64,000 nucleotides of DNA from Hawksworthiomyces lignivorus. Lineage: Eukaryota > Ascomycota > Sordariomycetes > Ophiostomatales > Ophiostomataceae. The position numbers and the translations under genes are program-made. The DNA is taken from the NCBI GenBank assembly GCA_002917075.1, contig NTMA01000123.1:42734-106733 (forward strand), written 5' to 3'. The stretch's first letter is position 1; each line of letters begins with the position of its first letter. This document shows, piece by piece, positions 1 to 64,000 of the stretch. The notes beneath the pieces were generated by a model. That model saw only the letters and a list, made by a program, of their open reading frames with translations. It was not told where the DNA came from and ran no database searches.

Positions 1-87
1 ACGTTCTCCCAATTGCTCTCCGTCGCGGACCCCTAATTCGTTTACAAATAGCGCGCACTCTCCAGATCATCGCACGCGACTTTCGAC

Positions 88-593
88 ATGGCTTCTGGAT
101 ATGGCTTGAACGGAGGTAAGCTTCGGAAGAGACAATTCACGAGTCTCGGGTGGTGGGACAATCGACCAGCTGAACAACGGGACAATTGGATAAAATTCAA
201 GGAAGAGACGTACTGACGATAGATCTCTAGGCCCCGGCCGGTGCTTTCCCTTCTGGCAGGAGATGCTGGCCTGTTATGTCGTCAACTCCTCCGGCGAAGA
301 CAGCACTAGCAGAAAGAAGTGTGCCCCTCTCCTTGAGGACTACTACGAGTGCCTCCACCACAAGAAAGAGGTATGGGATTTCCTCTCACCTATTCCAAGG
401 CCGTTCTTCGCCACCTCGGACAATTGAACTGACTGTGAAATTGCAGGTGGCACGTGTAAGGACGCTCCAGCTCGCGCTCCGGAAAGCCGAGGCGGCTACG
501 CCACGAGACGCAGCCCCGAATGCTGGACAGATACGGAACCTGGGCTTGCTGGGGAAGGAAGAAGATACGCAAAAGGTTGTCGGCTCATCATAG
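88..593 (+). CDS. NDUFS5: NADH:ubiquinone oxidoreductase (complex I) NDUFS5-like subunit
   Basis: Three predicted exons (88-115, 231-370, 447-593) give a 104-residue protein. It carries two CX9C motifs, CFPFWQEMLAC and CAPLLEDYYEC, the twin-CX9C (CHCH) fold of small intermembrane-space proteins oxidised through the Mia40 route. The sequence GRCFPFW near the N-terminus and a C-terminal stretch around ATPRDAAPNAGQIRNLGLL match fungal NDUFS5 (15 kDa) subunits, an accessory subunit on the intermembrane-space face of mitochondrial complex I. No presequence is visible, as expected for this import route. Donors are GTAAGC and GTATGG; acceptors are CTAG and GCAG. Exon 1 codes only nine residues plus one base, so the start depends on the first splice. 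The call is sure at family level; exon 1 is a prediction. Confidence 0.88.
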
Positions 594-1303
594 AGTGAGA
601 AAAGTGCGAGGGGCGACAGCTGCGGGATTGTACTGTACATTGAGTGGAGAGAGGACTTCTCTATGACAATAAAAAGAAAGGTTAATCACACAGATGGTAT
701 TACAATAGCTGCAAAGACACCCGGTGAAATTCGAAGCGACAACCTCACGACGGCATGGCCAAGGTTCTTTATGCGAAAATGCTTTCTTTTATACTAGCTC
801 AGTTTCAACATATCTCAGAGACAGAGCAATACGTTCAGAAGGCGGCCATATAACTTGGATTGGGCTGCGAGTCAGTACCCGGTTCGGTTCCATGTGCATT
901 CTGGGTTTGTTTTCTCTGGCAATAGAAGGGAACGCTTGCCCGGCATGTCGAAAAAGTGGTTTATTTCGGTCGGAGATTGAAGTTCGTCGTGCTCTTGGTG
1001 TGAGGCATCAATTCATTGAACCGAACCAGCTGCTCTCTGCCAGCGTATGAATTAGCAATATGAAGTTTTCGGACGATCTCATATTGTTTTTCTTCTATTT
1101 TCGGAAGGGGCTCCAAGCGAAGGCTCCTTCTTTTTTCGGTGTTGGCTCTTGTCTCTGCGCTTCGCCTATTTCCTCCCGCAGGCCATAACTTTTCAAGTGC
1201 TTCAGTCTCATGCTTCTCCTTTGCCAGCCCAATTTCTTAAATGATTCTTCCGCTCAACATTTCCGTCTTAGTTTCGTCTTAAGGAATTTCAGACGCTCAC
1301 ACA
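594..1303. other. Intergenic, no gene seen
   Basis: About 0.7 kb between the complex I subunit and the next gene. An AATAAA-like element (acaataaaaag, about 666-676) lies roughly 75 bases after the first gene's stop and could serve 3' end formation. A 108-codon open stretch at 724-1050 resembles no family I know and has ordinary noncoding composition. Confidence 0.5.
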
Positions 1304-2510
1304 ATGCCTTGCTTCCGCGGCATCGAATTGTCCGTGGTTGCTGGTTCTGACAACAATGTGTTTCCTGAATTTCCCCATCCCAGCACCTCTTCAGCCCGAC
1401 CTTGGAGCGTAGCGAGTGAGCAGCATGCTGGTTCTGCTTCAATCCGAGATCACCCGGTGGAAGGCGCTCAAGATGAAGCCTCTGCAGTCTCCGTCTACAT
1501 TCCGTCGGCACCAAGTAAGCTCCCAGTTCCTCGGCGACCTCTTACTGCCTTGTTCCCCGTTAAGAGACCTCTAACCTTCCCACAGATACCAACTTCTACC
1601 TACGGTATAATATTACTCAGCAGCTCAGTGACAGCAAGTACTTGTTTTTCAAGATGGCCATCAACGGCCGTCACATCGTGTCTTGGGGCATCAATATGTC
1701 CAAGACAACGTCAGGAGCCACTCGACAAGCTCTATTTGAGCCATCTGAGCATTACCAATACGATGATAATGGCATGGTTGTAGCAGAATACGGAATCGAG
1801 TCGCGGTCTTTCCGCTTCGTCCCCACTGGCATCGGGATAGCATCCGTAGCCCATGATGGTGGTCTTATTGAAATTCGGGCATTCAGAGCAAAAGCAAGGT
1901 CTAGAAAAGCTCCCCAGCCAGATTGTTACCGTGGCGGGGGCAAATATGGTATTGCGTAGGTTTGGTCTCTCTTACATTAGCATTTCCTCTCATTCTTATT
2001 ACTCCTGTTACCTCACCATCCCTCAGAGATTATGTCTTTCTAATGATTAGTATTATCAGCAATGGCCTCTTAGAGGCCCCGCATAAAGCGACCTACTATG
2101 ATTATCACTTGGTTGACCCCAAAAGCTACCCCTATGCATCGTTTCTCTTCCACTACCGCTCGTGGGAAAGCTTGCGGTCTCTGCAACTTGTTTCCTTTGA
2201 GAACACAGATCCTCTGTATCGTACAAGAAAAGCGAGCCCGCCTAAAACAGCCTTTAACAACCACAAGCAGGAAGAATCTATGCACGCTTCACTCTTGATA
2301 GATGACGATAGCTTTACCCATAACACTGGTAACATTTATTTAGAAGGTGCTAGGAGCGCTGCAAGTATCCGGTTTCCATCTCACCTGGGCAGAGAGTCTA
2401 AATCTAAGGCCCTTCTCATGTTTCCGTTCACAGATAGTCTTCGAAAGCGTGGTTTTGCAACAGCTTTGGCACTTTCTAGCTTGAAACATCAAGACAGTTT
2501 AATCCCGTAA
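1304..2510 (+). CDS. Hypothetical protein, DUF7918-like
   Basis: Three predicted exons (1304-1514, 1586-1955, 2060-2510). The reading frame runs through both junctions, and the product resembles a family of uncharacterised Pezizomycotina proteins. Shared landmarks are an MPCF start, an AVSVYIPS strand followed by NFYLRYNI, the block FFKMAINGRHIVSWGI, an EYGIESRSFRF strand, DGGLIEIRAFRAKAR, and YHLVDPKSYPYASFLFHYRSW. No signal peptide, membrane segment or catalytic motif is visible, and the fold looks beta-rich. The family is often called DUF7918 and has no known role to my knowledge. Intron 2 (1956-2059) would put a stop in frame at once if retained. The C-terminal 80 residues after the RSW block look poorly conserved. 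The assignment rests on remembered family landmarks. Confidence 0.6.
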
Positions 2511-2939
2511 GATGCCAAGATCTGGCCATAGGAAGGTAGGCTAGATGAGATTAGATTGAGGAGTCGATAAACAAATGTTGATATTGACCTCCTACTACGA
2601 AAATGTTGAGAACAATATTTAGGTTCACTTCAGACGCCCCAGCTCCAAACGCAACTGGATGCCAATATAATCGCCTTGCTAAACCTAAGCATATATTTGC
2701 TTGGAATTTCACGACACGGGCAGTTTATTGACTACATGCCATTGAACTGATTTATACCATCCAACTAGAGAAACAATGTGAGAGGCGCTAGAAACTAATC
2801 AATGCTATACAATAAAAAGATCGTTATTCAAGTACTATGTGTTTAAATCCTTTATACTACGAGTATATTCAAGCTATACTCTAGTGCTGACAAGGCCTTT
2901 GTATGTACATTTCAACAGTAAGCTTAACCTAAACTAACC
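2511..2939. other. AT-rich intergenic stretch
   Basis: About 430 bases, clearly more AT-rich and TpA-rich than the flanking coding DNA, with no credible coding potential. It lies between the convergent ends of the DUF7918-like gene and the HET-ankyrin gene. The composition could reflect old RIP-type C-to-T mutation, but an ordinary AT-rich 3' region explains it equally well. Confidence 0.5.
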
Positions 2940-4739
2940 TTAAGTTAAAAACCAGCTCGGTATCTTTACACCTTTAGCATCTACGCCATTCTTAAGTAGT
3001 ATATTTACAATTCCTTTGCGTCGGTACATTATAGCTGTCTCCAACGCCTCCTTACTTGCCTTCACGCCGTTCTCTAACAGTAGCTTCACCGATCCCTCCT
3101 TGCCGTTCTTCACGGCAAATTTCAACGCTTCGCCGGCACTAGCTACTTTTGCGCCGTTCTCTAGCAGGACCTTTACTAAGCTATCTTTGCCGAACGTCGC
3201 AGCCAGAGTCAACGCTTCGTCAACACCATCTCTACCATACCTGAGTAGTAGTTTTAATATATCCTCACGCCCAAGCCTCACAGCTCTCAAAAGATCATCC
3301 TCTGTGACACCCATGCCGCGCCTAAGTAACAGCTCGACTACTGGCTTGCTCCCCGAGCTAACTATCATACCCAATAGTTGCGGATCGAATCCGGAGCCGT
3401 TCTCGAGCAGCAGCTTCGCTATTGCCACGTTGCCAGAACGCGCAGCCCGCTTTATAGCTACTTCTCCGATATGCACCCCGTGCTTAATCAGTAGCCTAAC
3501 TATTGACTTGTTTCCACGTTCCGCAGCCACCCGCAACGCCTCCTCATCCGGATCAACACCCCTCTCGAGCAGCAACCTCACAACCGCGTCGTGTCCTTTC
3601 GCTACCGCCTTTGCTTGCGGCGATAGGTTTTCGCGTTCTCCGTGGTCTCGCCGAATGCATATCTTCTCAAATAGAACACGTCTGGTTCCGATGGACCCTT
3701 TAGAGAATCGGCTGTATCCTGCCCGTATAAAGTAATTCTGGACTCCTGGTATCGGTCGCAAATTGATGCCAATTAGCTCATCCGGATCATCTCGTGACAC
3801 ACAAGGAATGATTCCCACCAGGCAATCCTTCTGACTGGGCAAATTTGAATTGTCCACAAAGACGTTGAGCCTCAGGTGGATTCCTTTGTTGTCCACGGCT
3901 ATTGCTTCGCTGACAGCATTTGAGGAAACCGATGGAACGATGTCCTCGGAATCGCTGAAGTCGTCGGGAGAAGACGCGAACACGCCGTCATTGTAGTCTG
4001 AGCCAAAATCTGACTAGGCAAAGAGGCTATAGTCATCCAAAGTATTCATAATTTCTTCCTGGAGCCTGGTAAAAGCTCTCTCCCCCTCGCCGTAGAGCAT
4101 CGGCATATGCACGCCAAAGATACCCATCAGGCAATAGGCAATATCTTCGACCCGGGAAGTCTCCCTATCTGAAGCCCACGACATCCTCTGAGCTACGCTC
4201 GCGCTCTTAAGGGCGCCTCCTCGAAGAACGTTATCCGGTATTCCGGTAATCCTCGATATCTCTAGTCGAAGGCTGTCTTTGGACCCTATATCCATCCACG
4301 ACTGATCAAAGAATATCACAAACGAGGGCGCGATAAGCTCTTGAAGCGTCCATCCTCTCTTGAACCACCTGCTACCCGGGAAACTGGCAGGGGTACCCCC
4401 CGTAGGGCTGTTGGGCGGTACATCAGAGAGGTAGACATAGCACACTATGGCCTTCTTGTACCAACGAAACATGGAGTTGATCGCCTCGGAAAGCTCCGAG
4501 CTGCTGGTCTTATCGATGCAGCATGTGTCGATCCAGACGTAGTCGAGTTCATAGCTCCTAGCAATTTCGCAAGCCTTTCTGACTTTTTCGTATCTAGCTC
4601 CCTGGCCGTCTCTTATACGACCGACATCTTGAAAAGTGACCTCATCACTCCCCCACGTGTGCGAGAGTATTGCATACACTGGGATGTCGCTGCTCACGAA
4701 TTCTACTAGTTCTAAGGTAGTAGTATGAAGCAGACGCAT
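2940..4739 (-). pseudogene. HET-ankyrin gene interrupted by a single in-frame TAG
   Basis: After the TAG at 4014-4016 the same frame stays open to 2940. The downstream part first shows the region that normally follows the HET domain in HET-E/HET-D-like proteins (VFASSPDDFSDSEDIVPS, then NKGIHLRLNVF and a stretch around 3830-3640). It then carries about seven ankyrin-type repeats of about 33 residues (about 3620-2960), with recurrent LLLERG, LLLENG and AAERGN motifs. No frameshift is seen. The downstream half has no ATG near its start (GTG lies at 3983; the first Met codon falls within the repeats), so it is unlikely to be an independent gene. I see no GT donor in the roughly 60 bases before the TAG that would splice it out. 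It could be a recent pseudogene, a readthrough gene, or a gene repaired by RNA editing. Confidence 0.75.
4014..4739 (-). CDS. HET-domain protein (upstream half of a split HET-ankyrin gene)
   Basis: The 241-residue frame starts at an ATG (MRLLHTTTLELVEF) and contains an essentially complete HET domain. Recognisable landmarks are YAILSHTWGSDEVTFQD, the YVWIDTCCIDKTSSSELSEAINSMF block (shown here only as its start and end: YVWIDTCCID and AINSMF), RWFKRGWTLQELIAPS, and RVEDIAYCLMGIFGVHMPMLYGEG. HET domains act in fungal heterokaryon incompatibility and allorecognition, where activation leads to cell death after fusion of unlike strains. Translation ends at TAG (4014-4016) directly after DDYSLFA. 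Relatives usually have a Trp at this position and continue into a second region and repeats. As read, the product would be a bare HET domain. The domain call is secure; the biological state of the gene is not. Confidence 0.85.
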   Translation of the reverse strand: MRLLHTTTLELVEFVSSDIPVYAILSHTWGSDEVTFQDVGRIRDGQGARYEKVRKACEIARSYELDYVWIDTCCIDKTSSSELSEAINSMFRWYKKAIVCYVYLSDVPPNSPTGGTPASFPGSRWFKRGWTLQELIAPSFVIFFDQSWMDIGSKDSLRLEISRITGIPDNVLRGGALKSASVAQRMSWASDRETSRVEDIAYCLMGIFGVHMPMLYGEGERAFTRLQEEIMNTLDDYSLFA

Positions 4740-5147
4740 TTTCTAAGGTAAGGGTGAAGAAAGGGGGACTAGAAAACCACGACCACAATAGGCCTCACAA
4801 AAGCGGAATCAGGCTTGCTCGAAGAAATGAGGAAGATAAACGGTAGAACAGGGTATTTTAGAGCGGTAGGAGCCAAATTTCAAATGATGTCAAGGAAACA
4901 AACACAAAGAAAGAAGGGAAAGGAAACGCATTCAATTTAAATACACTTACCACCATGTCGGGCAACATTCTGGTGCTCAGCCCTGCATCTCAAAGACGCC
5001 TCACATGAAAACGTAAATTATAAGCCTAGCATAGTCCCACCCCGCTTCCACTGTATAGGCTTGGGGGTGTTAGCCACGCAAGAATCACCAACACTAAGAT
5101 CTTGGGTCTGACGTTTGCACCAGCTGAGATCGAAATATAGAAAGGAC
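4740..5147. other. Divergent promoter region, HET gene / OXNAD1-like gene
   Basis: About 0.4 kb separates two divergent starts, so it must hold both promoters. It contains an A/T-rich stretch (about 4920-4950) but no motif I would name with confidence. Confidence 0.45.
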
Positions 5148-6372
5148 ATGAGTCAATCTAAAGAGTCGCATCTTGAGCGGACGGCTCACGAACCGCGGGA
5201 TCCTGTAAGCTCTTTATGTTAATCTGACGGGGATTCCCTCTTATTTTTTTTTTTTTTGCTAATTTGTTGTAGTCCCTCCATTCCGTCATCCTCGCTAAAG
5301 TCACCCCAGTCGGCCGCCTTGTCCGCCTGCTCCGTCTCCAGATTCCCCATGGGCAACCAGACATTCTTGTGTGTACCGAACCCGGCCATCATCTGAGCCC
5401 CGTGTTTATTCCCTCCTCCCCTTCTGGTCGTATTTTGCCTTGCTTGTGCTCCACCCCAATGCTCACATTTCTTTCTCTTGTCCGCCAAAATAGTTCTTGC
5501 CGGGCCAGTGGATCGACACCTTTTGTCCCGGCGTGGCCAAAGCTGGCGGCTTCACCCTCACGTCAGCGCCGTCCAAGGCCACGACGCCGACAAGGGCGGG
5601 TAGTGATGGCGGGGGCAGCAGCGATGACGACAGCCGCTATATCGAGCTCGCCATCAAGCAGTCGCCGGACAACCCGCCGGCGGCCTGGCTGTGGCAGGCG
5701 CCGGACGTCATCGTGGGCCGGGTGCTGCAGGTCCGCGTGGGCGGCAGCTTCGTCTTCCCCCCTCAGAGCCTCAGCGGGGGCCAGCTGCCCCGCCGGCTCG
5801 TCTTCGTCGCCGGCGGCGTCGGCATCAATCCGCTGATGAGCATGGTGAGCCACCTGGGCGAGCTGAGGCGGGGCCGCGCTGACGACGACAACGGTCCGGA
5901 GGTGGACTTTTTGTATGCTGTGCGCGACGACGGCGACGAAGACGACGGAGACTCAAGCCTGGCCGGCCGCATCCTCTTTCTGGAGCGGCTGGCAGCGCTG
6001 TTCGGGAGAGAGGCGGTCCGCGGCCGCCTGACCGTCTTCCTCACAGGCCCCGGCGGCGGCGATCTGTTTGCGACGAGGGATGAGAGCGGGCCCGAGCAGG
6101 CAGCGGATGCGGCTCCTTCTGACCCCTCGGCCGTCATACAGTGCAACGAAATGGATGTGCCGTGCGTGCGAAAGCGAATCACTACAGCCGACTTGAAGAA
6201 GGTTATTGTCCGCAACAGTGCAGACGACGACGTCTACGTCTACGTGTGCGGAGTGCCGACCATGACGGATGACTTTGTAGAATATCTGACGACACCGCCA
6301 TCTGCGCCTGGAGGCAACGGCGGCGGCTTAGGACTGCCACCACAGCGGGTCTTGTTTGAAAAGTGGTGGTAA
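5148..6372 (+). CDS. OXNAD1-like ferredoxin-reductase-family NAD(P)/FAD oxidoreductase
   Basis: Three exons (5148-5204, 5273-5368, 5494-6372) join in phase to a 342-residue protein. The N-terminus (HLERTAHEPRDP) and the FLPGQWIDTFCPG motif are typical of oxidoreductase NAD-binding domain-containing protein 1 relatives; the latter is the flavin-binding strand of the ferredoxin-NADP reductase fold. The NAD-binding half begins with VFVAGGVGINPLMSM (about residue 155) and ends with VYVCGVPTMTDDF and a C-terminal FEKWW, which usually packs on the flavin. Two Asp/Gly/Ser-rich inserts (after TSAPSK and around DDGDEDDGD) lengthen the loops. No cytochrome b5 or haem domain is present. The electron acceptor is unknown in fungi, and the mammalian relative is mitochondrial. 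Without the first two short exons the FAD domain would be incomplete. Confidence 0.83.
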
Positions 6373-6716
6373 CGGCGAGAAAAGGTAGCATTGTGCGCTG
6401 ATCTACGCCAACGAAATAAAAGACTGACGGCCGTGTCCGATTTAATTCCAGCTCAGTCTTGGCTACTCCGCGGCTGCGTTCTTTTTGGCCAAGTGTTGGA
6501 AGTTCATGCAAACATATTATAATTAGACAAGGAGATATTATGCCAAATGAACGAAAAAATGTAAACCCAAAAAGTACAAATTCTCTCCTTTTCCAAACCA
6601 CCAGATGCCGATACAACTGTTTTGACAAAGACCTACAGGTGTCGTGAGTCCTTCCCATCAATCCAACTTATCCTGTCATATTCAAAATTTCCATCCAATT
6701 CGTGCCCGTTGACATA
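6373..6716. other. Convergent 3' spacer
   Basis: About 340 bases between the stops of the OXNAD1-like gene and glycogenin. An AATAAA (gaaataaaag, about 6411-6420) could terminate the former. Nothing else was recognised. Confidence 0.5.
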
Positions 6717-9700
6717 TTACGTATCTAGAACATCCATTTCCTCCTCTGAGGGTAGTGCAGCCGTTAATTCGTGCTCTGGAAGCCCCTCGTCTTTCTCGAA
6801 AGCAACCCCGGGGCCCTGGTATGAGGGCTCTTGAATTGTTGTGTCCGAAAATAACGGATGTCCGTCAATATTCCGCACTGAGCTCGTCTCTAAGCCAAGT
6901 GGCTTGAGCGGCTTCGGGCTCACCACCGGCGCTTGGGCAACATAAGTCGGAGATCGACTATCCTCGGAGCCGTAAGGCAGCGACCGCAGTGGAATTGCCC
7001 TCCCTTCGCTGCTGCTGCTTCCAATCTCTCCCCTCTCTCCTCCCCAAATACCGAGCTTCTGGAGTAGCAGTTCCGGCTGCTCTTTGGCGAGCTTCTGCAA
7101 CTGCGTTATTGGGTCCTTTTGATAGCGGAAAAAGTTAGTAAGATTGCACAAGCAATCCGCGGGCGTCCACACTACGCCATGCACACATACCCAGTCGACC
7201 TGCTGCGGCACGCCTTCGGCGGTAGGCAGCAGGCGCTCGCCATTGCCAACATCCTCTTCATCGTCACCAAGAGTAGGGCCACCACTGCCCCAGAGCTTTG
7301 GTCGATGAATTGGTGCTGGTGTGACTGGTAGACTGGGTCGTTCAACTTCACTCGGGAAGTCTGTGATTTTCGAGCCGCGCCTCCCGGAGGAGGGCTCTGT
7401 GCCACCCTCACCGGTGCCATCGCCACTTCCAAAGCCACTCAAACCGCCGCCGATACCAAAGCCGCTTGGTCGCAGTCGAAGCGGCGGCACCTGGCCGCGG
7501 CTTCGAACACGACCATGCTGCTTCTGAAAGGCGTCGACGTACCGCTCAATTTCTGGCACGTCGTCCCAAGCATTTGTCCGAGTGAAGGACGCCCAGGGAT
7601 CGGAAGGCGGGAATGTGCGGGCAGTGAAGGACATGGTCGGTGTGGTAGGCTCAGTCTTCAAATCCACGGAGGGCGAATCTGCTTGCATAGATGGCTCAGC
7701 TCCTAGTTCCTGGAATGACTGGTGTGGATAGGTTGCCGACTGACCCGGGTCTGTCCCGAACGAGGTTTCATCCCCAAATCGGGCCGTCTCAGGGGTCGGT
7801 GGCCGGGGTGGCTCAGCAAAGACGCGCGTAGGCGTCGGTTGGTGGATCTCCCACGGGAAAATGGCAGCTGGCTTCTGGTAAGGAGGGGCCGGGGCCGCCT
7901 TCGGTACCTGGTACCACATATCCCGCGGCGGACTCGGATATCGCTCAGGAGGCACGAACGGCGTGACGTCCTGGGACATATCGTAGTGGGTCTGCGGGAA
8001 GTTCATTGCCTCCGGCTTAGCATTGGCGGGCGGCGGTTGCCTGAGGAGTAAAATCGTTAGATCACTTGATAGCTGACAAGAATTTCTAAAAATGGAACAA
8101 ATACATACCATTGAGCATCCCAACTTGGCTCCATGGGCGGTTGATAGGGCTCTTGCTTGGGCTCTTGCTTCTGCTCTGGCGCCGGAGGATGAGACATTCC
8201 CGCTTCATGACCTCGAACCTGGTCTTCTGAAGTCTCAGTGTTTGTGTTCCCTTCAGAAACAGCAAAGGACGCAGCGGGGGGTGGGAGCGGCGTGTCTTGT
8301 TGAGATGGAGGAGGGGCTGAGAATGGAGGGCCAGGGTCGGATTGACCGTGCTCCTGGGTTTGGTGCTGGCCATTATCATTATCATTATTTTCACCATGAT
8401 GATGGTGATGATGGTGGTGGTGGTGGTGGTGCTCTTGCTGTTTCGGCTGTTCATATTCATTCTCATTATGCACTTGGGGCGGTGGTGGTGGTGGTGGTGG
8501 TTGGGGGGAGTGTTGCTGGTGCTTATGGTACGCAAAAAACGACTGGGGTGGAGGAGGTGGTGGCAGAGTTTCTGAATGCTGACCGTATGTCGAGCTTCCA
8601 AGATCCAGAGGGGGCTCGCCAGGGGTTAGTGTATAAGTCACCGTAGGCTGGAATTCGCCTTTCACGAAGTACTGCACGATTTCTGGAGGTTCCGACGCCG
8701 GTGGTTGTTTGGAATCCGATGGAGGAGGGGTCTGTATGAATAAAAAAGGAAGGGATTAGTCTATTTGCTATAAAGAAGTAACATCGATAAAAGCTGGAAC
8801 GTACAGCCTTCCGGTAGTGCCGGTCGTAGACGGCCCACCACTGCCCGACCATCTCGTCGTAGGCACTGCCACCGGCAGATGTGCCACGTCCACGGAACCA
8901 TGGCTTATCGGCTCCGATAAAGTGAGCCATGGTGATGCTAGATTGAAAATGGCGGTATGCCGGAAGATACTGGTAGTGAGCAGACGGCGTGACGTTGTAG
9001 GTAAAAGGCAAACGGTGGTAGGAATTTTTGAAATGCATGTTCAATAAACCTTGGTCGGCGCCGTCAAAAGAGATCCCGCGCTGGGCCTTATCAGCGAGAG
9101 CGTAGTATTCACCCACGTTGGGCGTGAGGACCATGACACCAGTGTTGAACAGGTCGGGCCAGCCGATGTCCGGCGCGGCGGCAAAGTCGTACGGGAGTTC
9201 GAAGAGCTCATCGGGGGCGCGGTAGGCGACGACGTCGGCGTCGATATATACAATCTTTCGAAACTGGGCTTGCTTCCAGAGATTGATTTTGGTGAAGGCG
9301 GAATGGAGGTCGGGCCGGTTCATCAGGTCAAGGTTCCCAGGCGCGGCAACGTTCTTGATACGCGGCACCGATATTACGTGGTCGTATACATTCTAAAGGC
9401 GTCAGAAGGCCGAAGAGGAAGCTAGTAGATGGTAGCTAAGGGTAGCTGCAGAGCGCATACCTTGAGTTGAGTGACGACCTCGGCAGATACGGTGTCGAGA
9501 GTAACCAAGACGGCCAGCTTTTTGGTGGTGCCTGCATCGCGAAGAGAATGGGCCAAGACCAAAGCTCCTAGAGAGGTGGATATTAATATAAGGTTCAAAG
9601 AAGAAGCTTTTAGTTACACAATTGGATCGAGGTGAGCTTACCTGGCAAGTATGTATCGCTCAGAAGGAGCTGCGTGGCCTGTTGTCAGCGTGGGGGAGCC

Positions 9701-9789
9701 GGGCACGAGAAAAAAAAAATCTTGGTTGACGGAAGAGCTCTATAAGAGCTTACCGTGGCGTAGACATCCTCCCCAGCCTGAAGAGACAT
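6717..9789 (-). CDS. Glycogenin (self-glucosylating glycogen initiator)
   Basis: Six predicted exons (9789-9754, 9669-9642, 9567-9461, 9392-8805, 8731-8109, 8040-6717) give about 900 residues. The N-terminus (GEDVYAT, LLLSDTYLPGALVLAHSL) and the DXD motif in YIDADVVAYRAP (about residue 109, Mn/UDP-glucose binding) mark a GT8 glucosyltransferase. NTGVMVLTPN, DGADQGLLNMHF and AHFIGADKPW complete the catalytic domain (about residues 1-250). The enzyme glucosylates itself on Tyr to prime glycogen synthase. The long tail is low in complexity: proline-rich, with a run of about 12 His (near 8396-8431) and poly-Pro (near 8477-8503). Two conserved-looking islands follow. AWDDVPEIERYVDAFQK (near 7525-7575) is a candidate glycogen-synthase contact helix, by inference. 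WVCVHGVVWTPADCLC (near 7140-7200) is the second. Fungal glycogenins usually have long tails like this. Confidence 0.9.
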
Positions 9790-10259
9790 CGCTGTGGAAA
9801 GCGATCGCGTCTTAGGGAGGCAGAAAAAAGGAGTGAAGCCTCTTGTTTAAAGAGAGATAAGGAGCGTGGTCGGATGTCGGCTGACGTGAAGAGGCGCGTC
9901 TCACGCCAAAGTCGAGAAACGAAAGTAGAAGGAACGGTAGAGCCTTATCAAAACGAGCGTGGCCGCTAATGAACCAGTGGCACAAGCAAAGAAGGAACGA
10001 TTGGCAGACAGACACTAGTTCAGGAGCAAATACACTAACAAGCAGGAAAAAGCAAAGACAAAACAAAAGAAGCAACCGCAGAATGCGAGACGAAAATCGA
10101 ATTAAGGATGGAAATGCCAAGACGAAAACTATTAGCCAGAAAAGATCCTGACAAGACGAACAAAAAGCTCTGCAAAGCGAGGCAAGCAAGTGGACAAAAG
10201 ACCCAAAGACCAAAAAAGAGGAGAGCAAGAACAAAAACACAAAAGCTATCAGGAGGCAA

Positions 10260-10530
10260 TCCCGTCAATTCAAATCTCTCCAGATAGAACCACTCGAGGC
10301 GGGAGGGGCCAGGAAAGGGAAAGAGGGAAAGAGACAAAAGAGAGGAAGGGGAGGAAGGAAGGAATGAGAGAAAGTTGAGCAGGTTGAGGACGAGGGGAGA
10401 GAAAGAGGAGAAAGACGGAAGATGGAAGGAAGGAGGAGACCGGAAAGCTAGAAAGAGAGAAAGAGCAAAAGCGAGGAGAGGGGTTGGGAGAGAAGAAAAG
10501 AAACGGCAAAGAGGACGCTGGTGGTGCAAT
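10260..10530 (+). repeat. Polypurine (GA-rich) tract
   Basis: About 270 bases are almost wholly A/G on the + strand, including aggaaggaaggaatgagag-type units. The tract lies about 500-750 bases upstream of the glycogenin ATG. CT-rich tracts on the sense strand are common in fungal promoters and leaders, so this one may belong to the glycogenin promoter. Its length and purity also make intramolecular triplex formation possible. Confidence 0.6.
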
Positions 10531-12890
10531 GCAGCTCAAGACATGCAGAGGTACGTTGTAGTATTATTATTTATTATGTATCGGATGTCATAGAGAACAT
10601 GGCCGCAGAATGTGGTGGTAGCGGGCGCCATGACGAGTAGCAAAACTGCTGCCCGCTTGAGCTGTTTCTCTATTATCGAATTGCTCTTCTAAGTCTAGGC
10701 CGAGTTCGCTGCGTTTCTAAGCCTTAGACAAGCATCAAGAAGGACATGGGCAGCCAGAGCTCGAGCGAGTGAGGAGGTGATTGGTCAAAGTAATTACAGG
10801 GTTGATGGAAAGCTGTCCTAGTTTGTCTTGCCACAGTGCCGATTGACAAGCTGCGTGAGATGCGCCAATGAGACAAACAGCCATGAGCATTGTGGGATTT
10901 AATCATATATTGCTGCATCTTGCCTTGCCGGAACGGCGCAATGTTGTCTCTCTCTCACCTCACGATGGCGCTTGAACTTCATGATACTTCGTAGGCTTCA
11001 ATTTCAGGGATCAATGACCCTCTTTCGCCGAGCGGAGGAATTTTAACGCGCTAGGATCCACATTAACTATGTTGCGGCCTTTTTCTCGCTGAGAAGCTAT
11101 GACCACAAGCACAAAACACAAGTACGAGAGACTCTCTTGCAGGAACGCGAAACAGTTGATCTACGTGTATGTAGGCTAGACCAAGGGAAATCGACGCGCT
11201 AGTTTTCTTTGGCATCTTTCTGCGACTGAGAAGAGTCGCAAAGATATGTTTGCTTTGAAATTTACTGATCAGACGGGCCCGCAAGGATAAAGCGAAGGAA
11301 TGGCCATCCTGCACACATGGCGTGGTATGGAGTGGTGAATAGAGAGACCGAGAAGAAAAAGAAAATACGAGGAGAAGAGAGCGCAACTCTCCCAATGGTT
11401 TGTGCTGTTCACGCCACGCCACACAATCAAAGAAAGAGATTGTCTGTAGCTTTGCTACAGATTAAACCGTTCTACAGAGTGCTAGCGCAGACAGAAAAAC
11501 GGATATATTCTGTTCTAACCTGGTCTGCTTTCTGCTTGTCAAGCAAGCACCCTGCCGTTATGTTGTGCTATGTACATATATGTATGTACGTATGTAGGCG
11601 TCTTATCTTTTGCTTTATCACCCTCCTAGATATATTAATATTACCAATGATCTGATATAACCAGGGGAGCAAAGACCTACCCCAAAAAATTTTCAGGGTA
11701 GAGACCTAATAGGATTTTGTATTTTCCATTTGGCACTTTTCCTAGCCTTTTCCAAGGCACACCCTGCCCTGTTGTGTCAAGTTCCTCTTTCTTGGTTTTT
11801 GCCGGCAGAATTAGGATATTTTAAGTTGAGAATAGACTTGGATTCTTTATCTTCGCCGGGTTGAGTGCGGTAAAGTCCAGAAGTACTCGTCTAGGCGGGC
11901 TTAGTGGGCTTAACTTCTTTCGCCGTGTGCTTTTGCTTGCCTTAATTTTTTTGTTCTTGATGCCAATCGTTGATAGACGGTCAGCAAACATGCCAATGAT
12001 GAGCTATGATGCAGAAGTTCACTTCTGGATGCCGAATTTGGAGCTCTTCCCATCCAATGGCAGCTCAATCGCAACAGCCACAGTGAGCTAGTGGTGCTGG
12101 GACACAGTGCTGCAGCTCTGTTAGATAGCTTGCTCAGCTCCTACGTCACAAAACGGCCTTCTTTTGATGTCCGCTGAGATCGGCGCTGCTGCAGAATCTC
12201 TATTGAGACAGCCCTCCTCTCCGCCACAGCAGCAGTCGCTTTCTGGCCAATTCGCCTTGAATATGCCATTTTGGATTAGCCATTTCCCCATATTACGAGC
12301 GGATCTTCCTGCTTAATGTTACTTTTCGCCGAGTAGGGTTTGGACAGGCGCACTCTTTTTTTTCCCCGCAAATAGCTATCCTCTTCGTCCCCGCCGCTGC
12401 CGCATGACCCAATCCCAGGACTACTTTTTTTTTAGTCTCTCTGCGTAATGCAGATGCATGGAGTACTGTTGGTTGAAGTCGCATGCGTGTGACCTTTTTC
12501 CTATTTTCCTCTTGCTGCATTTGGAGATGTCCTGCAGCCCACTTGCTCTGATAGCATCTTTCTCAATTGGTGTTGGCAAAGTTCGGCGTCACAGATCTAG
12601 CGATGCCTCTCTTCAAGCAGATATTCGAAGACTTGAGGTTGACGAAATAATACACACAGCATTGTTTTACATCAGAATTTCAATTGTCATAAAGAGATGT
12701 CAAGTCTTTCATGTAATAAATACAAAGCTCATAAATATAGCATATGCTGCGAACTGGTAAGAATCTACAATGGCGGCCGCCTATACACACAGAATAGATG
12801 AGACAGAAAATAAGACAACGACAAGAAGCAGTGCAGAAGCCGAGCCGAATATAATTTAAAAAAAAAAAACAATCTGACAAATGTATATCG

Positions 12891-12917
12891 TGACCGTAGT
12901 GACCGTAGTGACCGTAG
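12891..12917 (+). repeat. Three tandem copies of TGACCGTAG
   Basis: Three perfect 9-base copies in the region just downstream of the CDF transporter stop. The function is unknown; it may simply be a minisatellite seed. Confidence 0.85.
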
Positions 12918-13048
12918 AATCGAATGGGCCGCCATACCTTTTCCGCTTTTGCGTTTTGACCTTCCCGCATGCTCTTTCCACTCCGCTCCTTTTTTTTTTT
13001 TTTAACAAAACGCCTCAGCTCCCCTCTCAGCTCGGTTTCCCCACTGCC

Positions 13049-14686
13049 TTAGAGATCCTTCTTGTAGGCATGCTCTGGTTTGTGCGTAGTTTCATAATCA
13101 ACGTGCACGTACGCGCGCTCAATATCTGGTAGGCATTCCAGTTTGAACTGAAGGGCTTCAGCCACGTCGTGCGTCTCGCCCAGCGTCGCGTCCTGCGGCA
13201 TGACTATGTCCACCTCGGCGATCAGCCGCGGTCCCGAATGGTACACGCGCACCGTGTCGATCTGCTGCACCGCCGGCGAGTGCGTCATGCACACATACGT
13301 GATGAGGCGCTGCGTCTCCACGGACGCCACCACGCCAACCAGCAGGAGGAACTCGGCAAAGGCCGTCTTCAGCCAGATGAACGAGACCGTCACACCCAGA
13401 ATGATGGCGCCCATCGGATCAATCCACCAGACTAGCTTGCTGCCGCCAACGCTCGTCAGCAGACCAAAGCCGTTGATCAACAGGTCATTGCGGTGGTCCT
13501 GCCAGAGAATGTACACCTGACTGTACCGGTCCTTAATAGCCCATGTATAAAAGAAGAGCGCCAACTTTGTGGCAAACGCAATCGCCACGGCCAAGACAGA
13601 TGGCAGGTGGAAGTCGTTCTTGTCCTTCTCGCCTCCATTTACACCATCTATGATCTGGCGAACGGAAAACGCGATGAGAATGAACGAGACGGCCGTCATC
13701 AGAAAACAGAACACAATGTTTCCGACAGTCTCGAGCCGCGCCTTACCCGAGGGGAACCGCGCCGGGTCTACACGCTTGACGGCTCGGTTCGTCACGATAA
13801 GTGTGACGTTCGACAGCGGATCGAAGATGGCATCCGCCATCGTAGTGAATAGCGACAGGGAGCCGGACGAAACAGCACCATAGATCTGCAGGGCCGCCAG
13901 GACGAGATTGGCAATAAACGAGCCGTAGACGGCGATGCGGTAGCGCAGCTGATCATCACCCTGCTCCTGGCGGGCCTCGGCCTGGTGCTCTTCGACGCTC
14001 TTAAGCATGTTCTCGATCATGGCATTCTGATTTTTGTAGAAGCCCTTTAGCTTCTGTGTCCGCACAGCACGGCGGGCGGAGGATGGCAGTAGCGAAAATG
14101 AGAATAATGACCCGAGCGAGAACGGCAGGCAGCGGGCCAGCAGGCCATGGTCCTTCGCAGGGCCACTTCCACTTCCAACGCCGCTGCCGTCTGAACTAAT
14201 TCCGCCGCTGTTGCCGCCATGTCCGCGGCCACCAGAGCCGACATCTACGCGCCTCTTGCGCGCTCCCGTAGGCCGGATTTGGGCTAGATCCTGATCTGTC
14301 TTGTAGGCAGATGACAAGCCGAAAGGGTCGGTCTCGGCGGAGAACCGAGGCAGGCGGCTTGCTCCTCCCGCACCAGCTGTGATCTGGCTTTCCACATCCG
14401 TGGCTCCGCCTGCTGTGTTGCTGCTGTGGTCGCTGTGCCCGCCGGGGCTCAGTGTCGGCGGGTGCCGCTCTACCGTACTGTCCTCCTCTTCAGCCTTTAT
14501 CTCGACGCCTGTGCTAGAGGCATTATTCTTCTTCTCGCCATCACCGTTGTTGTCGGTGCGATCTCCGCTGTCTGACGGGCCAGCCGATATTGCTGGCGGG
14601 CGCGACGTAGAGCGACTAGGGGGAGAATGTTCCAGCCGGAAAGGATGCGGGTGCTTGGTGATACTAGCGCTCAGATCAGGGTCCAT
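13049..14686 (-). CDS. Cation diffusion facilitator transporter, Mn-type (MTP8-11-like)
   Basis: An uninterrupted 545-residue frame from an ATG. A hydrophilic N-terminal 200 residues (Ser/Gly/Pro-rich, low complexity) precedes the conserved block GFYKNQNAMIENM and about six membrane segments (about residues 240-440). The C-terminal cytosolic domain includes DTVRVYHSGPRLIAEVDIVMP and ERAYVHVDYETTHKPEH, the CDF metal-sensing fold. The metal site reads DAIFD in TM2 (about residue 283) and DHRND in TM5 (about residue 394). DxxxD in both helices, instead of HxxxD in one, is the pattern of the Mn-transporting CDF subgroup. The protein probably exports Mn2+ from the cytosol into the vacuole or a secretory compartment in exchange for protons. 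Metal choice is inferred from motif type; the location is not evident. Confidence 0.88.
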   Translation of the reverse strand: MDPDLSASITKHPHPFRLEHSPPSRSTSRPPAISAGPSDSGDRTDNNGDGEKKNNASSTGVEIKAEEEDSTVERHPPTLSPGGHSDHSSNTAGGATDVESQITAGAGGASRLPRFSAETDPFGLSSAYKTDQDLAQIRPTGARKRRVDVGSGGRGHGGNSGGISSDGSGVGSGSGPAKDHGLLARCLPFSLGSLFSFSLLPSSARRAVRTQKLKGFYKNQNAMIENMLKSVEEHQAEARQEQGDDQLRYRIAVYGSFIANLVLAALQIYGAVSSGSLSLFTTMADAIFDPLSNVTLIVTNRAVKRVDPARFPSGKARLETVGNIVFCFLMTAVSFILIAFSVRQIIDGVNGGEKDKNDFHLPSVLAVAIAFATKLALFFYTWAIKDRYSQVYILWQDHRNDLLINGFGLLTSVGGSKLVWWIDPMGAIILGVTVSFIWLKTAFAEFLLLVGVVASVETQRLITYVCMTHSPAVQQIDTVRVYHSGPRLIAEVDIVMPQDATLGETHDVAEALQFKLECLPDIERAYVHVDYETTHKPEHAYKKDL

Positions 14687-17285
14687 GGTGTTGGTAATAA
14701 GAGGAAATAAAATGTCTCTATTCTCAGAGGTGGTGTGGGTATCTGATTGGTGCCTTCTGCAGTGACGCTTTGTGAAGAAACAACCTTTGACTAGCTAGGT
14801 AGTCGAGCTAGGCAGTCGAATGCAAAGAAATGCAAGTATAAAAAGGGCCACGAAGTTGAAGAAGGGTGAGAGAGGGAGTAAGAGGGGGAAAGATACAAGA
14901 AAGAAGAGAGGAACAGAAGGAATATATGAGATTTTAAAAACTGACCGCGGGATATAAAGAAGGGAAGGCAGAGAAGTCAACAGACAGTAAGACAGAAAGG
15001 CCCAAGGCGCTCAATCACCCTGGAAGAGGTTGCTAACCGCTAACTGCGCAGGGAGCGGGACAAAGGTCAACCAGCAAAACATAAAATGGGGGTCCGGCTG
15101 AGAAAGGGGGGACTGAGAAACTTTTTCAGCAGGATAAAGTGGTGGCATAGAGGGAGGAGACCGGGCTTTGGCAGTTCTCCGCACAACCAATGGGGCGAAT
15201 TGGCGAGCAAAGAGCCTATGAGATCGCCGTCTTCACATACAGTAAGAGGATCAGTTATCAAGGCACGGTTGCTATTAACGAACACAGCTATAGCTTGTAT
15301 CTCTCGCATCAAACTGCCCTTGTTCGTGCTGTCTAGTGCCCCTTGTTACTTGGCTGCAAGAGGACGAAGCAAAACGGAGAGAAAAGCAACAGAAGCGTAA
15401 GATAGACGCAAGAGTATATACTTTGCAAAGAGTTTTTTCGAGGATATCTCCGTAACGCACGGCCAAATAAAGCGCACCCTCAATGTAGCACTGGTTGGGT
15501 GGAGAGACGGTTCGCGTTTCTTGTATATGCACGTGTACAAGTGGAGCGGTGTGACCAGAGAGAGGCGATAGCGAAGAGGAGGGAGAAGGCTGGGAAGCAA
15601 TGGGTAATACCAAAATCAAAGTACAATGCACTCATGACAAAAATGGCCGCTGGCATGTACAGGAGCAGCAAAGCGTAAAGACATTAAGAAAAAAATGAGG
15701 CAGCACTAAGAAAGAATGAGGCGCAGTGCTCTTTGACAAGAGCCTGGACTGAATTGACAAGTTTTTTTTTTTTTTTTTTTAAAACGATGATGCAGCTACC
15801 AATTTTACTAGAAGATGAGAAGACCGAGAAGAGGCAGCCCGGTGTTAAAACACGAACTCCTAGGATAAGAGACCTCCTTACGATCGACGAAAAATGCAGC
15901 GAAGAGTCGCTGATCGCTGCGCCAAGACGTTCCAGAGAGCGATACTGTGGCTAGAAGGAGAGCAAAATAGCCGGTTGATAACATCCTTCGCAAACTCTTA
16001 TTCGCTTTGTGCGGGTGTTTTATTTTATTTCATTGGGTATCTTATATTTTATTGTACCTATTTTATTTTCCTAATTTACTCGCACAGAGGAGAAAAATAT
16101 GCATATTTAGAAAGAACAAAATTGGCAAGTGCAATTATACACGGCAGCGCCGGACAACACTTGTTATTGTCCAAAAGCGGAGTTACGAAGGGAAAGAAAG
16201 ACGGGTCGCTTAAGACGAATTCTACGAGATGGGGTAGGGAACTTATTCTCCGAAAAGGAAGGAATTAAAGAAGGAAAAGAAGATTGCGAAGAAGGTCAGA
16301 AAGAGTCACAGGAAATGAAACTGAAATAGGAAAGAAAAAGGTGCTTCTGTCGGTTCGTTCTTGCCAAGCCTGTCAACTGCGTCTGTGGCGGTATTCGTTG
16401 TATCTCGTCATCTTTTCCGCTGTCCATCTCATCTACCGTCTCACGGGGTAATGCCTAGGCATTCGAAGTATGTACCCATGATTTTGTTTGCTTTGCCTCA
16501 TTTTAGCTCTCTTCTCTTCTGGAGTATTGGCGTTGTTGCCAAACCGATGCCAATCAAACGTTGACTAGGGCTTGTGTTATCCCTGATGAAGGACAAATGT
16601 AATCTTTATCTCCATAAAAGAAAGCTCTGCTCTTCTGGAATTTCTAAAAGGCCTAGAATTAGAGGGGGCCCGTCAGAGAAAAACTTGGATCCCAGCTTTG
16701 GAAACTCGCAGATCAATCGCCTGCAAAAAGACTCATCCCCCTCGGCTAGTCTTGCTGCCCATTTGCAAAACCAGGAGTCTCCCACTGCTGCAGTTGTCGC
16801 TCCAGCCATTGTTGCCCCTGGTCGTCATGCAAAGGAAACGCTGCCGAGCCTCTGAGCTCATCCCGTACATCACCTCGTCAGAGGTTGCCAAATTCAGGAG
16901 ATGAACTCGACTCGAGGGTGCACAAACCGAACATTTTCTTGCTCTGCGTTCCTCAAAACGGTCCCCCAAAATGAAACTCAAGTATTTACCCAAGACGCCA
17001 CAGTGGAACAACAAGATGGGTTCCCTCTTCTTCTCGTCCTTGTTGGAATCGTCGCTTTCTATTGAAAATGCCATCTTTTCTTCTCACTTGTCTCTTCTTT
17101 TATGTCGATTCCTTTTTTTTTCTTTCCCCAATTGCATACGAAAGTAGCACCAACGTACCGTTGTAAAACATAACAAAACTGCACAGACATAAAGTAACCC
17201 CTGCCAAATGCCTTCCTCTAATCAGATCATTCCAATTTCCAATCCTCACACAGATCCTCATCGTAGATCTATCTCCGTACTCCCC
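14687..17285. other. Intergenic region, no gene seen
   Basis: About 2.6 kb upstream of the CDF gene and downstream of the leucyl-tRNA synthetase gene. It contains purine-rich stretches (14860-14990, 15600-15720, 16180-16330), a run of about 19 T (15762-15780), and a 13-base tandem repeat near the CDF promoter (14794-14819). Open frames such as 113 codons on the minus strand at 16733-17074 resemble nothing I know. Confidence 0.5.
14794..14819 (+). repeat. Tandem 13-mer in the CDF gene promoter
   Basis: GCTAGGTAGTCGA is followed directly by GCTAGGCAGTCGA, differing by one transition. It lies 108-133 bases upstream of the CDF transporter ATG and could hold a duplicated factor site. No known consensus is recognised. 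Confidence 0.75.
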
Positions 17286-20200
17286 CTACAGGTTCTCGAA
17301 GAAGAAGCTCGGGTTGCCTGGTGTGGCAGAGGCTGCCGGTTGCGGCAGGCTCTCCAGAGGCTTCCCGTCGCTCTTGTACACCGTGCCCGATGTCGCGCCT
17401 GGTTTGACAGAGACAATTACAATGTCTTCCAGCTTGGTTACCGTCTGCTTCAAGCCTGGCACCATGGCCTCCAGCGTCGCCAGCTCGTCAAACGGCAGCT
17501 TGCGGTCAAACACACCGCGCGCGTCTTCGCCACTGTCGATGCGCTTCTTCAACGACTGAATAAACGGCATCGACCGCTTCAGCTCGGACTTGTCCAGTTT
17601 GCTTGTCACGGCCTTGACGTCAATACTGCCCGTCGACTCCAGCACCTGCTTGACTACCCCAATACACTTGTCTTGCCATTCTGGGAAAGCTTCCGCCACA
17701 AAAACTGTCAGCTTCTTAGGCTTCTTCGGGTCAAAAGCCGCCGCTTTTCCTTTCGCCAGCTGGAAATAACATTGATTAGCAATTGGTTTACGGCGCACGA
17801 AATACCATGGCAGATGAGATATGCACATACCTTCTTGGCTTGCTGGCCCTCTGCCGCCGTGATGCTTGAGGTGGTCTATGCGATGATTAGTTTGTCGATT
17901 TCTTATAGATTGCACGGAGCAGTAAGACTTACGCTGCGGATGTAGTTGCGCGCTGCCGTCAAACTCGGGTCAGGGGCGGGCACTGTCGGATACAGCGCAG
18001 TTTGTACACTGCCATCGTGCTTCAGGACATCTCGCCACAGGTATTCGCTGAAATGAGGTGTGCTGGTTCGGTGTCAGTACTATGAAAAATAGTAAGAGGG
18101 CGCAAAACACGTAATCAACTTACATTGGTGTCAGCAGCAGTGCCTGCAGTTCGACGTAGCGCTTCACCAAATCATAGTGCATGCCGTCGCCTGACGCCTT
18201 GGTGATGTCACGGTACCAGTCTCGTGAAGCAATCTATCGTTCTGTCAGTTTGGGTTATGCAGAAGAAGCAACAAAAAACAGTAATTGCTGGGAGATAGCG
18301 ACTTACAAAGTCGTAGAAACCGCTCTTCAAAGCCAGCTTGAACAGCGTGCCTTGGTACTGCTTCTTAGTCTCGATGACCAGAGTGTTCATCTCGTTTGCG
18401 AACATCTTATCGAACAGACGCAGCTCGCCACGGCGCAGGCTCTCATCTGCCAGGGTCTCTTGAGCCCACTTGCGCAGCTCGTACAGTCTCAGAATCGTAG
18501 CGTTGGCCACCGCCTCTTCGAAGTTGGCGTCCTCGATACCGTCGCCTGCATCAGCCAGCGCAACACGAGTTGCGTCGGCACCGAATTTCTCCGTGGCCTC
18601 GTGCAGCGTCAAGAAGTTGCCCGTACTCTTGCTCATCTTCTGTCCATTGACCAGCAGATGGCCGTTGACGCGCACTCCGCGTGGCCAATACTGCTTAGGG
18701 AAGAGGGCGGCATGGTGATACAGGAAGAAGGTCAGATGGTTGTTGATCAGGTCCTTGCCGGATATGCGGGCATCCAGCGGGTAAAAATACTGGAATTCTC
18801 TCCGCATAGCCTCCAGGTCAACCTTGGCAATGTCGCTCTCGACAGAATCTGTGCGGCAGAAGATATAGTCCCACACAGCGTCGGTCATCTGTTCGGGAGT
18901 AATCGGCTTCGACGCCTTACCTGGCGTCTTGCCAAAAATATCTCCGTGCAGGTACAAGCAAACCGTATAGTACGCCATGTAGACCGTACTGTCACTCAGA
19001 CTCTCAACCAGCTGGGAGTGGTCCCACGGCACCTTGGTGCCGAGGCCGAACGAGCGGCTCACAGCCCAGTGTCCCAGCCAGTTTAGCGTCTGCTCCAGCG
19101 CATGCTTCGCCTCGGGATAGAAGCAGTTGACAGTGCCATCCTCCAGAGCGTCCAGCACTTGCTTGCACCACTCGCCGTCGCCGCCGTTCTCGGTCGTGCC
19201 GTAGTTCAGATACCACTGGTCCAAGTAGGCGGCGACACATACATCTGCCGATCGCGAGATGACCTCACCGTCGGGCTCGGCATAGTTGAACGCCAGACCG
19301 GCGTCGATCAGCTTTTTCCGGATCAACGGCTTCGCCTCCTGGACGGACAGGCCCTTGTGTTCGCCGATCAACATGGTGCCCTGGTAGAAGCCCTCCTTGT
19401 ATGCCTGCTCCTTGGCCTGCTCCAGCAGCTTCGTGTCCTTGGGTGAGTTGATCTTCAGCTTCTCAACCAAGTCTTTGGCAATCATATTGGACGAAGGCGT
19501 CTGGATAATGGGCAGGATATCCTTCTCCAGCCACTCCTTCTGGATGCCATAGTATGCAGGCTTGCGCTGCAGCTCTGTGACCGTGGCATAGTCGTCTGGG
19601 CTGTCGGACGGGACACACGTGACAACCCCAGTGCCCTTTGTCGGCTTCAGTGTCTGCATGGGCAAGATGTACACCTTCTCGTACACGGACAGGGGCGCAT
19701 CGACCAGAGTGCCAATGACGTCCGAGCCCAGCAGCTGCACGACAGAGGAGAATTCGCCCCACGGCAAGATGTTCTGGTATGCCATGTTCCGAGCGGCGCG
19801 CTCAGTGCACAGATAGTATTCGAACTTGCCGTCTTTGCTGGTAGGAATCTTGAAAATACCATAGGCGACGGTGGGCCCGACAAAGCAGCAGATCTGGCCG
19901 TACATCGTCTCTGGACGCAGGGTGGCAGGGATGAAGAAGACATCAGCACCGGCAGGGATCTTGTCGCCGATCACCTGTTTGGCCTTCTCCGACCACTCCA
20001 GTGCCTTCATCTTCAAGCCGACGTATTCTTGGACTGTGATACCCTCGCCAGAGCTTCGATCGTGATCCAAGCAGGGCTGGCCATCCTTTGGACTGTATAC
20101 TGTATACCGCTTTCCAAACTTGATCTTTCCCAGCTCCTTCAGGCGGTTTATCTGCCAGCGGACGAATGTATCGTAGTAGGGGTTGGCGGGCGTCGTGACA

Positions 20201-21247
20201 AACGAGCGGCGCCAGTCGACACGAGCGCCCAGGCGGCGCAGGTCGGTCTCACACTTCTCGGGGAACACCTGCAGCCAGTATTCGGGCTCGGTGAATTTGT
20301 GGATTTCTTCAACAGGAAATCCCAGGGACAGCATAATCTACAGGAGGGACAGGGGTATTGTCAGTGAGGTTTACACATAGCTGGGATAAAATCAAAATTT
20401 AAAAATAGAAAATCCAACACAAATTCTAGTGGACGCACCTGGAACTGGTATTTTGCCTTTCCAGACTTGGCGACAGCCTTGCTCTTGTTGCTGCTGAATT
20501 TGCTCATGTCCGTCTTTGCGTTGCCAGGGGCTGCTGGGGCTGCTGGAGCCTCAGTCTCTTTTGCGCTTGGAGCAGGCCGGAGAGCCAGGACTTCCTCGAC
20601 GTCTGCGCCCTCAAAGTTCTGACCAAACAGCTCCACCTCTCTCTTCAGCTTGTCTATTTTCTGTGAGTTTCTCTGAAAAGGCCATTCATGCGCGCTCTGA
20701 GAGGGGATTCTACGTACCAGCAGCAGCCTTGATGGGCATGCCGGTGCAGTGGAACCCCTGGGGCAGCAAGGCCCTGCGGCCCTCCATGCGCCCGAAGCCG
20801 GTCATGAACTCGACCTTGGAGAAGGTGAAGCAGTGGCCGGCGTGCAGGCTACCGTTCATGTACGGGTAGGCCATGGTCGTGAACAGTTTGTCTTGTTGGG
20901 GCTCGGAGGGCAGGGGAGCATCCTGCTCGAAGTACTTGGCCTTTTCCCATTCTTCTTGGAAGCGCAGCTCGTCCTGTAGGTAGAGAGAAAGAGCAAAAGC
21001 TTTAGTCTCGAGAGACACCACAGTCAAGGTAGAGGACCCTGTATGCGTAGGAGAGGTCTTTTCGTGGTCGAACTTACGGCAACTAGAGTGTCACGTTTCT
21101 CGGTCTGGGTTATATCTCAGTCAATGTCTGCTATCCCGAAAGCCTACAAACAGTAAAATTTCAACTGCAGAGCACGACGACTAGACGTACATTCTCCAGC
21201 TTGAGCGTCCGCTCAGAGCCAACGGCCGCGGAGTCCTTTGCATCCAT
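17286..21247 (-). CDS. CDC60: Leucyl-tRNA synthetase, cytosolic
   Basis: Nine predicted exons (21247-21191, 21104-21078, 20973-20718, 20653-20439, 20337-18307, 18233-18124, 18062-17933, 17875-17831, 17759-17286) give about 1,114 residues, the usual size for the eukaryotic cytosolic enzyme. It charges tRNA-Leu with leucine. Class I signatures are present: the HIGH equivalent in MNGSLHAGHCF (about residue 68) and KMSKS in NGQKMSKSTGNFLT (about residue 750). Between them lies the large CP1 editing domain, which hydrolyses mischarged tRNA and contains ATLRPETMYGQ and GTGVVTCVPSDSPDD. The C-terminal part (KKLTVFVAEAFPEWQDKC onward) matches the eukaryote/archaea-type extension. There is no mitochondrial presequence. 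The acceptor of exon 4 was set at AATAG rather than the nearer CACAG because only the former keeps frame (AAADKLKREVELFG). Confidence 0.94.
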
Positions 21248-22221
21248 GGTGATCCTTGGTTGCCAGGCGATTGTAGATAAGAAGGGTAGTTTCGTTAGTT
21301 CAAAAGAACAGAGAGGAGGTTTAAAAAAAAAAAAAACCAGCAACTCCAGTTGAAACGATAGACTAAAAGGCTGAATTGTGGTTGCTTTTTGGCCACTAGA
21401 GAAAACCCAAACACAAAATTGATTGCCCCTCCCTCCATTCCTTCCCCGCCGTACGGTACAAGAGCGCAGTTACTATATAGAGCCATTGGGGGCCGCCTTC
21501 TGGGAAAGAGGTTGAGTCATGGCAGAATCTCTGGGCGGTGAACAGCCACGCGCATCAACCCCTTATCAGAACTGCTTGACAGCACAGCCTTATAGAGTAC
21601 TATGTACCTTAGTTTCATCCAGTTCCGTTACTTCTACCAAACACACACCGTGGGGGTTGTGACTCGTCCATCTTCAAGCCGATTTCCAGTTCATCTTCGC
21701 AACCAGCTATGACTCTTATGTCTGGAACGGAATGAATTGTGCCTCTCACAGCCGCGCATCGAGCAATGGTGGGCTTAGACGTACCCGATGCCCACCCTTG
21801 AAGTGCATCACACAGCCTATGTTTGCTAACAATGCCGTATAAGAAGATAAGTTATTATCGTCATGAGCCAGTCACGTCACATCGTCTTTAAACAGTCCTT
21901 CATCTCTTGCATTGTATTTCGTATCTGTCTTCATCATGCATTTGTATGGGACGGCTAAGGAATTGCATATGAAGCAATTTCCTACGAGAAGCGAATAGAG
22001 GGTAAAATATTAAAACACAAGCAGCCGAACAGAAAAGAAAAATCCGGCCTTGGCTATCGTCTATTATATACTATACATTGCGATAGTGAAAATATTCACA
22101 AACACAGATATGACAAAAAAAGGGGTGTTCCTGCAGCTCAATGGATACCCAAAAAATGACAAGAATACTTTTCTGCTTCCTGCTCCCTCCGCTGTCCTCT
22201 TCTCGCCTCTCTCTCTTTCCC
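21248..22221. other. Intergenic region, no gene seen
   Basis: About 1 kb between the ERG2 stop and the leucyl-tRNA synthetase start, with both genes read leftward. It holds the synthetase promoter and the ERG2 3' end. No motif or open frame of note. Confidence 0.5.
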
Positions 22222-23023
22222 TCAGATCTTGCCGACCAGCAGGTTGGCGATCATGTTGCGGCCCGTGACGTACGTCGTGCGCCAGAGGGTGGGGAAGTCG
22301 AGGGTGCTCGTGAGGCAGTCGGCGTAGCCGAAGAAGAGCATGGGGGGGATCCAGCCGCGCGCGTACTCGAGCGCGAAGGCGGTGTCCGGCATGCGGTACT
22401 GCTTGACGTCGCCGCGGCGGAGGTGGTGCACGTCGCCGGCCACGTAGACCTCCTTCTCGAGCTCGCCGGGGACGTAGGCCCACTGCTCGCCCTTGAGCAT
22501 GTGGAAGTAGTCGTCGGCGGTGTGGCGGCCGCTGTGACCTTCGGTGCCGACGGCGGTGCCTGTGCAAGAAAGTTAGGAAGAAAGGCCAATTAGTGAAAAA
22601 AAGGGGAGTAGGGGGCTGCGGAAGCTTACCAAAGAAGATTAGGTACTCAGTGATGCCTGTTTGCTGAGTTAGCGACGGCCCACGGTCATAAAAAAAAAGC
22701 ATCCATCAATAGGAGGCGCATTAAAAGAAGAGCCGGGGAAACGCACTGGCATGAATAATAGTCATGCCGCCCATGGCACCGCCGGCGTTGTTGAAGATCC
22801 ACTCGTTGTCCATGCTGACATAGGTCGACAGCTCGTCCCGTCCCTTCAGCTCGCTGCGGATGTAGTTCATCACCGCTGCCGTGTCATTGCCGTGCACTTC
22901 CAGACTGCGCTTGACCAGGTCGTGGAGGTCCTGCGTGTCAAAGATGTAGAACGAGTCGAGGTTCTTCTCAATGAGGTAGACGATGGCGGCCAGGACGGCG
23001 CCGATTATAGCGAGGACTCTCAT
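22222..23023 (-). CDS. ERG2: Sterol C-8 isomerase (ERG2)
   Basis: Three exons (23023-22747, 22656-22630, 22559-22222) give 213 residues, close to the usual fungal length. The middle exon is only 27 bases but is needed for [20 protein letters not shown] single N-terminal membrane segment ([15 protein letters not shown]) anchors the enzyme in the ER. Family landmarks are [28 protein letters not shown], the [18 protein letters not shown] block and the C-terminal [16 protein letters not shown]. The enzyme moves the delta-8 double bond of fecosterol to delta-7 in ergosterol synthesis. It belongs to the family of the mammalian sigma-1 receptor and is the target of morpholine fungicides. Confidence 0.95.
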
Positions 23024-25940
23024 GACGGCGGCGGAAGGAAAAAGAAAGGGGCGGCAGCGGGAGCAATTGATAGGGATGAGCTAGGGCGGCGAGTCGACGG
23101 GCGAAACTCCGGAGAGGCTCTGCGAGTTGGAAACCAAGGAGAGAACCAACACGAGGGAACAATGGAGAACCGCGTGCAGAGAGGGAGCGCGGACCGGTCG
23201 CATTAAAAGGGAAAATGAGAAAAAGGGACCCTGGAGATCGCTGCTTTTCTGCCGTAAGTGAAAGCGGTGAAATCGCTGCCCCAGAGCAACGGATGCGCTC
23301 CAGGACCGCAAATCTTTTTTTTCAAAACGGTTGCACCGGGCTAGGCTCAGTATTACGCGTGTTTTTTTTGCGCGGCGCCCCCCTGAAGGGACCCCCCTTT
23401 TTAGACTAGAGAGCAAGCATTCACGCATTGAAAGCTTTTCTGCTTCCCCACATTGGTCAAGAGCCCACGCAGAGCTCCCAACTCGTACGAGGAAAAGCTC
23501 TCGGATGGCCAAACAGCCGAATTAAAGTCCTTGGCATAGCAAAAAAAAGTTGTAGGCACCAGCAAAAAGACGGAGATACCGGTAATTGAGGCCATGTCAG
23601 ACAGGACAGAGAGACAGACAGACAAGAAACAACGGGACGGAATCGCATGAACACTCCGCATGGCGTCCGTCACTGGCGCACACGGACTTCATTTTCCCTG
23701 ACACGCCCAATCCCGATTATCATGATTGTAATACGCACATAGTGAGAGTTTATAGGCTTATTTGTCTACATGGTCTTGTGGTAGGCCACTCAGCTGAGCA
23801 TATGAAAAAGGCAAGCGATTTCAAGCAGCTCTGTTCTGCATGATCTCTGCAAGATCTCAACTGCTTAAGAAATAGAGGCGTCACCTACCCAAAAGACATA
23901 GATTGAAGCTGCCTAAATTTCTTCTACTGAACAATTGCATGAAACTTTTTGAAAGCTGGTGATGTCTGGCTGCCATGCGCGCCTCGACCTGTCATTAGTC
24001 AGTGAAAGACAGGTCGCATTCGACGCAATTTTTGAGCTGAACAAGAAGTGGCTGGCTTCCCATTCCAATTCAGTCGATGGCGTTCGTCTACTTCTCTTTT
24101 ACTAGTCAGCCCCTCGGACCTGAAATATGTACGGTCATCTGTTATCGAGATGCGGTACATTAATCGAGTCCAGGGAAGCTGCCGGTTACACGCATACCAC
24201 ATTTCCCGTCAAAAGGCGGATCTCTTAAGGCTGAGTTGCATTGCCTGGAGAAGGGGTCCAGGCGGCTCTCCTGCTGTGAAGAACACAAGCTAGTTATATA
24301 GTATCCCGTTTTTAATAGACAGACATATTACACTCTACTCCGCGTGACTCGCAGACGTCCTTTTTCAAAACAATCTTTGCTATATCCAACTCCTTTTACC
24401 GACGCTCTTTGTGCAGTACGCTCCATCTGCACATATACCGACATCCCTCACTTTCTTTTTTTCTGACCGACTGGTGAGCAGGCTGTATTTTCCTCAGCCC
24501 GCTTACTCAGGAATCAACTAAGAAAGGCTGGGGTAGACGCTAGATTCTTGGTTCAGACACTAACTAAATAGGTCATATCAGCTTGCATATCATACAAAGA
24601 AAGAGGAGTTGAGAAGCGGGCTTGGTGATCCTAGATGTTTCTCAAAACTCAAGCGGAAAAAAGAAATGAAAGAAGACACCTTGAGTTGAAGTCTTGCTCT
24701 GGTATGGAATAAAAGGTCAAATGTCTGGCGAGAGATTTTTTTTTGTGCTAGGCTCTTTTTTACGAGAACTTTACTGCGCAACACATCCTTTTGCCGGTGC
24801 TCCGTAGTTCGAGATGCCAATAGCGGCAGCACCATTGCTGGCAGGTGAGACGGCTGACAGCGGAAGGTCATATTTGACGGACAACTGGCAGCACAGCCTC
24901 TTTTTTTGCTATGGATCCTGCGGGAAAGAAGACAGGTGCTAGCACAGAGCTTCCTGCTCCCTAGCTGCGTTGCCAATTCCTAGAAAGTATGACCCACAGC
25001 TCCAAGAACTAAGACATTTGGCGTTGAGGCAAGGCTTTCAGGTGGCCTGGCGTCACAGGCAGATCGTCTAGGCTTATTTCATGTATGTACATATTTCTGC
25101 GCTGCCGTATCTGGCCTCCTGTGCGTGTGCTTGTGGGTGTGCGTTTATGCTTACTTGCCCAGCTCCCTGGTTTTCGTTTGTTTCGTTTCGTTTGTTCGGG
25201 TTCGTCCTATCATTTTGTTAACGTGCTTGTTGTGGCTGATTCCTTTCTTGGCCTGGTCTGCACTCCACCTCTTCTGCGAATCAACAACGGTCTTTCGCCG
25301 ACCTTTTCTCGACCAATATTTCTTTTCTGCAAGAACTAAACCCTTTCGGTGCTCTGCGCAATTTCCTCGACCGTCTTTTGTCTCATTATTATCATCGCTA
25401 TTGTAGTGTGAGTTGCTGTTGACGTACTTGTTGCGAGAACCTCCAGTAAGCCGGAATCCCGTAGTCTCTTGGCTAGCTTGCCATGCCAGACAGGACTGCT
25501 TTCTTTTTCCGTAGCATCTTCTATAGAAAACGAGCCCTTTTTGAAAGCCTCTGCCACGCAGCAGAGCCTCTTATTCAGTCCACGCAGGTCCAGTCCACGC
25601 AGGTCCAGCCCAGCTCAGCCCATCGAGCCCCGCTGCATCTGTCTAAGCTTAAGACTGTCTGGAAGGACTCCGGAGCGTCCCCCCGACAAATAAAAGTGCT
25701 GATAGTCCTATCCCTCCCTCCCACCTCTCGGTTCTCAGCTCCGATTCCTTTTGCTCTCTTTTATTTGCTCTTTTTGCTTTTCTTTTTGATTACTCGAAGA
25801 GCCTTTTCCCAGTCCCTTCATTTACTCTTTCTCATTGCACTTACAACGCCAATTATTAGATCGCGAGTAGATCGCGGGCGGCTGCTTGGCGAAGCGAAGA
25901 AAAGAAAAGAGAAGACAAAAGTGACAATAGAGAGCTTGCA
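23024..25940. other. Long divergent intergenic region
   Basis: About 2.9 kb between ERG2 (leftward) and the membrane-protein gene (rightward), so both promoters lie here. No gene was recognised on either strand. A perfect 15-mer tandem duplication is at 25577-25606, and the last 300 bases before the rightward gene are CT-rich, as is typical of fungal leaders. Confidence 0.5.
25577..25606 (+). repeat. Perfect tandem 15-mer AGTCCACGCAGGTCC
   Basis: Two exact adjacent copies followed by a degenerate third (agcccagctcagccc). They lie about 335-365 bases upstream of the ATG of the cysteine-rich membrane protein, within its probable promoter or leader. Confidence 0.85.
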
Positions 25941-27573
25941 ATGAGAGGTACCTTTTCCGGGCTGGCTGCCGCTGCGGCGGCCGCCTGCTTGGTGGGCTCT
26001 GCCGATGCTTGGTGGTTCCGCGGCGGCGGTGTCGACTGGAGACCGCCGCGGGAGACGGCACCGCCGACCACCAAAGATCTTGCCTCTGCGCCCGGGCTTG
26101 TAATGCAGGAGTACGCCAACCTCGCATTGGCCGAGGCACCAGCCACGACGCCGCCGGCAGTCCTCGGCTTCCTGAACGGCAAGCGGGACTCTTCCGACAA
26201 CACGTGCGGCTATGTCAGAGGCGTAGAAAGTAAGTGACTCGGTGACCGCTCTGGATGCTGGGGAGGCAGATAAAAGCTAACCGACCGCCAGGCCTGTCTC
26301 TGAGCTGTAACACGCGGGACGAGTGTGTCGTCAACACGCTTGATTCCGTGGTCGGCTGCTGCCCCGACTCGTCCACGACGTGCCCCATCCCCACGGTTTG
26401 TCTGGCTCAGTCGCAGAGCGAGCTATATACGGCATCGAACTCCTTCACATTGTGGTGGTGAGTTTCCTTGTTTCCCTTTTTTATTTTTATTTTTATTTTT
26501 ATTTTTTTTTTGGCTGCTGTTTGCCTGGACCCTTTTCGTCTTCCTCCAAGCAGACTCACTAACAGCGAACCCCCCCGCACAGCGGCATCTTCAACGGCTC
26601 CTACCCCGAGTGTGTCACCTATTCCTATCTCGACAGCGTCTTTTCCGGCTACGAGCTTCTCGACTGCAGCACGTCCAAGACGCTCATCTACGTTTACTAC
26701 CAGCCGACGACGGAGACCACCAGCACCACCAGCACGAGCATCAGCAGCTCCTCGACAGACACGAACTCTGCGTCGAATCCCGTGTCGACGGTCACGAGTT
26801 CTGTGTCGCCGATCGTGACGACAGAGTCGCCCACGCCGGCGCCCTCGTCGACCAACGTGGGCGCCATCGTGGGCGGCGTCGTGGGCGGCGTGGGCGGCCT
26901 GGCGCTGATCGGCCTGGGCGCCTTCTTTTTGATGCGCCGCAACAAGAACAAGGTCAACAATGCCGTGCCGCCGCCGGGGCCACCGGGGCCGCCGGGCCAG
27001 CAGCCGTCGCCCATGGCCCAGCAGCCCCCGATGCAGCAGCAGCAGTACTACGCCGCCGACCCCAACGGCCCGGGCGGGCCGGGCGGGCCAGGCGGCGCCG
27101 CGCTTGCCGGCGGACTCGTGGCAGGAGGCGCGGCCGGCGCCGCGTACCAGTATCAGCAGTATCAGCAGCACCCACAGCAGCAGCAGCCGCAGTACCAGGA
27201 CGCCAAGGTGTACGAGCCGTATGCGACCCAGTACGACCCGCAGACGGGCGCGCCGCTGCCGTCGCCGTCGCTGCCGTCGCCGTCGCCACTCGACAACAGC
27301 ACCATACTGGGCGGCGGCGGCACGCTGCCCCCGCACAGCCCCAGCTCGGGCTTCACCGGCTACGGCAGCCCCGACCCGGCAGCGGGCGGCGCTGCTGCCG
27401 CTGCTGTTGGAGAGAGCCGCGTCGGTCTCAGCCCCGAAGACCACCTCGGCTCGTTCAGCGCGCCGGCGCCGGCGCCCGGCATGGGCTTCCACTCTGGGCC
27501 CGTGCAGACAACGCTGGACATGGCCGAGCTGCCGACGGAGCGGCCAGACGGCGAGCTGCGGGAGCTGGCATAA
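25941..27573 (+). CDS. Single-pass membrane protein with cysteine-rich ectodomain and Pro/Gln-rich tail
   Basis: Three exons (25941-26229, 26292-26457, 26583-27573) give about 481 residues. A signal peptide (residues 1 to about 23, Ala-rich, ending GSADA) leads into a secreted region. Its cysteine module runs from TCGYVRG through SCNTRDECVV, VVGCCPDS, CPIPTVCL and CGIFNGSYPECV to LLDCSTS. A Ser/Thr-rich stalk (about residues 168-240), one membrane helix (about 242-265, Gly-rich, ending FFLMRRNKNK) and a cytosolic tail of about 215 residues rich in Pro, Gln and Gly follow. The CGY...GCC...C...C module recurs in many uncharacterised Pezizomycotina surface proteins. The layout resembles Wsc/Mid2 wall-stress sensors, but the WSC domain pattern is absent. 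A surface sensor or wall-linked role is inference. Intron 2 contains an (ATTTTT)n stretch. Confidence 0.75.
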
Positions 27574-28607
27574 GACGCTGTAGACACTGCGCCGAGCGGA
27601 TTCGTCTCGTGCCTGAGCTAGTTCTTTCTTTCTCTGGTTGACGAGTCCATGGGTGTCTTTCTTTTTCTATATATACTTTTTGGGTTATTTCTCCCTAATT
27701 TGCTAGATGGCTGTCAAATGCCCTTCTATTGTCCCTTGGTTTTTTGGGCCTATTTCTTTTCTTCTCTTAAACTGCATCGCTGGTCAAGTTTCATTGTTCC
27801 TTTTGATCTGTCCTTACAGACTTGGTTTCCATTTGGATTTATATTGTACATACACACGCGCCTTTGGTAAACGGGGTTGTTTTGCACTAGTCTCTGCCTA
27901 TAAATCTAAAGAATAATACGCATCTGCTGTCCACATCTACGATCTTCACCAGCCTCACCATTTTAGTGCTGAAGAACACGGCATGAACACAAATAACGCA
28001 TACCTCGTATACTTATATGCTCAAGGATCAGCAGTGAAGAGCAGCCGTTTGTGGAGAAAGCTGGACTATTACATAATTCAAGATTGCGGCGATAAAGCAC
28101 GTCCACTCCTTGGGGAGAATTGGCGCAGCTCCACTATGTATACACTTGTGGCCGACACCCAGAAAAAAAAAAAGAAGGCCAGATTGCAATGGGAAGCTTT
28201 TTTGGTGGCTCCCCCAAACACTCTTCGCGCAATTGGGACAGCTCTCACTCTCTGCCCTCTCCACATTGGCTGTGCGCTGCCCCAAATCCTCTCCCCTTTT
28301 CTGCCCTGAACTTTCTTTGGCCTCGAAAGCAATCAACCACACGACCCTAAACTGGCCAAAACGAAACTCCGTCTCGCGCGTGTGTGTGTGTGTGTGAATA
28401 TCCCTTATTTTCTATTATCTTCCCTTCCTTTTTGTCCTTGTCCCTTTTCTTTCTTCCATCAAGGTCTCTTTTTCGAGCTTAAGCTTTTTTTTTCTTTTAG
28501 CTGCTTCTTTTCTCTGCTTGTTTTTAATAGGGCTTCTTCATTTCTTGCCATCTTTCCATTTTCGTCTCTCCCCTTGCTCCCCCTGCCGGTCTTCTCATCT
28601 CGCAAAA
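27574..28607. other. Intergenic region with GT microsatellite and CT-rich leader
   Basis: About 1 kb between two rightward genes. The first half is T-rich 3' flank. A (GT)n run at 28380-28396 is followed by about 200 bases of CT-rich DNA leading to the TRAP-alpha start, a typical fungal promoter or leader. Confidence 0.55.
28380..28396 (+). repeat. (GT)n microsatellite
   Basis: About eight GT units directly before the CT-rich leader of the TRAP-alpha-like gene. Confidence 0.85.
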
Positions 28608-29639
28608 ATGGTTTCGCTCAAGTTCTCGGCCCTCGCGCTGTTTGCGCTGCAGGTTCTCGGTGCCTCAACGGTAAGCCAGAGTCCTCAATTGCTCATTCTT
28701 CTCTACCCGCTCCCTCTCACCCTCCCCCCCTTGAGCTTGCTTTCTTGTCCCGTGCTGGCGCATCGCTGACGACTCTCCTCTGCAGGCTGACCAGGGCGCT
28801 CAGTCCAAGGCGGCGCCCGACCTGAACATTGACGTCGAGGCCAAGTTCCCCGAGGCGGACATCTTCGGCCTCAAGCTCATCAACGGTCGCCCCACCAAGT
28901 CGATCGTCCAGGTGACCAACAATGAAGAGGAGCCCATCCGCGTGAGCATCATCGGCGGTGCCCTGTCCAACACCCAGCCCCTGCCCGAGGGCGTGCCCCC
29001 CTCTGCCGGCATCATCGCCAACCTGACGACCGTCTCGTACGAGTCCACCAAGGACGCCCTGCTGGGCCCCGGCGAGACCCGCGGCTACCCCTACAACTTC
29101 GCCCTGGACCTGCAGCCGCGCGACCTGCGCCTCGACCTGGTCGTCGTCATCACCAACTCCGCCGGCCAGATCTTCCAGGTCGTCGCCCACAGCGACACCG
29201 CCTCCATCGTCGATCCCCCGATCAACATCTTTGACCCGCAGATGTAGGTGCTTCTCGGTCATCTCATCTTCCCCTGTCTCTCCTTTTTCTCTCAATCATA
29301 TCCTTTTCCTGTTTATGGCTAACTCTCGTGTCCTCTTCGCGCAGCATCTTCCTGTACATCTTCCTCACTGGCGCCTTCGGCGGCACTCTGTACTTTGTCT
29401 ACAAGACCTGGATCGAGGCGCTCTTCCCCCAGGCCAAGCGCGCCAGCACCGGTGGCCGCAAGGGCCGCAAGGCCGCTACCACCGCCGAGGCTGCCAGCGC
29501 TGATGCCCTGTCTGGCAACGAGTCCACTGGCGCCGGCACCGGCACCGAAGACTTTGACGCCAGCTGGATCCCCGCACACCACATCAACCGCCCCGTGGCC
29601 AAGCGGGTCAAGAGCGGCGCCTCCAAGAAGAAGGACTAA
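28608..29639 (+). CDS. IRC22: Translocon-associated protein alpha subunit (TRAP-alpha / IRC22-like)
   Basis: Three exons (28608-28670, 28786-29243, 29345-29639) give 271 residues. Exon 1 encodes just the signal peptide (KFSALALFALQVLGAST). The lumenal domain carries the family pattern NGRPTKSIVQVTNNEEEPI, VGGALSNT-like IIGGALSNTQPLPEG, and YPYNFALDLQPRDLRL. It is followed by one membrane helix (IFLYIFLTGAFGGTLYFV, about residues 174-192) and a basic, Ala/Gly-rich cytosolic tail ending KSGASKKKD, whose terminal lysines resemble an ER-retrieval signal. TRAP-alpha binds the Sec61 translocon and aids entry of some secretory proteins. In fungi the gene is annotated IRC22, with a poorly defined role. 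The AAAAATGG start context is good. Confidence 0.88.
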
Positions 29640-32582
29640 GTGCAACGCGCAGTCCTGGTGCGGTCTCGCAGCTCTATGGCTTCGCCTTCTTGGAGATCCC
29701 TGGAGCTAGTGATAGAGAGGGGTGGAGCATGCTGGTTCGATTTCAAGCGGCATCCAGTATTTGCAAAGATGGGAAGGAAATGGTGAAGGTTTTCGGCTGG
29801 AGGTGGTGTTTCTGTCTTTATGACGTTTTCCTTGGGAGTTCATACAATGTTGCGACTCGCAAAAAAAAAAATTGAGTTGTGACATGTTCGATAATATTGG
29901 GATCTTGCTTGCCTGTCTCTACCCAGATTGGAATCCAATGTACAAAAAAAAAATAGGGAAAGACTGAAAGGAAAGAAAAGGAAAGAAAAGGAAAGAAAAA
30001 AAAAATCTCAAATAACTGGAAAACAATAGGGACTGCTGGTTTTCTTCTGTTTTGCCGACGTCGAAAAGCATGGCGGAAGAAGCACAAAAAGTTCGTGTAC
30101 ACTACAATAAGTATTGCTTCTGCTAGCATGAGAACGGGCGGCCGAGAAGCTGGATGAAATATGATTGCTTTGTGGCCTAGAGAGCTGTTCAGCGAGATTC
30201 AAGACGCAGCTCACATGTCAATGAGACGCGAGGCAGGACTGTGCTCTCCGTTGGATTCCGGCTCAAGAAGAAATCTTGAACGACTTTCGTACTACAGCTG
30301 TTGGCCATTGGCCTCGTCTCTATGCCTCTTTCTCAAATTTTGTTGTTTTTCAATGACATGGGCTTCGGATTGCCAAGGCGCTTCTCTAATCCTCGTACAG
30401 GAGGTACCCTTGCACAACTACTACGTACAAGAAATGTGCTTATTTTTTGAGCCGCAATGAGAAATGACTTGACTGTCACTGCGTAGTTCTATTTCTGCCT
30501 ACAGGGGGAGAGACTTTGACTTACTTGACCAGCTGGAAAAACCCAGCATCAGAAGATGAAATAGCAATACTACACAACATCCAAATTCGTTGCATTCGAT
30601 GCCCATCCGGCCAATGCAGCTTCCCCTTTCCCGGAATCCTTGTTAGCTGACGTTACTTTTACTGCCTCTCTTGCGTTATCGCTGTATGCTATGCGCACTA
30701 ATGCCCTTTTTTTTTTTTCTCTCTCTCATTCCCAGTTTTCCTGTGCTTGCTTGCCCTCTGCGTACAGGGCTTTTGGTTGGTTGAATCATATGCATAAAAA
30801 GAGCAAAAAGAGACGCTTCGGGAAAAAACAAGGGACAAAAAGGCAAAAGAAAAGAAACTTCACAAGAGAAGGAGAGCAAGAGAAAGAGGCGAAGAGGCGA
30901 GGCCCAGCAATCCAGAAACGGGCTAACAGGCTGTTTCAGTCCAGGCCGTTTGGTAAAGATACACCAGATAATACAGCATGTATAAAGGTACATGTGTATT
31001 ACCCAGCCTCCCCACACTCTGCGTCGCATTACCTGCTAGTTATTCGGTTTCTACCCGACGAGTTTGCAGCAGAGCAAGTCGTACTCCGTATTTATACCTT
31101 CGAGTTTACAAAACGTGTCCCCATCTGGTCGGAACCGTAGACAACATGCGAGAACCCAGCCAAGCTTGCACCAGTTGTTTTCCGCGGCCCTGCTTGAGCG
31201 AGTAGTCGTATACATGGACAAGGACGCGGACCACAGACGCAGAGGCAGACGCATGCGCATTTTCGCGAATTGTCAATTGTCTCCGACCTCTGGCAAGCTT
31301 GCTGCTATTATTATAGGTTCCTAGGTCTTTACCTAATTGAGTGAAACGCGCTTTTCCTGCTAACCCCCCCTTTTCTTTTTTTAATTATTACCCTTTTTAT
31401 CTTTTTATTTTACATTTTTATTTCATTACGGAGTAAATTTAAGCTATTTCCTCCCTTTCTAAAACGCGTAGCCAGCAATCAAGCAAGGCATTTGAGCCAA
31501 AAGCGAGCTGCAACAGAGCGTATGCGAACGAGCAGGAGCAGGAAGGAAAAGGGTGGTGGGCGAAGGCGTCGAGGGCGTCGAGGGCGTGGTCGCCTTTTTT
31601 TCGTTTTTTTTTTTTTCTCTTCTCTCTCGCCTTGAGACGAAGCCGTATTATTTGATTTCTCGCTCTATTCTATCTTATTTTGCTCTATTTTGAGTTTATT
31701 TTGGATTTATTTTATTGTTATCATTATTGTACAGTAGCTTCTTATTTCTTTTCCTCATCTTAATTTAATTGTCTTTCTTTTCTTTTTTTCTCTCTTCGGC
31801 CTCCTCCTCCTCCTTCTTTTCTTCTTATATATGCGTACCTGATGTACTGTACTGTATGTTATATTATACTACTTTTATTTTTCCTTTTCTATTTTTCGCA
31901 TTCAATTTTTTTATTTTGTTTTCTAAATTATTCTATTTTCCAGAGAATCCCACCCACACCCTTTTTTGATTCCCTTTCCAGTTCCCTCCAATTCACCAAA
32001 TCTCCCCCCTTCCCCCATTTTTCCCTCTCATTTTCTCATTTTCTTTTTTTTCATTGTCTCTCTCGTTCTCCTCCTCCTTGCACGTTTTCCTCCGCTGCCT
32101 CCTCCCTTTTCCAACACCCATAAAATTCCATTCAAAATTTGGCCAAAAAGACTGGCAACGAGTCTGCCTGTTCCATTTTTTTCTGTAATTTTTCCTGAGC
32201 AAAATTGACGGCTGTTCAATTTTCCAGACTCTCGTTTTCATTTTCACATTCGTTTTCCCCTTTGCTCAGCGCACCTCTAAGCCCGTTAAGGTTATAAGCA
32301 TATTACGGCGCAAACGGCCGGCAAACGCGACCCTGCAGAGAGCTCACTCTGCGCAGCAGCTTCCCTTTCTCCACTAAAAAGAAACCACCCAACCGCATCT
32401 TGTTGACTGTGTTGACAGCACCAACAGCAACAACAGCACCAACAGCAGCAGCACGCAGCCAATTGCTCTCAGTTTTAGCTGCTTGAGACCAAAATAAAAA
32501 CACTGCAAAGTGAAGCTCGTTTTCACCTTTATCTGACCTTGCGGAGCATCTCTGTATCGCATTTCACTCCTCGCACATCACA
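29640..32582. other. Long intergenic region, AT-rich and CT-rich blocks
   Basis: About 2.9 kb between two rightward genes. It holds a GAAAGAAAAG tandem (29971-30000), an A/T-rich block (31370-31450 and 31640-31960) and a long CT-rich tract (31760-32120) upstream of the AT-hook gene. A GGCGTCGAG repeat (about 2.5 copies) is near 31564-31590. No gene recognised; a 166-codon open stretch at 30640-31140 has low-complexity K/R content and no family match. Confidence 0.5.
29971..30000 (+). repeat. Three tandem copies of GAAAGAAAAG
   Basis: Near-perfect 10-base purine repeat, the third copy ending in A, followed by an A run. It lies in the 3' flank of the TRAP-alpha-like gene. Confidence 0.85.
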
Positions 32583-33464
32583 ATGCCCCCCAAAGGTTCA
32601 CGCGCCGACGACGGCGACGCGGCCGCCAAGACCGCGCGGCCGGCCCTGGAAGACACTGCCAAGATCACCAAGTCCGGCAAGGGCTCGGGCAAGCGCGGCC
32701 GGCCCAAGATGGACCCGGCCCTGCGCAAGACCCAAGCCTACGTGCCCACGGGCCGCCCACGGGGCCGCCCGCCCAAGGACCCCTCGCAGAAGAAGGCCCC
32801 CGCCACGCCCAAGGCGGCCTCGGGCACCGGCCGCGGGCGCGGGCGGCCAGTCGGCTCGACAAAGAAGGCTGCGGCGAACAGCAGCGGTGGCGCCGCCGCC
32901 GCGCCTAGCTCGGCAGCAGCCACGCCCGTCAAGACGCCGGGCAAGCGGGGCCGCAAGAGCAAGGCGACGCTCGAGGCGGAGCGCCTCGCCAAGGAAGCCG
33001 CAGAGAAGAAGGCGGCAGGGGACGACGAGGACGAGGAAGAGGACAGCGAGGACGACGACGCCGAGGCCAATGGGGCCGACGAAGACGATGAAGACATTGA
33101 CGCCGGTGAGTTATAAACAAGCCGAAAGCCAAAGCAATCCCACAGAAAGAAAAGCAAGAGGAGAAAAAAAAATACAACAACCTTATGTTTTATGGGGACT
33201 ATATGGTTGTCGATGCTCTCATCAAAGTTGTGTCTTCTTTGTATTCCCATCCTGTTCTCGGCGAAACGCGTCTCGGGTCGATGGTCTTTAATTTTCTTCT
33301 GCCTCCCCTGCCTCGCTTCCCCCTTTCCCACGCCCCCCCCTTGGCCGTGCGCAGCGTTTGCTTGATGCCAATATGCGTCTAACCATACCCTTCTTTCTTC
33401 GCCGCGCTCTTCGTCCGCCGCCGCAGACCTCTCTGAACTGCAGTGGGAATTACAACGAGATTGA
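32583..33464 (+). CDS. AT-hook DNA-binding protein (HMGA-like)
   Basis: Exon 1 (32583-33105) encodes a basic, Ala/Pro/Lys-rich protein with four AT-hook-type cores: KRGRPKM, GRPRGRPPK, RGRGRPVGS and KRGRKSK. AT-hooks bind the minor groove of A/T-rich DNA, and such small multi-hook proteins act as architectural chromatin factors. After the hooks comes a Lys/Glu-rich helix and an acidic tail (DDEDEEEDSEDDD). A strong donor (GTGAGT at 33106) follows GACGCCG. Splicing to the acceptor CCGCAG (33421-33426) continues the acidic end as DADLSELQWELQRD and stops at 33464 (186 residues). Without splicing the protein ends four codons later as AGEL at 33116 (177 residues). I prefer the spliced form because the donor is consensus and the extension is amphipathic, but the intron (321 bases) is longer than its neighbours. 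Confidence 0.75.
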
Positions 33465-34252
33465 AGCGCGCGACTTCCACCTGCAGAAGCCTAGCTCCCC
33501 GTATGCGGATGGAAGAGAGCAATCAGGGTGGCCGTATAAACAAGACAAAACTTCTCTGAAGGCTGTCTAGGGGGGTTTGGGGAGAAGGGGAGGGGGACTC
33601 GTGGTCGTCGGAAACCGACCTGGACTTGCTGACTCTGGCTTTGCTAGGCTCGAGCAGCGGCGGCTGGAACAAGACAGGTGTGCTTGGCGCTCTTCGTCGG
33701 TTTCTTTAGCCTCGCGGATGGCCCTTTCATCTTTATTTTTATGTTCGACATGCCCTTTTCTTCTTCTGGTCCTGTTCTTACTTCTTTGGCTTCAAAGAAT
33801 GCTTGCTTCTTTGGGCGGTTAATTGGGATTTCTGGCGTTTGGGACGGAGACGGGTTCGCGATGGAATGGTATCGTCGGCTGGGAGGAAAACTTGTTTGAA
33901 TGAGACGTGTCAAGGGAAATTATTGCCACATGAACTTGCGGTTTCCCCTGCTCTGGGTATTTTATCTTATTTACGTTCTGTCTCCATCTCTGTGATGAGA
34001 GCAACTGCGCAGGTTTGCGCGTTGTCATGTTTCGTCTTTCTCGGGCCGCTTCCCTGGGGTCTCTGGCTCCCTTTCAGTTCTGTTTTTCTTTTTTATTCTC
34101 CTGTCTTTGCCGCTCTCGGTAGATATGAGATGAGTTCTCTTGTTCGCACCTGTACTCCTCGGGTATCAAAGAATGCCAATCGCGTTTTCCTCTAAAGTGA
34201 CCTGTTTTTCTGTCACCGCACGCGCGGGCGCGCACACACCTCATTCCGTCTC
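33465..34252. other. Convergent 3' spacer
   Basis: About 0.8 kb between the AT-hook gene and HNT3. No gene or motif recognised beyond mixed T-rich stretches. Confidence 0.5.
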
Positions 34253-35389
34253 TCACTCTTTCTTCCAGGCCTCGAATTCGACGTCTAGGTGCCGCTTGAG
34301 CTCTTGAAACTTGTTGCCAAAGTTCTTCCCGCACCGCCAGCACTTTAAGTCGCGGCGCAGAAAGCCCGTATGGCCGCTGTCGCCGCCGCCGCCGCCGTCG
34401 CCGCCGTCCTCGTCGTCGTCGTCGGGATTTTCCGCCGCCTGCGCCTCCTGCGCCTCGCGCACCTCGCGTGGCTGCCGCGGGTCGTCGGCAGCCAGCGGGA
34501 ACTCATCCAGCCGCACGAGGAACGGCGTGGCGAACGAGTTGTAGTGCTTGCGGTTGCGCAGCCGCGCGCTGTGCAGGTCGCGCGACAGCACGTGCACGTG
34601 CAGGTGGCTCATGCTGGGCCGCGCGTGCACGCCCACGAGCACCTCCCGCGCCCAGTCGCGGCCGGCCGGCAGCTGCGGCGGTGGACCGCCGCCCATCTCC
34701 TCTCCCTCCTCCCCTCCGTCCTCGCCCCGGAGCACGGCCTCGCGGGCGGCGTCGGCGGCGCTAAACTGCCCGAAGCGGCGCCGCAGCTCGCCGGCCACGA
34801 CGTCCCGCAGCGTCTCGGCCGCGGCGCGGATGGATGCCCGGATGCGCTCGCCCTCTGGGTCCGCGCGGCTCAGCAGCGCCACGGGGTGCTGCCGGCTGAC
34901 CTGCGGGTCGCGCGGCAGCAGCAGGCAGTGCACCGAGCTCTTGGGGAACTTGTCGTGCACCGCCACGAATTCGTCCGTGTAGTACAGCACCCGGCCGGCC
35001 ACGTCGGGCAGAGGCCCGCCGCCGCCCGCCTTGGCCTCCTGGATGAGGAATGCCGCCGGGTCCGAAATGTACATGCCCAGAGCGTCGCGGCTCTGGAAGC
35101 GGCGAAAGCCCGCATCTGCGATGCCGCGGAAGGCCCCGCCCCTGGCGTGGGTTGGCGATGCCTTCTTTTTCTTAGCGGACATCAGCTCGGTGACTGGCCT
35201 AGTGCATTAGAAATAGCCCCTCTCAGGGAAATAATAGGAAAATGAAAACAAAAATAAGAGGGCAGCTCGTTTACAGGCATTTTTTGGTCTTTCTCGCTTC
35301 TTGGCAAGCTCTGGTTCTGGTTCCGCTGCTTTCGTGAGGTCTTCCCCGTCAATTGCGTCTTCATAATGCTTGGACTTTTTTGGTGCCAT
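34253..35389 (-). CDS. HNT3: Aprataxin-like DNA 5'-adenylate hydrolase
   Basis: Two exons (35389-35275, 35193-34253) give 351 residues. The splice yields KNAFTELMSAKKKK, which matches the conserved N-terminal region of fungal aprataxins. The HIT motif is HLHVHVLS (about residue 233), whose middle His is the nucleophile. Earlier pieces KFPKSSVHCLLLPRD and MYISDPAAF belong to the same fold. The C-terminus (about 323-351) is a zinc finger of type CxxC...H...E (CWRCGKNFG, ELKRHLDVEFEAW), as in S. pombe Hnt3. The enzyme removes AMP left on DNA 5' ends by abortive ligation, protecting nick and break repair. A long Glu/Asp/Gly-rich linker (about residues 285-315) separates the domains. The gene is divergent from the helicase gene. 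Confidence 0.92.
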
Positions 35390-35960
35390 TTTGAGTAAAA
35401 GGCTCAGCACTTGAAATAACCATAGGAAAGATCGTGAATCTCGAAGCAGATGAAATGGTGGTGAGATCGAGAATAAGTACTGGTCGTAGGCTCACGTCTA
35501 TCCCACAGGCCGCTGACTGCGCCCTACAGGTCGCCGGCTGACTCAATTAACATCCCCGCGGGGCCTAATTTGCTGCACAGCTGCACAACTGCATTGGCCG
35601 CGAGAAGTTTAAAGTTGCCCCGCTGCGCCTCTTGCCAGGCGTCAAGCTGTGCTGCGCTATAGCTGACCGACTACAAAAAAGCTTAACACCTATAGTTAGA
35701 GGGCAGCGTACAGTACGAATCAGCAGCTGCATCGTAAGTGGCCGAGGCCAAAACTGGGGACCGCTTTATACTACAGAGCGGCAAAAAAATTTAGAGAAAA
35801 AGCTCCCAATGAAATCGCTGCAGTATCAAGCTGTCAAACCTTGGACACATTCGCCACGCCTCTCAGATGCAAATGCTCATCGGCATCTATAAGAAACCCT
35901 ATTTCTCTGAGCCGATTTTGATTCTCATGAGGCAGGGGTGCAGGCACGCGGTACGGCAGC
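35390..35960. other. Divergent promoter region HNT3 / DEAH helicase
   Basis: About 570 bases shared by two divergent starts. No TATA box or factor site is called with confidence. Confidence 0.5.
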
Positions 35961-36161
35961 ATGCCTCCAAAGAAGGGCAAGGACAAGGCCGCCGGGGGCA
36001 GCAGTGCGCCCTCGGCGGCGGCGTCGTCGTCGTCGTCTAAAGCGACCGGGTCTGGAAAGAAAAAGGGCGGCGCCTCGTCAAGTTCGACGATGCCGCCAGA
36101 TAGCGACTTTATTGTTTTTACCAACTCTACCAAGGAGGGTGGTGGGAAAGGCAACCGGCGA

Positions 36162-36196
<35 letters not shown>

Positions 36197-39100
36197 AGGG
36201 GCATCTGGATCCGCATCAGCAGGGGGTGGAGCTGCGGCGGCGGCAGACGGGCCACCGAAGCCCACAGTAAAGCAAATTATTGGCGGAGCGTCGTGGACGG
36301 GCAAGCTGCCCGTCAACCTCTTGTCGGAGCACTGCCAGAAGCAGAAGTGGGAGAAGCCAGACTACGATGTGGTAAGAGGCGGATAGATCTACGCGTTTTA
36401 TCTTGGATGATTTCAGAGACTAACAGGCTCGGCAGCGCAAAGTCAAAGACGGCTTCTCGGCCTTTGTGTCGCTGAGCGCCAAGAACCCCAAGACGGGCGA
36501 GGTGACCAAGCTGGACCCGTTCAAGCTGCCGCCCTCGCACGTCCACCTGGCCGTGAAGCCGACGGCGCTCGAGGCCCGCCACTTTGCGGCCACCTACGGC
36601 CTGTTCCGCGTGTGCAGCATGAAAAACCTGCACATGATGCTGCCGCCGGACTACAAGAACCTGTGGCGCGAGTTCGGCGCCCTCAAGGACCAGGACGTCA
36701 AGGAGGGCAAGGCCTGGATGTACGAGGCCGACCCGTTCACGGCGCTGCGCGAGCGCGAGCTGGCGAAAGCCGCCGCGGAGAAGAAGCGGAAGGAGCAGCA
36801 GGCTGCCCGCGAAAAGGCCGCCAGCATGCCGGGGGCGTCGGGCCTCATGGCTCTGCAGAATCTAGCGATCGGGGGTGGCTCTAGCAGCAGCAGCAGCAGC
36901 AGCGGCGGCGGCGGCGGCGGGAGCGGAGCGGGCAACGGCTCTGCCAAGGGGAGCAGCTCTGGCGGAGGCGCTACCGGCGGCGGAGGGGGCGGCGGCGGCG
37001 GCGGCGGAAGCAGCTTCAACCCCATGAGGGGCTGGACCAACGTGCCGAAGATCGAGATGGGCGGCAAGACGCGCACGATGCTCGAGGACCTGCTGCGCCG
37101 CGGATCGCTGTGGAACCCGCACGGCGTCGAGCTGGCGCCGGCGGCGCAGGCGCGCATCGTCGACGACCTGAGCCGGCTGGGCTTCCGCCGCAGCCACGTC
37201 GAGGAGGCCGTGTCCATCTGCCAGGACCGCGAGGAGACGCTCGAGTGGCTGCTGGTGCACGTGCCCGAGGACGACCTGCCGCGCTGGTCGCTGCCCGAGA
37301 GCTACTCGGCGGGCGTGTCGGTCGCGGCCACGGACCTGCGCCGCGAGTCGGCCATCCAGCGCCTGGCCCAGTCGGGCTACTCGGTCGACCTCTGCCGCAA
37401 GGTCTACGACGCCCAGGGCGGCGACGAGTGCAGGGCGGCGGCGGCGCTGCAGGCGATTCTCGTCGGCCGCGACAGCGCCGGCAGCGCGGCGGCTGCTGCC
37501 GAGCAGGACGGCAAGCAGCAGCAGCAGCAGCAGCAGCAGCCTGCCCTCGCCTCCTCGTACGACACCCCGCAGGAGGCCTGGGAGGCCGAGCTGGCGAGCC
37601 TCGAGTCCGTCTACGGCAGCGACCTGTACAGCCGGCCGTCGCCCGACGTGTGCGAGATGCGCCTGACGGACGTGCTGAACGGGTCGGACAACAAGAACCG
37701 CACCAGCGTCGAGGCGTCGCTGCAGTTCCGCCGCTCGCCCGGCTACCCGGCGGACCTGCTCGTGGCCGTGGTGGCGCCGCAGCTGCCGGCGTACATCAAG
37801 CTCAGCGTCATCCGCAAGACGCTCGCCTACGTGCACGAGTCGCTGCGGGACGAGGAGATGAAGATCTACTTTGTCGTGGACTGGGTGCAGCAGAACATCA
37901 ACGAGATCATCGAGCGGCCGGGCGCGCTGCGGGACATTGCGGCGGCGGCGTCGTCGGCGTCCGAGGAGGCGGAGGGCGCGGCGGGCGCGGCGGCTGCGGC
38001 GGCGGCCTCTGCGCGGAGGCGGGCTGCGGCCGCCGCCAGCAAGCGGGGCCCGCGGCGGCCCAAGCCGCTCGTCTGGCGGGTGGACGACCGCAGCCGGCAG
38101 GAGTGGCAGCGGCGGCAGGAGGCGCCGGCCGTCCAGAAGATGCTGGCGCAGCGGCGGCGGCTGCCGGCGTGGGAGGTGCGCGAGGCGCTGGTGGACGCGG
38201 TCCTCGCCAACCAGGTGACCATCATCTCGGGCGAGACGGGCTCGGGCAAGTCGACGCAGGCCGTGCAGTTTGTGCTCGACGACCTGTACAGCCGCGGGCT
38301 GGGCCAGGGCGCCAACATCCTGGTGACGCAGCCGCGGCGCATCTCGGCGCTGGGGCTGGCCGACCGCGTCAGCGAGGAGCGCTGCAGCGCCGTCGGCGAC
38401 GAGGTCGGCTACGTCATCCGCGGCGAGAGCAAGATCAACCTAGGAGGCATCTCGCCGCGCACGCGCATCACGTTCATGACGGCCGGCGTGCTGCTGCGCC
38501 GCCTGCAGGTCTCGGGCGGGCGCACCGAGGACGTCGTGGCTGCGCTGGCCGACGTCAGCCACGTCGTCATCGACGAGGTGCACGAGCGGAGCCTCGACAC
38601 GGACTTCCTGCTGTGCATCCTGCGCGACGTGCTGCGCCAGCGGCCCGACCTCAAGCTCGTCCTCATGAGCGCCACCCTCGACGCCTCGACGTTCCGCGAC
38701 TACTTTGCGCGCGACGGCCTCTCCGTCGGCGCCGTCGAGATTGCCGGCCGCACCTACCCGGTCGACGACCTGTACCTGGACGACGTGCTGCGCGCGACGG
38801 GCTTCGGCCTCGATGGCTCGCTGGGCGGGAACGGGGGCGGGGGTGCCAAGGGTCGTGACGACGGCGGCAAGGGCCGCGACGATAGCGGCGGTGGGGGCGC
38901 CCCCGCCGACCCCGTGGCCAAGGCCATCCAACGCCTGGGCAGCCGCGTCAACTACAGCCTCGTGGCCGACACGGTGCGCGCCATCGACGAGGAGCTGTCG
39001 GCGACGGGCCAGTCGGGCGGCGTGCTCGTCTTCCTGCCCGGCGTGGCCGAGATCAACCAGGTGTGCGGCCTGCTGCGGTCGTCGTCGGCCGACGCCAAGA

Positions 39101-40726
39101 CGCTGCAGGTGCTGCCGCTGCACGCGTCGCTGGAGACGCGCGAGCAGCGGCGCGTGTTCGCGGCGCCGCCGCAGGGGCGCCGCAAGGTCGTCGTGGCCAC
39201 CAACGTCGCCGAGACGTCCATCACCATCGACGACATCGTGGCCGTCGTCGACACGGGCCGCGTCAAGGAGACCAGCTACGACGCCCAGACCAACATGCGC
39301 AAGCTCGAGGAGACGTGGGCGTCGCGCGCCGCCTGCAAGCAGCGCCGGGGCCGCGCCGGCCGCGTCCGCGCCGGCAAGTGCTACAAGCTCTACACGCGCA
39401 ACCTCGAGCTGCAGCACATGCCCGAGCGGCCCGAGCCCGAGATGCGCCGCGTCCCGCTCGAGCAGCTGTGCCTGTCCGTGCGCGCCATGGGCGTCGCCGA
39501 CGTCGCCGCCTTCCTCGCCCGCGCCCCCCCCCCGCCCGCCGTCGCCGCCGTCGACGGCGCCCTGACCTTGCTGCGCCGCATGGGCGTGCTCGACGGCGAC
39601 GCCCACGCCCTCACCGCCCTCGGCCGCCTGCTCGCCGCCATCCCCGCCGACCTGCGCTGCGGCAAGCTCATGGTCTTCGGCGCCCTCTTCGGCTGCCTCC
39701 ACGAGTGCGTCACCGTCGCCGCCATCCTCAGCGGCCGCAGCCCCTTTGTCGTCCCGCCCCCCGACCGCCGCGAGCTCGCCAAGGATGCCCGCATGCGCTT
39801 CGCCGGCCCCGCCGGCGACGGCGACCTCCTCACCGACCTCCGCGCCGTCCTGCGCTGGGACGAGCTCGTCCGCGAAACAGCCGGCGGCAACATCTACGCC
39901 CGGCCCATCAAGGCCTTCTGCGACGACAGCTTCCTCTCGCTCCAGACCCTCGCAGACATCGCCTCCACGCGCACCCAGCTCTACGCCTCCCTGGCGGAGC
40001 TGGGCATCCGCCGGCCCAAGGACGACGACGGCGGCTCCTCTGCCGCTTCATCGTCGTCGTCGTCGGCACCATCTGCAAATCTCCTGTTGCGTGCCCTGAC
40101 CGCGGCCGCCTTCACGCCGCAGATTGCGCGCATCCAGCTGCCCGACCAGAAATTCGCCGCCAGCGTGTCTGGCACCGTCGCCATCGACCCAGAGGCCCGC
40201 ACCATCAAGTACTTTTCCCGCGACCACGGCCGCGTGTTCGTGCATCCGAGCAGCACGCTCTTCGACAGCCAGGGCTTTGGCGGCCGGGCTGCGTTCCTGT
40301 CGTATTTCAGCATGATTTCCACGTCCAAGGTGTTCGTGCGGGATTTGACGCGTATGTGTGCCTCTTTGCTTTCCCTCTATGCCTCCCTTGTGCTTCTCTT
40401 CCCCTGCCTGCTAACCGTTCTTTTTCTCGCCAGCATTCAATGCATATACGCTGCTCATGTTTTCTGGAGACATCGAGCTGGACACGCTCGGCCGCGGGCT
40501 CATTGTCGACGGCTGGCTTCGCCTGCGCGGCTGGGCCCGCATCGGCGTCCTGGTGTCGCGGCTGCGGGGGATGGTCGACCGCCTAATTGCACGACGCCTA
40601 GGTGGCGGCGATGGCGACGGAGACGAGCTTGGCGGCACGTCTTCTCCGGCCAACTCGGAACAGGTGGACAAGGATATCATCAAGGCTGTTGTCAAGCTCA
40701 TCGAGCTCGACGGTATGGATGCATAA
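35961..40726 (+). CDS. DEAH-type RNA helicase with UBA and RWD domains (DHX29/DHX57/Ucp12-like)
   Basis: Three exons (35961-36371, 36436-40351, 40434-40726) give about 1,539 residues. The N-terminus is low complexity with a run of about 12 Gly, followed by a conserved patch (GASWTGKLPVNLLSEHC). Two UBA-like helical blocks (about residues 378-423 and 442-483), a short poly-Gln run and an RWD domain (about 515-626, EAELASLESVYG) precede the core. Helicase motifs are GETGSGKSTQ (about 736), IDEVHERS (about 849; DEVH rather than DEAH), LMSATLDAS, NVAETSITIDD and QRRGRAGRVRAG. HA2 and OB-fold regions follow, ending MFSGDIELDTLGRGL. Relatives unwind structured mRNA during translation initiation (DHX29) or are poorly known (Ucp12, YLR419W). 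UBA plus RWD favours the DHX57/Ucp12 branch. Cytosolic location and mRNA substrate are inferred. Confidence 0.92.
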
Positions 40727-41917
40727 TTCATGATACTTAGAGCACATCTTTTTGCGGTGGAGATTAGAAAGCCAGAGTTGCCCGAAGAACCTCGGGCGTT
40801 GGAAGACATCAAACCATAGAATTGGCAAACGAGATAGACACTGCATCATGGCGTTTTCTAGTTTTGCTTGAGACTTGGCAAGAAGAACAGTCTACGACGA
40901 TTTTCTTCACTTGGCAAAGTCATCAATTTTGAAATATTTTGTTTTTTTTTATTTTCGTTTCAAGGGGTTCGGGTGTTGGGGGAAAAAGGGGGGGGCCGCG
41001 TATAAAAGCTAGATAGTAGGCAAACATATGGTACCCTACTTTTCCATCTCCTTGTCTCCCTGCGTCTGACTTTGCCAGCAGCCACTTGGTAGCTGACGTC
41101 AACCGCAACGTCGGGATTTGGCGGGCCATATATTCATCGCCGTTACTGTGCGTAAAAGGGGGGCTTATTCGCCGGGTCATGCACTAGCTATGACGACCGG
41201 CATACCCTGCATCAGGCTGCTGCTTCCGCTTCCTCATTAGGCTCTGCCTTTTCGTCGTTGGCGTGCCTTCGCAGCTTTCGTCTCCGGCGGATCATCCTGT
41301 CGACTCTCTGACTCCTGGTGTATATAGTGGAGTAGTCGGCGTCGACACGGGATAGCTAATTCTCTCTCGTCTAGGGTTGGAGCTTTAAAGCAACCATTCA
41401 GACCCTCATATCATCAAAGTACTTCCTCGTATCACCTATTTCATCCCCAGCTGAACGCACCGCGGCCGTCCAGTGGTATCTTCGTATGTCTCGGGCTGGA
41501 GCTTTCAAGCTACCATAGGACCCATTCCAAAGTAAGTTTTTCGTCCTGAAGCAAGCAAATTTGCCCAGTCCTCCAAATAAATTATAATAAAGCAATAAAT
41601 AAACAAACGCCGGTATTGGTGATGTGTCGTATGATGAAAGATGTCAAGGAAGGGGGTAAATGGATGGGATAATGCAGTCAATCCAGTTCGGTCCGAAGGT
41701 GGGTTCTACAGCTCAGCAAATTGGGGTATGCTGTGCTTTGCGCTTCCGCACATTGTAAAATAGAGGCGGCGTATTTTGGCACGAGAAAACCTAGTACGAG
41801 GCATACTTCTTCGGTGACCAAACAAGTCGAAAGGGGGGAGGGAGAGAGGAGGGGGGACTGGGCGATGGGAGCATGCACTGAAAGGTCAAATGATTATTTT
41901 TTTTGGTGAGGTTCAGT
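40727..41917. other. Convergent 3' spacer with a diverged direct repeat
   Basis: About 1.2 kb between the helicase and importin-alpha stops. It contains two diverged copies of an approximately 35-base sequence (41370-41405 and 41489-41523). No coding potential recognised. Confidence 0.55.
41370..41523 (+). repeat. Diverged direct repeat, two copies about 119 bases apart
   Basis: Copy 1 (41370-41405) and copy 2 (41489-41523) share the order TCT-GGG-TGGAGCTTT-AAGC-ACCAT-GACCC. Most of the mismatches are single-base changes. Copy 1 contains GGAGCTTTAAAGC, which holds the short palindrome GCTTTAAAGC. The copies may be the remains of a local duplication. Confidence 0.7.
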
Positions 41918-43995
41918 TTACATGTCCATGGTATCGGCACCGGTGGCGAAGTTGAAGCCGCCCTGGTTGGTGCCGTTGGTTGCGCCGAAACCAAAGGTGC
42001 CGTTAGCAGCCTGGCCCTGGGCAGCGTCCTCAGCGCCCTCGTCGTCGTCAGAGAAGTACTTCTCGATAATGTTGTACGCCTTCATGTAGATCTCCTCGTT
42101 GGCGTTGGTCTGGCAGTCGTGGATCTTCTCCATGCCGCCGCACTCCTCGATAAAGAGGGCATAGGTGTTGATGGCATCGACGCCCTCGCCCGCAGCCTGG
42201 CGGTCGAGCTCGCCAACCTTGAGGATGTTCTCGAGACCGTCAAGGGCGACCTGGATGATCTTGTTGTCAGGGCAGGCCAGCAGGTCGCAGAGTGGCTTGA
42301 TGCAGCCTTGTGAGACCAGATAGCGAATCTGCTCCGGCTTTTGCAGGCCACCGGACGTCGCGTTGCTGATGGCCCAGCAGGCCTCCTTCCGGGTCTTGAG
42401 GTCGCCGTTGGACAGCAGGTGGATCAGTGGCGGAATGATGTTGGCGTCAATGACGGCCTGGATCTGAGCAGAGTTGCCGGCGGTGATGTTGGAAATGGTC
42501 CAGCAGGCCTCCTTGCGGATGCCGTCCTTGTTGGAGCTGAGGAGGGAGAGAAGGCAGGAGAGGGCACCGCAGTTGATGATGACCTGGGTCTGCACGTCAT
42601 CGCCAGTCACAATGTTGCCAACGGAGCGCAGCGCGGGGGTCTGGACAGAGGTTGACGCGTGCATCAGCAGCTCGACAAGGCGCCGAGGAATGCCAGCTTC
42701 GATAACCGCCTGGATCTTGTCGTTGGAGCCATCCGACAGGTAGGAAATCGCCCAGCATGCGTCGATCAGAACCTCATCGTCCAGGCTGTACACGAGCTTA
42801 GAGAGAACGGGAAGTGCGGGTTGGATCTGCAGAAGGCGTCAGTATAGAGGTCACTACAAAACACAAGAGAGGCCGCCGCCAGGCGGATGCTTACCGTGTT
42901 CCAGTCTGGCTGCGGCGTCTTGCCACGGCAGAAGTTGCTCAGAGTCCACGTAGCATTCCGCAGCATGCTGAGCTTACGGCTGTCGCCGAGAAGAGCCAGC
43001 AGCGGCTTGAGGGCGCCGCAGCTGAGGACATAGTCACGGCACTGCGGGCTGTCGCCAGCAATGTTGCCCAGCGCCCACACAGCCTGCTCGCGGACGTCGG
43101 GTTCGGGGCTGGACAGCAGCTCGACAAAGATGGGCACGGCACCGGCCTCGATGACAACCTGCGTCTGAGTAGCCGAGCCGCTGGCGATGTTGGTCAGGGC
43201 CCAAGCGGCTTCGAACTGGACCAGGGTGTGGGGCGAGCGCAGAAACTCGACAAATCGGCTGACGACACCAGTCTTGATGACCTCCTCGATGGGCGGGTTC
43301 CGCTCCTTGGACAGGAGTTTTCTGAATTTGGTTGTTGCCTGAATCTGAAGCTCGATCTGGTCGGAGAAGACACCCTGAACCATCTGCGGCAGGTCCTCGT
43401 TCAGCTGGAAGGAGGGTTAGCATGTTGGGCATTCTGAATTCGGAGCTTCGAAAAGCATTCGTAAAGAAAAAAGCAGCGGTGAAAAGGAAGCAAGACCAGC
43501 GCAGAGAAGATATAAGAAGCGACCCCAGGAAGATAGCAAAGGGAACGGGGTGGTCGTTCTAGGCCCTTGTCCACGGTTTTGCCTTCCTCCTTCGCATCTC
43601 AACGAGAAAAAGAAAATAGGTACGAGAAACCCAGAAATTCACAAAGCATCGTGCTAAGACACGCAATGCAAACGACAGTGAGGCAAAAAGAGAGGGAAAG
43701 CAGAGTGCAGAGGGTGTGCAGAACACGCGTGTCTAAACAGCATGGACCGTTCAAAACTTACCTGAGACTCAGTCGGGGCAGTGTCATCGTCACTGTCAGG
43801 GGCAGCACCGAGAGAGGCACCGGGGCGCGAGTCACCAGAACCAATGCCACGACGCTTGGCCAAGTTCTCCTCACGCTTCGCCTTGCGGATCTCGACCTGC
43901 TGCTCCTCGCGACGACGACGCAGCTCCTCGGGCTTGAACGTGTTCTTCGCCTTGAACTGCGTACGCCGATGCTCTGGGATGTACCGCTCAGCCAT
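41918..43995 (-). CDS. SRP1: Importin subunit alpha (karyopherin alpha)
   Basis: Three exons (43995-43762, 43404-42895, 42826-41918) give 550 residues. The N-terminal importin-beta-binding domain ([15 protein letters not shown], then [18 protein letters not shown]) is followed by about ten armadillo repeats. Each has the Trp/Asn arrays that hold classical nuclear localisation signals, for example [47 protein letters not shown] and [11 protein letters not shown]. The tail ends in a Gly/Asn/Phe-rich stretch. The protein carries NLS cargo with importin-beta through the nuclear pore. This looks like the only complete, very highly conserved importin-alpha; sordariomycetes normally have one such gene. 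The first intron (43761-43405) is unusually long at 357 bases and the leader upstream is purine-rich. Confidence 0.97.
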
Positions 43996-45148
43996 GGTTA
44001 TGGTGAATGGGACAAATCAATAGAAAGTTTAGGAAACAAAGAAATGGGCCGCAAATATCGGGACAGCGTCTTTTTCGTCCTGCTGAAAAGGAGCTGCGAG
44101 AGAAAGAGGGAGAGAGAGAGAGAGTATTTGCGTGTGTGTAAGGGTGAGAATAGGAGGGACGTTTTTTGTGAGGGAGTGAATAACCCCGCGGCAGACGACC
44201 TGATTCGCGACTAGGGGGTCAGCAAGGACGCAGTTTAAGGATGAAAAAGAAGAAAAGCCAAATTGTGAGAGGGGGAAGAAGACAAGAGAGAGAGACACGC
44301 ACTCGTGAAGAAATATTCTTCCTTTTTTTTTTGTTAGCTTGTTAGGGGGGTTGCTTTGGTGATGAAAAAAAAGAAGAAAAAATGAGGAAGAAGAGCTAAG
44401 GGGAAGAAAAAGAGAGGAGACGAAGTAGAAGAGTGGGAAAAATATAATACGTTTTCGTTGTTTGATCAAAAGGGCGGAATAGGAAAGGACGTATTTTGGC
44501 TTTTGGCTTTCAAAAGAGGCAGCGGAGGAAGGGGCAACCCGCACGAACCAAGAGAAGGACAAAAGGGCCACGATGAGCGGGAAAGAGGCACTGTGCATGC
44601 GGGTGGCGGCTGCCGTTGTAGATACAGTGCGATTTCTAGATTCCAGAGGAGGGACATGTGGGGCAGGTGCGGTGGGGTGGAAGGGAGCGAGGGTCGTTAG
44701 CGGCGTGCAGTAGTCATAAACAGTCGTAGTAATCGCTATTACATAGTAGTAGGCCTTAGCAGTAGGCCTTAGCAGTAGAAGGTGGAGGCTGTTTGTTCAT
44801 TTAGGCCTCAGGCAGCAGCAGCGCCGTCAAAAAAAAGGCAACAGCGCCCAGCAGAAAGGCAAAAAAAAAGGCGACCCATTTAATGCACGTGATCGCGAGA
44901 GCATGAGCTAATGCTCGAACAGTGCGGAATCGCGTCTCACACGACCATCCACTATATTGGCCCGCTTCTGGCGACGCGTCTCGTCTCGGTCGTCCCTCGT
45001 CCGTGTTAGCCAACGACCCGTGTTTCTCTTCTTTCGCCTATGTTCTCTCGGCTCAAAGCACAATTCGGCCTCTCCCACGTGTCTATGGTCTTCCCTTTGT
45101 TTCTGGGCTCGTAATGGGTTGTCTCTCGGCCGCTGACAGCCATCAAAG
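43996..45148. other. Divergent promoter region importin-alpha / POT1
   Basis: About 1.15 kb. The importin-alpha side is GA-rich on the + strand (44090-44450). A 13-mer tandem (44748-44773) lies near the middle. On the POT1 side an ACGCGT (44974-44979, 170 bases before the POT1 ATG) matches the MCB element bound by G1/S factors in yeasts, though a six-base match is weak. Confidence 0.5.
44748..44773 (+). repeat. Perfect tandem 13-mer AGTAGGCCTTAGC
   Basis: Two exact adjacent copies followed by AGTAG. Each contains the palindrome AGGCCT. They lie between the divergent importin-alpha and POT1 genes, about 375-400 bases before the POT1 ATG. No known factor site recognised. Confidence 0.85.
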
Positions 45149-47730
45149 ATGCCGGCTATCCAACAACCCTTGCCGAGCTCCAGCCCGGAGGAGCCTCTGG
45201 CGTCGGGGCAGGACGGCGGAGACAGCCGCTCCCTGCCAAAGGGCTACTCTCAGATGAACGACATCCTCGAGGGAAAGGTGCAGCCGGGCAGTTTTGTGCA
45301 CGTCGTGGGGCTCGTCCGAGACGTTCAGCTGCCCATTGCCAGCAGAGGCACAGGTATGGGCATCTTTTGCTGTGTATTTCTTTGAACTTCTTTGATATTT
45401 GTAGAGATTCCCGTGGATTTGTTTTTCCTAATGTGCATTCTGGTCTTGTCCATGCAGATTACAAGATGGCCATAAAAATGTACGACAAGTCTCTGGAGTC
45501 CATCGACAGCACTCTCGCGATACATCTGTTCTGCCCTCAGCAGTTTATGCCTTCTGTAGGCCTAGGTGACGTCGTGCTGATCAGAGCCGCCAAGGTATGT
45601 TCTTGCCTTGCCGTAGGACTATATGGTTTTGTCTCTACGAGTCCATGCTAACCCCGTTATTGCATTGCCGCTGGACAGGTGCAGATGTTTAATAACACAT
45701 ACTCGCTCCTGCGAAACCAGAGCACCACTATCTTCATATACCCGTCCGCGGACATTCTTCCTCTGCCCTTGAGGGCGGCCCCAAACGTGCAGAACTGGGC
45801 CATGAACAAGAAGGAGGCGCGCCCCACGCTGCAGGAACACGAATATGTGTCTTGGCTCTACCACAAAATCGACAAAGGCCTCCTTCCAGACGTCGTCTCG
45901 TTCCAGGACCAGGCTGCAAGGTCCCTTCAGGTCCAAGAAAAGTTCAGCACGCTGCACGGCGTCAAGGAGAAGAGGTTCCACGATCTCACCGTCTCTGTTG
46001 TCATTAAACCGTACGACGCGTCTTCCTATGTTGCTCTCTGGGTCACCGACTACACGGAGAACCCGCTCTTTAAAGAATTTCCTCTGCCCGGCACGGAAAA
46101 CGACGGCTACCACCAGGTTGGAGACCGTCTCGCATACCTGACCAAATACGGCAGCGACACGGTCAAAAAGACGCCAGAGTGGCCTGGCCCGTTTGGCAAG
46201 ATGTGCATGCAGGTCCTCTGTTTTGAGCCGAATGCCGACTACATACGCTCCTACGTCAAGGCCGGCGACTGGGTGCGTCTGCGCAATGTGCAGATCAAGA
46301 TGGGTCACGACGGAAACTATCTAGAAGGCTTTCTGCGGGACGACGTCAACTACGGCTCTCCGGTCCGCGTCGAGCGCATAAATACGTCGGACCTCGACCA
46401 CGACACCGTCGATCCGCGGTATAAAGAGGCCCTGCGGCGCAAGAGGACCTACGAGAAGAACATCAGGTTGGCGCGGAACAAGAGAAAGGCCCCTGATGAG
46501 AAGCCGGGTGAGGCGAGGTCAGATACGTCCAAGCAGCGGCGGAAACACAGAAGAGCTGAAAAACAGCGGCAGCAGATGAACCAGGACCAGGCCCTAAATG
46601 AAGACGAGGAAGCGCCAGACGGAGCGCAGCGCCAGCCTCGGCCACTCTTGGCGCCGGATCTCAACACTGCGATCGTCTCCAATCATCAAGACCAGCCGGC
46701 CACGCCATTGTCTGCTGTTCTGGCGCCTGCCGAGTACGCGCTCCAGAGCGACGGCCAGGACCAGCCGACAGAGCGCCGGCTGCCGTTTGCCAACGTCTGC
46801 TTCCGCGCGCAGGTCCGCGTGGTGGATTTCCTGCCGACGCGCCTAGAAGATTTTGCCGTCGGCCGGAAGGCCTCAGAGTACGACATCTTGTCGGACAACG
46901 ACGGCGGAGGCGGCGGCGACGGCGACGGCAGCGAATCAGGCTTGTCGTCGTCGTCAGATGAGGACGACGACGGCACGCGCGGCACGCTCAACAAACACGT
47001 GGGTGAGCGCACGTGGGAGTGGCGGTTTGCCCTGCTACTTGAGGATGCCACGCCGCTATCGGCAGAAGAGCCCAGCGACGGTGTGGCAGCAGCAGGAGCA
47101 GCAGGGGCAGAACCCGCTTCTTCGGCTCCCCGCACGCCTGCCCGGATCTGGGTCGTCGTCGACAACACCGAGGCGCAGATGCTGACGGGCCTGAACGCCT
47201 GCGAGCTGCGGCGCGACAAGCGGACCTTGTTCGAGCTCCGCGAGAAGATGTTCCTGCTGTGGGGAAACCTGGAGGAGATCCGGCGGCGGGCGGCCACCGC
47301 TGCGCAGAAGGCCAAGGCCGCCGAGCGCAAGGCGGCCCAGGAGCGCCAGCAGCTGCAGAAGCAGCGCGAGCTGCAAGAGCTGCAGAAGCAGCGCGCCGCC
47401 CAGCACGGTGCTGCGCTCGGCAGGTACCCGGCGCCGGCCGACTCGTCCGACGGCGAGGAGGAGCGCGCCGGGCAGCTGACACCAAGCACAAAGCAACCGC
47501 AGCAGCAGCAGCAGCAGCAGCAGCAGGTGACCCCACCGCTCTCCCAGAGCGACGACGCATCGGCGGCGGCGGCGGAGCGGCCAATAAGCAACCGGCCGTT
47601 CATCTGCTGTGTGCGACAGTACGGCATCCGGGTGCGGTCCGAGGACAAGGACGGGGAAGAGAGCGGCAGCCGCAGGCATGTCTGGCAGCAGATGTTTGGG
47701 CTGTTCGGAACGAAGATAGCTAATGTATAA
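45149..47730 (+). CDS. POT1: Protection of telomeres protein 1 (POT1)
   Basis: Three exons (45149-45353, 45458-45594, 45679-47730) give about 797 residues. The first OB-fold (Telo_bind/ssDNA type, about residues 35-195) begins QMNDILEGKVQPGSFVHVVGLV and contains YKMAIKMYDKSL and FCPQQFMPSVGLGDVVLIRAAKVQ. A second OB region follows (FHDLTVSVVIKPYD, YVALWVTDYTENPLF, GDWVRLRNVQIKMG), typical of Pot1. The C-terminal half has charged linkers, an acidic Asp/Ser run (about 46900-46990), another conserved fold (RTWEWRFALLLEDATP) and a poly-Gln run (about 47499-47526). Pot1 binds the single-stranded G-rich telomere overhang and controls end protection and telomerase access. Exons 1 and 2 are short but both are needed to complete OB1. 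The long C-terminus should contact the Tpz1/TPP1 partner, by family analogy. Confidence 0.92.
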
Positions 47731-48736
47731 TAATTCACGCAACGAGAAAAGGTACGGAGGACACTAGCGTCCACATTTCCGTCCAGGGTGAGGTTTTTTT
47801 TTTATTCCCAAATATTGTTTAGAAAAGGGGGGTTACAACTGCAGCGAGGCGCTCTCCGGTTTGGTAAAAGACCAATATGATTCTTTCATCTTGTTCCATT
47901 CATGCAGATGATATGATGTAAACAAACATTGTTGGCTGTATATGACTTATAAGGGTCTGGGTATTAAAAAGATATGATTGTTGTTCTACAACAAGATACT
48001 CTCCAGCGAATCACAGACTAAGAGTGTTCGGCTGCTTAGTGAGACAAGTCGACCACAAAAGGCTCTTGTGTCTCTTCTTTCTCCCCCCTCTTACACATTT
48101 CTCTGCCACTCCCGCTCTGGAAGCGATTTGGCCGAGTAGACGAGCATACAAAGGATGAGGCACGAGAAAGTAGGCGTTAATGGAAATAGAAACGAGAAGA
48201 GATACAGAGAGCAGGGAATGAAAAGCAAATGAGGAAAAGAGTCCAGAGACATAAACAAACAGAGAGAAATATTGAAAACAGCCGGCATTCCTCGTTTTGT
48301 GAGCTTTCTGGCTATCCCACAGCACGTAAACGAAATTTTTTATACCCATGGAGCCCTTCCAGATTAGAGACACAACATACACGACACACACGCATAACGC
48401 ATACACACGGAGAGACGCACCAAACAAGAAGGAAAGGAAAAGGAAAATGGAGAGAAAAAAAAAAATGACATGAAAAAAAAAAGAGCAAAACAACGCAGCA
48501 TATGAACAAACCCCAGCCCATCCCGTTCCCATGTCTGGCACCCGCTACCTTTTTTGCGAGCTTTCCTCTCCCGCCGTCCCCCTCACAAGCCAAAAAAACA
48601 GACAGGCAGACAGACAAAGTCAAGACAAAATCACACGGTAAACATTACTGGAGACGCCAGCCCCGCCCCCTTTCTTCTTCTGCCTTGGCGCTTCATCCAC
48701 CACATCCACTGCATCCACCAGTTGATGCGAGCTATC
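47731..48736. other. Convergent 3' spacer POT1 / SCC3
   Basis: About 1 kb with poly-A/T runs and AT-rich patches. No gene or structured element recognised. Confidence 0.5.
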
Positions 48737-51700
48737 TCAGTCGCCTAGAATATCATCGTCGTCGTCGTCGTCCGCGCCGCCCGCGTCGTCCTCGTCCTCG
48801 TCCTCATCTTCGAGCGGCACGTCGATCAGCTCCCGCCGCCGCAGGTCTTCCAGCGTGCCCTCCTCCGGCTCCGGCGTGTCCAGGAGATCGTCCAGCTCGT
48901 CCTGGTCCAGGTCCGCGGCGGGCGTCGGTGCGCCGAGCAGGACCTCTTCCACAGCGAGCGCATTGTGATGGTGGTGGTGCGCAGCCCCTGCTGCCGCCGC
49001 TGCTGCCGCTGCCGTTGGCGCAGGCGTGGCGCCCGTCCGGGAGGAGACGGCAGCCGCCTCTTTGCCCTTGCCCTTGGCAGCAGCGGCGCCACCAGTCTTC
49101 TTGCGATTGTTTGCCAGCAGCAGCTCGGCGGCGCGGTTCTCGTCGAGGAAGGCGACGATCTCCTTGTAGCTGTGGCCCAGCTTGGCCTGGTTGCGCAGCA
49201 GGCGGCGGCGCAGCTTGCCAGCGTGGGCGCCGCCCTGGTCCAGGACGCGGGCCACGATGGCCATGACGTAGTGGCTGGTCAGGTCGCAGAGGGCGCGCTC
49301 GGCCTTGAGCTCGGCGGCGCGGCGGTCCTCGGCGGAGGCGCCCTCGTCGTCCTCGTCGTCCTCGTCGTCGTCCTCGTCCTCCAGCGGGTCCTCGATGGGG
49401 TCCTCGTCGTCGGCCGGGTCGTTGAGCGTCTTCTTGGTCTTCTTGGCGAAGCTGCGCTCGGCGGCGTCGAAGATGGAGACGAGCTCGTTGATCAGGCCGG
49501 CCGGCACCTGGTCGACCAGGCGGCCGAGGCTGACGTACTTGGCCATGGCGGACGGCTGGCTCAGGTTCTTGCGCAGGCTGGCAAACAGCACGTGCAGGTC
49601 GCAGTAGGCGCCCGTGGCGTACAGGCGCAGGTCGTCGTTGTAGCCGCGCGAGGAGAAGGTGTGGACGACGTTCTGGTCAAAGGACCGCTTGAGAATGGCC
49701 AGGCTGTCGACGACGGAGTTGGGAATCTCCGTCTTGGTGCCGATGGCGAGCACCAGCGACCGCATCTTCCACATAAAATAGAACTGGCACGCGCCGATGG
49801 CGTTGGCCGTCAGGCCGTCTTCGATGTTGTCGAGGTCTTCGTCGGGCTCCTCGAACTTGCCGCGGTGGACCGTCTTGACGAGGATGTCGATCGCCGGCGA
49901 GCTGGACTCGGGGCTCGCGCCCTCGGCCTCGAGGACGTCGACGCAGTCCGAGATGGACGCGAGCTTGCTGATCTTGAAGAGCGTGACCGACAGCTCCAGG
50001 GCCAGCGGCGCGCTCAGGCTGCGGCGGGCCGACAGCTCGCACGTCTTGTCAAAGTTCCGCAGCGAGTTGATGACCGTCTCCCACAGCAGCGACACGCGGC
50101 TGTCCACGACCTCTTCCAGCTCCTCGTACTGGCGCGCGTTGAGCAGGGCCGCCGCCGCCTCGGAGACGACCGCCGTGTCGGCGTGCCGCGTGAACTGGGT
50201 GCAGATCTCGTCCAGCAGGCCGTCAAAGGTGGCCGTGTCCTGCCGCAGCTGCTGGAACACCTCGAGGTTCAGCGAGTGCTGCAGCCGCAGAACGATCACG
50301 GCGGTGGCCGGCTCGGCGCCGAATTTGCGGAGCAGCTGTGGTATCAGGGCGGCCAGCTGGAGGGTGGCGGCTTCCGAGGTCTCGGCAGCGGCGTCGCCCG
50401 CGCCGGCCGTGTCCGGCTTGCCAAACCGCTTCTTGAACCGCTCGCTCTCGCCGCCTGGCGCCAGGCTCGCCTTGGCTGCGGCAGCGAGAATCTCCAGCAG
50501 GATGGCCTCCTCGTTGTCGCCCGGCGCAACGGCGGTGCGGAAGGTCTGGTCTGCGGACCGCGCTTTGCTGCGGCCGCCGCGGCCCTTTGGCTCGACGCTG
50601 TGGTCGTACAGGAGATAGCCGGCCAGGATCTCCCAGTTGGTGATCTCGGGGATCCTGTCGACCAGCACCTGGGTGGCCAGCGCCAGCCGGCTCGTCTCCG
50701 GGACCACGGCGCTGGCGACCTCAGCGGCCACGTCTAGGCCGGACATGGTGGGCTCTGACTGCTCGGCGCCCAGCTGCAGCTCGTAGGCAGAAACGGTGTT
50801 TGCGAGGCTCTTGACGTTGATCCAGTCCCGCCTTGGCGCGTCAAACTGGCCGGTCTTGCTGGCGCCCCGGCCAAAGAGCTCGTGCATGACCTCCTCGCCG
50901 CCGACCTCCTCGAGCTTGATGGCGGCAAACTCGCGGACGCAGTCGGCAAAGAAGTTGACCGCAGCTCGCCGTATCCGCAGCTCGGCATCGAAAATGAGCC
51001 GGCCGATCGCGTCGATCTCGTCTGGATCCAGCAGACCGGCCGGCCGCAGCTGCTCGACGACGGCGATGGCCGTTACGCGAACACCGATGTCGGCATCTTT
51101 TGTGGCCATCTCGATGAGGCGAGACCGGAACCGGTCGATAAAGTGGCCCATCTTGCTGGCGTCGCGCCGGAAGACGCGGGCAAGCTGCTTGAGGACCTCT
51201 TGGCGGGTCGTGGGGTTGCTGTCCGAGAGCATCCAGCCGAGGTACCGCAGGTACTCGGGCTGCATGTAGACGGCGGGGAGGGTCCAGACCCAGGAGCCGA
51301 GGGCCTCGACGCACTCGGTGCGGATGCGCGGGTCGACGTCGCGGTAGCGGTGCACAAAGACGGTGTCGAAGAATTCCTTCATCAGCTCGGCGGCGCGCTC
51401 GCGGTTGCCGCCGGCTTCGCGCAGGTTGCTCTCGAATGCGGTGAGGCGCGAGTCTTTTCCCTTGGCGCGCCCGTTGCGGCTCTTCTGGCTCTCGACCTGC
51501 TGCGTCATCTTGTTGATGCGCTCGTCGAGCTTCTTAGCGACGTCGACCAGAGCTGCCAGCATCGCGAGCGCCACGGTCGTGGCGGTGTGGCGGAAGGGAC
51601 GCAGAGTCGAGGAGGACATGGACGCTACCCAGCGCACGACGTTTTCCATGATCTCAGGCTGGCTGTAGAGCATCTCGGTCTCGTGCAGGACGTTGATGAA

Positions 51701-52794
51701 CGCGTGGAAGAACTGCACAAGCAGCTCGCGGAAGGACTTGGTCGACCGCGCCTTGGCGATCAGAGGATACTCGGTAATTTTTTGCTACAGCAGGACAGAA
51801 GTCAGCAAAACGCGCCGTAATGCTCTTAAATGAGATGCAGAGAAAGAAAAAAAAGAAAAGAAAAAGAAAAAAAAAAAGCGCCACTCACGTCTTCATAGAT
51901 GCTCTGCAGTTCTGTAAGCCGATTTGAGCAATTGTCGGGGTCGTTGATGTCGTCTTCTGTCACGTGGTGATCGCAACCGGCAGCAGACAGGATGCAGTTG
52001 ACCAGGTCTGCCACGGCCTCCTGGTTGTTGTTCTGGTATCGTTCATACCACCGGGCGGCAACATCGTCGCTGTCATCGCCAGAAGAGAAAATATCGGCTA
52101 TTACGCCGTGTTAGATCAGAAAAGACAAGACCCAACAAGCCTTAACAGCCTCCCAGTAAATTTAAGATATGAGGGGGGGAGATAGGAAACCTGCTCTCGG
52201 CCTCCCCTCCCCCTCTTCCCTCTTCCCTCTTCCGAGTCACGCCAGCGGAAACCCCCCCTCTCCCACGCAAAAGAATAAAGAGAAAGCAAGAGTAAAAAAA
52301 AAAAGATACGTACCATACAGCGGACTGCCGTGGTCGCCGTCTGTCTCGACGGTGACGCGGACAGATTTCTTTGGCCGGCTGGGCAGGCTGGCGGCGTGGT
52401 TCGCGGAACCGTTGAGCTTGGGCTTTTTGGCGGCGCGCTTGGCGGCGGACGCCGATGGCGCGCCGGCGGTCCGCCGCTTGGCGCGAGCGCGTCGGCGGCT
52501 GCTGGGCGCCTTTCCGGCGTCGTCGTCATCATCGTCGTCATCGTCGTCGTCGTCTTCCGCGTCTTCGTCGTTATCGTCGTCAGCGTCGCTGTCGAGGGCA
52601 CCGTCGCCCTCGACGTCCTCGCCGTCGCCTTCGCCGCCGCGGTCGCCTGTGGGCCGTTTGCGCTTGACGGCCTGGGTCGCCTCGGACAGGTATTTGCTGG
52701 GGGGCCGCACGACGCGTCCGGATCGGCGTTGCGAGGCGGCCGTCGCGGTCTCGCCTTGGCCGCCCGTGGCGGAGTCGTCTGTGGGATCGCTCAT
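48737..52794 (-). CDS. SCC3: Cohesin subunit SCC3 (STAG/Psc3)
   Basis: Three exons (52794-52314, 52097-51889, 51784-48737) give about 1,245 residues, the normal size for this family. The N-terminal 160 residues are disordered, basic then acidic, with a long Asp run (about 52500-52570). The STAG core begins SGDDSDDVAARWYERYQ, LVNCILSAAGCDHHV and LLVQFFHAFINVLHETEM. It continues with the SCD region (FVHRYRDVDPRIRTECVEALGSW, written here only by FVHRYRDVDPRIR and CVEALGSW), YLGWMLSD and HEAT-like helices. The C-terminus is Ala/Gly/His-rich and ends acidic (DDDDDDILGD). Scc3 binds the kleisin Scc1/Rad21 and DNA to load and hold the cohesin ring for sister-chromatid cohesion. The gene converges on POT1. 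The start was chosen at MSDPTDDS, the first ATG of the open frame. Confidence 0.95.
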
Positions 52795-52884
52795 GATAGA
52801 GAGGGGCGGACTCGATTGATTCGCCAAAAACCAAGAACACGCGGACAGAGAAAACAAAAAGAAGAAAAATAGAGTTCGCTATCG

Positions 52885-52903
52885 TCGCGCGCAAAACGCG
52901 CGC
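52885..52903. promoter_or_regulatory. SCC3: Candidate MBF/E2F-like site in the SCC3 promoter
   Basis: The sequence TCGCGCGCAAAACGCGCGC lies about 90-110 bases upstream of the SCC3 ATG. It has GC arms around AAAA and contains GCGCAAAA, like half of an E2F site, and ACGCG, the core of MBF sites. Cohesin genes are induced at G1/S in yeasts through such sites. Use here is inference. Confidence 0.3.
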
Positions 52904-53075
52904 AGAATGAACAGCGGATGTGGAGACAGCGGCGCGTGTTTTGGGGGTTTTTGATCGTCTCTCTCTGTATTATTATTTTTATTTTTTTCCGGAAGAGGCG
53001 TCTAAGAGTTCGAATTGAAGACAGGTGGTGGTGATGGAGATACGCCAAAGGGGAAGGGGGGGCACTTGCTCACGG

Positions 53076-53148
53076 TAAATAAAAAATATTAAAATAAAAT
53101 GTGAAAATAAAATCATAAAATAATTAAATAATAAAATACTGCTAAAAT
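53076..53148. other. Very AT-rich block
   Basis: About 70 bases of runs such as AATAAAAAATATTAAAATA with only a few G or C bases, next to GC-richer DNA. It could be a nucleosome-free region, a replication-start-like easily melted element, or simple sequence. Nothing specific supports any of these. Confidence 0.5.
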
Positions 53149-53290
53149 GTCGCGTCGCTGCACAAAACGGTAGGCGCGAACCCTCTTCGCAGCGCTCTTT
53201 CGCTCTTTCCCCGTTTTTGAGGGGGGGTGCTAAGGTGCTAAAAGGAAAGCGAGGGAAGGCGCAATTTACGGGCGGCCATTAGCTTACATC

Positions 53291-53324
53291 CGTCTAATGA
53301 CTTTAGACGTGTTAAGACGTGTTA
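53291..53324 (+). repeat. Small hairpin overlapping a tandem 10-mer
   Basis: CGTCTAA-tgact-TTAGACG (53291-53309) is a perfect 7-base inverted repeat. Its right arm overlaps two perfect tandem copies of AGACGTGTTA (53305-53324). No gene lies near it. Confidence 0.8.
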
Positions 53325-54544
53325 CGGTGGGAAAGAAGCATACGACCATACGACATAATATGCTTACTTGCACTTCGTAATATGCGCTGACACAGGAGTC
53401 TCTGCCTGAGGCATCTTTCGCGCACTCGCGTACTCGCATACTCGCATGGACCGGGGACTCTCGCTGTAAGTACCCCGCGCTGCTCGTTGGCTGCCACGCT
53501 GAGAGTGGGTCTGACGCTAACTACATACCTATTAGTACTTGCTCAGGCACAGACAATGACTAATCTGCTCGCAAGCCTAAGCCTGCGCCAGCGCGTGTCG
53601 CCGTTTGCCCTACAGAGAAATACAGCATGACGCAGCACTAACACCGCGATTTAGCGTCCATGGCCAAAACAGAGGCAAACAACGAAACAGTGAAGCTCGC
53701 CACTCCGTAGACAGATATGCACATACGACTACTTGTACCGTCAGCCAGTGGAGGGCTTTTTATCGCCACAGAGGCTACCGCTCGAGCGAGTCAAGGTAAA
53801 GAGAAGGTGAGCGAACAAGCCGTGGAGAAATTTGTAGAAAGCCAGCATAGCTAAGAGTGCTTGCAAAGAGAGAGGATCTCGCAGAAGAGCTTGGCGATGC
53901 CAAGGTGCCTCAACGAAACGATCTAGTTTTGTGTCTTGCGAGAGCCGCCCGTTTTCTACAAATCCCGGTTCGCCAACTGCGGGAATCTGCCGTCCTAAAG
54001 TAAGGAATGTGGCACATCCCGTCTGCCGCGTTGTATTGCAGTTTCTGGCGCAGGTGTGCAAAGGCATGAACTTGGTGGTAATGGGTGGCATCCTTCCATC
54101 TCCTCTGCACTATACGTCAGATCAAAGAGCTAAATAGCTGCAATTGTTGTGTAATCTTCTATTTTTTTTTTTTGTTTCTTTTTAGTTTGATTTGTCTTTT
54201 GGGTCTCATCTGTTCATATGCAAGTATAATGCCCCTGTCCCCAATGCAGTATGTGATGTAAGATACAAAGAGCGAGCGGAAAGCAAGAGAAGTGTGGGGA
54301 AGAAAACGAGGGATGGGGAATGAATGCAAAATAAGGAAGGGGGAAGTAATAAAGAAATAGAAGAGGATATAATAGTATCAAGAAGACATAAACAAGATCA
54401 AAACGTAGTTGAGCGAAGGGGATGACAAGACTGGATGGGGGAAAGTCGGAGACGGAACGAAGGAGATTTGGGGCAGACGGTCCCTGATTATCCCTACACA
54501 ATTCTTCTGCTTTTATTAATTTTTTTTTAACCTTCAACTCTCTT

Positions 54545-55912
54545 TCACGCCAGCCGCAGGACCACCTTGCCGCGGACGTGCCCGCTGCGGGCCTTTGCGA
54601 AGGCGGCCTCGTGCTGGTCGAGCTGGAAGGCCGAGTCGAAGGCGGCCTTGACGGCGCCGAGCTCGACGAGGTCGGTGATGGCCTGCAGCTGGACGGGGTC
54701 GGCGCGCACGACAAAGAAGACGCTCTTGACGTCCATGCCCACGCCGGCGTCCGGCCGGTAGCGGTCGGCCGGCTCGGCCACGCCCACCACGGTGCCGCCG
54801 TGGCGCGCGCTGGTCCAAGCGCGCCGCAGCGCCGCCTCGCCGCCCACGCAGTCGACGACCAGGTCATACTTGTCGCTGCTGCTGCCGCCGTAGCCGTAGC
54901 GCGCGGCGGTCGACGACTGCGAGCTAGACCGCGCCAGCCCGCCGGGCCCTTGCGGCACGGGCGAGCTGCGCCCGCTGCCGGGGCCGCTGCTCACCGCTGC
55001 TGCTGCCGCCGCCGCTGCCGCCGCCGCCGCGCCCGCAGCGCTGCTGCCCCCTCCGCCGAACCCGCTCCCGACGCTCCGCACCGCCGTGTAGTCCACCACG
55101 CGGTGCGCGCCCAGGCTGCGCACAAAGTCGACGTTGGCGGGGCCGCACGTGCCCGTGACGTGGCCCACGCCCGCCAGCCGCGCCAGCTGCACCGCCCACA
55201 GCCCCACGCCGCCGGCGGCCGCCGTCACCAGCACCCGCTTGCTGGCGTTGGCGTCGAGGTCGCCGCCCACGACCAGGCTGCGCGGGCGGTGGTGGCTCAT
55301 CGACGACGACGTCGTCGGCCGCGACGTCGGTTGTTGTTGTTGTTGTTGTTGTTGTATCTGCTGTTGTTGTTGTTGTAGCTGCTGCAGCGCCGGGTGGTGG
55401 TGCGACGACTGCGACGACGACGTCGACAGCGGCGGCGGCGGCGACGGCGGCGACGCCGCCGCAATGGGGCCGTCCGGCAGCGTCAGCCCGCCGTGCACAA
55501 ATAGCGCCTGCCACGCAGTCAGCGCCGACAGCGGCACCGTCGCCGCCTCCTCCCACGACAGGTTCTCCGGCTTCTGCACCATCTCCTCCGTCCGCACTAT
55601 CGTATACTCGCGGGCGTTGCCCGGCCGGTCGAACCCCGTGCGCGCGTAGATCTCCGTGCCCGGCTGGAACGGCGAGTCCCGCGGCGCCAGCACCACCGTC
55701 CCCGACACCTCGTAGCCGGGGATCGGGGGGTGAGCCGTGGCTGGCTCCGCCCAGCTCAGCTCGCCGTTGGTGATCGCCACCGCGTGCACCTGCACCAGGT
55801 GCTCGTCGGTGTCCCCTGGTATTGGCACCGGAAGAGTTTCAAGACTGAGCGTTTTGGTTTTCGGGTCGTGCACGAGGGCCAGCATGGTTCGGTCGTCATC
55901 TTCGTCGGCCAT
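54545..55912 (-). CDS. Zinc-free MDR family oxidoreductase (quinone oxidoreductase-like) with low-complexity inserts
   Basis: An uninterrupted 455-residue frame. The catalytic domain shows AITNGELSWAEPA, IPGYEVSGTVVLAP and EIYARTGFDRPGNAREYT. The nucleotide-binding half shows KRVLVTAAAGGVGLWAVQLA (AxxGGVG cofactor motif), LVVDCVGGEAALRRAW and the C-terminal RSGHVRGKVVLRL. The Cys/His zinc ligands of alcohol dehydrogenases are absent, as in NADPH-dependent quinone oxidoreductases and enoyl reductases. Two low-complexity inserts break the fold. The first is a Pro/Ser/His/poly-Gln stretch (about residues 150-215). The second is a Gly/Ala/Ser stretch with about 13 Ala (about 275-345). Typical relatives are about 320-340 residues, and the inserts explain the excess. 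The first contains CAACAA/CAG runs prone to expansion. The substrate is unknown. Confidence 0.82.
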   Translation of the reverse strand: MADEDDDRTMLALVHDPKTKTLSLETLPVPIPGDTDEHLVQVHAVAITNGELSWAEPATAHPPIPGYEVSGTVVLAPRDSPFQPGTEIYARTGFDRPGNAREYTIVRTEEMVQKPENLSWEEAATVPLSALTAWQALFVHGGLTLPDGPIAAASPPSPPPPLSTSSSQSSHHHPALQQLQQQQQQIQQQQQQQQPTSRPTTSSSMSHHRPRSLVVGGDLDANASKRVLVTAAAGGVGLWAVQLARLAGVGHVTGTCGPANVDFVRSLGAHRVVDYTAVRSVGSGFGGGGSSAAGAAAAAAAAAAAAVSSGPGSGRSSPVPQGPGGLARSSSQSSTAARYGYGGSSSDKYDLVVDCVGGEAALRRAWTSARHGGTVVGVAEPADRYRPDAGVGMDVKSVFFVVRADPVQLQAITDLVELGAVKAAFDSAFQLDQHEAAFAKARSGHVRGKVVLRLA

Positions 55913-57692
55913 GTCTTCTTCTACTGTGGTTCAGGACAAGAGATGACGTGCTCTATTATGTTGCTCGCTGGGAATAATTGTGAACCAAACGTTTTTGTGT
56001 GGCGGATCAGCGAAAGCTGGAGGAGGGGAAAAAAGAATGAAGGATCAAAGACGTTGGAGGGCTGTCAGGCGAAGATAAGGAAATAAGACGAGCAGCAAAC
56101 CCCAAGATAGAAGAGAGAGAAGACAAGACAGAGGAGAGAGGAGAGGAGAGAGGAAAGAGGGGAAGGGGGGAGAGAGAAGGAGACGGCCAGAGGAGGAGAA
56201 AGAAAGAAAAATAAAATAAAAAATAAAACAAAAATTTGAAAAATAAAACAAAAGAGAGAGAGAGAGGAGAGAGGAGAGAGAGAGAAAGACAGAGAAACGA
56301 TGAGCAAGCCCAGTTAACAGAGTGGTCCCAGAATAATGAATCACCTTTTTTTTTTCGGAGCCTCGTATGAAAAAAGAAAGTGAGGTCGGCCATTATTATA
56401 CGAAAATGACAACATACACAACACGGACATGGCACTACAGCAACGCACACGTATGCACACAGGGAGAAAATGAGCCTTGCTCTACACACCATTACAAGAT
56501 CGTCAACAAGGTCTACGTTAAGCGAAGGTAAGATACGATGAGAGGAGAGAGAAAGGGGACTGGAGGATCTGATAGGAGAAAAGGGAAAAGATAATACCGA
56601 AAGTAAATCAAAAAAAAGGAAGGGGAAAAATATACAAAATAGAACAACAGAACAAGGCATATATATGAACAGTATCCGGGAAAACATGATGGACGATCAA
56701 TGTGGAATAAAGCACATGGCGTCAAAGAAATAGCCTGGCAGCCAGACACGAGGAGGAGGAGCAACAAACGAAAGATACAAAGGAACAGACCAAAAAAACC
56801 GACATCTTAACAAGGAGCCATTATATGGGAAGAGCCGTCACGCAACCCCAGTTTTGCCAACAATCACGTCGGTACGGCGTTATGTGCTGCATGTAGCCAG
56901 GTCAGCACGCAGCATGCCCGATTCGATGTAAGGACATATATGTTTACCCCCCCTTGCCCGGTATTACACCGTGGTCTCTAATCCCCCGACCCAGCTTCCC
57001 ACCCCTTCCCAATCCCGGGTTTTTGGGGAAAAAAGAAAGAGAGGGGAGGGGTGGGACGAGGTAGGGGAGGACGGAAGTCTGCACAACCGTGGATGAAGTA
57101 TTGGAGGATGAAGAGGGGAGGACAGCGCAGCGAGGAGAGAGAAGGGGGGAGAGGAGGGAGAGAGAGAGAATAGAGAGATAGGAATAACGGGCAACGAACA
57201 ATAAGAGACGGAAGTAAGGGAGGGACGGGAAGAGCAAATCAGTCAGCCCGTGGCTGGTTTTGGTTTTTTTGATTTTCATTGTTTGATTTTACTTGTACTG
57301 CAGTTCTATTTGTTTTATTTTCTTTTTTGGGAGTAGGGCAGATACCGAAAACGGAGCAAGGTCGACAAAAAGCAAAAAAGAAGGAAAGAAAAAAAGAAGT
57401 AAGAATTCAAAAAACAAAATAATAAATGAAGAGGCAGGGAGCGAAGATTAGGAGGGTGGGGACGTGTGGTCATTTTTGTCAAGGACAAAAAAAGAAGCAA
57501 TAGTTCAAAGTACAGGGCAGCCTAGTCCATTATCAGCTTTTGCAACTAATAGACGCCGGCTGGAAGAATCACAGCTTTGCTGCCAACAAAGGATGAACGA
57601 TCCGGGAACAAGAGCAACGAGGAAGGGTAGCAGTGGCAGTGGCACGGAGGCATGAACATATGCAATCCGCTCAGTGATGTTGTACAGGACGT

Positions 57693-57733
57693 ATACACTC
57701 ACACATACATTCACACATGCACTCACACACACA

Positions 57734-57771
<38 letters not shown>
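57693..57771 (+). repeat. (CA)n microsatellite
   Basis: Interrupted CA repeat with a pure core of more than ten units (about 57742-57769). It is preceded by ACACAT/ACACTC variants. Confidence 0.9.
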
Positions 57772-58863
57772 GCCTAGTCGATCCGCATGGAGACCCTCTC
57801 GCTGTCTGCAAGATAACTTACCTGCTTGCGTAGAAGTCTTGGCATGTAACAGTAACGAAATGCATGTCCGATTCTTCGCATCTCACATTTCTGTGTCTTC
57901 CTGTCATGGTCTCTGACATGAAAGGCCGGAACGAAGTGCACCAGCTCCTGCTGCGCGGATCACAGATTGTTGTTTCTGAGGTGGGCCCTTGATCATTGAG
58001 CACGGGAAGTGGAACGAGGTGTATACAATATATACACGGGGAGCAGACATGTGTGCAGCGTATAAGTTCGGTGAGTGCTGCTGTGTCTCAAATATTATTA
58101 GCACAGCCTTGTGGACGAGGAGGGGTGAGCCGTTTTACCCACCTCTGATATCGCCCCGGCGAAGCAGACGACGCAAATAAGGAGGCAGAGATGAAGCAGC
58201 CGGAGATTAATGACAAAAACCTACAAGGCAATGGCATACGACAAAGAGGCAATTTGTTTTATTATCTGCTTGGAGATCCAGTATAAAACTGTGAGAGCAA
58301 AATCCAGGGGCGTCGCCGTGCGAGTGGGATAGCGAGAGAGGGCTAGGATGGATGCATCGACGTCGGCCAATTACTATTTCTCTTGTTCTGTTCTAGCCGT
58401 TTTTTTCTATTAAGATGTTGAACGGATAATCGAGGTTCCAGGGTTACAAGAAGGAATAAGAAACACTTTGCCCAAGAACAAGAAACCAGGTACCGTGTTT
58501 GGATGAAGAGCGGTCGACGTTATGGGCAATGGGCTATAAAACAAACACGAAGTAAGCATATGAGAAAAAAAAGGAGGACCTCAAAGACCCAGAAACAAAA
58601 ACCGCCATTGTATGGTTAACGGGAGAACCTGAAAACTGGCTGTATGTATATCTCACATGTGTGCAGAACATCGAAACCAGAGATAGGATTTAGAGGTAGG
58701 GGAATGGCAATAAATAGGGTTAAAAAGGGAAATTAATAATACAATACAATAAAATACAATGTAGAGAGATAAAATAAATTAAAAACAAAATAAAATAAAG
58801 AGACAAAAAAAACCCCCAAAAAAACCAAAGGATACTAATAAAGAAGAAAGTTAAACAGAAAAC

Positions 58864-58876
58864 GGGGGGGGGGGGG
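58864..58876 (+). repeat. Run of 13 G
   Basis: A homopolymer G run about 580 bases beyond the cystinosin-type gene's stop. The exact length is likely uncertain by sequencing. Confidence 0.7.
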
Positions 58877-59457
58877 TGTCGATCATTGGGCGTGGGTGGC
58901 ACCTCAGTTTATGCACACATCATGCATCGACAGAGAGTCTCCCGACACTGAGGAACGGCTTGGATGGGAGCTCGACACCGCATGGAACAGGGGAGAAGAG
59001 GCGCAGGGCCGCAGAATTAAGAGACAAACGTAGAATTTTGAACAGATGACGAGTGCCAGACCCAAAAACAGAAAACGCAGCGAGGATGCAGAGAACGCCG
59101 TACAGGTAACGCGACGATGTGCTCCAGAACGCCCTTCCCCTTGCTCGTCTGACCCCAGTACGGCCGCCATTTCTGATGGCTCGCCGTCTGTAGAGCACAA
59201 TTTCTTTTCAGTACTTTTTTTTTTTTTTCTTTCTCTTCTCATCCGACCCAGTAATAGGCCGTCTGTATTATAGACGATATATCGTCTCGCTCCCTTTTCC
59301 CCCATTGCCCTGCGCATCCGGCCGATGCTCATGCGTCGCCTCTTCATGCGCGCCCCTCGTCCTCCCCCTTCCTCCCCTGCGCCCTCTGCCCTGGCCCAAC
59401 TTCTGGTCCTGTGACCAGAGATTCTTCTTCTTCCAGACTGCAGCGCTGCAGAGCGTC

Positions 59458-60573
59458 CTAGTCGAGCCGCCGCTCTCTGCTGTTCAGCAGGGCCTCCCGC
59501 TCGCCGCCGCTGCTGCTCGCACCCGGCGACCTGCCCGGCCTGCCCTCTGGGCCGCCCCCTCCCTCCTCTTCTTCGTAGAGCTTCGCGGCGCTGCCGTCGT
59601 CGCCGCCGGCGTGGCGGTACAGCACGTAGTGCTGGACGATGAAGACGGCGTCGTAGGCCATGGAGACGTTGCCGAGCAGCAGCTTGACGGGGTTGCCGGT
59701 GAGGCCGGACCAGTCGCGCTGGCGGTAGCTGTCGACGGCGAGCTGGGCGATGCTGAGGACGCCGCCGGCGACATCCAACAAAATCTGCCAGATGCTCCAG
59801 CCGGCCGTGCTGCGGTTGCGGTAGTTGGCCAGCACCTGCGGCGAGTACTTGACCAGCGTGATCGCCAGCTTGATGTAGCCCAGCGCGTACACCACGTCCA
59901 GCCACTCCCACCCCCCCGCGCCCGTCCCCGCCAGCAGCACCGACACCACCACGGCGCCCGCCGACGCCACCGCCAGGCTCGTGATCGCCCGCGACGGCCG
60001 GTTGTAGGCCGCGCTGCCGGCGGTGGCGCCGGGGCCGTCCCGCGTCCACCCCCACAGGCCTGGCAGCAGGTACTGCGACGTGGTGATGACGGACAGGAGG
60101 AGCGAGTGCGCGGCCCACACGACGTCGTTGAAGGCGACGGTCGGCGTCAGGCCGTGGTGGCGGCGGGCGTACTCGTCGCGGACGACCGTGGAGTAGCGGA
60201 GGGCGACGTTGGAGATGAGATACGTGAAGAACCCTGGCAAGGGGAGACAAGCGCACAGCGCGCGGGATGCAATTAGTACGAGCGTAAAGTGGACAAGGGA
60301 TGCGCATGCACAGCAAAATGGAAACAGCTAGGCTCTAGAAGAGAGACAAGGCACAATTGCGGGACTATCTCTCTTTAAATGCTAGCCTATGCTAGCTAGC
60401 AGTTTTCTTCACCGGCGGGACATACCAACGGAATTGATAAACGGAAAGTCGACGGTGGTGCCGGCGGTCGACCGGCGGCGCGCATTGAGCAGCACCTGCG
60501 GGTAGAAGGAGAGCGACCAGCAGATGGTGTAGACCCAGCCGAACAGGGCGGAGAGGGCGGCGAGGAAGTCCAT
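59458..60573 (-). CDS. Cystinosin-type lysosomal/vacuolar cystine transporter (PQ-loop)
   Basis: Two exons (60573-60426, 60233-59458) give 307 residues. Exon 1 encodes MDFLAALSALFGWVYTICWS and the first PQ loop (SFYPQVLLNARRRSTAGTTV, residues 22-41). Exon 2 carries the remaining helices and the second PQ motif (KYSPQVLANYRNRSTAGWSI, about residue 178), followed by DVAGGVLSIAQ. Both loops have the RRxSTxG/W pattern of cystinosins. The protein has about seven membrane segments and should export cystine from the vacuole with protons (yeast ERS1 relative). The C-terminal tail is Glu/Gly-rich and contains EREALL, an acidic dileucine (ExxxLL) sorting signal typical of AP-3 cargo for the vacuole. 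This replaces the animal GYDQL signal; that reading is inference. Confidence 0.88.
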
Positions 60574-61647
60574 CGTGGGCGGAATACGGAGGAGCGACAG
60601 CTGTCAGCGCAGGATTGGGGGGGGTTTGCGGGTCGAGAGAGAGAGAAAAAGCTGAGAGCGCAAGCAGTGGATTAATAAATACGACGTAATTAGAGGCACG
60701 CTACCTAGTATGCTCACGTATTATTTTTGGTGCAGCGCGCGATGCAGCCCCGCCTGGCAGGGAGCTGTTAGACTCAAGTGACCAATGCCGCGCGCTTCCC
60801 GCCAGAAGGCGTGCGATTGCGTTTTCGTCTCTGCATGAACGTCTGCTTTTCGCAGCCTGGAGCAGAGAAAGCGTTTGGCTTCCATGTCTTCACCGAGTCA
60901 TCGTATGCTCATTTGGTTCGATTTTCGTTATTAGACTTTGAATTTATAAACAAAAAAGGTAAGAAAATGAGAATCTATCTATATAAGTAGCAGCAGACAG
61001 CTCATACTGGCGAAGTAAAAGAGCGTCGCGACGCTAAATCGAGAACAAATGTGTCGAAAAGAGAGCTCTACCTCTAAGAGATCTAATCTAACGGGAGAGA
61101 TCTATAAGACAAAGCAAGCTATGCGCATCTGCTTTGGCTCGTTCTTCGTTTTATACAACCACAAAAGAAGATGGATGAGGCCGGAAATGGCGTGAGGGTG
61201 GCGACAGAGGGAAAATAAGGAGGTCGTAATAACCGCGGAGATATAAGGAGAGGAAGAGTGGAAAAGGGTAAAGAGAAAAGGGAAATGACTTTTTGTTCGC
61301 TTCATAACCCAAAACGCCCATTGCCAAAGCAAAAAGAACGAAAGGACAAGAAAAAGCATATAGACAAACAAAAAAAAAGACAAATAAAACACAGACAAGA
61401 AACTAAAAACCAGAAACGGCAATGCTCTTCCCTCCCCTCCCTCCAAATGACCGTCTTTCTCATGCATGCAAACAACGGAGAAAAAAAATGAGAAAATGAG
61501 TATTAAAGAAAAGAGACGAGGAGATGTCGGCTCGTGCTCGGGAAATTCGGTTGTTGTCGTTGGGTGCGGAGAACTTGGGAGGACGAAAGATACCAGACAA
61601 AATCCCCCCTCTTCCCCCAAGAATGCAGGTCGAAAGCACCCTCCCAT
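60574..61647. other. Intergenic region, no gene seen
   Basis: About 1.07 kb between the AGC1 stop and the cystinosin-type start, both leftward. It is A-rich near 61340-61420 and has several short AGAGATCT-like motifs (61070-61105) but no supported element. Confidence 0.5.
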
Positions 61648-63845
61648 CTAAGGCCGGCCGCCGCCGCCCATGGCGGACGGCAGCGACTGCCAGCCCTTCT
61701 GGTCGGGTAGGCGCATCTTGCCAAAGTCCTGGTCCAGATCCAGAATGATCTTGAGGGCGTTGCGGCTGCGCGTGAAGGGCGTCATGACGTCCGAAGACAC
61801 CTTGTCCTTGAACGAAGACACGACGTCGCCGACGCCGGTGTGAACGGCCTCGCTCTTGCTCTTGCCCGGGTACGGCAGCACGCTCTGCAGGACCTCGTAC
61901 GCGGCCAGCGTGAAGCCGAACTGCGGCGAAGACCGCAGAATACGGGCGGGGCCGCCCTTGAAGAAGGCCTTGAAGCCCTCCTCCTTGAAGATGGTGGCCG
62001 CCGCGTGCCGCAGGCCGGTGTACTGGGTGTCGCCCTTGCGCGCCTCCACCTGCAGACGGGTCTTGATGACGTCGCACGGCGTCGTCAGGTACGCGGCCGG
62101 CATGCCGGCAATGGCGCCGGCCGTCAGCAGCTGCAGCACGCCGAGCTTCTTCGTCTTGGACTCGCCAAAGAAGTCCCTCTTCAGGTGGCTGTACGTCGGG
62201 AAGTAGATGGCCGAAAACGGCACGTCGCGCAGCAGGCAGGCCGATGCGCCCTTGTACAGGCCGACGAGACCCAGGTTGCGCACGATCCACATGGCTGACC
62301 GTTTCTGTGCGCCCTCGACGCTCTTAGCAATCTCGCCCTGCACCTGCAGGCGGATCTTGACGATCTCCAAGGGGTTGGTAAAGACCACTTGGCAGGCACC
62401 TGCGCTGCCACCAGCCAGGATTTCGTGGCCCACCCAGATGGAGCCGTCCTTCTTGGTGAACCAGCCGCGCACCAGGTCGTTGACGGTCAGCTTGATGGCC
62501 TTCTCGGGCGCGACACCGACGAGCTGCGGCAGCACGCCGGAGTAGAGGCCCAGGAAGCCCTCGTTTCGGATCACCTTCTGGAAGCAGTCGATGGAGTTCT
62601 TGTACAGGCGCTCGCCGGGCCGGGCGTCGCGCTGGTTCTGCATGCGCGTCTTGACCAGATCGATGGGGTACACCATGAAGGCGCCGAAGGCGCCGGCAAT
62701 GCTGCCCAGGCCGAAGTTGTAGGCGGATACGAGGGCGTCCGAGAAGAAGGCCTGCACGCGGGTCTTGGTCTTGACGGCGGTCTGCTGCAGCTGGGCGGCC
62801 ACGTTCTCGACGGTCTCCTGGCTGCGCCAGGACGCGTCCAGCACCTTTGCAAAGTCGGACATGCCGAGACGGCCCGAGGGCTCGTCGATGCTGGCAAAGT
62901 GGAACAGGATGTCGGCCTCCATCGGGGTGAAGAGCGAAAAGCGCGTGATGCGCGACGCCTGGTTGAGGAAGTCGGTGCGGGTGATCTTGCCGTCGCTGCT
63001 CTTGGCGCAGGCGCGGTTCACGATGAGCTCGACGAGGTCCATCTCGGTGATCATATTCTGAAAGGCGCGCACGTTGGCATAGGACACGCGGGTGCTCTTG
63101 GAGATGTTGCAGAGGGTGTGCAGGTGCTCGAGGAGGTGGTCGGACAGCTTGTGCTTGGCGGTCTCGAGAATGATGCGCTCGAACTCGTCGGGGCCAATGT
63201 AGCCGTCACCGTCGCTGTCCAGGATCTGGAAGGCCTGCCGTATGCGCTCGCCCTGGAGGCCGCGCAGCATCTGCGAGAACTGCTCGTAGTCCATGTCGTG
63301 GCGCTTGCGCTTGTCGCCAATGTAGAGCTTCGCCCACTCGCAGTCCCAGTTGAAGGGGATGTTGGAGGGGCCCTTGTTGAGCTCGTAGAGGCGGCGGAAG
63401 TCGTCGTAGCGGACGGTGCCGTGGCGCTCGACGTCGAACAGGCGGAAGGCAATCTCGTACTCGGCATCGGGCTTCATCAGGATGTTCTCAAAGTAGGCCC
63501 AGTCGGACAGGTTGATGCGGCCCTTGCCTCGGCGGTCGGCGACGGGGAAGAGAATGGTGTACTGCTCGCGCTTGATTTTGTGCTTGGGTCCAGTTAGCAG
63601 GCGGCGGCAACAAGATATGGGCTCTCTGCCAGATGCCTCTCCGCAAAACTTACATAGTCTTCGCTCGGAGGCGCAATGGCCTCAATGAACTCTTCGAGGC
63701 CCATGGTGAGCTCGCCGGTCTCGGGATCCTTGACGGCATTTTTCAGGAAGCGCGCTCTTGTCTGCTGCGACAGCTGTGTAGGTTCTTCCTTGCCAAGCAA
63801 GCTCCCCTTCACGGCGTCTTTCACCGTGGTTGCTGATGTGGACAT
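61648..63845 (-). CDS. AGC1: Calcium-regulated mitochondrial aspartate/glutamate carrier (AGC1/aralar)
   Basis: Two exons (63845-63654, 63582-61648) give about 708 residues, the usual fungal length. The N-terminal half is an EF-hand domain facing the intermembrane space. One canonical Ca-binding loop ([12 protein letters not shown], about residue 185) is clear, and [14 protein letters not shown] is a second, degenerate one. The C-terminal half is a mitochondrial carrier with the three signature motifs [10 protein letters not shown] (about 367), [11 protein letters not shown] (about 465) and [11 protein letters not shown] (about 565). It exchanges aspartate for glutamate plus a proton across the inner membrane, feeding the malate-aspartate shuttle, with Ca2+ control through the EF-hands. 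The start at 63845 ([10 protein letters not shown]) fits relatives. An in-frame ATG at 63947 with no stop between could add 34 Ser/Pro-rich residues. Confidence 0.94.
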
Positions 63846-64000
63846 TGTGAAAGGAGGTATGGTGTGTTCAGCATGCGCCGGAGCTGGAGGAGAGCTGGAT
63901 AGAGGAGAGGATGGTTTAGTATATGGGTTTGACAAAATACCAGACATGGAAGAGAGGTACAAGAAGTCTTGGGAGAAGGGAATGGGAGTCGAGGGGGGGG

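Follow-up and report, generated by a model that had tools for sequence, protein, structure and literature searches.

The single in-frame TAG that interrupts a HET-ankyrin gene in this DNA is best explained, with a probability of roughly 0.68, as a recent nonsense mutation at the invariant Trp codon of a sensor/effector gene, that is, as an ordinary young allele that has lost its sensor. The gene lies near one end of the window, the 64,000-nucleotide stretch of Hawksworthiomyces lignivorus DNA analysed here, and is read on the minus strand from 4739 to 2940. It forms an open frame of 599 codons, from the ATG at 4739-4737 to the original terminal TAA at 2942-2940, with one interruption: the TAG at 4016-4014, codon 242. 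One and the same frame flanks this codon on both sides and holds no other stop. Upstream of it, residues 1-241 (4017-4739) match the HET family of Pfam (PF06985; 5.1e-15, 56.5 bits for a cut-off of 22.5) and represent the product if the stop is obeyed. Downstream, 357 codons remain open (2943-4013) and match Ank_2 (PF12796; 1.2e-32, 112.8 bits for a cut-off of 27.3), the C-terminal ankyrin part being also a fold match. Judging from the sequence, 357 stop-free codons that also align with paralogues are beyond chance. We rejected the downstream half as an independent gene, since its earliest in-frame ATG is codon 458.

The stop falls in a column where the family has Trp. All 29 aligned paralogues from the same genome carry it (L022-L050, those with a locus among 80 listed rows, the first of which is the query gene itself), and so do the 53 homologues chosen for a further alignment (A1). 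Among the 120 database homologues listed for the full frame, 112 have Trp at this column, seven a gap and one another residue. For the 120 listed matches of the HET half the corresponding counts are 90, 25 and 5, and some of these matches terminate near the Trp column, several of them labelled partial. One HET protein from the jgi database (P0346, 244 aa) terminates precisely with SLFA, one residue short of this Trp. In one paralogue (L047, G000:C157:220009-220743) a probable intron lies a few codons past the conserved Trp, at a place where the query has no donor. A standard intron excising the TAG was considered for the query itself and rejected: the closest GT is 96 nt upstream, so such an intron would take out conserved residues, which stand on both flanks of the stop. 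GC dinucleotides are found nearer to the TAG (3, 11, 49 and 60 nt), and a GC-AG intron would need a rare donor. The initial annotation had described one TAG splitting a HET-ankyrin gene whose frame continues beyond it, at a site where Trp is expected, with no usable ATG in the downstream half and no obvious intron to remove the stop; frame reading, the Pfam domains on either side and both sets of alignments bear this description out.

We modelled the protein with and without its second half. When the frame is modelled as read through (pLDDT 88.3), the final helix of the HET module stops at residue 240 and is followed by a mostly beta linker domain (residues 267-363; 3651-3941) and an ankyrin-repeat solenoid (residues 374-583; 2991-3620), so that the stop is predicted to fall on the boundary between the HET module (1-241) and the beta domain plus solenoid. 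Modelled alone, the 241-residue product reached a pLDDT of 86.5 and a pTM of 0.86. The HET half had no PDB sequence match at E below 0.37, and its matches to the TIR-like fold were all weak. By analogy with related fungal receptors, the ankyrin solenoid is the putative sensing part. A HET domain of about 220-240 aa is reported to be sufficient for cell death when overexpressed, and the same source states that the majority of HET-domain genes have no role in allorecognition (PMC12881547). If the stop is a plain nonsense mutation, the transcript would give at most a HET-only protein of 241 residues, and it may be degraded, because more than 1 kb of formerly coding sequence would now serve as 3' UTR. 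The full ankyrin-gated protein would not be produced, leaving an allele that is either null or a sensor-less form, and that is probably young or segregating, the family being one whose members are gained and lost quickly.

Several observations bear on the age of the stop. In a neutral simulation, the probability that 356 downstream codons acquire no new stop was 0.27-0.15 at 0.05 substitutions per site and 0.09-0.03 at 0.10. The lack of further damage past the TAG fits a young stop; it would be equally expected if the frame were still used, so that it points to either a young stop or a used frame. Of 103 leave-one-out conserved residues the HET half retains 102, the highest share of the 30 aligned genes, and the stretch past the stop keeps 6 of 8, inside the range of the other genes. 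Database relatives are distant: the best full-frame homologue listed is 58% identical over 56% of the query, identity is at most 47% among those listed with at least 90% coverage, and the HET half reaches 68% at best among its listed matches. Identities this low are what one expects of a gene that is dispensable and turns over fast. A cohesin subunit of the same genome shares 76-82% identity with Sporothrix, 78% with Ophiostoma and with Niveomyces, and about 50-57% with the other Sordariomycetes listed, which places the host in the Ophiostomatales. The listed database matches include no TAG-bearing orthologue, nor any close orthologue at all, and plasmid records gave no match to the query. Within the 43.7 Mb genome searched, where the gene sits on contig C28, the nearest paralogue, located on contig C183, shares 51% identity with residues 1-532.

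From the other HET genes of this genome one can gauge how common such lesions are. It has at least 150 HET-domain places, and 13 of 150 HET rows carry in-frame stops, with all three stop kinds represented, although some of these may be introns. We examined four of the 13 in sequence (L063, L064, L065 and L066). The first two have a HET frame that is open but for a TAA and a TGA, respectively, which may likewise lie in introns, and in L066 a TAG is followed by a changed frame, meaning a frameshift or an intron. A single A-to-I edit turns TAA into no sense codon; it can turn TGA into Trp, but there the edited base follows a disfavoured G at -1. L065 (G000:C131:264500-265600, plus strand) has a HET frame open but for two tandem TAG between LKA and EGIPW; this recalls the tandem UAG of PUK1, at a site where the family presumably has no fixed Trp. 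The apparent occurrence of isolated nonsense codons of every kind in HET genes here favours ordinary loss, and with it the second option of the initial annotation, a recent loss allele. Other points count against the nonsense reading. Such stops are rare in the gene's own subfamily, where among the 80 rows listed only this gene and one secondary piece (contig C148, TAA) have them, and the change is of the class best corrected by A-to-I editing, in a species that looks competent to edit.

This leads to the rival that survives best, albeit as an unlikely one: editing of the mRNA, either by Tad2-Tad3-Ame1 in sexual tissue or by an OLD-type deaminase in hyphae, would restore the Trp, and the full HET-ankyrin protein would be made only when edited. 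The initial annotation had put this idea first, pointing to such editing in Fusarium and Neurospora, and the host does belong to a class, the Sordariomycetes, in which sexual-stage A-to-I editing is known. The UAG does occupy the invariant Trp column, with an intact frame behind it. That the nonsense change should have hit a Trp codon is slightly unusual but no more than that: of all one-step nonsense changes possible in this frame, 4-16% are of the Trp-to-TAG class (transition weight 1-8), which lifts the editing reading several-fold over a low prior. The base rate of broken HET genes in the genome lowers its odds again, and so does the absence of a TAG-bearing orthologue among the matches listed. 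As for the bases around the site, G at +1 and A at +4 agree with the reported preferences, whereas C at -2, C at -3, T at +2 and C at +3 stand against preferences for U, G, G and A/G, respectively (PMC4817773, PMC11156358); the U at -1 of the edited A is supplied by the UAG itself.

Folding predictions, too, were mostly unfavourable to editing. The A of the TAG is predicted to be paired, with a probability of being unpaired of 0.27, 0.34, 0.10, 0.02, 0.02 and 0.07 at ±20, 25, 30, 40, 50 and 75 nt; at ±15 nt this value is 0.85. Equally low values occur in 14% of 387 UAG triplets (any frame) of the paralogues, while against 387 Trp codons the site falls in the lowest 43%. Hairpin loops contain 131 of the 387 UAG triplets and 63 of the 387 Trp codons. 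Yet the corresponding A in a control site of the same genome, the PUK1-like kinase described below, is paired too (probability of being unpaired 0.02 throughout), so that predicted structure hardly discriminates. At ±30 nt the hairpin of the control is by far the more stable one (-17.8 vs -7.2 kcal/mol for the HET site).

We then consider whether the genome holds the machinery. Two DUF726 genes are present (four rows, from two contigs), and the copy scoring lower against the family (L060, G000:C147:168378-168905) reads SVGMVRSDKVG ahead of GYSLG. An MV dipeptide is reported to be critical for Ame1 (PMC11087585), and by its sequence L060 is a probable Ame1-type cofactor; from its M to the nucleophile Ser there are 30 residues, compared with 31 by F. 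graminearum numbering, and the register of the MV is one that we infer. The match to the other DUF726 gene (L059) contains a TAG that was set aside, as it sits in a probable intron. Seven TAG-bearing kinase places were inspected (L069-L075). Six of them were discarded: the kinase match runs into a likely splice donor in L070 and L071, and in L069, L072, L073 and L074 the match has its TAG at the first or second codon. A further kinase match containing three TAG (L068) belongs to an ordinary kinase, with the stops within a probable intron. The remaining place (L075/L076, G000:C137:755200-756500, minus strand) is a PUK1-like kinase with TAGTGG in the stretch of subdomain IX, which we take to be the aspartate-Trp-Trp stretch of that subdomain. 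In the N. crassa orthologue of PUK1, UAGUGG is reported to be edited to UGGUGG, and the stops of the gene lie in the ninth subdomain (PMC4817773). We infer that the kinase is PUK1, and its TAGTGG is a probable stop-correcting editing site. On the strength of these sequences the host species is probably able to edit, and the PUK1-like TAGTGG and the MV-type DUF726 protein together suggest that the Ophiostomatales, too, correct stops by editing. Both features speak for the editing reading, as do eight places in the genome with OTT_1508-like (OLD-type) deaminases (L051-L058) and the known case of stop editing in an antiviral defence module (PMC12754623). Against it, none of the eight is on contig C28, which carries the HET gene. 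The 1.5 kb flanks of the eight loci were scanned for a zinc-finger gene interrupted by an in-frame TAG, and no convincing candidate emerged.

The open-licence literature searched yielded no account of a HET gene whose stop is corrected by editing; of eight papers listed on the matter six lack the term 'heterokaryon incompatibility', and in the relevant passages of PMC6794485 it refers to newly annotated genes, not to edited ones. The editing idea has thus gained a candidate cofactor and a PUK1-like site in the genome, but no sign that this particular TAG is kept or edited: no orthologue among the listed matches attests it, and context and fold are mostly unfavourable. A more specific form of it, in our estimate improbable, would make the TAG an RNA-level switch of a cell-death receptor, in which the bare HET module is translated from unedited mRNA and the ankyrin-gated receptor from edited mRNA, and editing in sexual or infected tissue sets the control of self/non-self killing. 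Were the site edited, we would know of no earlier HET receptor that RNA editing restores, and the case would link programmed cell death with the editing system.

The stop could also be functional and kept, yielding a stand-alone HET effector of 241 residues that other sensors might recruit; we regard this as doubtful. The coincidence of the stop with a module boundary and the conservation of the HET half (102/103, the highest share of the 30 aligned genes) speak for it, as does the reported killing by an overexpressed HET domain of about 220-240 aa (PMC12881547). Proteins of such a shape are also on record, with P0346 (244 aa) ending at SLFA and some others at or just past the Trp, several of these labelled partial. 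On the other hand, an ungated cell-death module should presumably be costly, and a long-established truncation predicts decay of the downstream frame, which is undecayed. The genome itself offers no established HET-only gene among the nine short HET frames that we checked: seven continue, in a different frame, into sequence that is NLR-like by its P-loop motif and are therefore first exons, and the remaining two are ambiguous. L047, with its probable intron just past the Trp, likewise counts against this reading.

Inactivation by repeat-induced point mutation (RIP), with the TAG as a TpG-to-TpA change, is a weak explanation and a very improbable one. Among 30 genes compared, none has more RIP-like indices than the two parts of this one (TpA/ApT 0.94; (CpA+TpG)/(ApC+GpT) 1.08 and 1.07), ATA makes up 0.47 of the Ile codons, the highest share of the genes compared, and the composite index is positive in windows at the ends of the gene (0.57 from 2701, 0.28 from 3001 and 0.14 from 4201); moreover, pseudogenes made by RIP are known in HET-related families (PMC1805685). 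Nevertheless the gene has a single stop, both 600-base windows around it (from 3601 and 3901) are negative (-0.77 and -0.31), and 19 of 212 windows across the 64 kb are positive anyway. The use of TpA at third positions (29/69) is inside the paralogue range, and the best long second copy in the genome is 72% identical over about 700 bases, with a few shorter stretches reaching 86%. Just as remote is a sequencing or assembly error at 4015: a single base is at stake, but a substitution hitting precisely this codon is improbable and the remainder of the frame is clean.

The nonsense reading can finally be set beside known systems. With the genes in which a premature stop codon is edited in F. graminearum and N. 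crassa (PUK1, AMD1, FgRID and others), the present gene shares a TAG, an intact frame, a conserved Trp and a Sordariomycete host (PMC4817773, PMC11156358); it differs in that its TAG is read from DNA alone, no TAG orthologue was found among the listed matches, and its flanking bases are mostly unfavourable. The OLD-ZAO antiviral module follows an analogous logic, a defence-type gene being held off by a TAG (PMC12754623), whereas here no OLD-like deaminase lies beside the HET gene and the target is other than a zinc-finger factor. The gene also resembles incompatibility-type genes with premature stops and intact relatives, namely het-V of Neurospora, in which pseudogenised copies, their premature stops of independent origin, segregate as polymorphisms (PMC9262711), and HNWD/NWD of Podospora (PMC1805685). 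The present gene, known from one genome sequence, differs from these in its HET-ankyrin architecture and its single stop. A HET-type gene with a premature stop is, as het-V and NWD illustrate, a kind already described, and as it stands the allele reported here adds one more broken gene to a family of fungal defence genes that changes fast.
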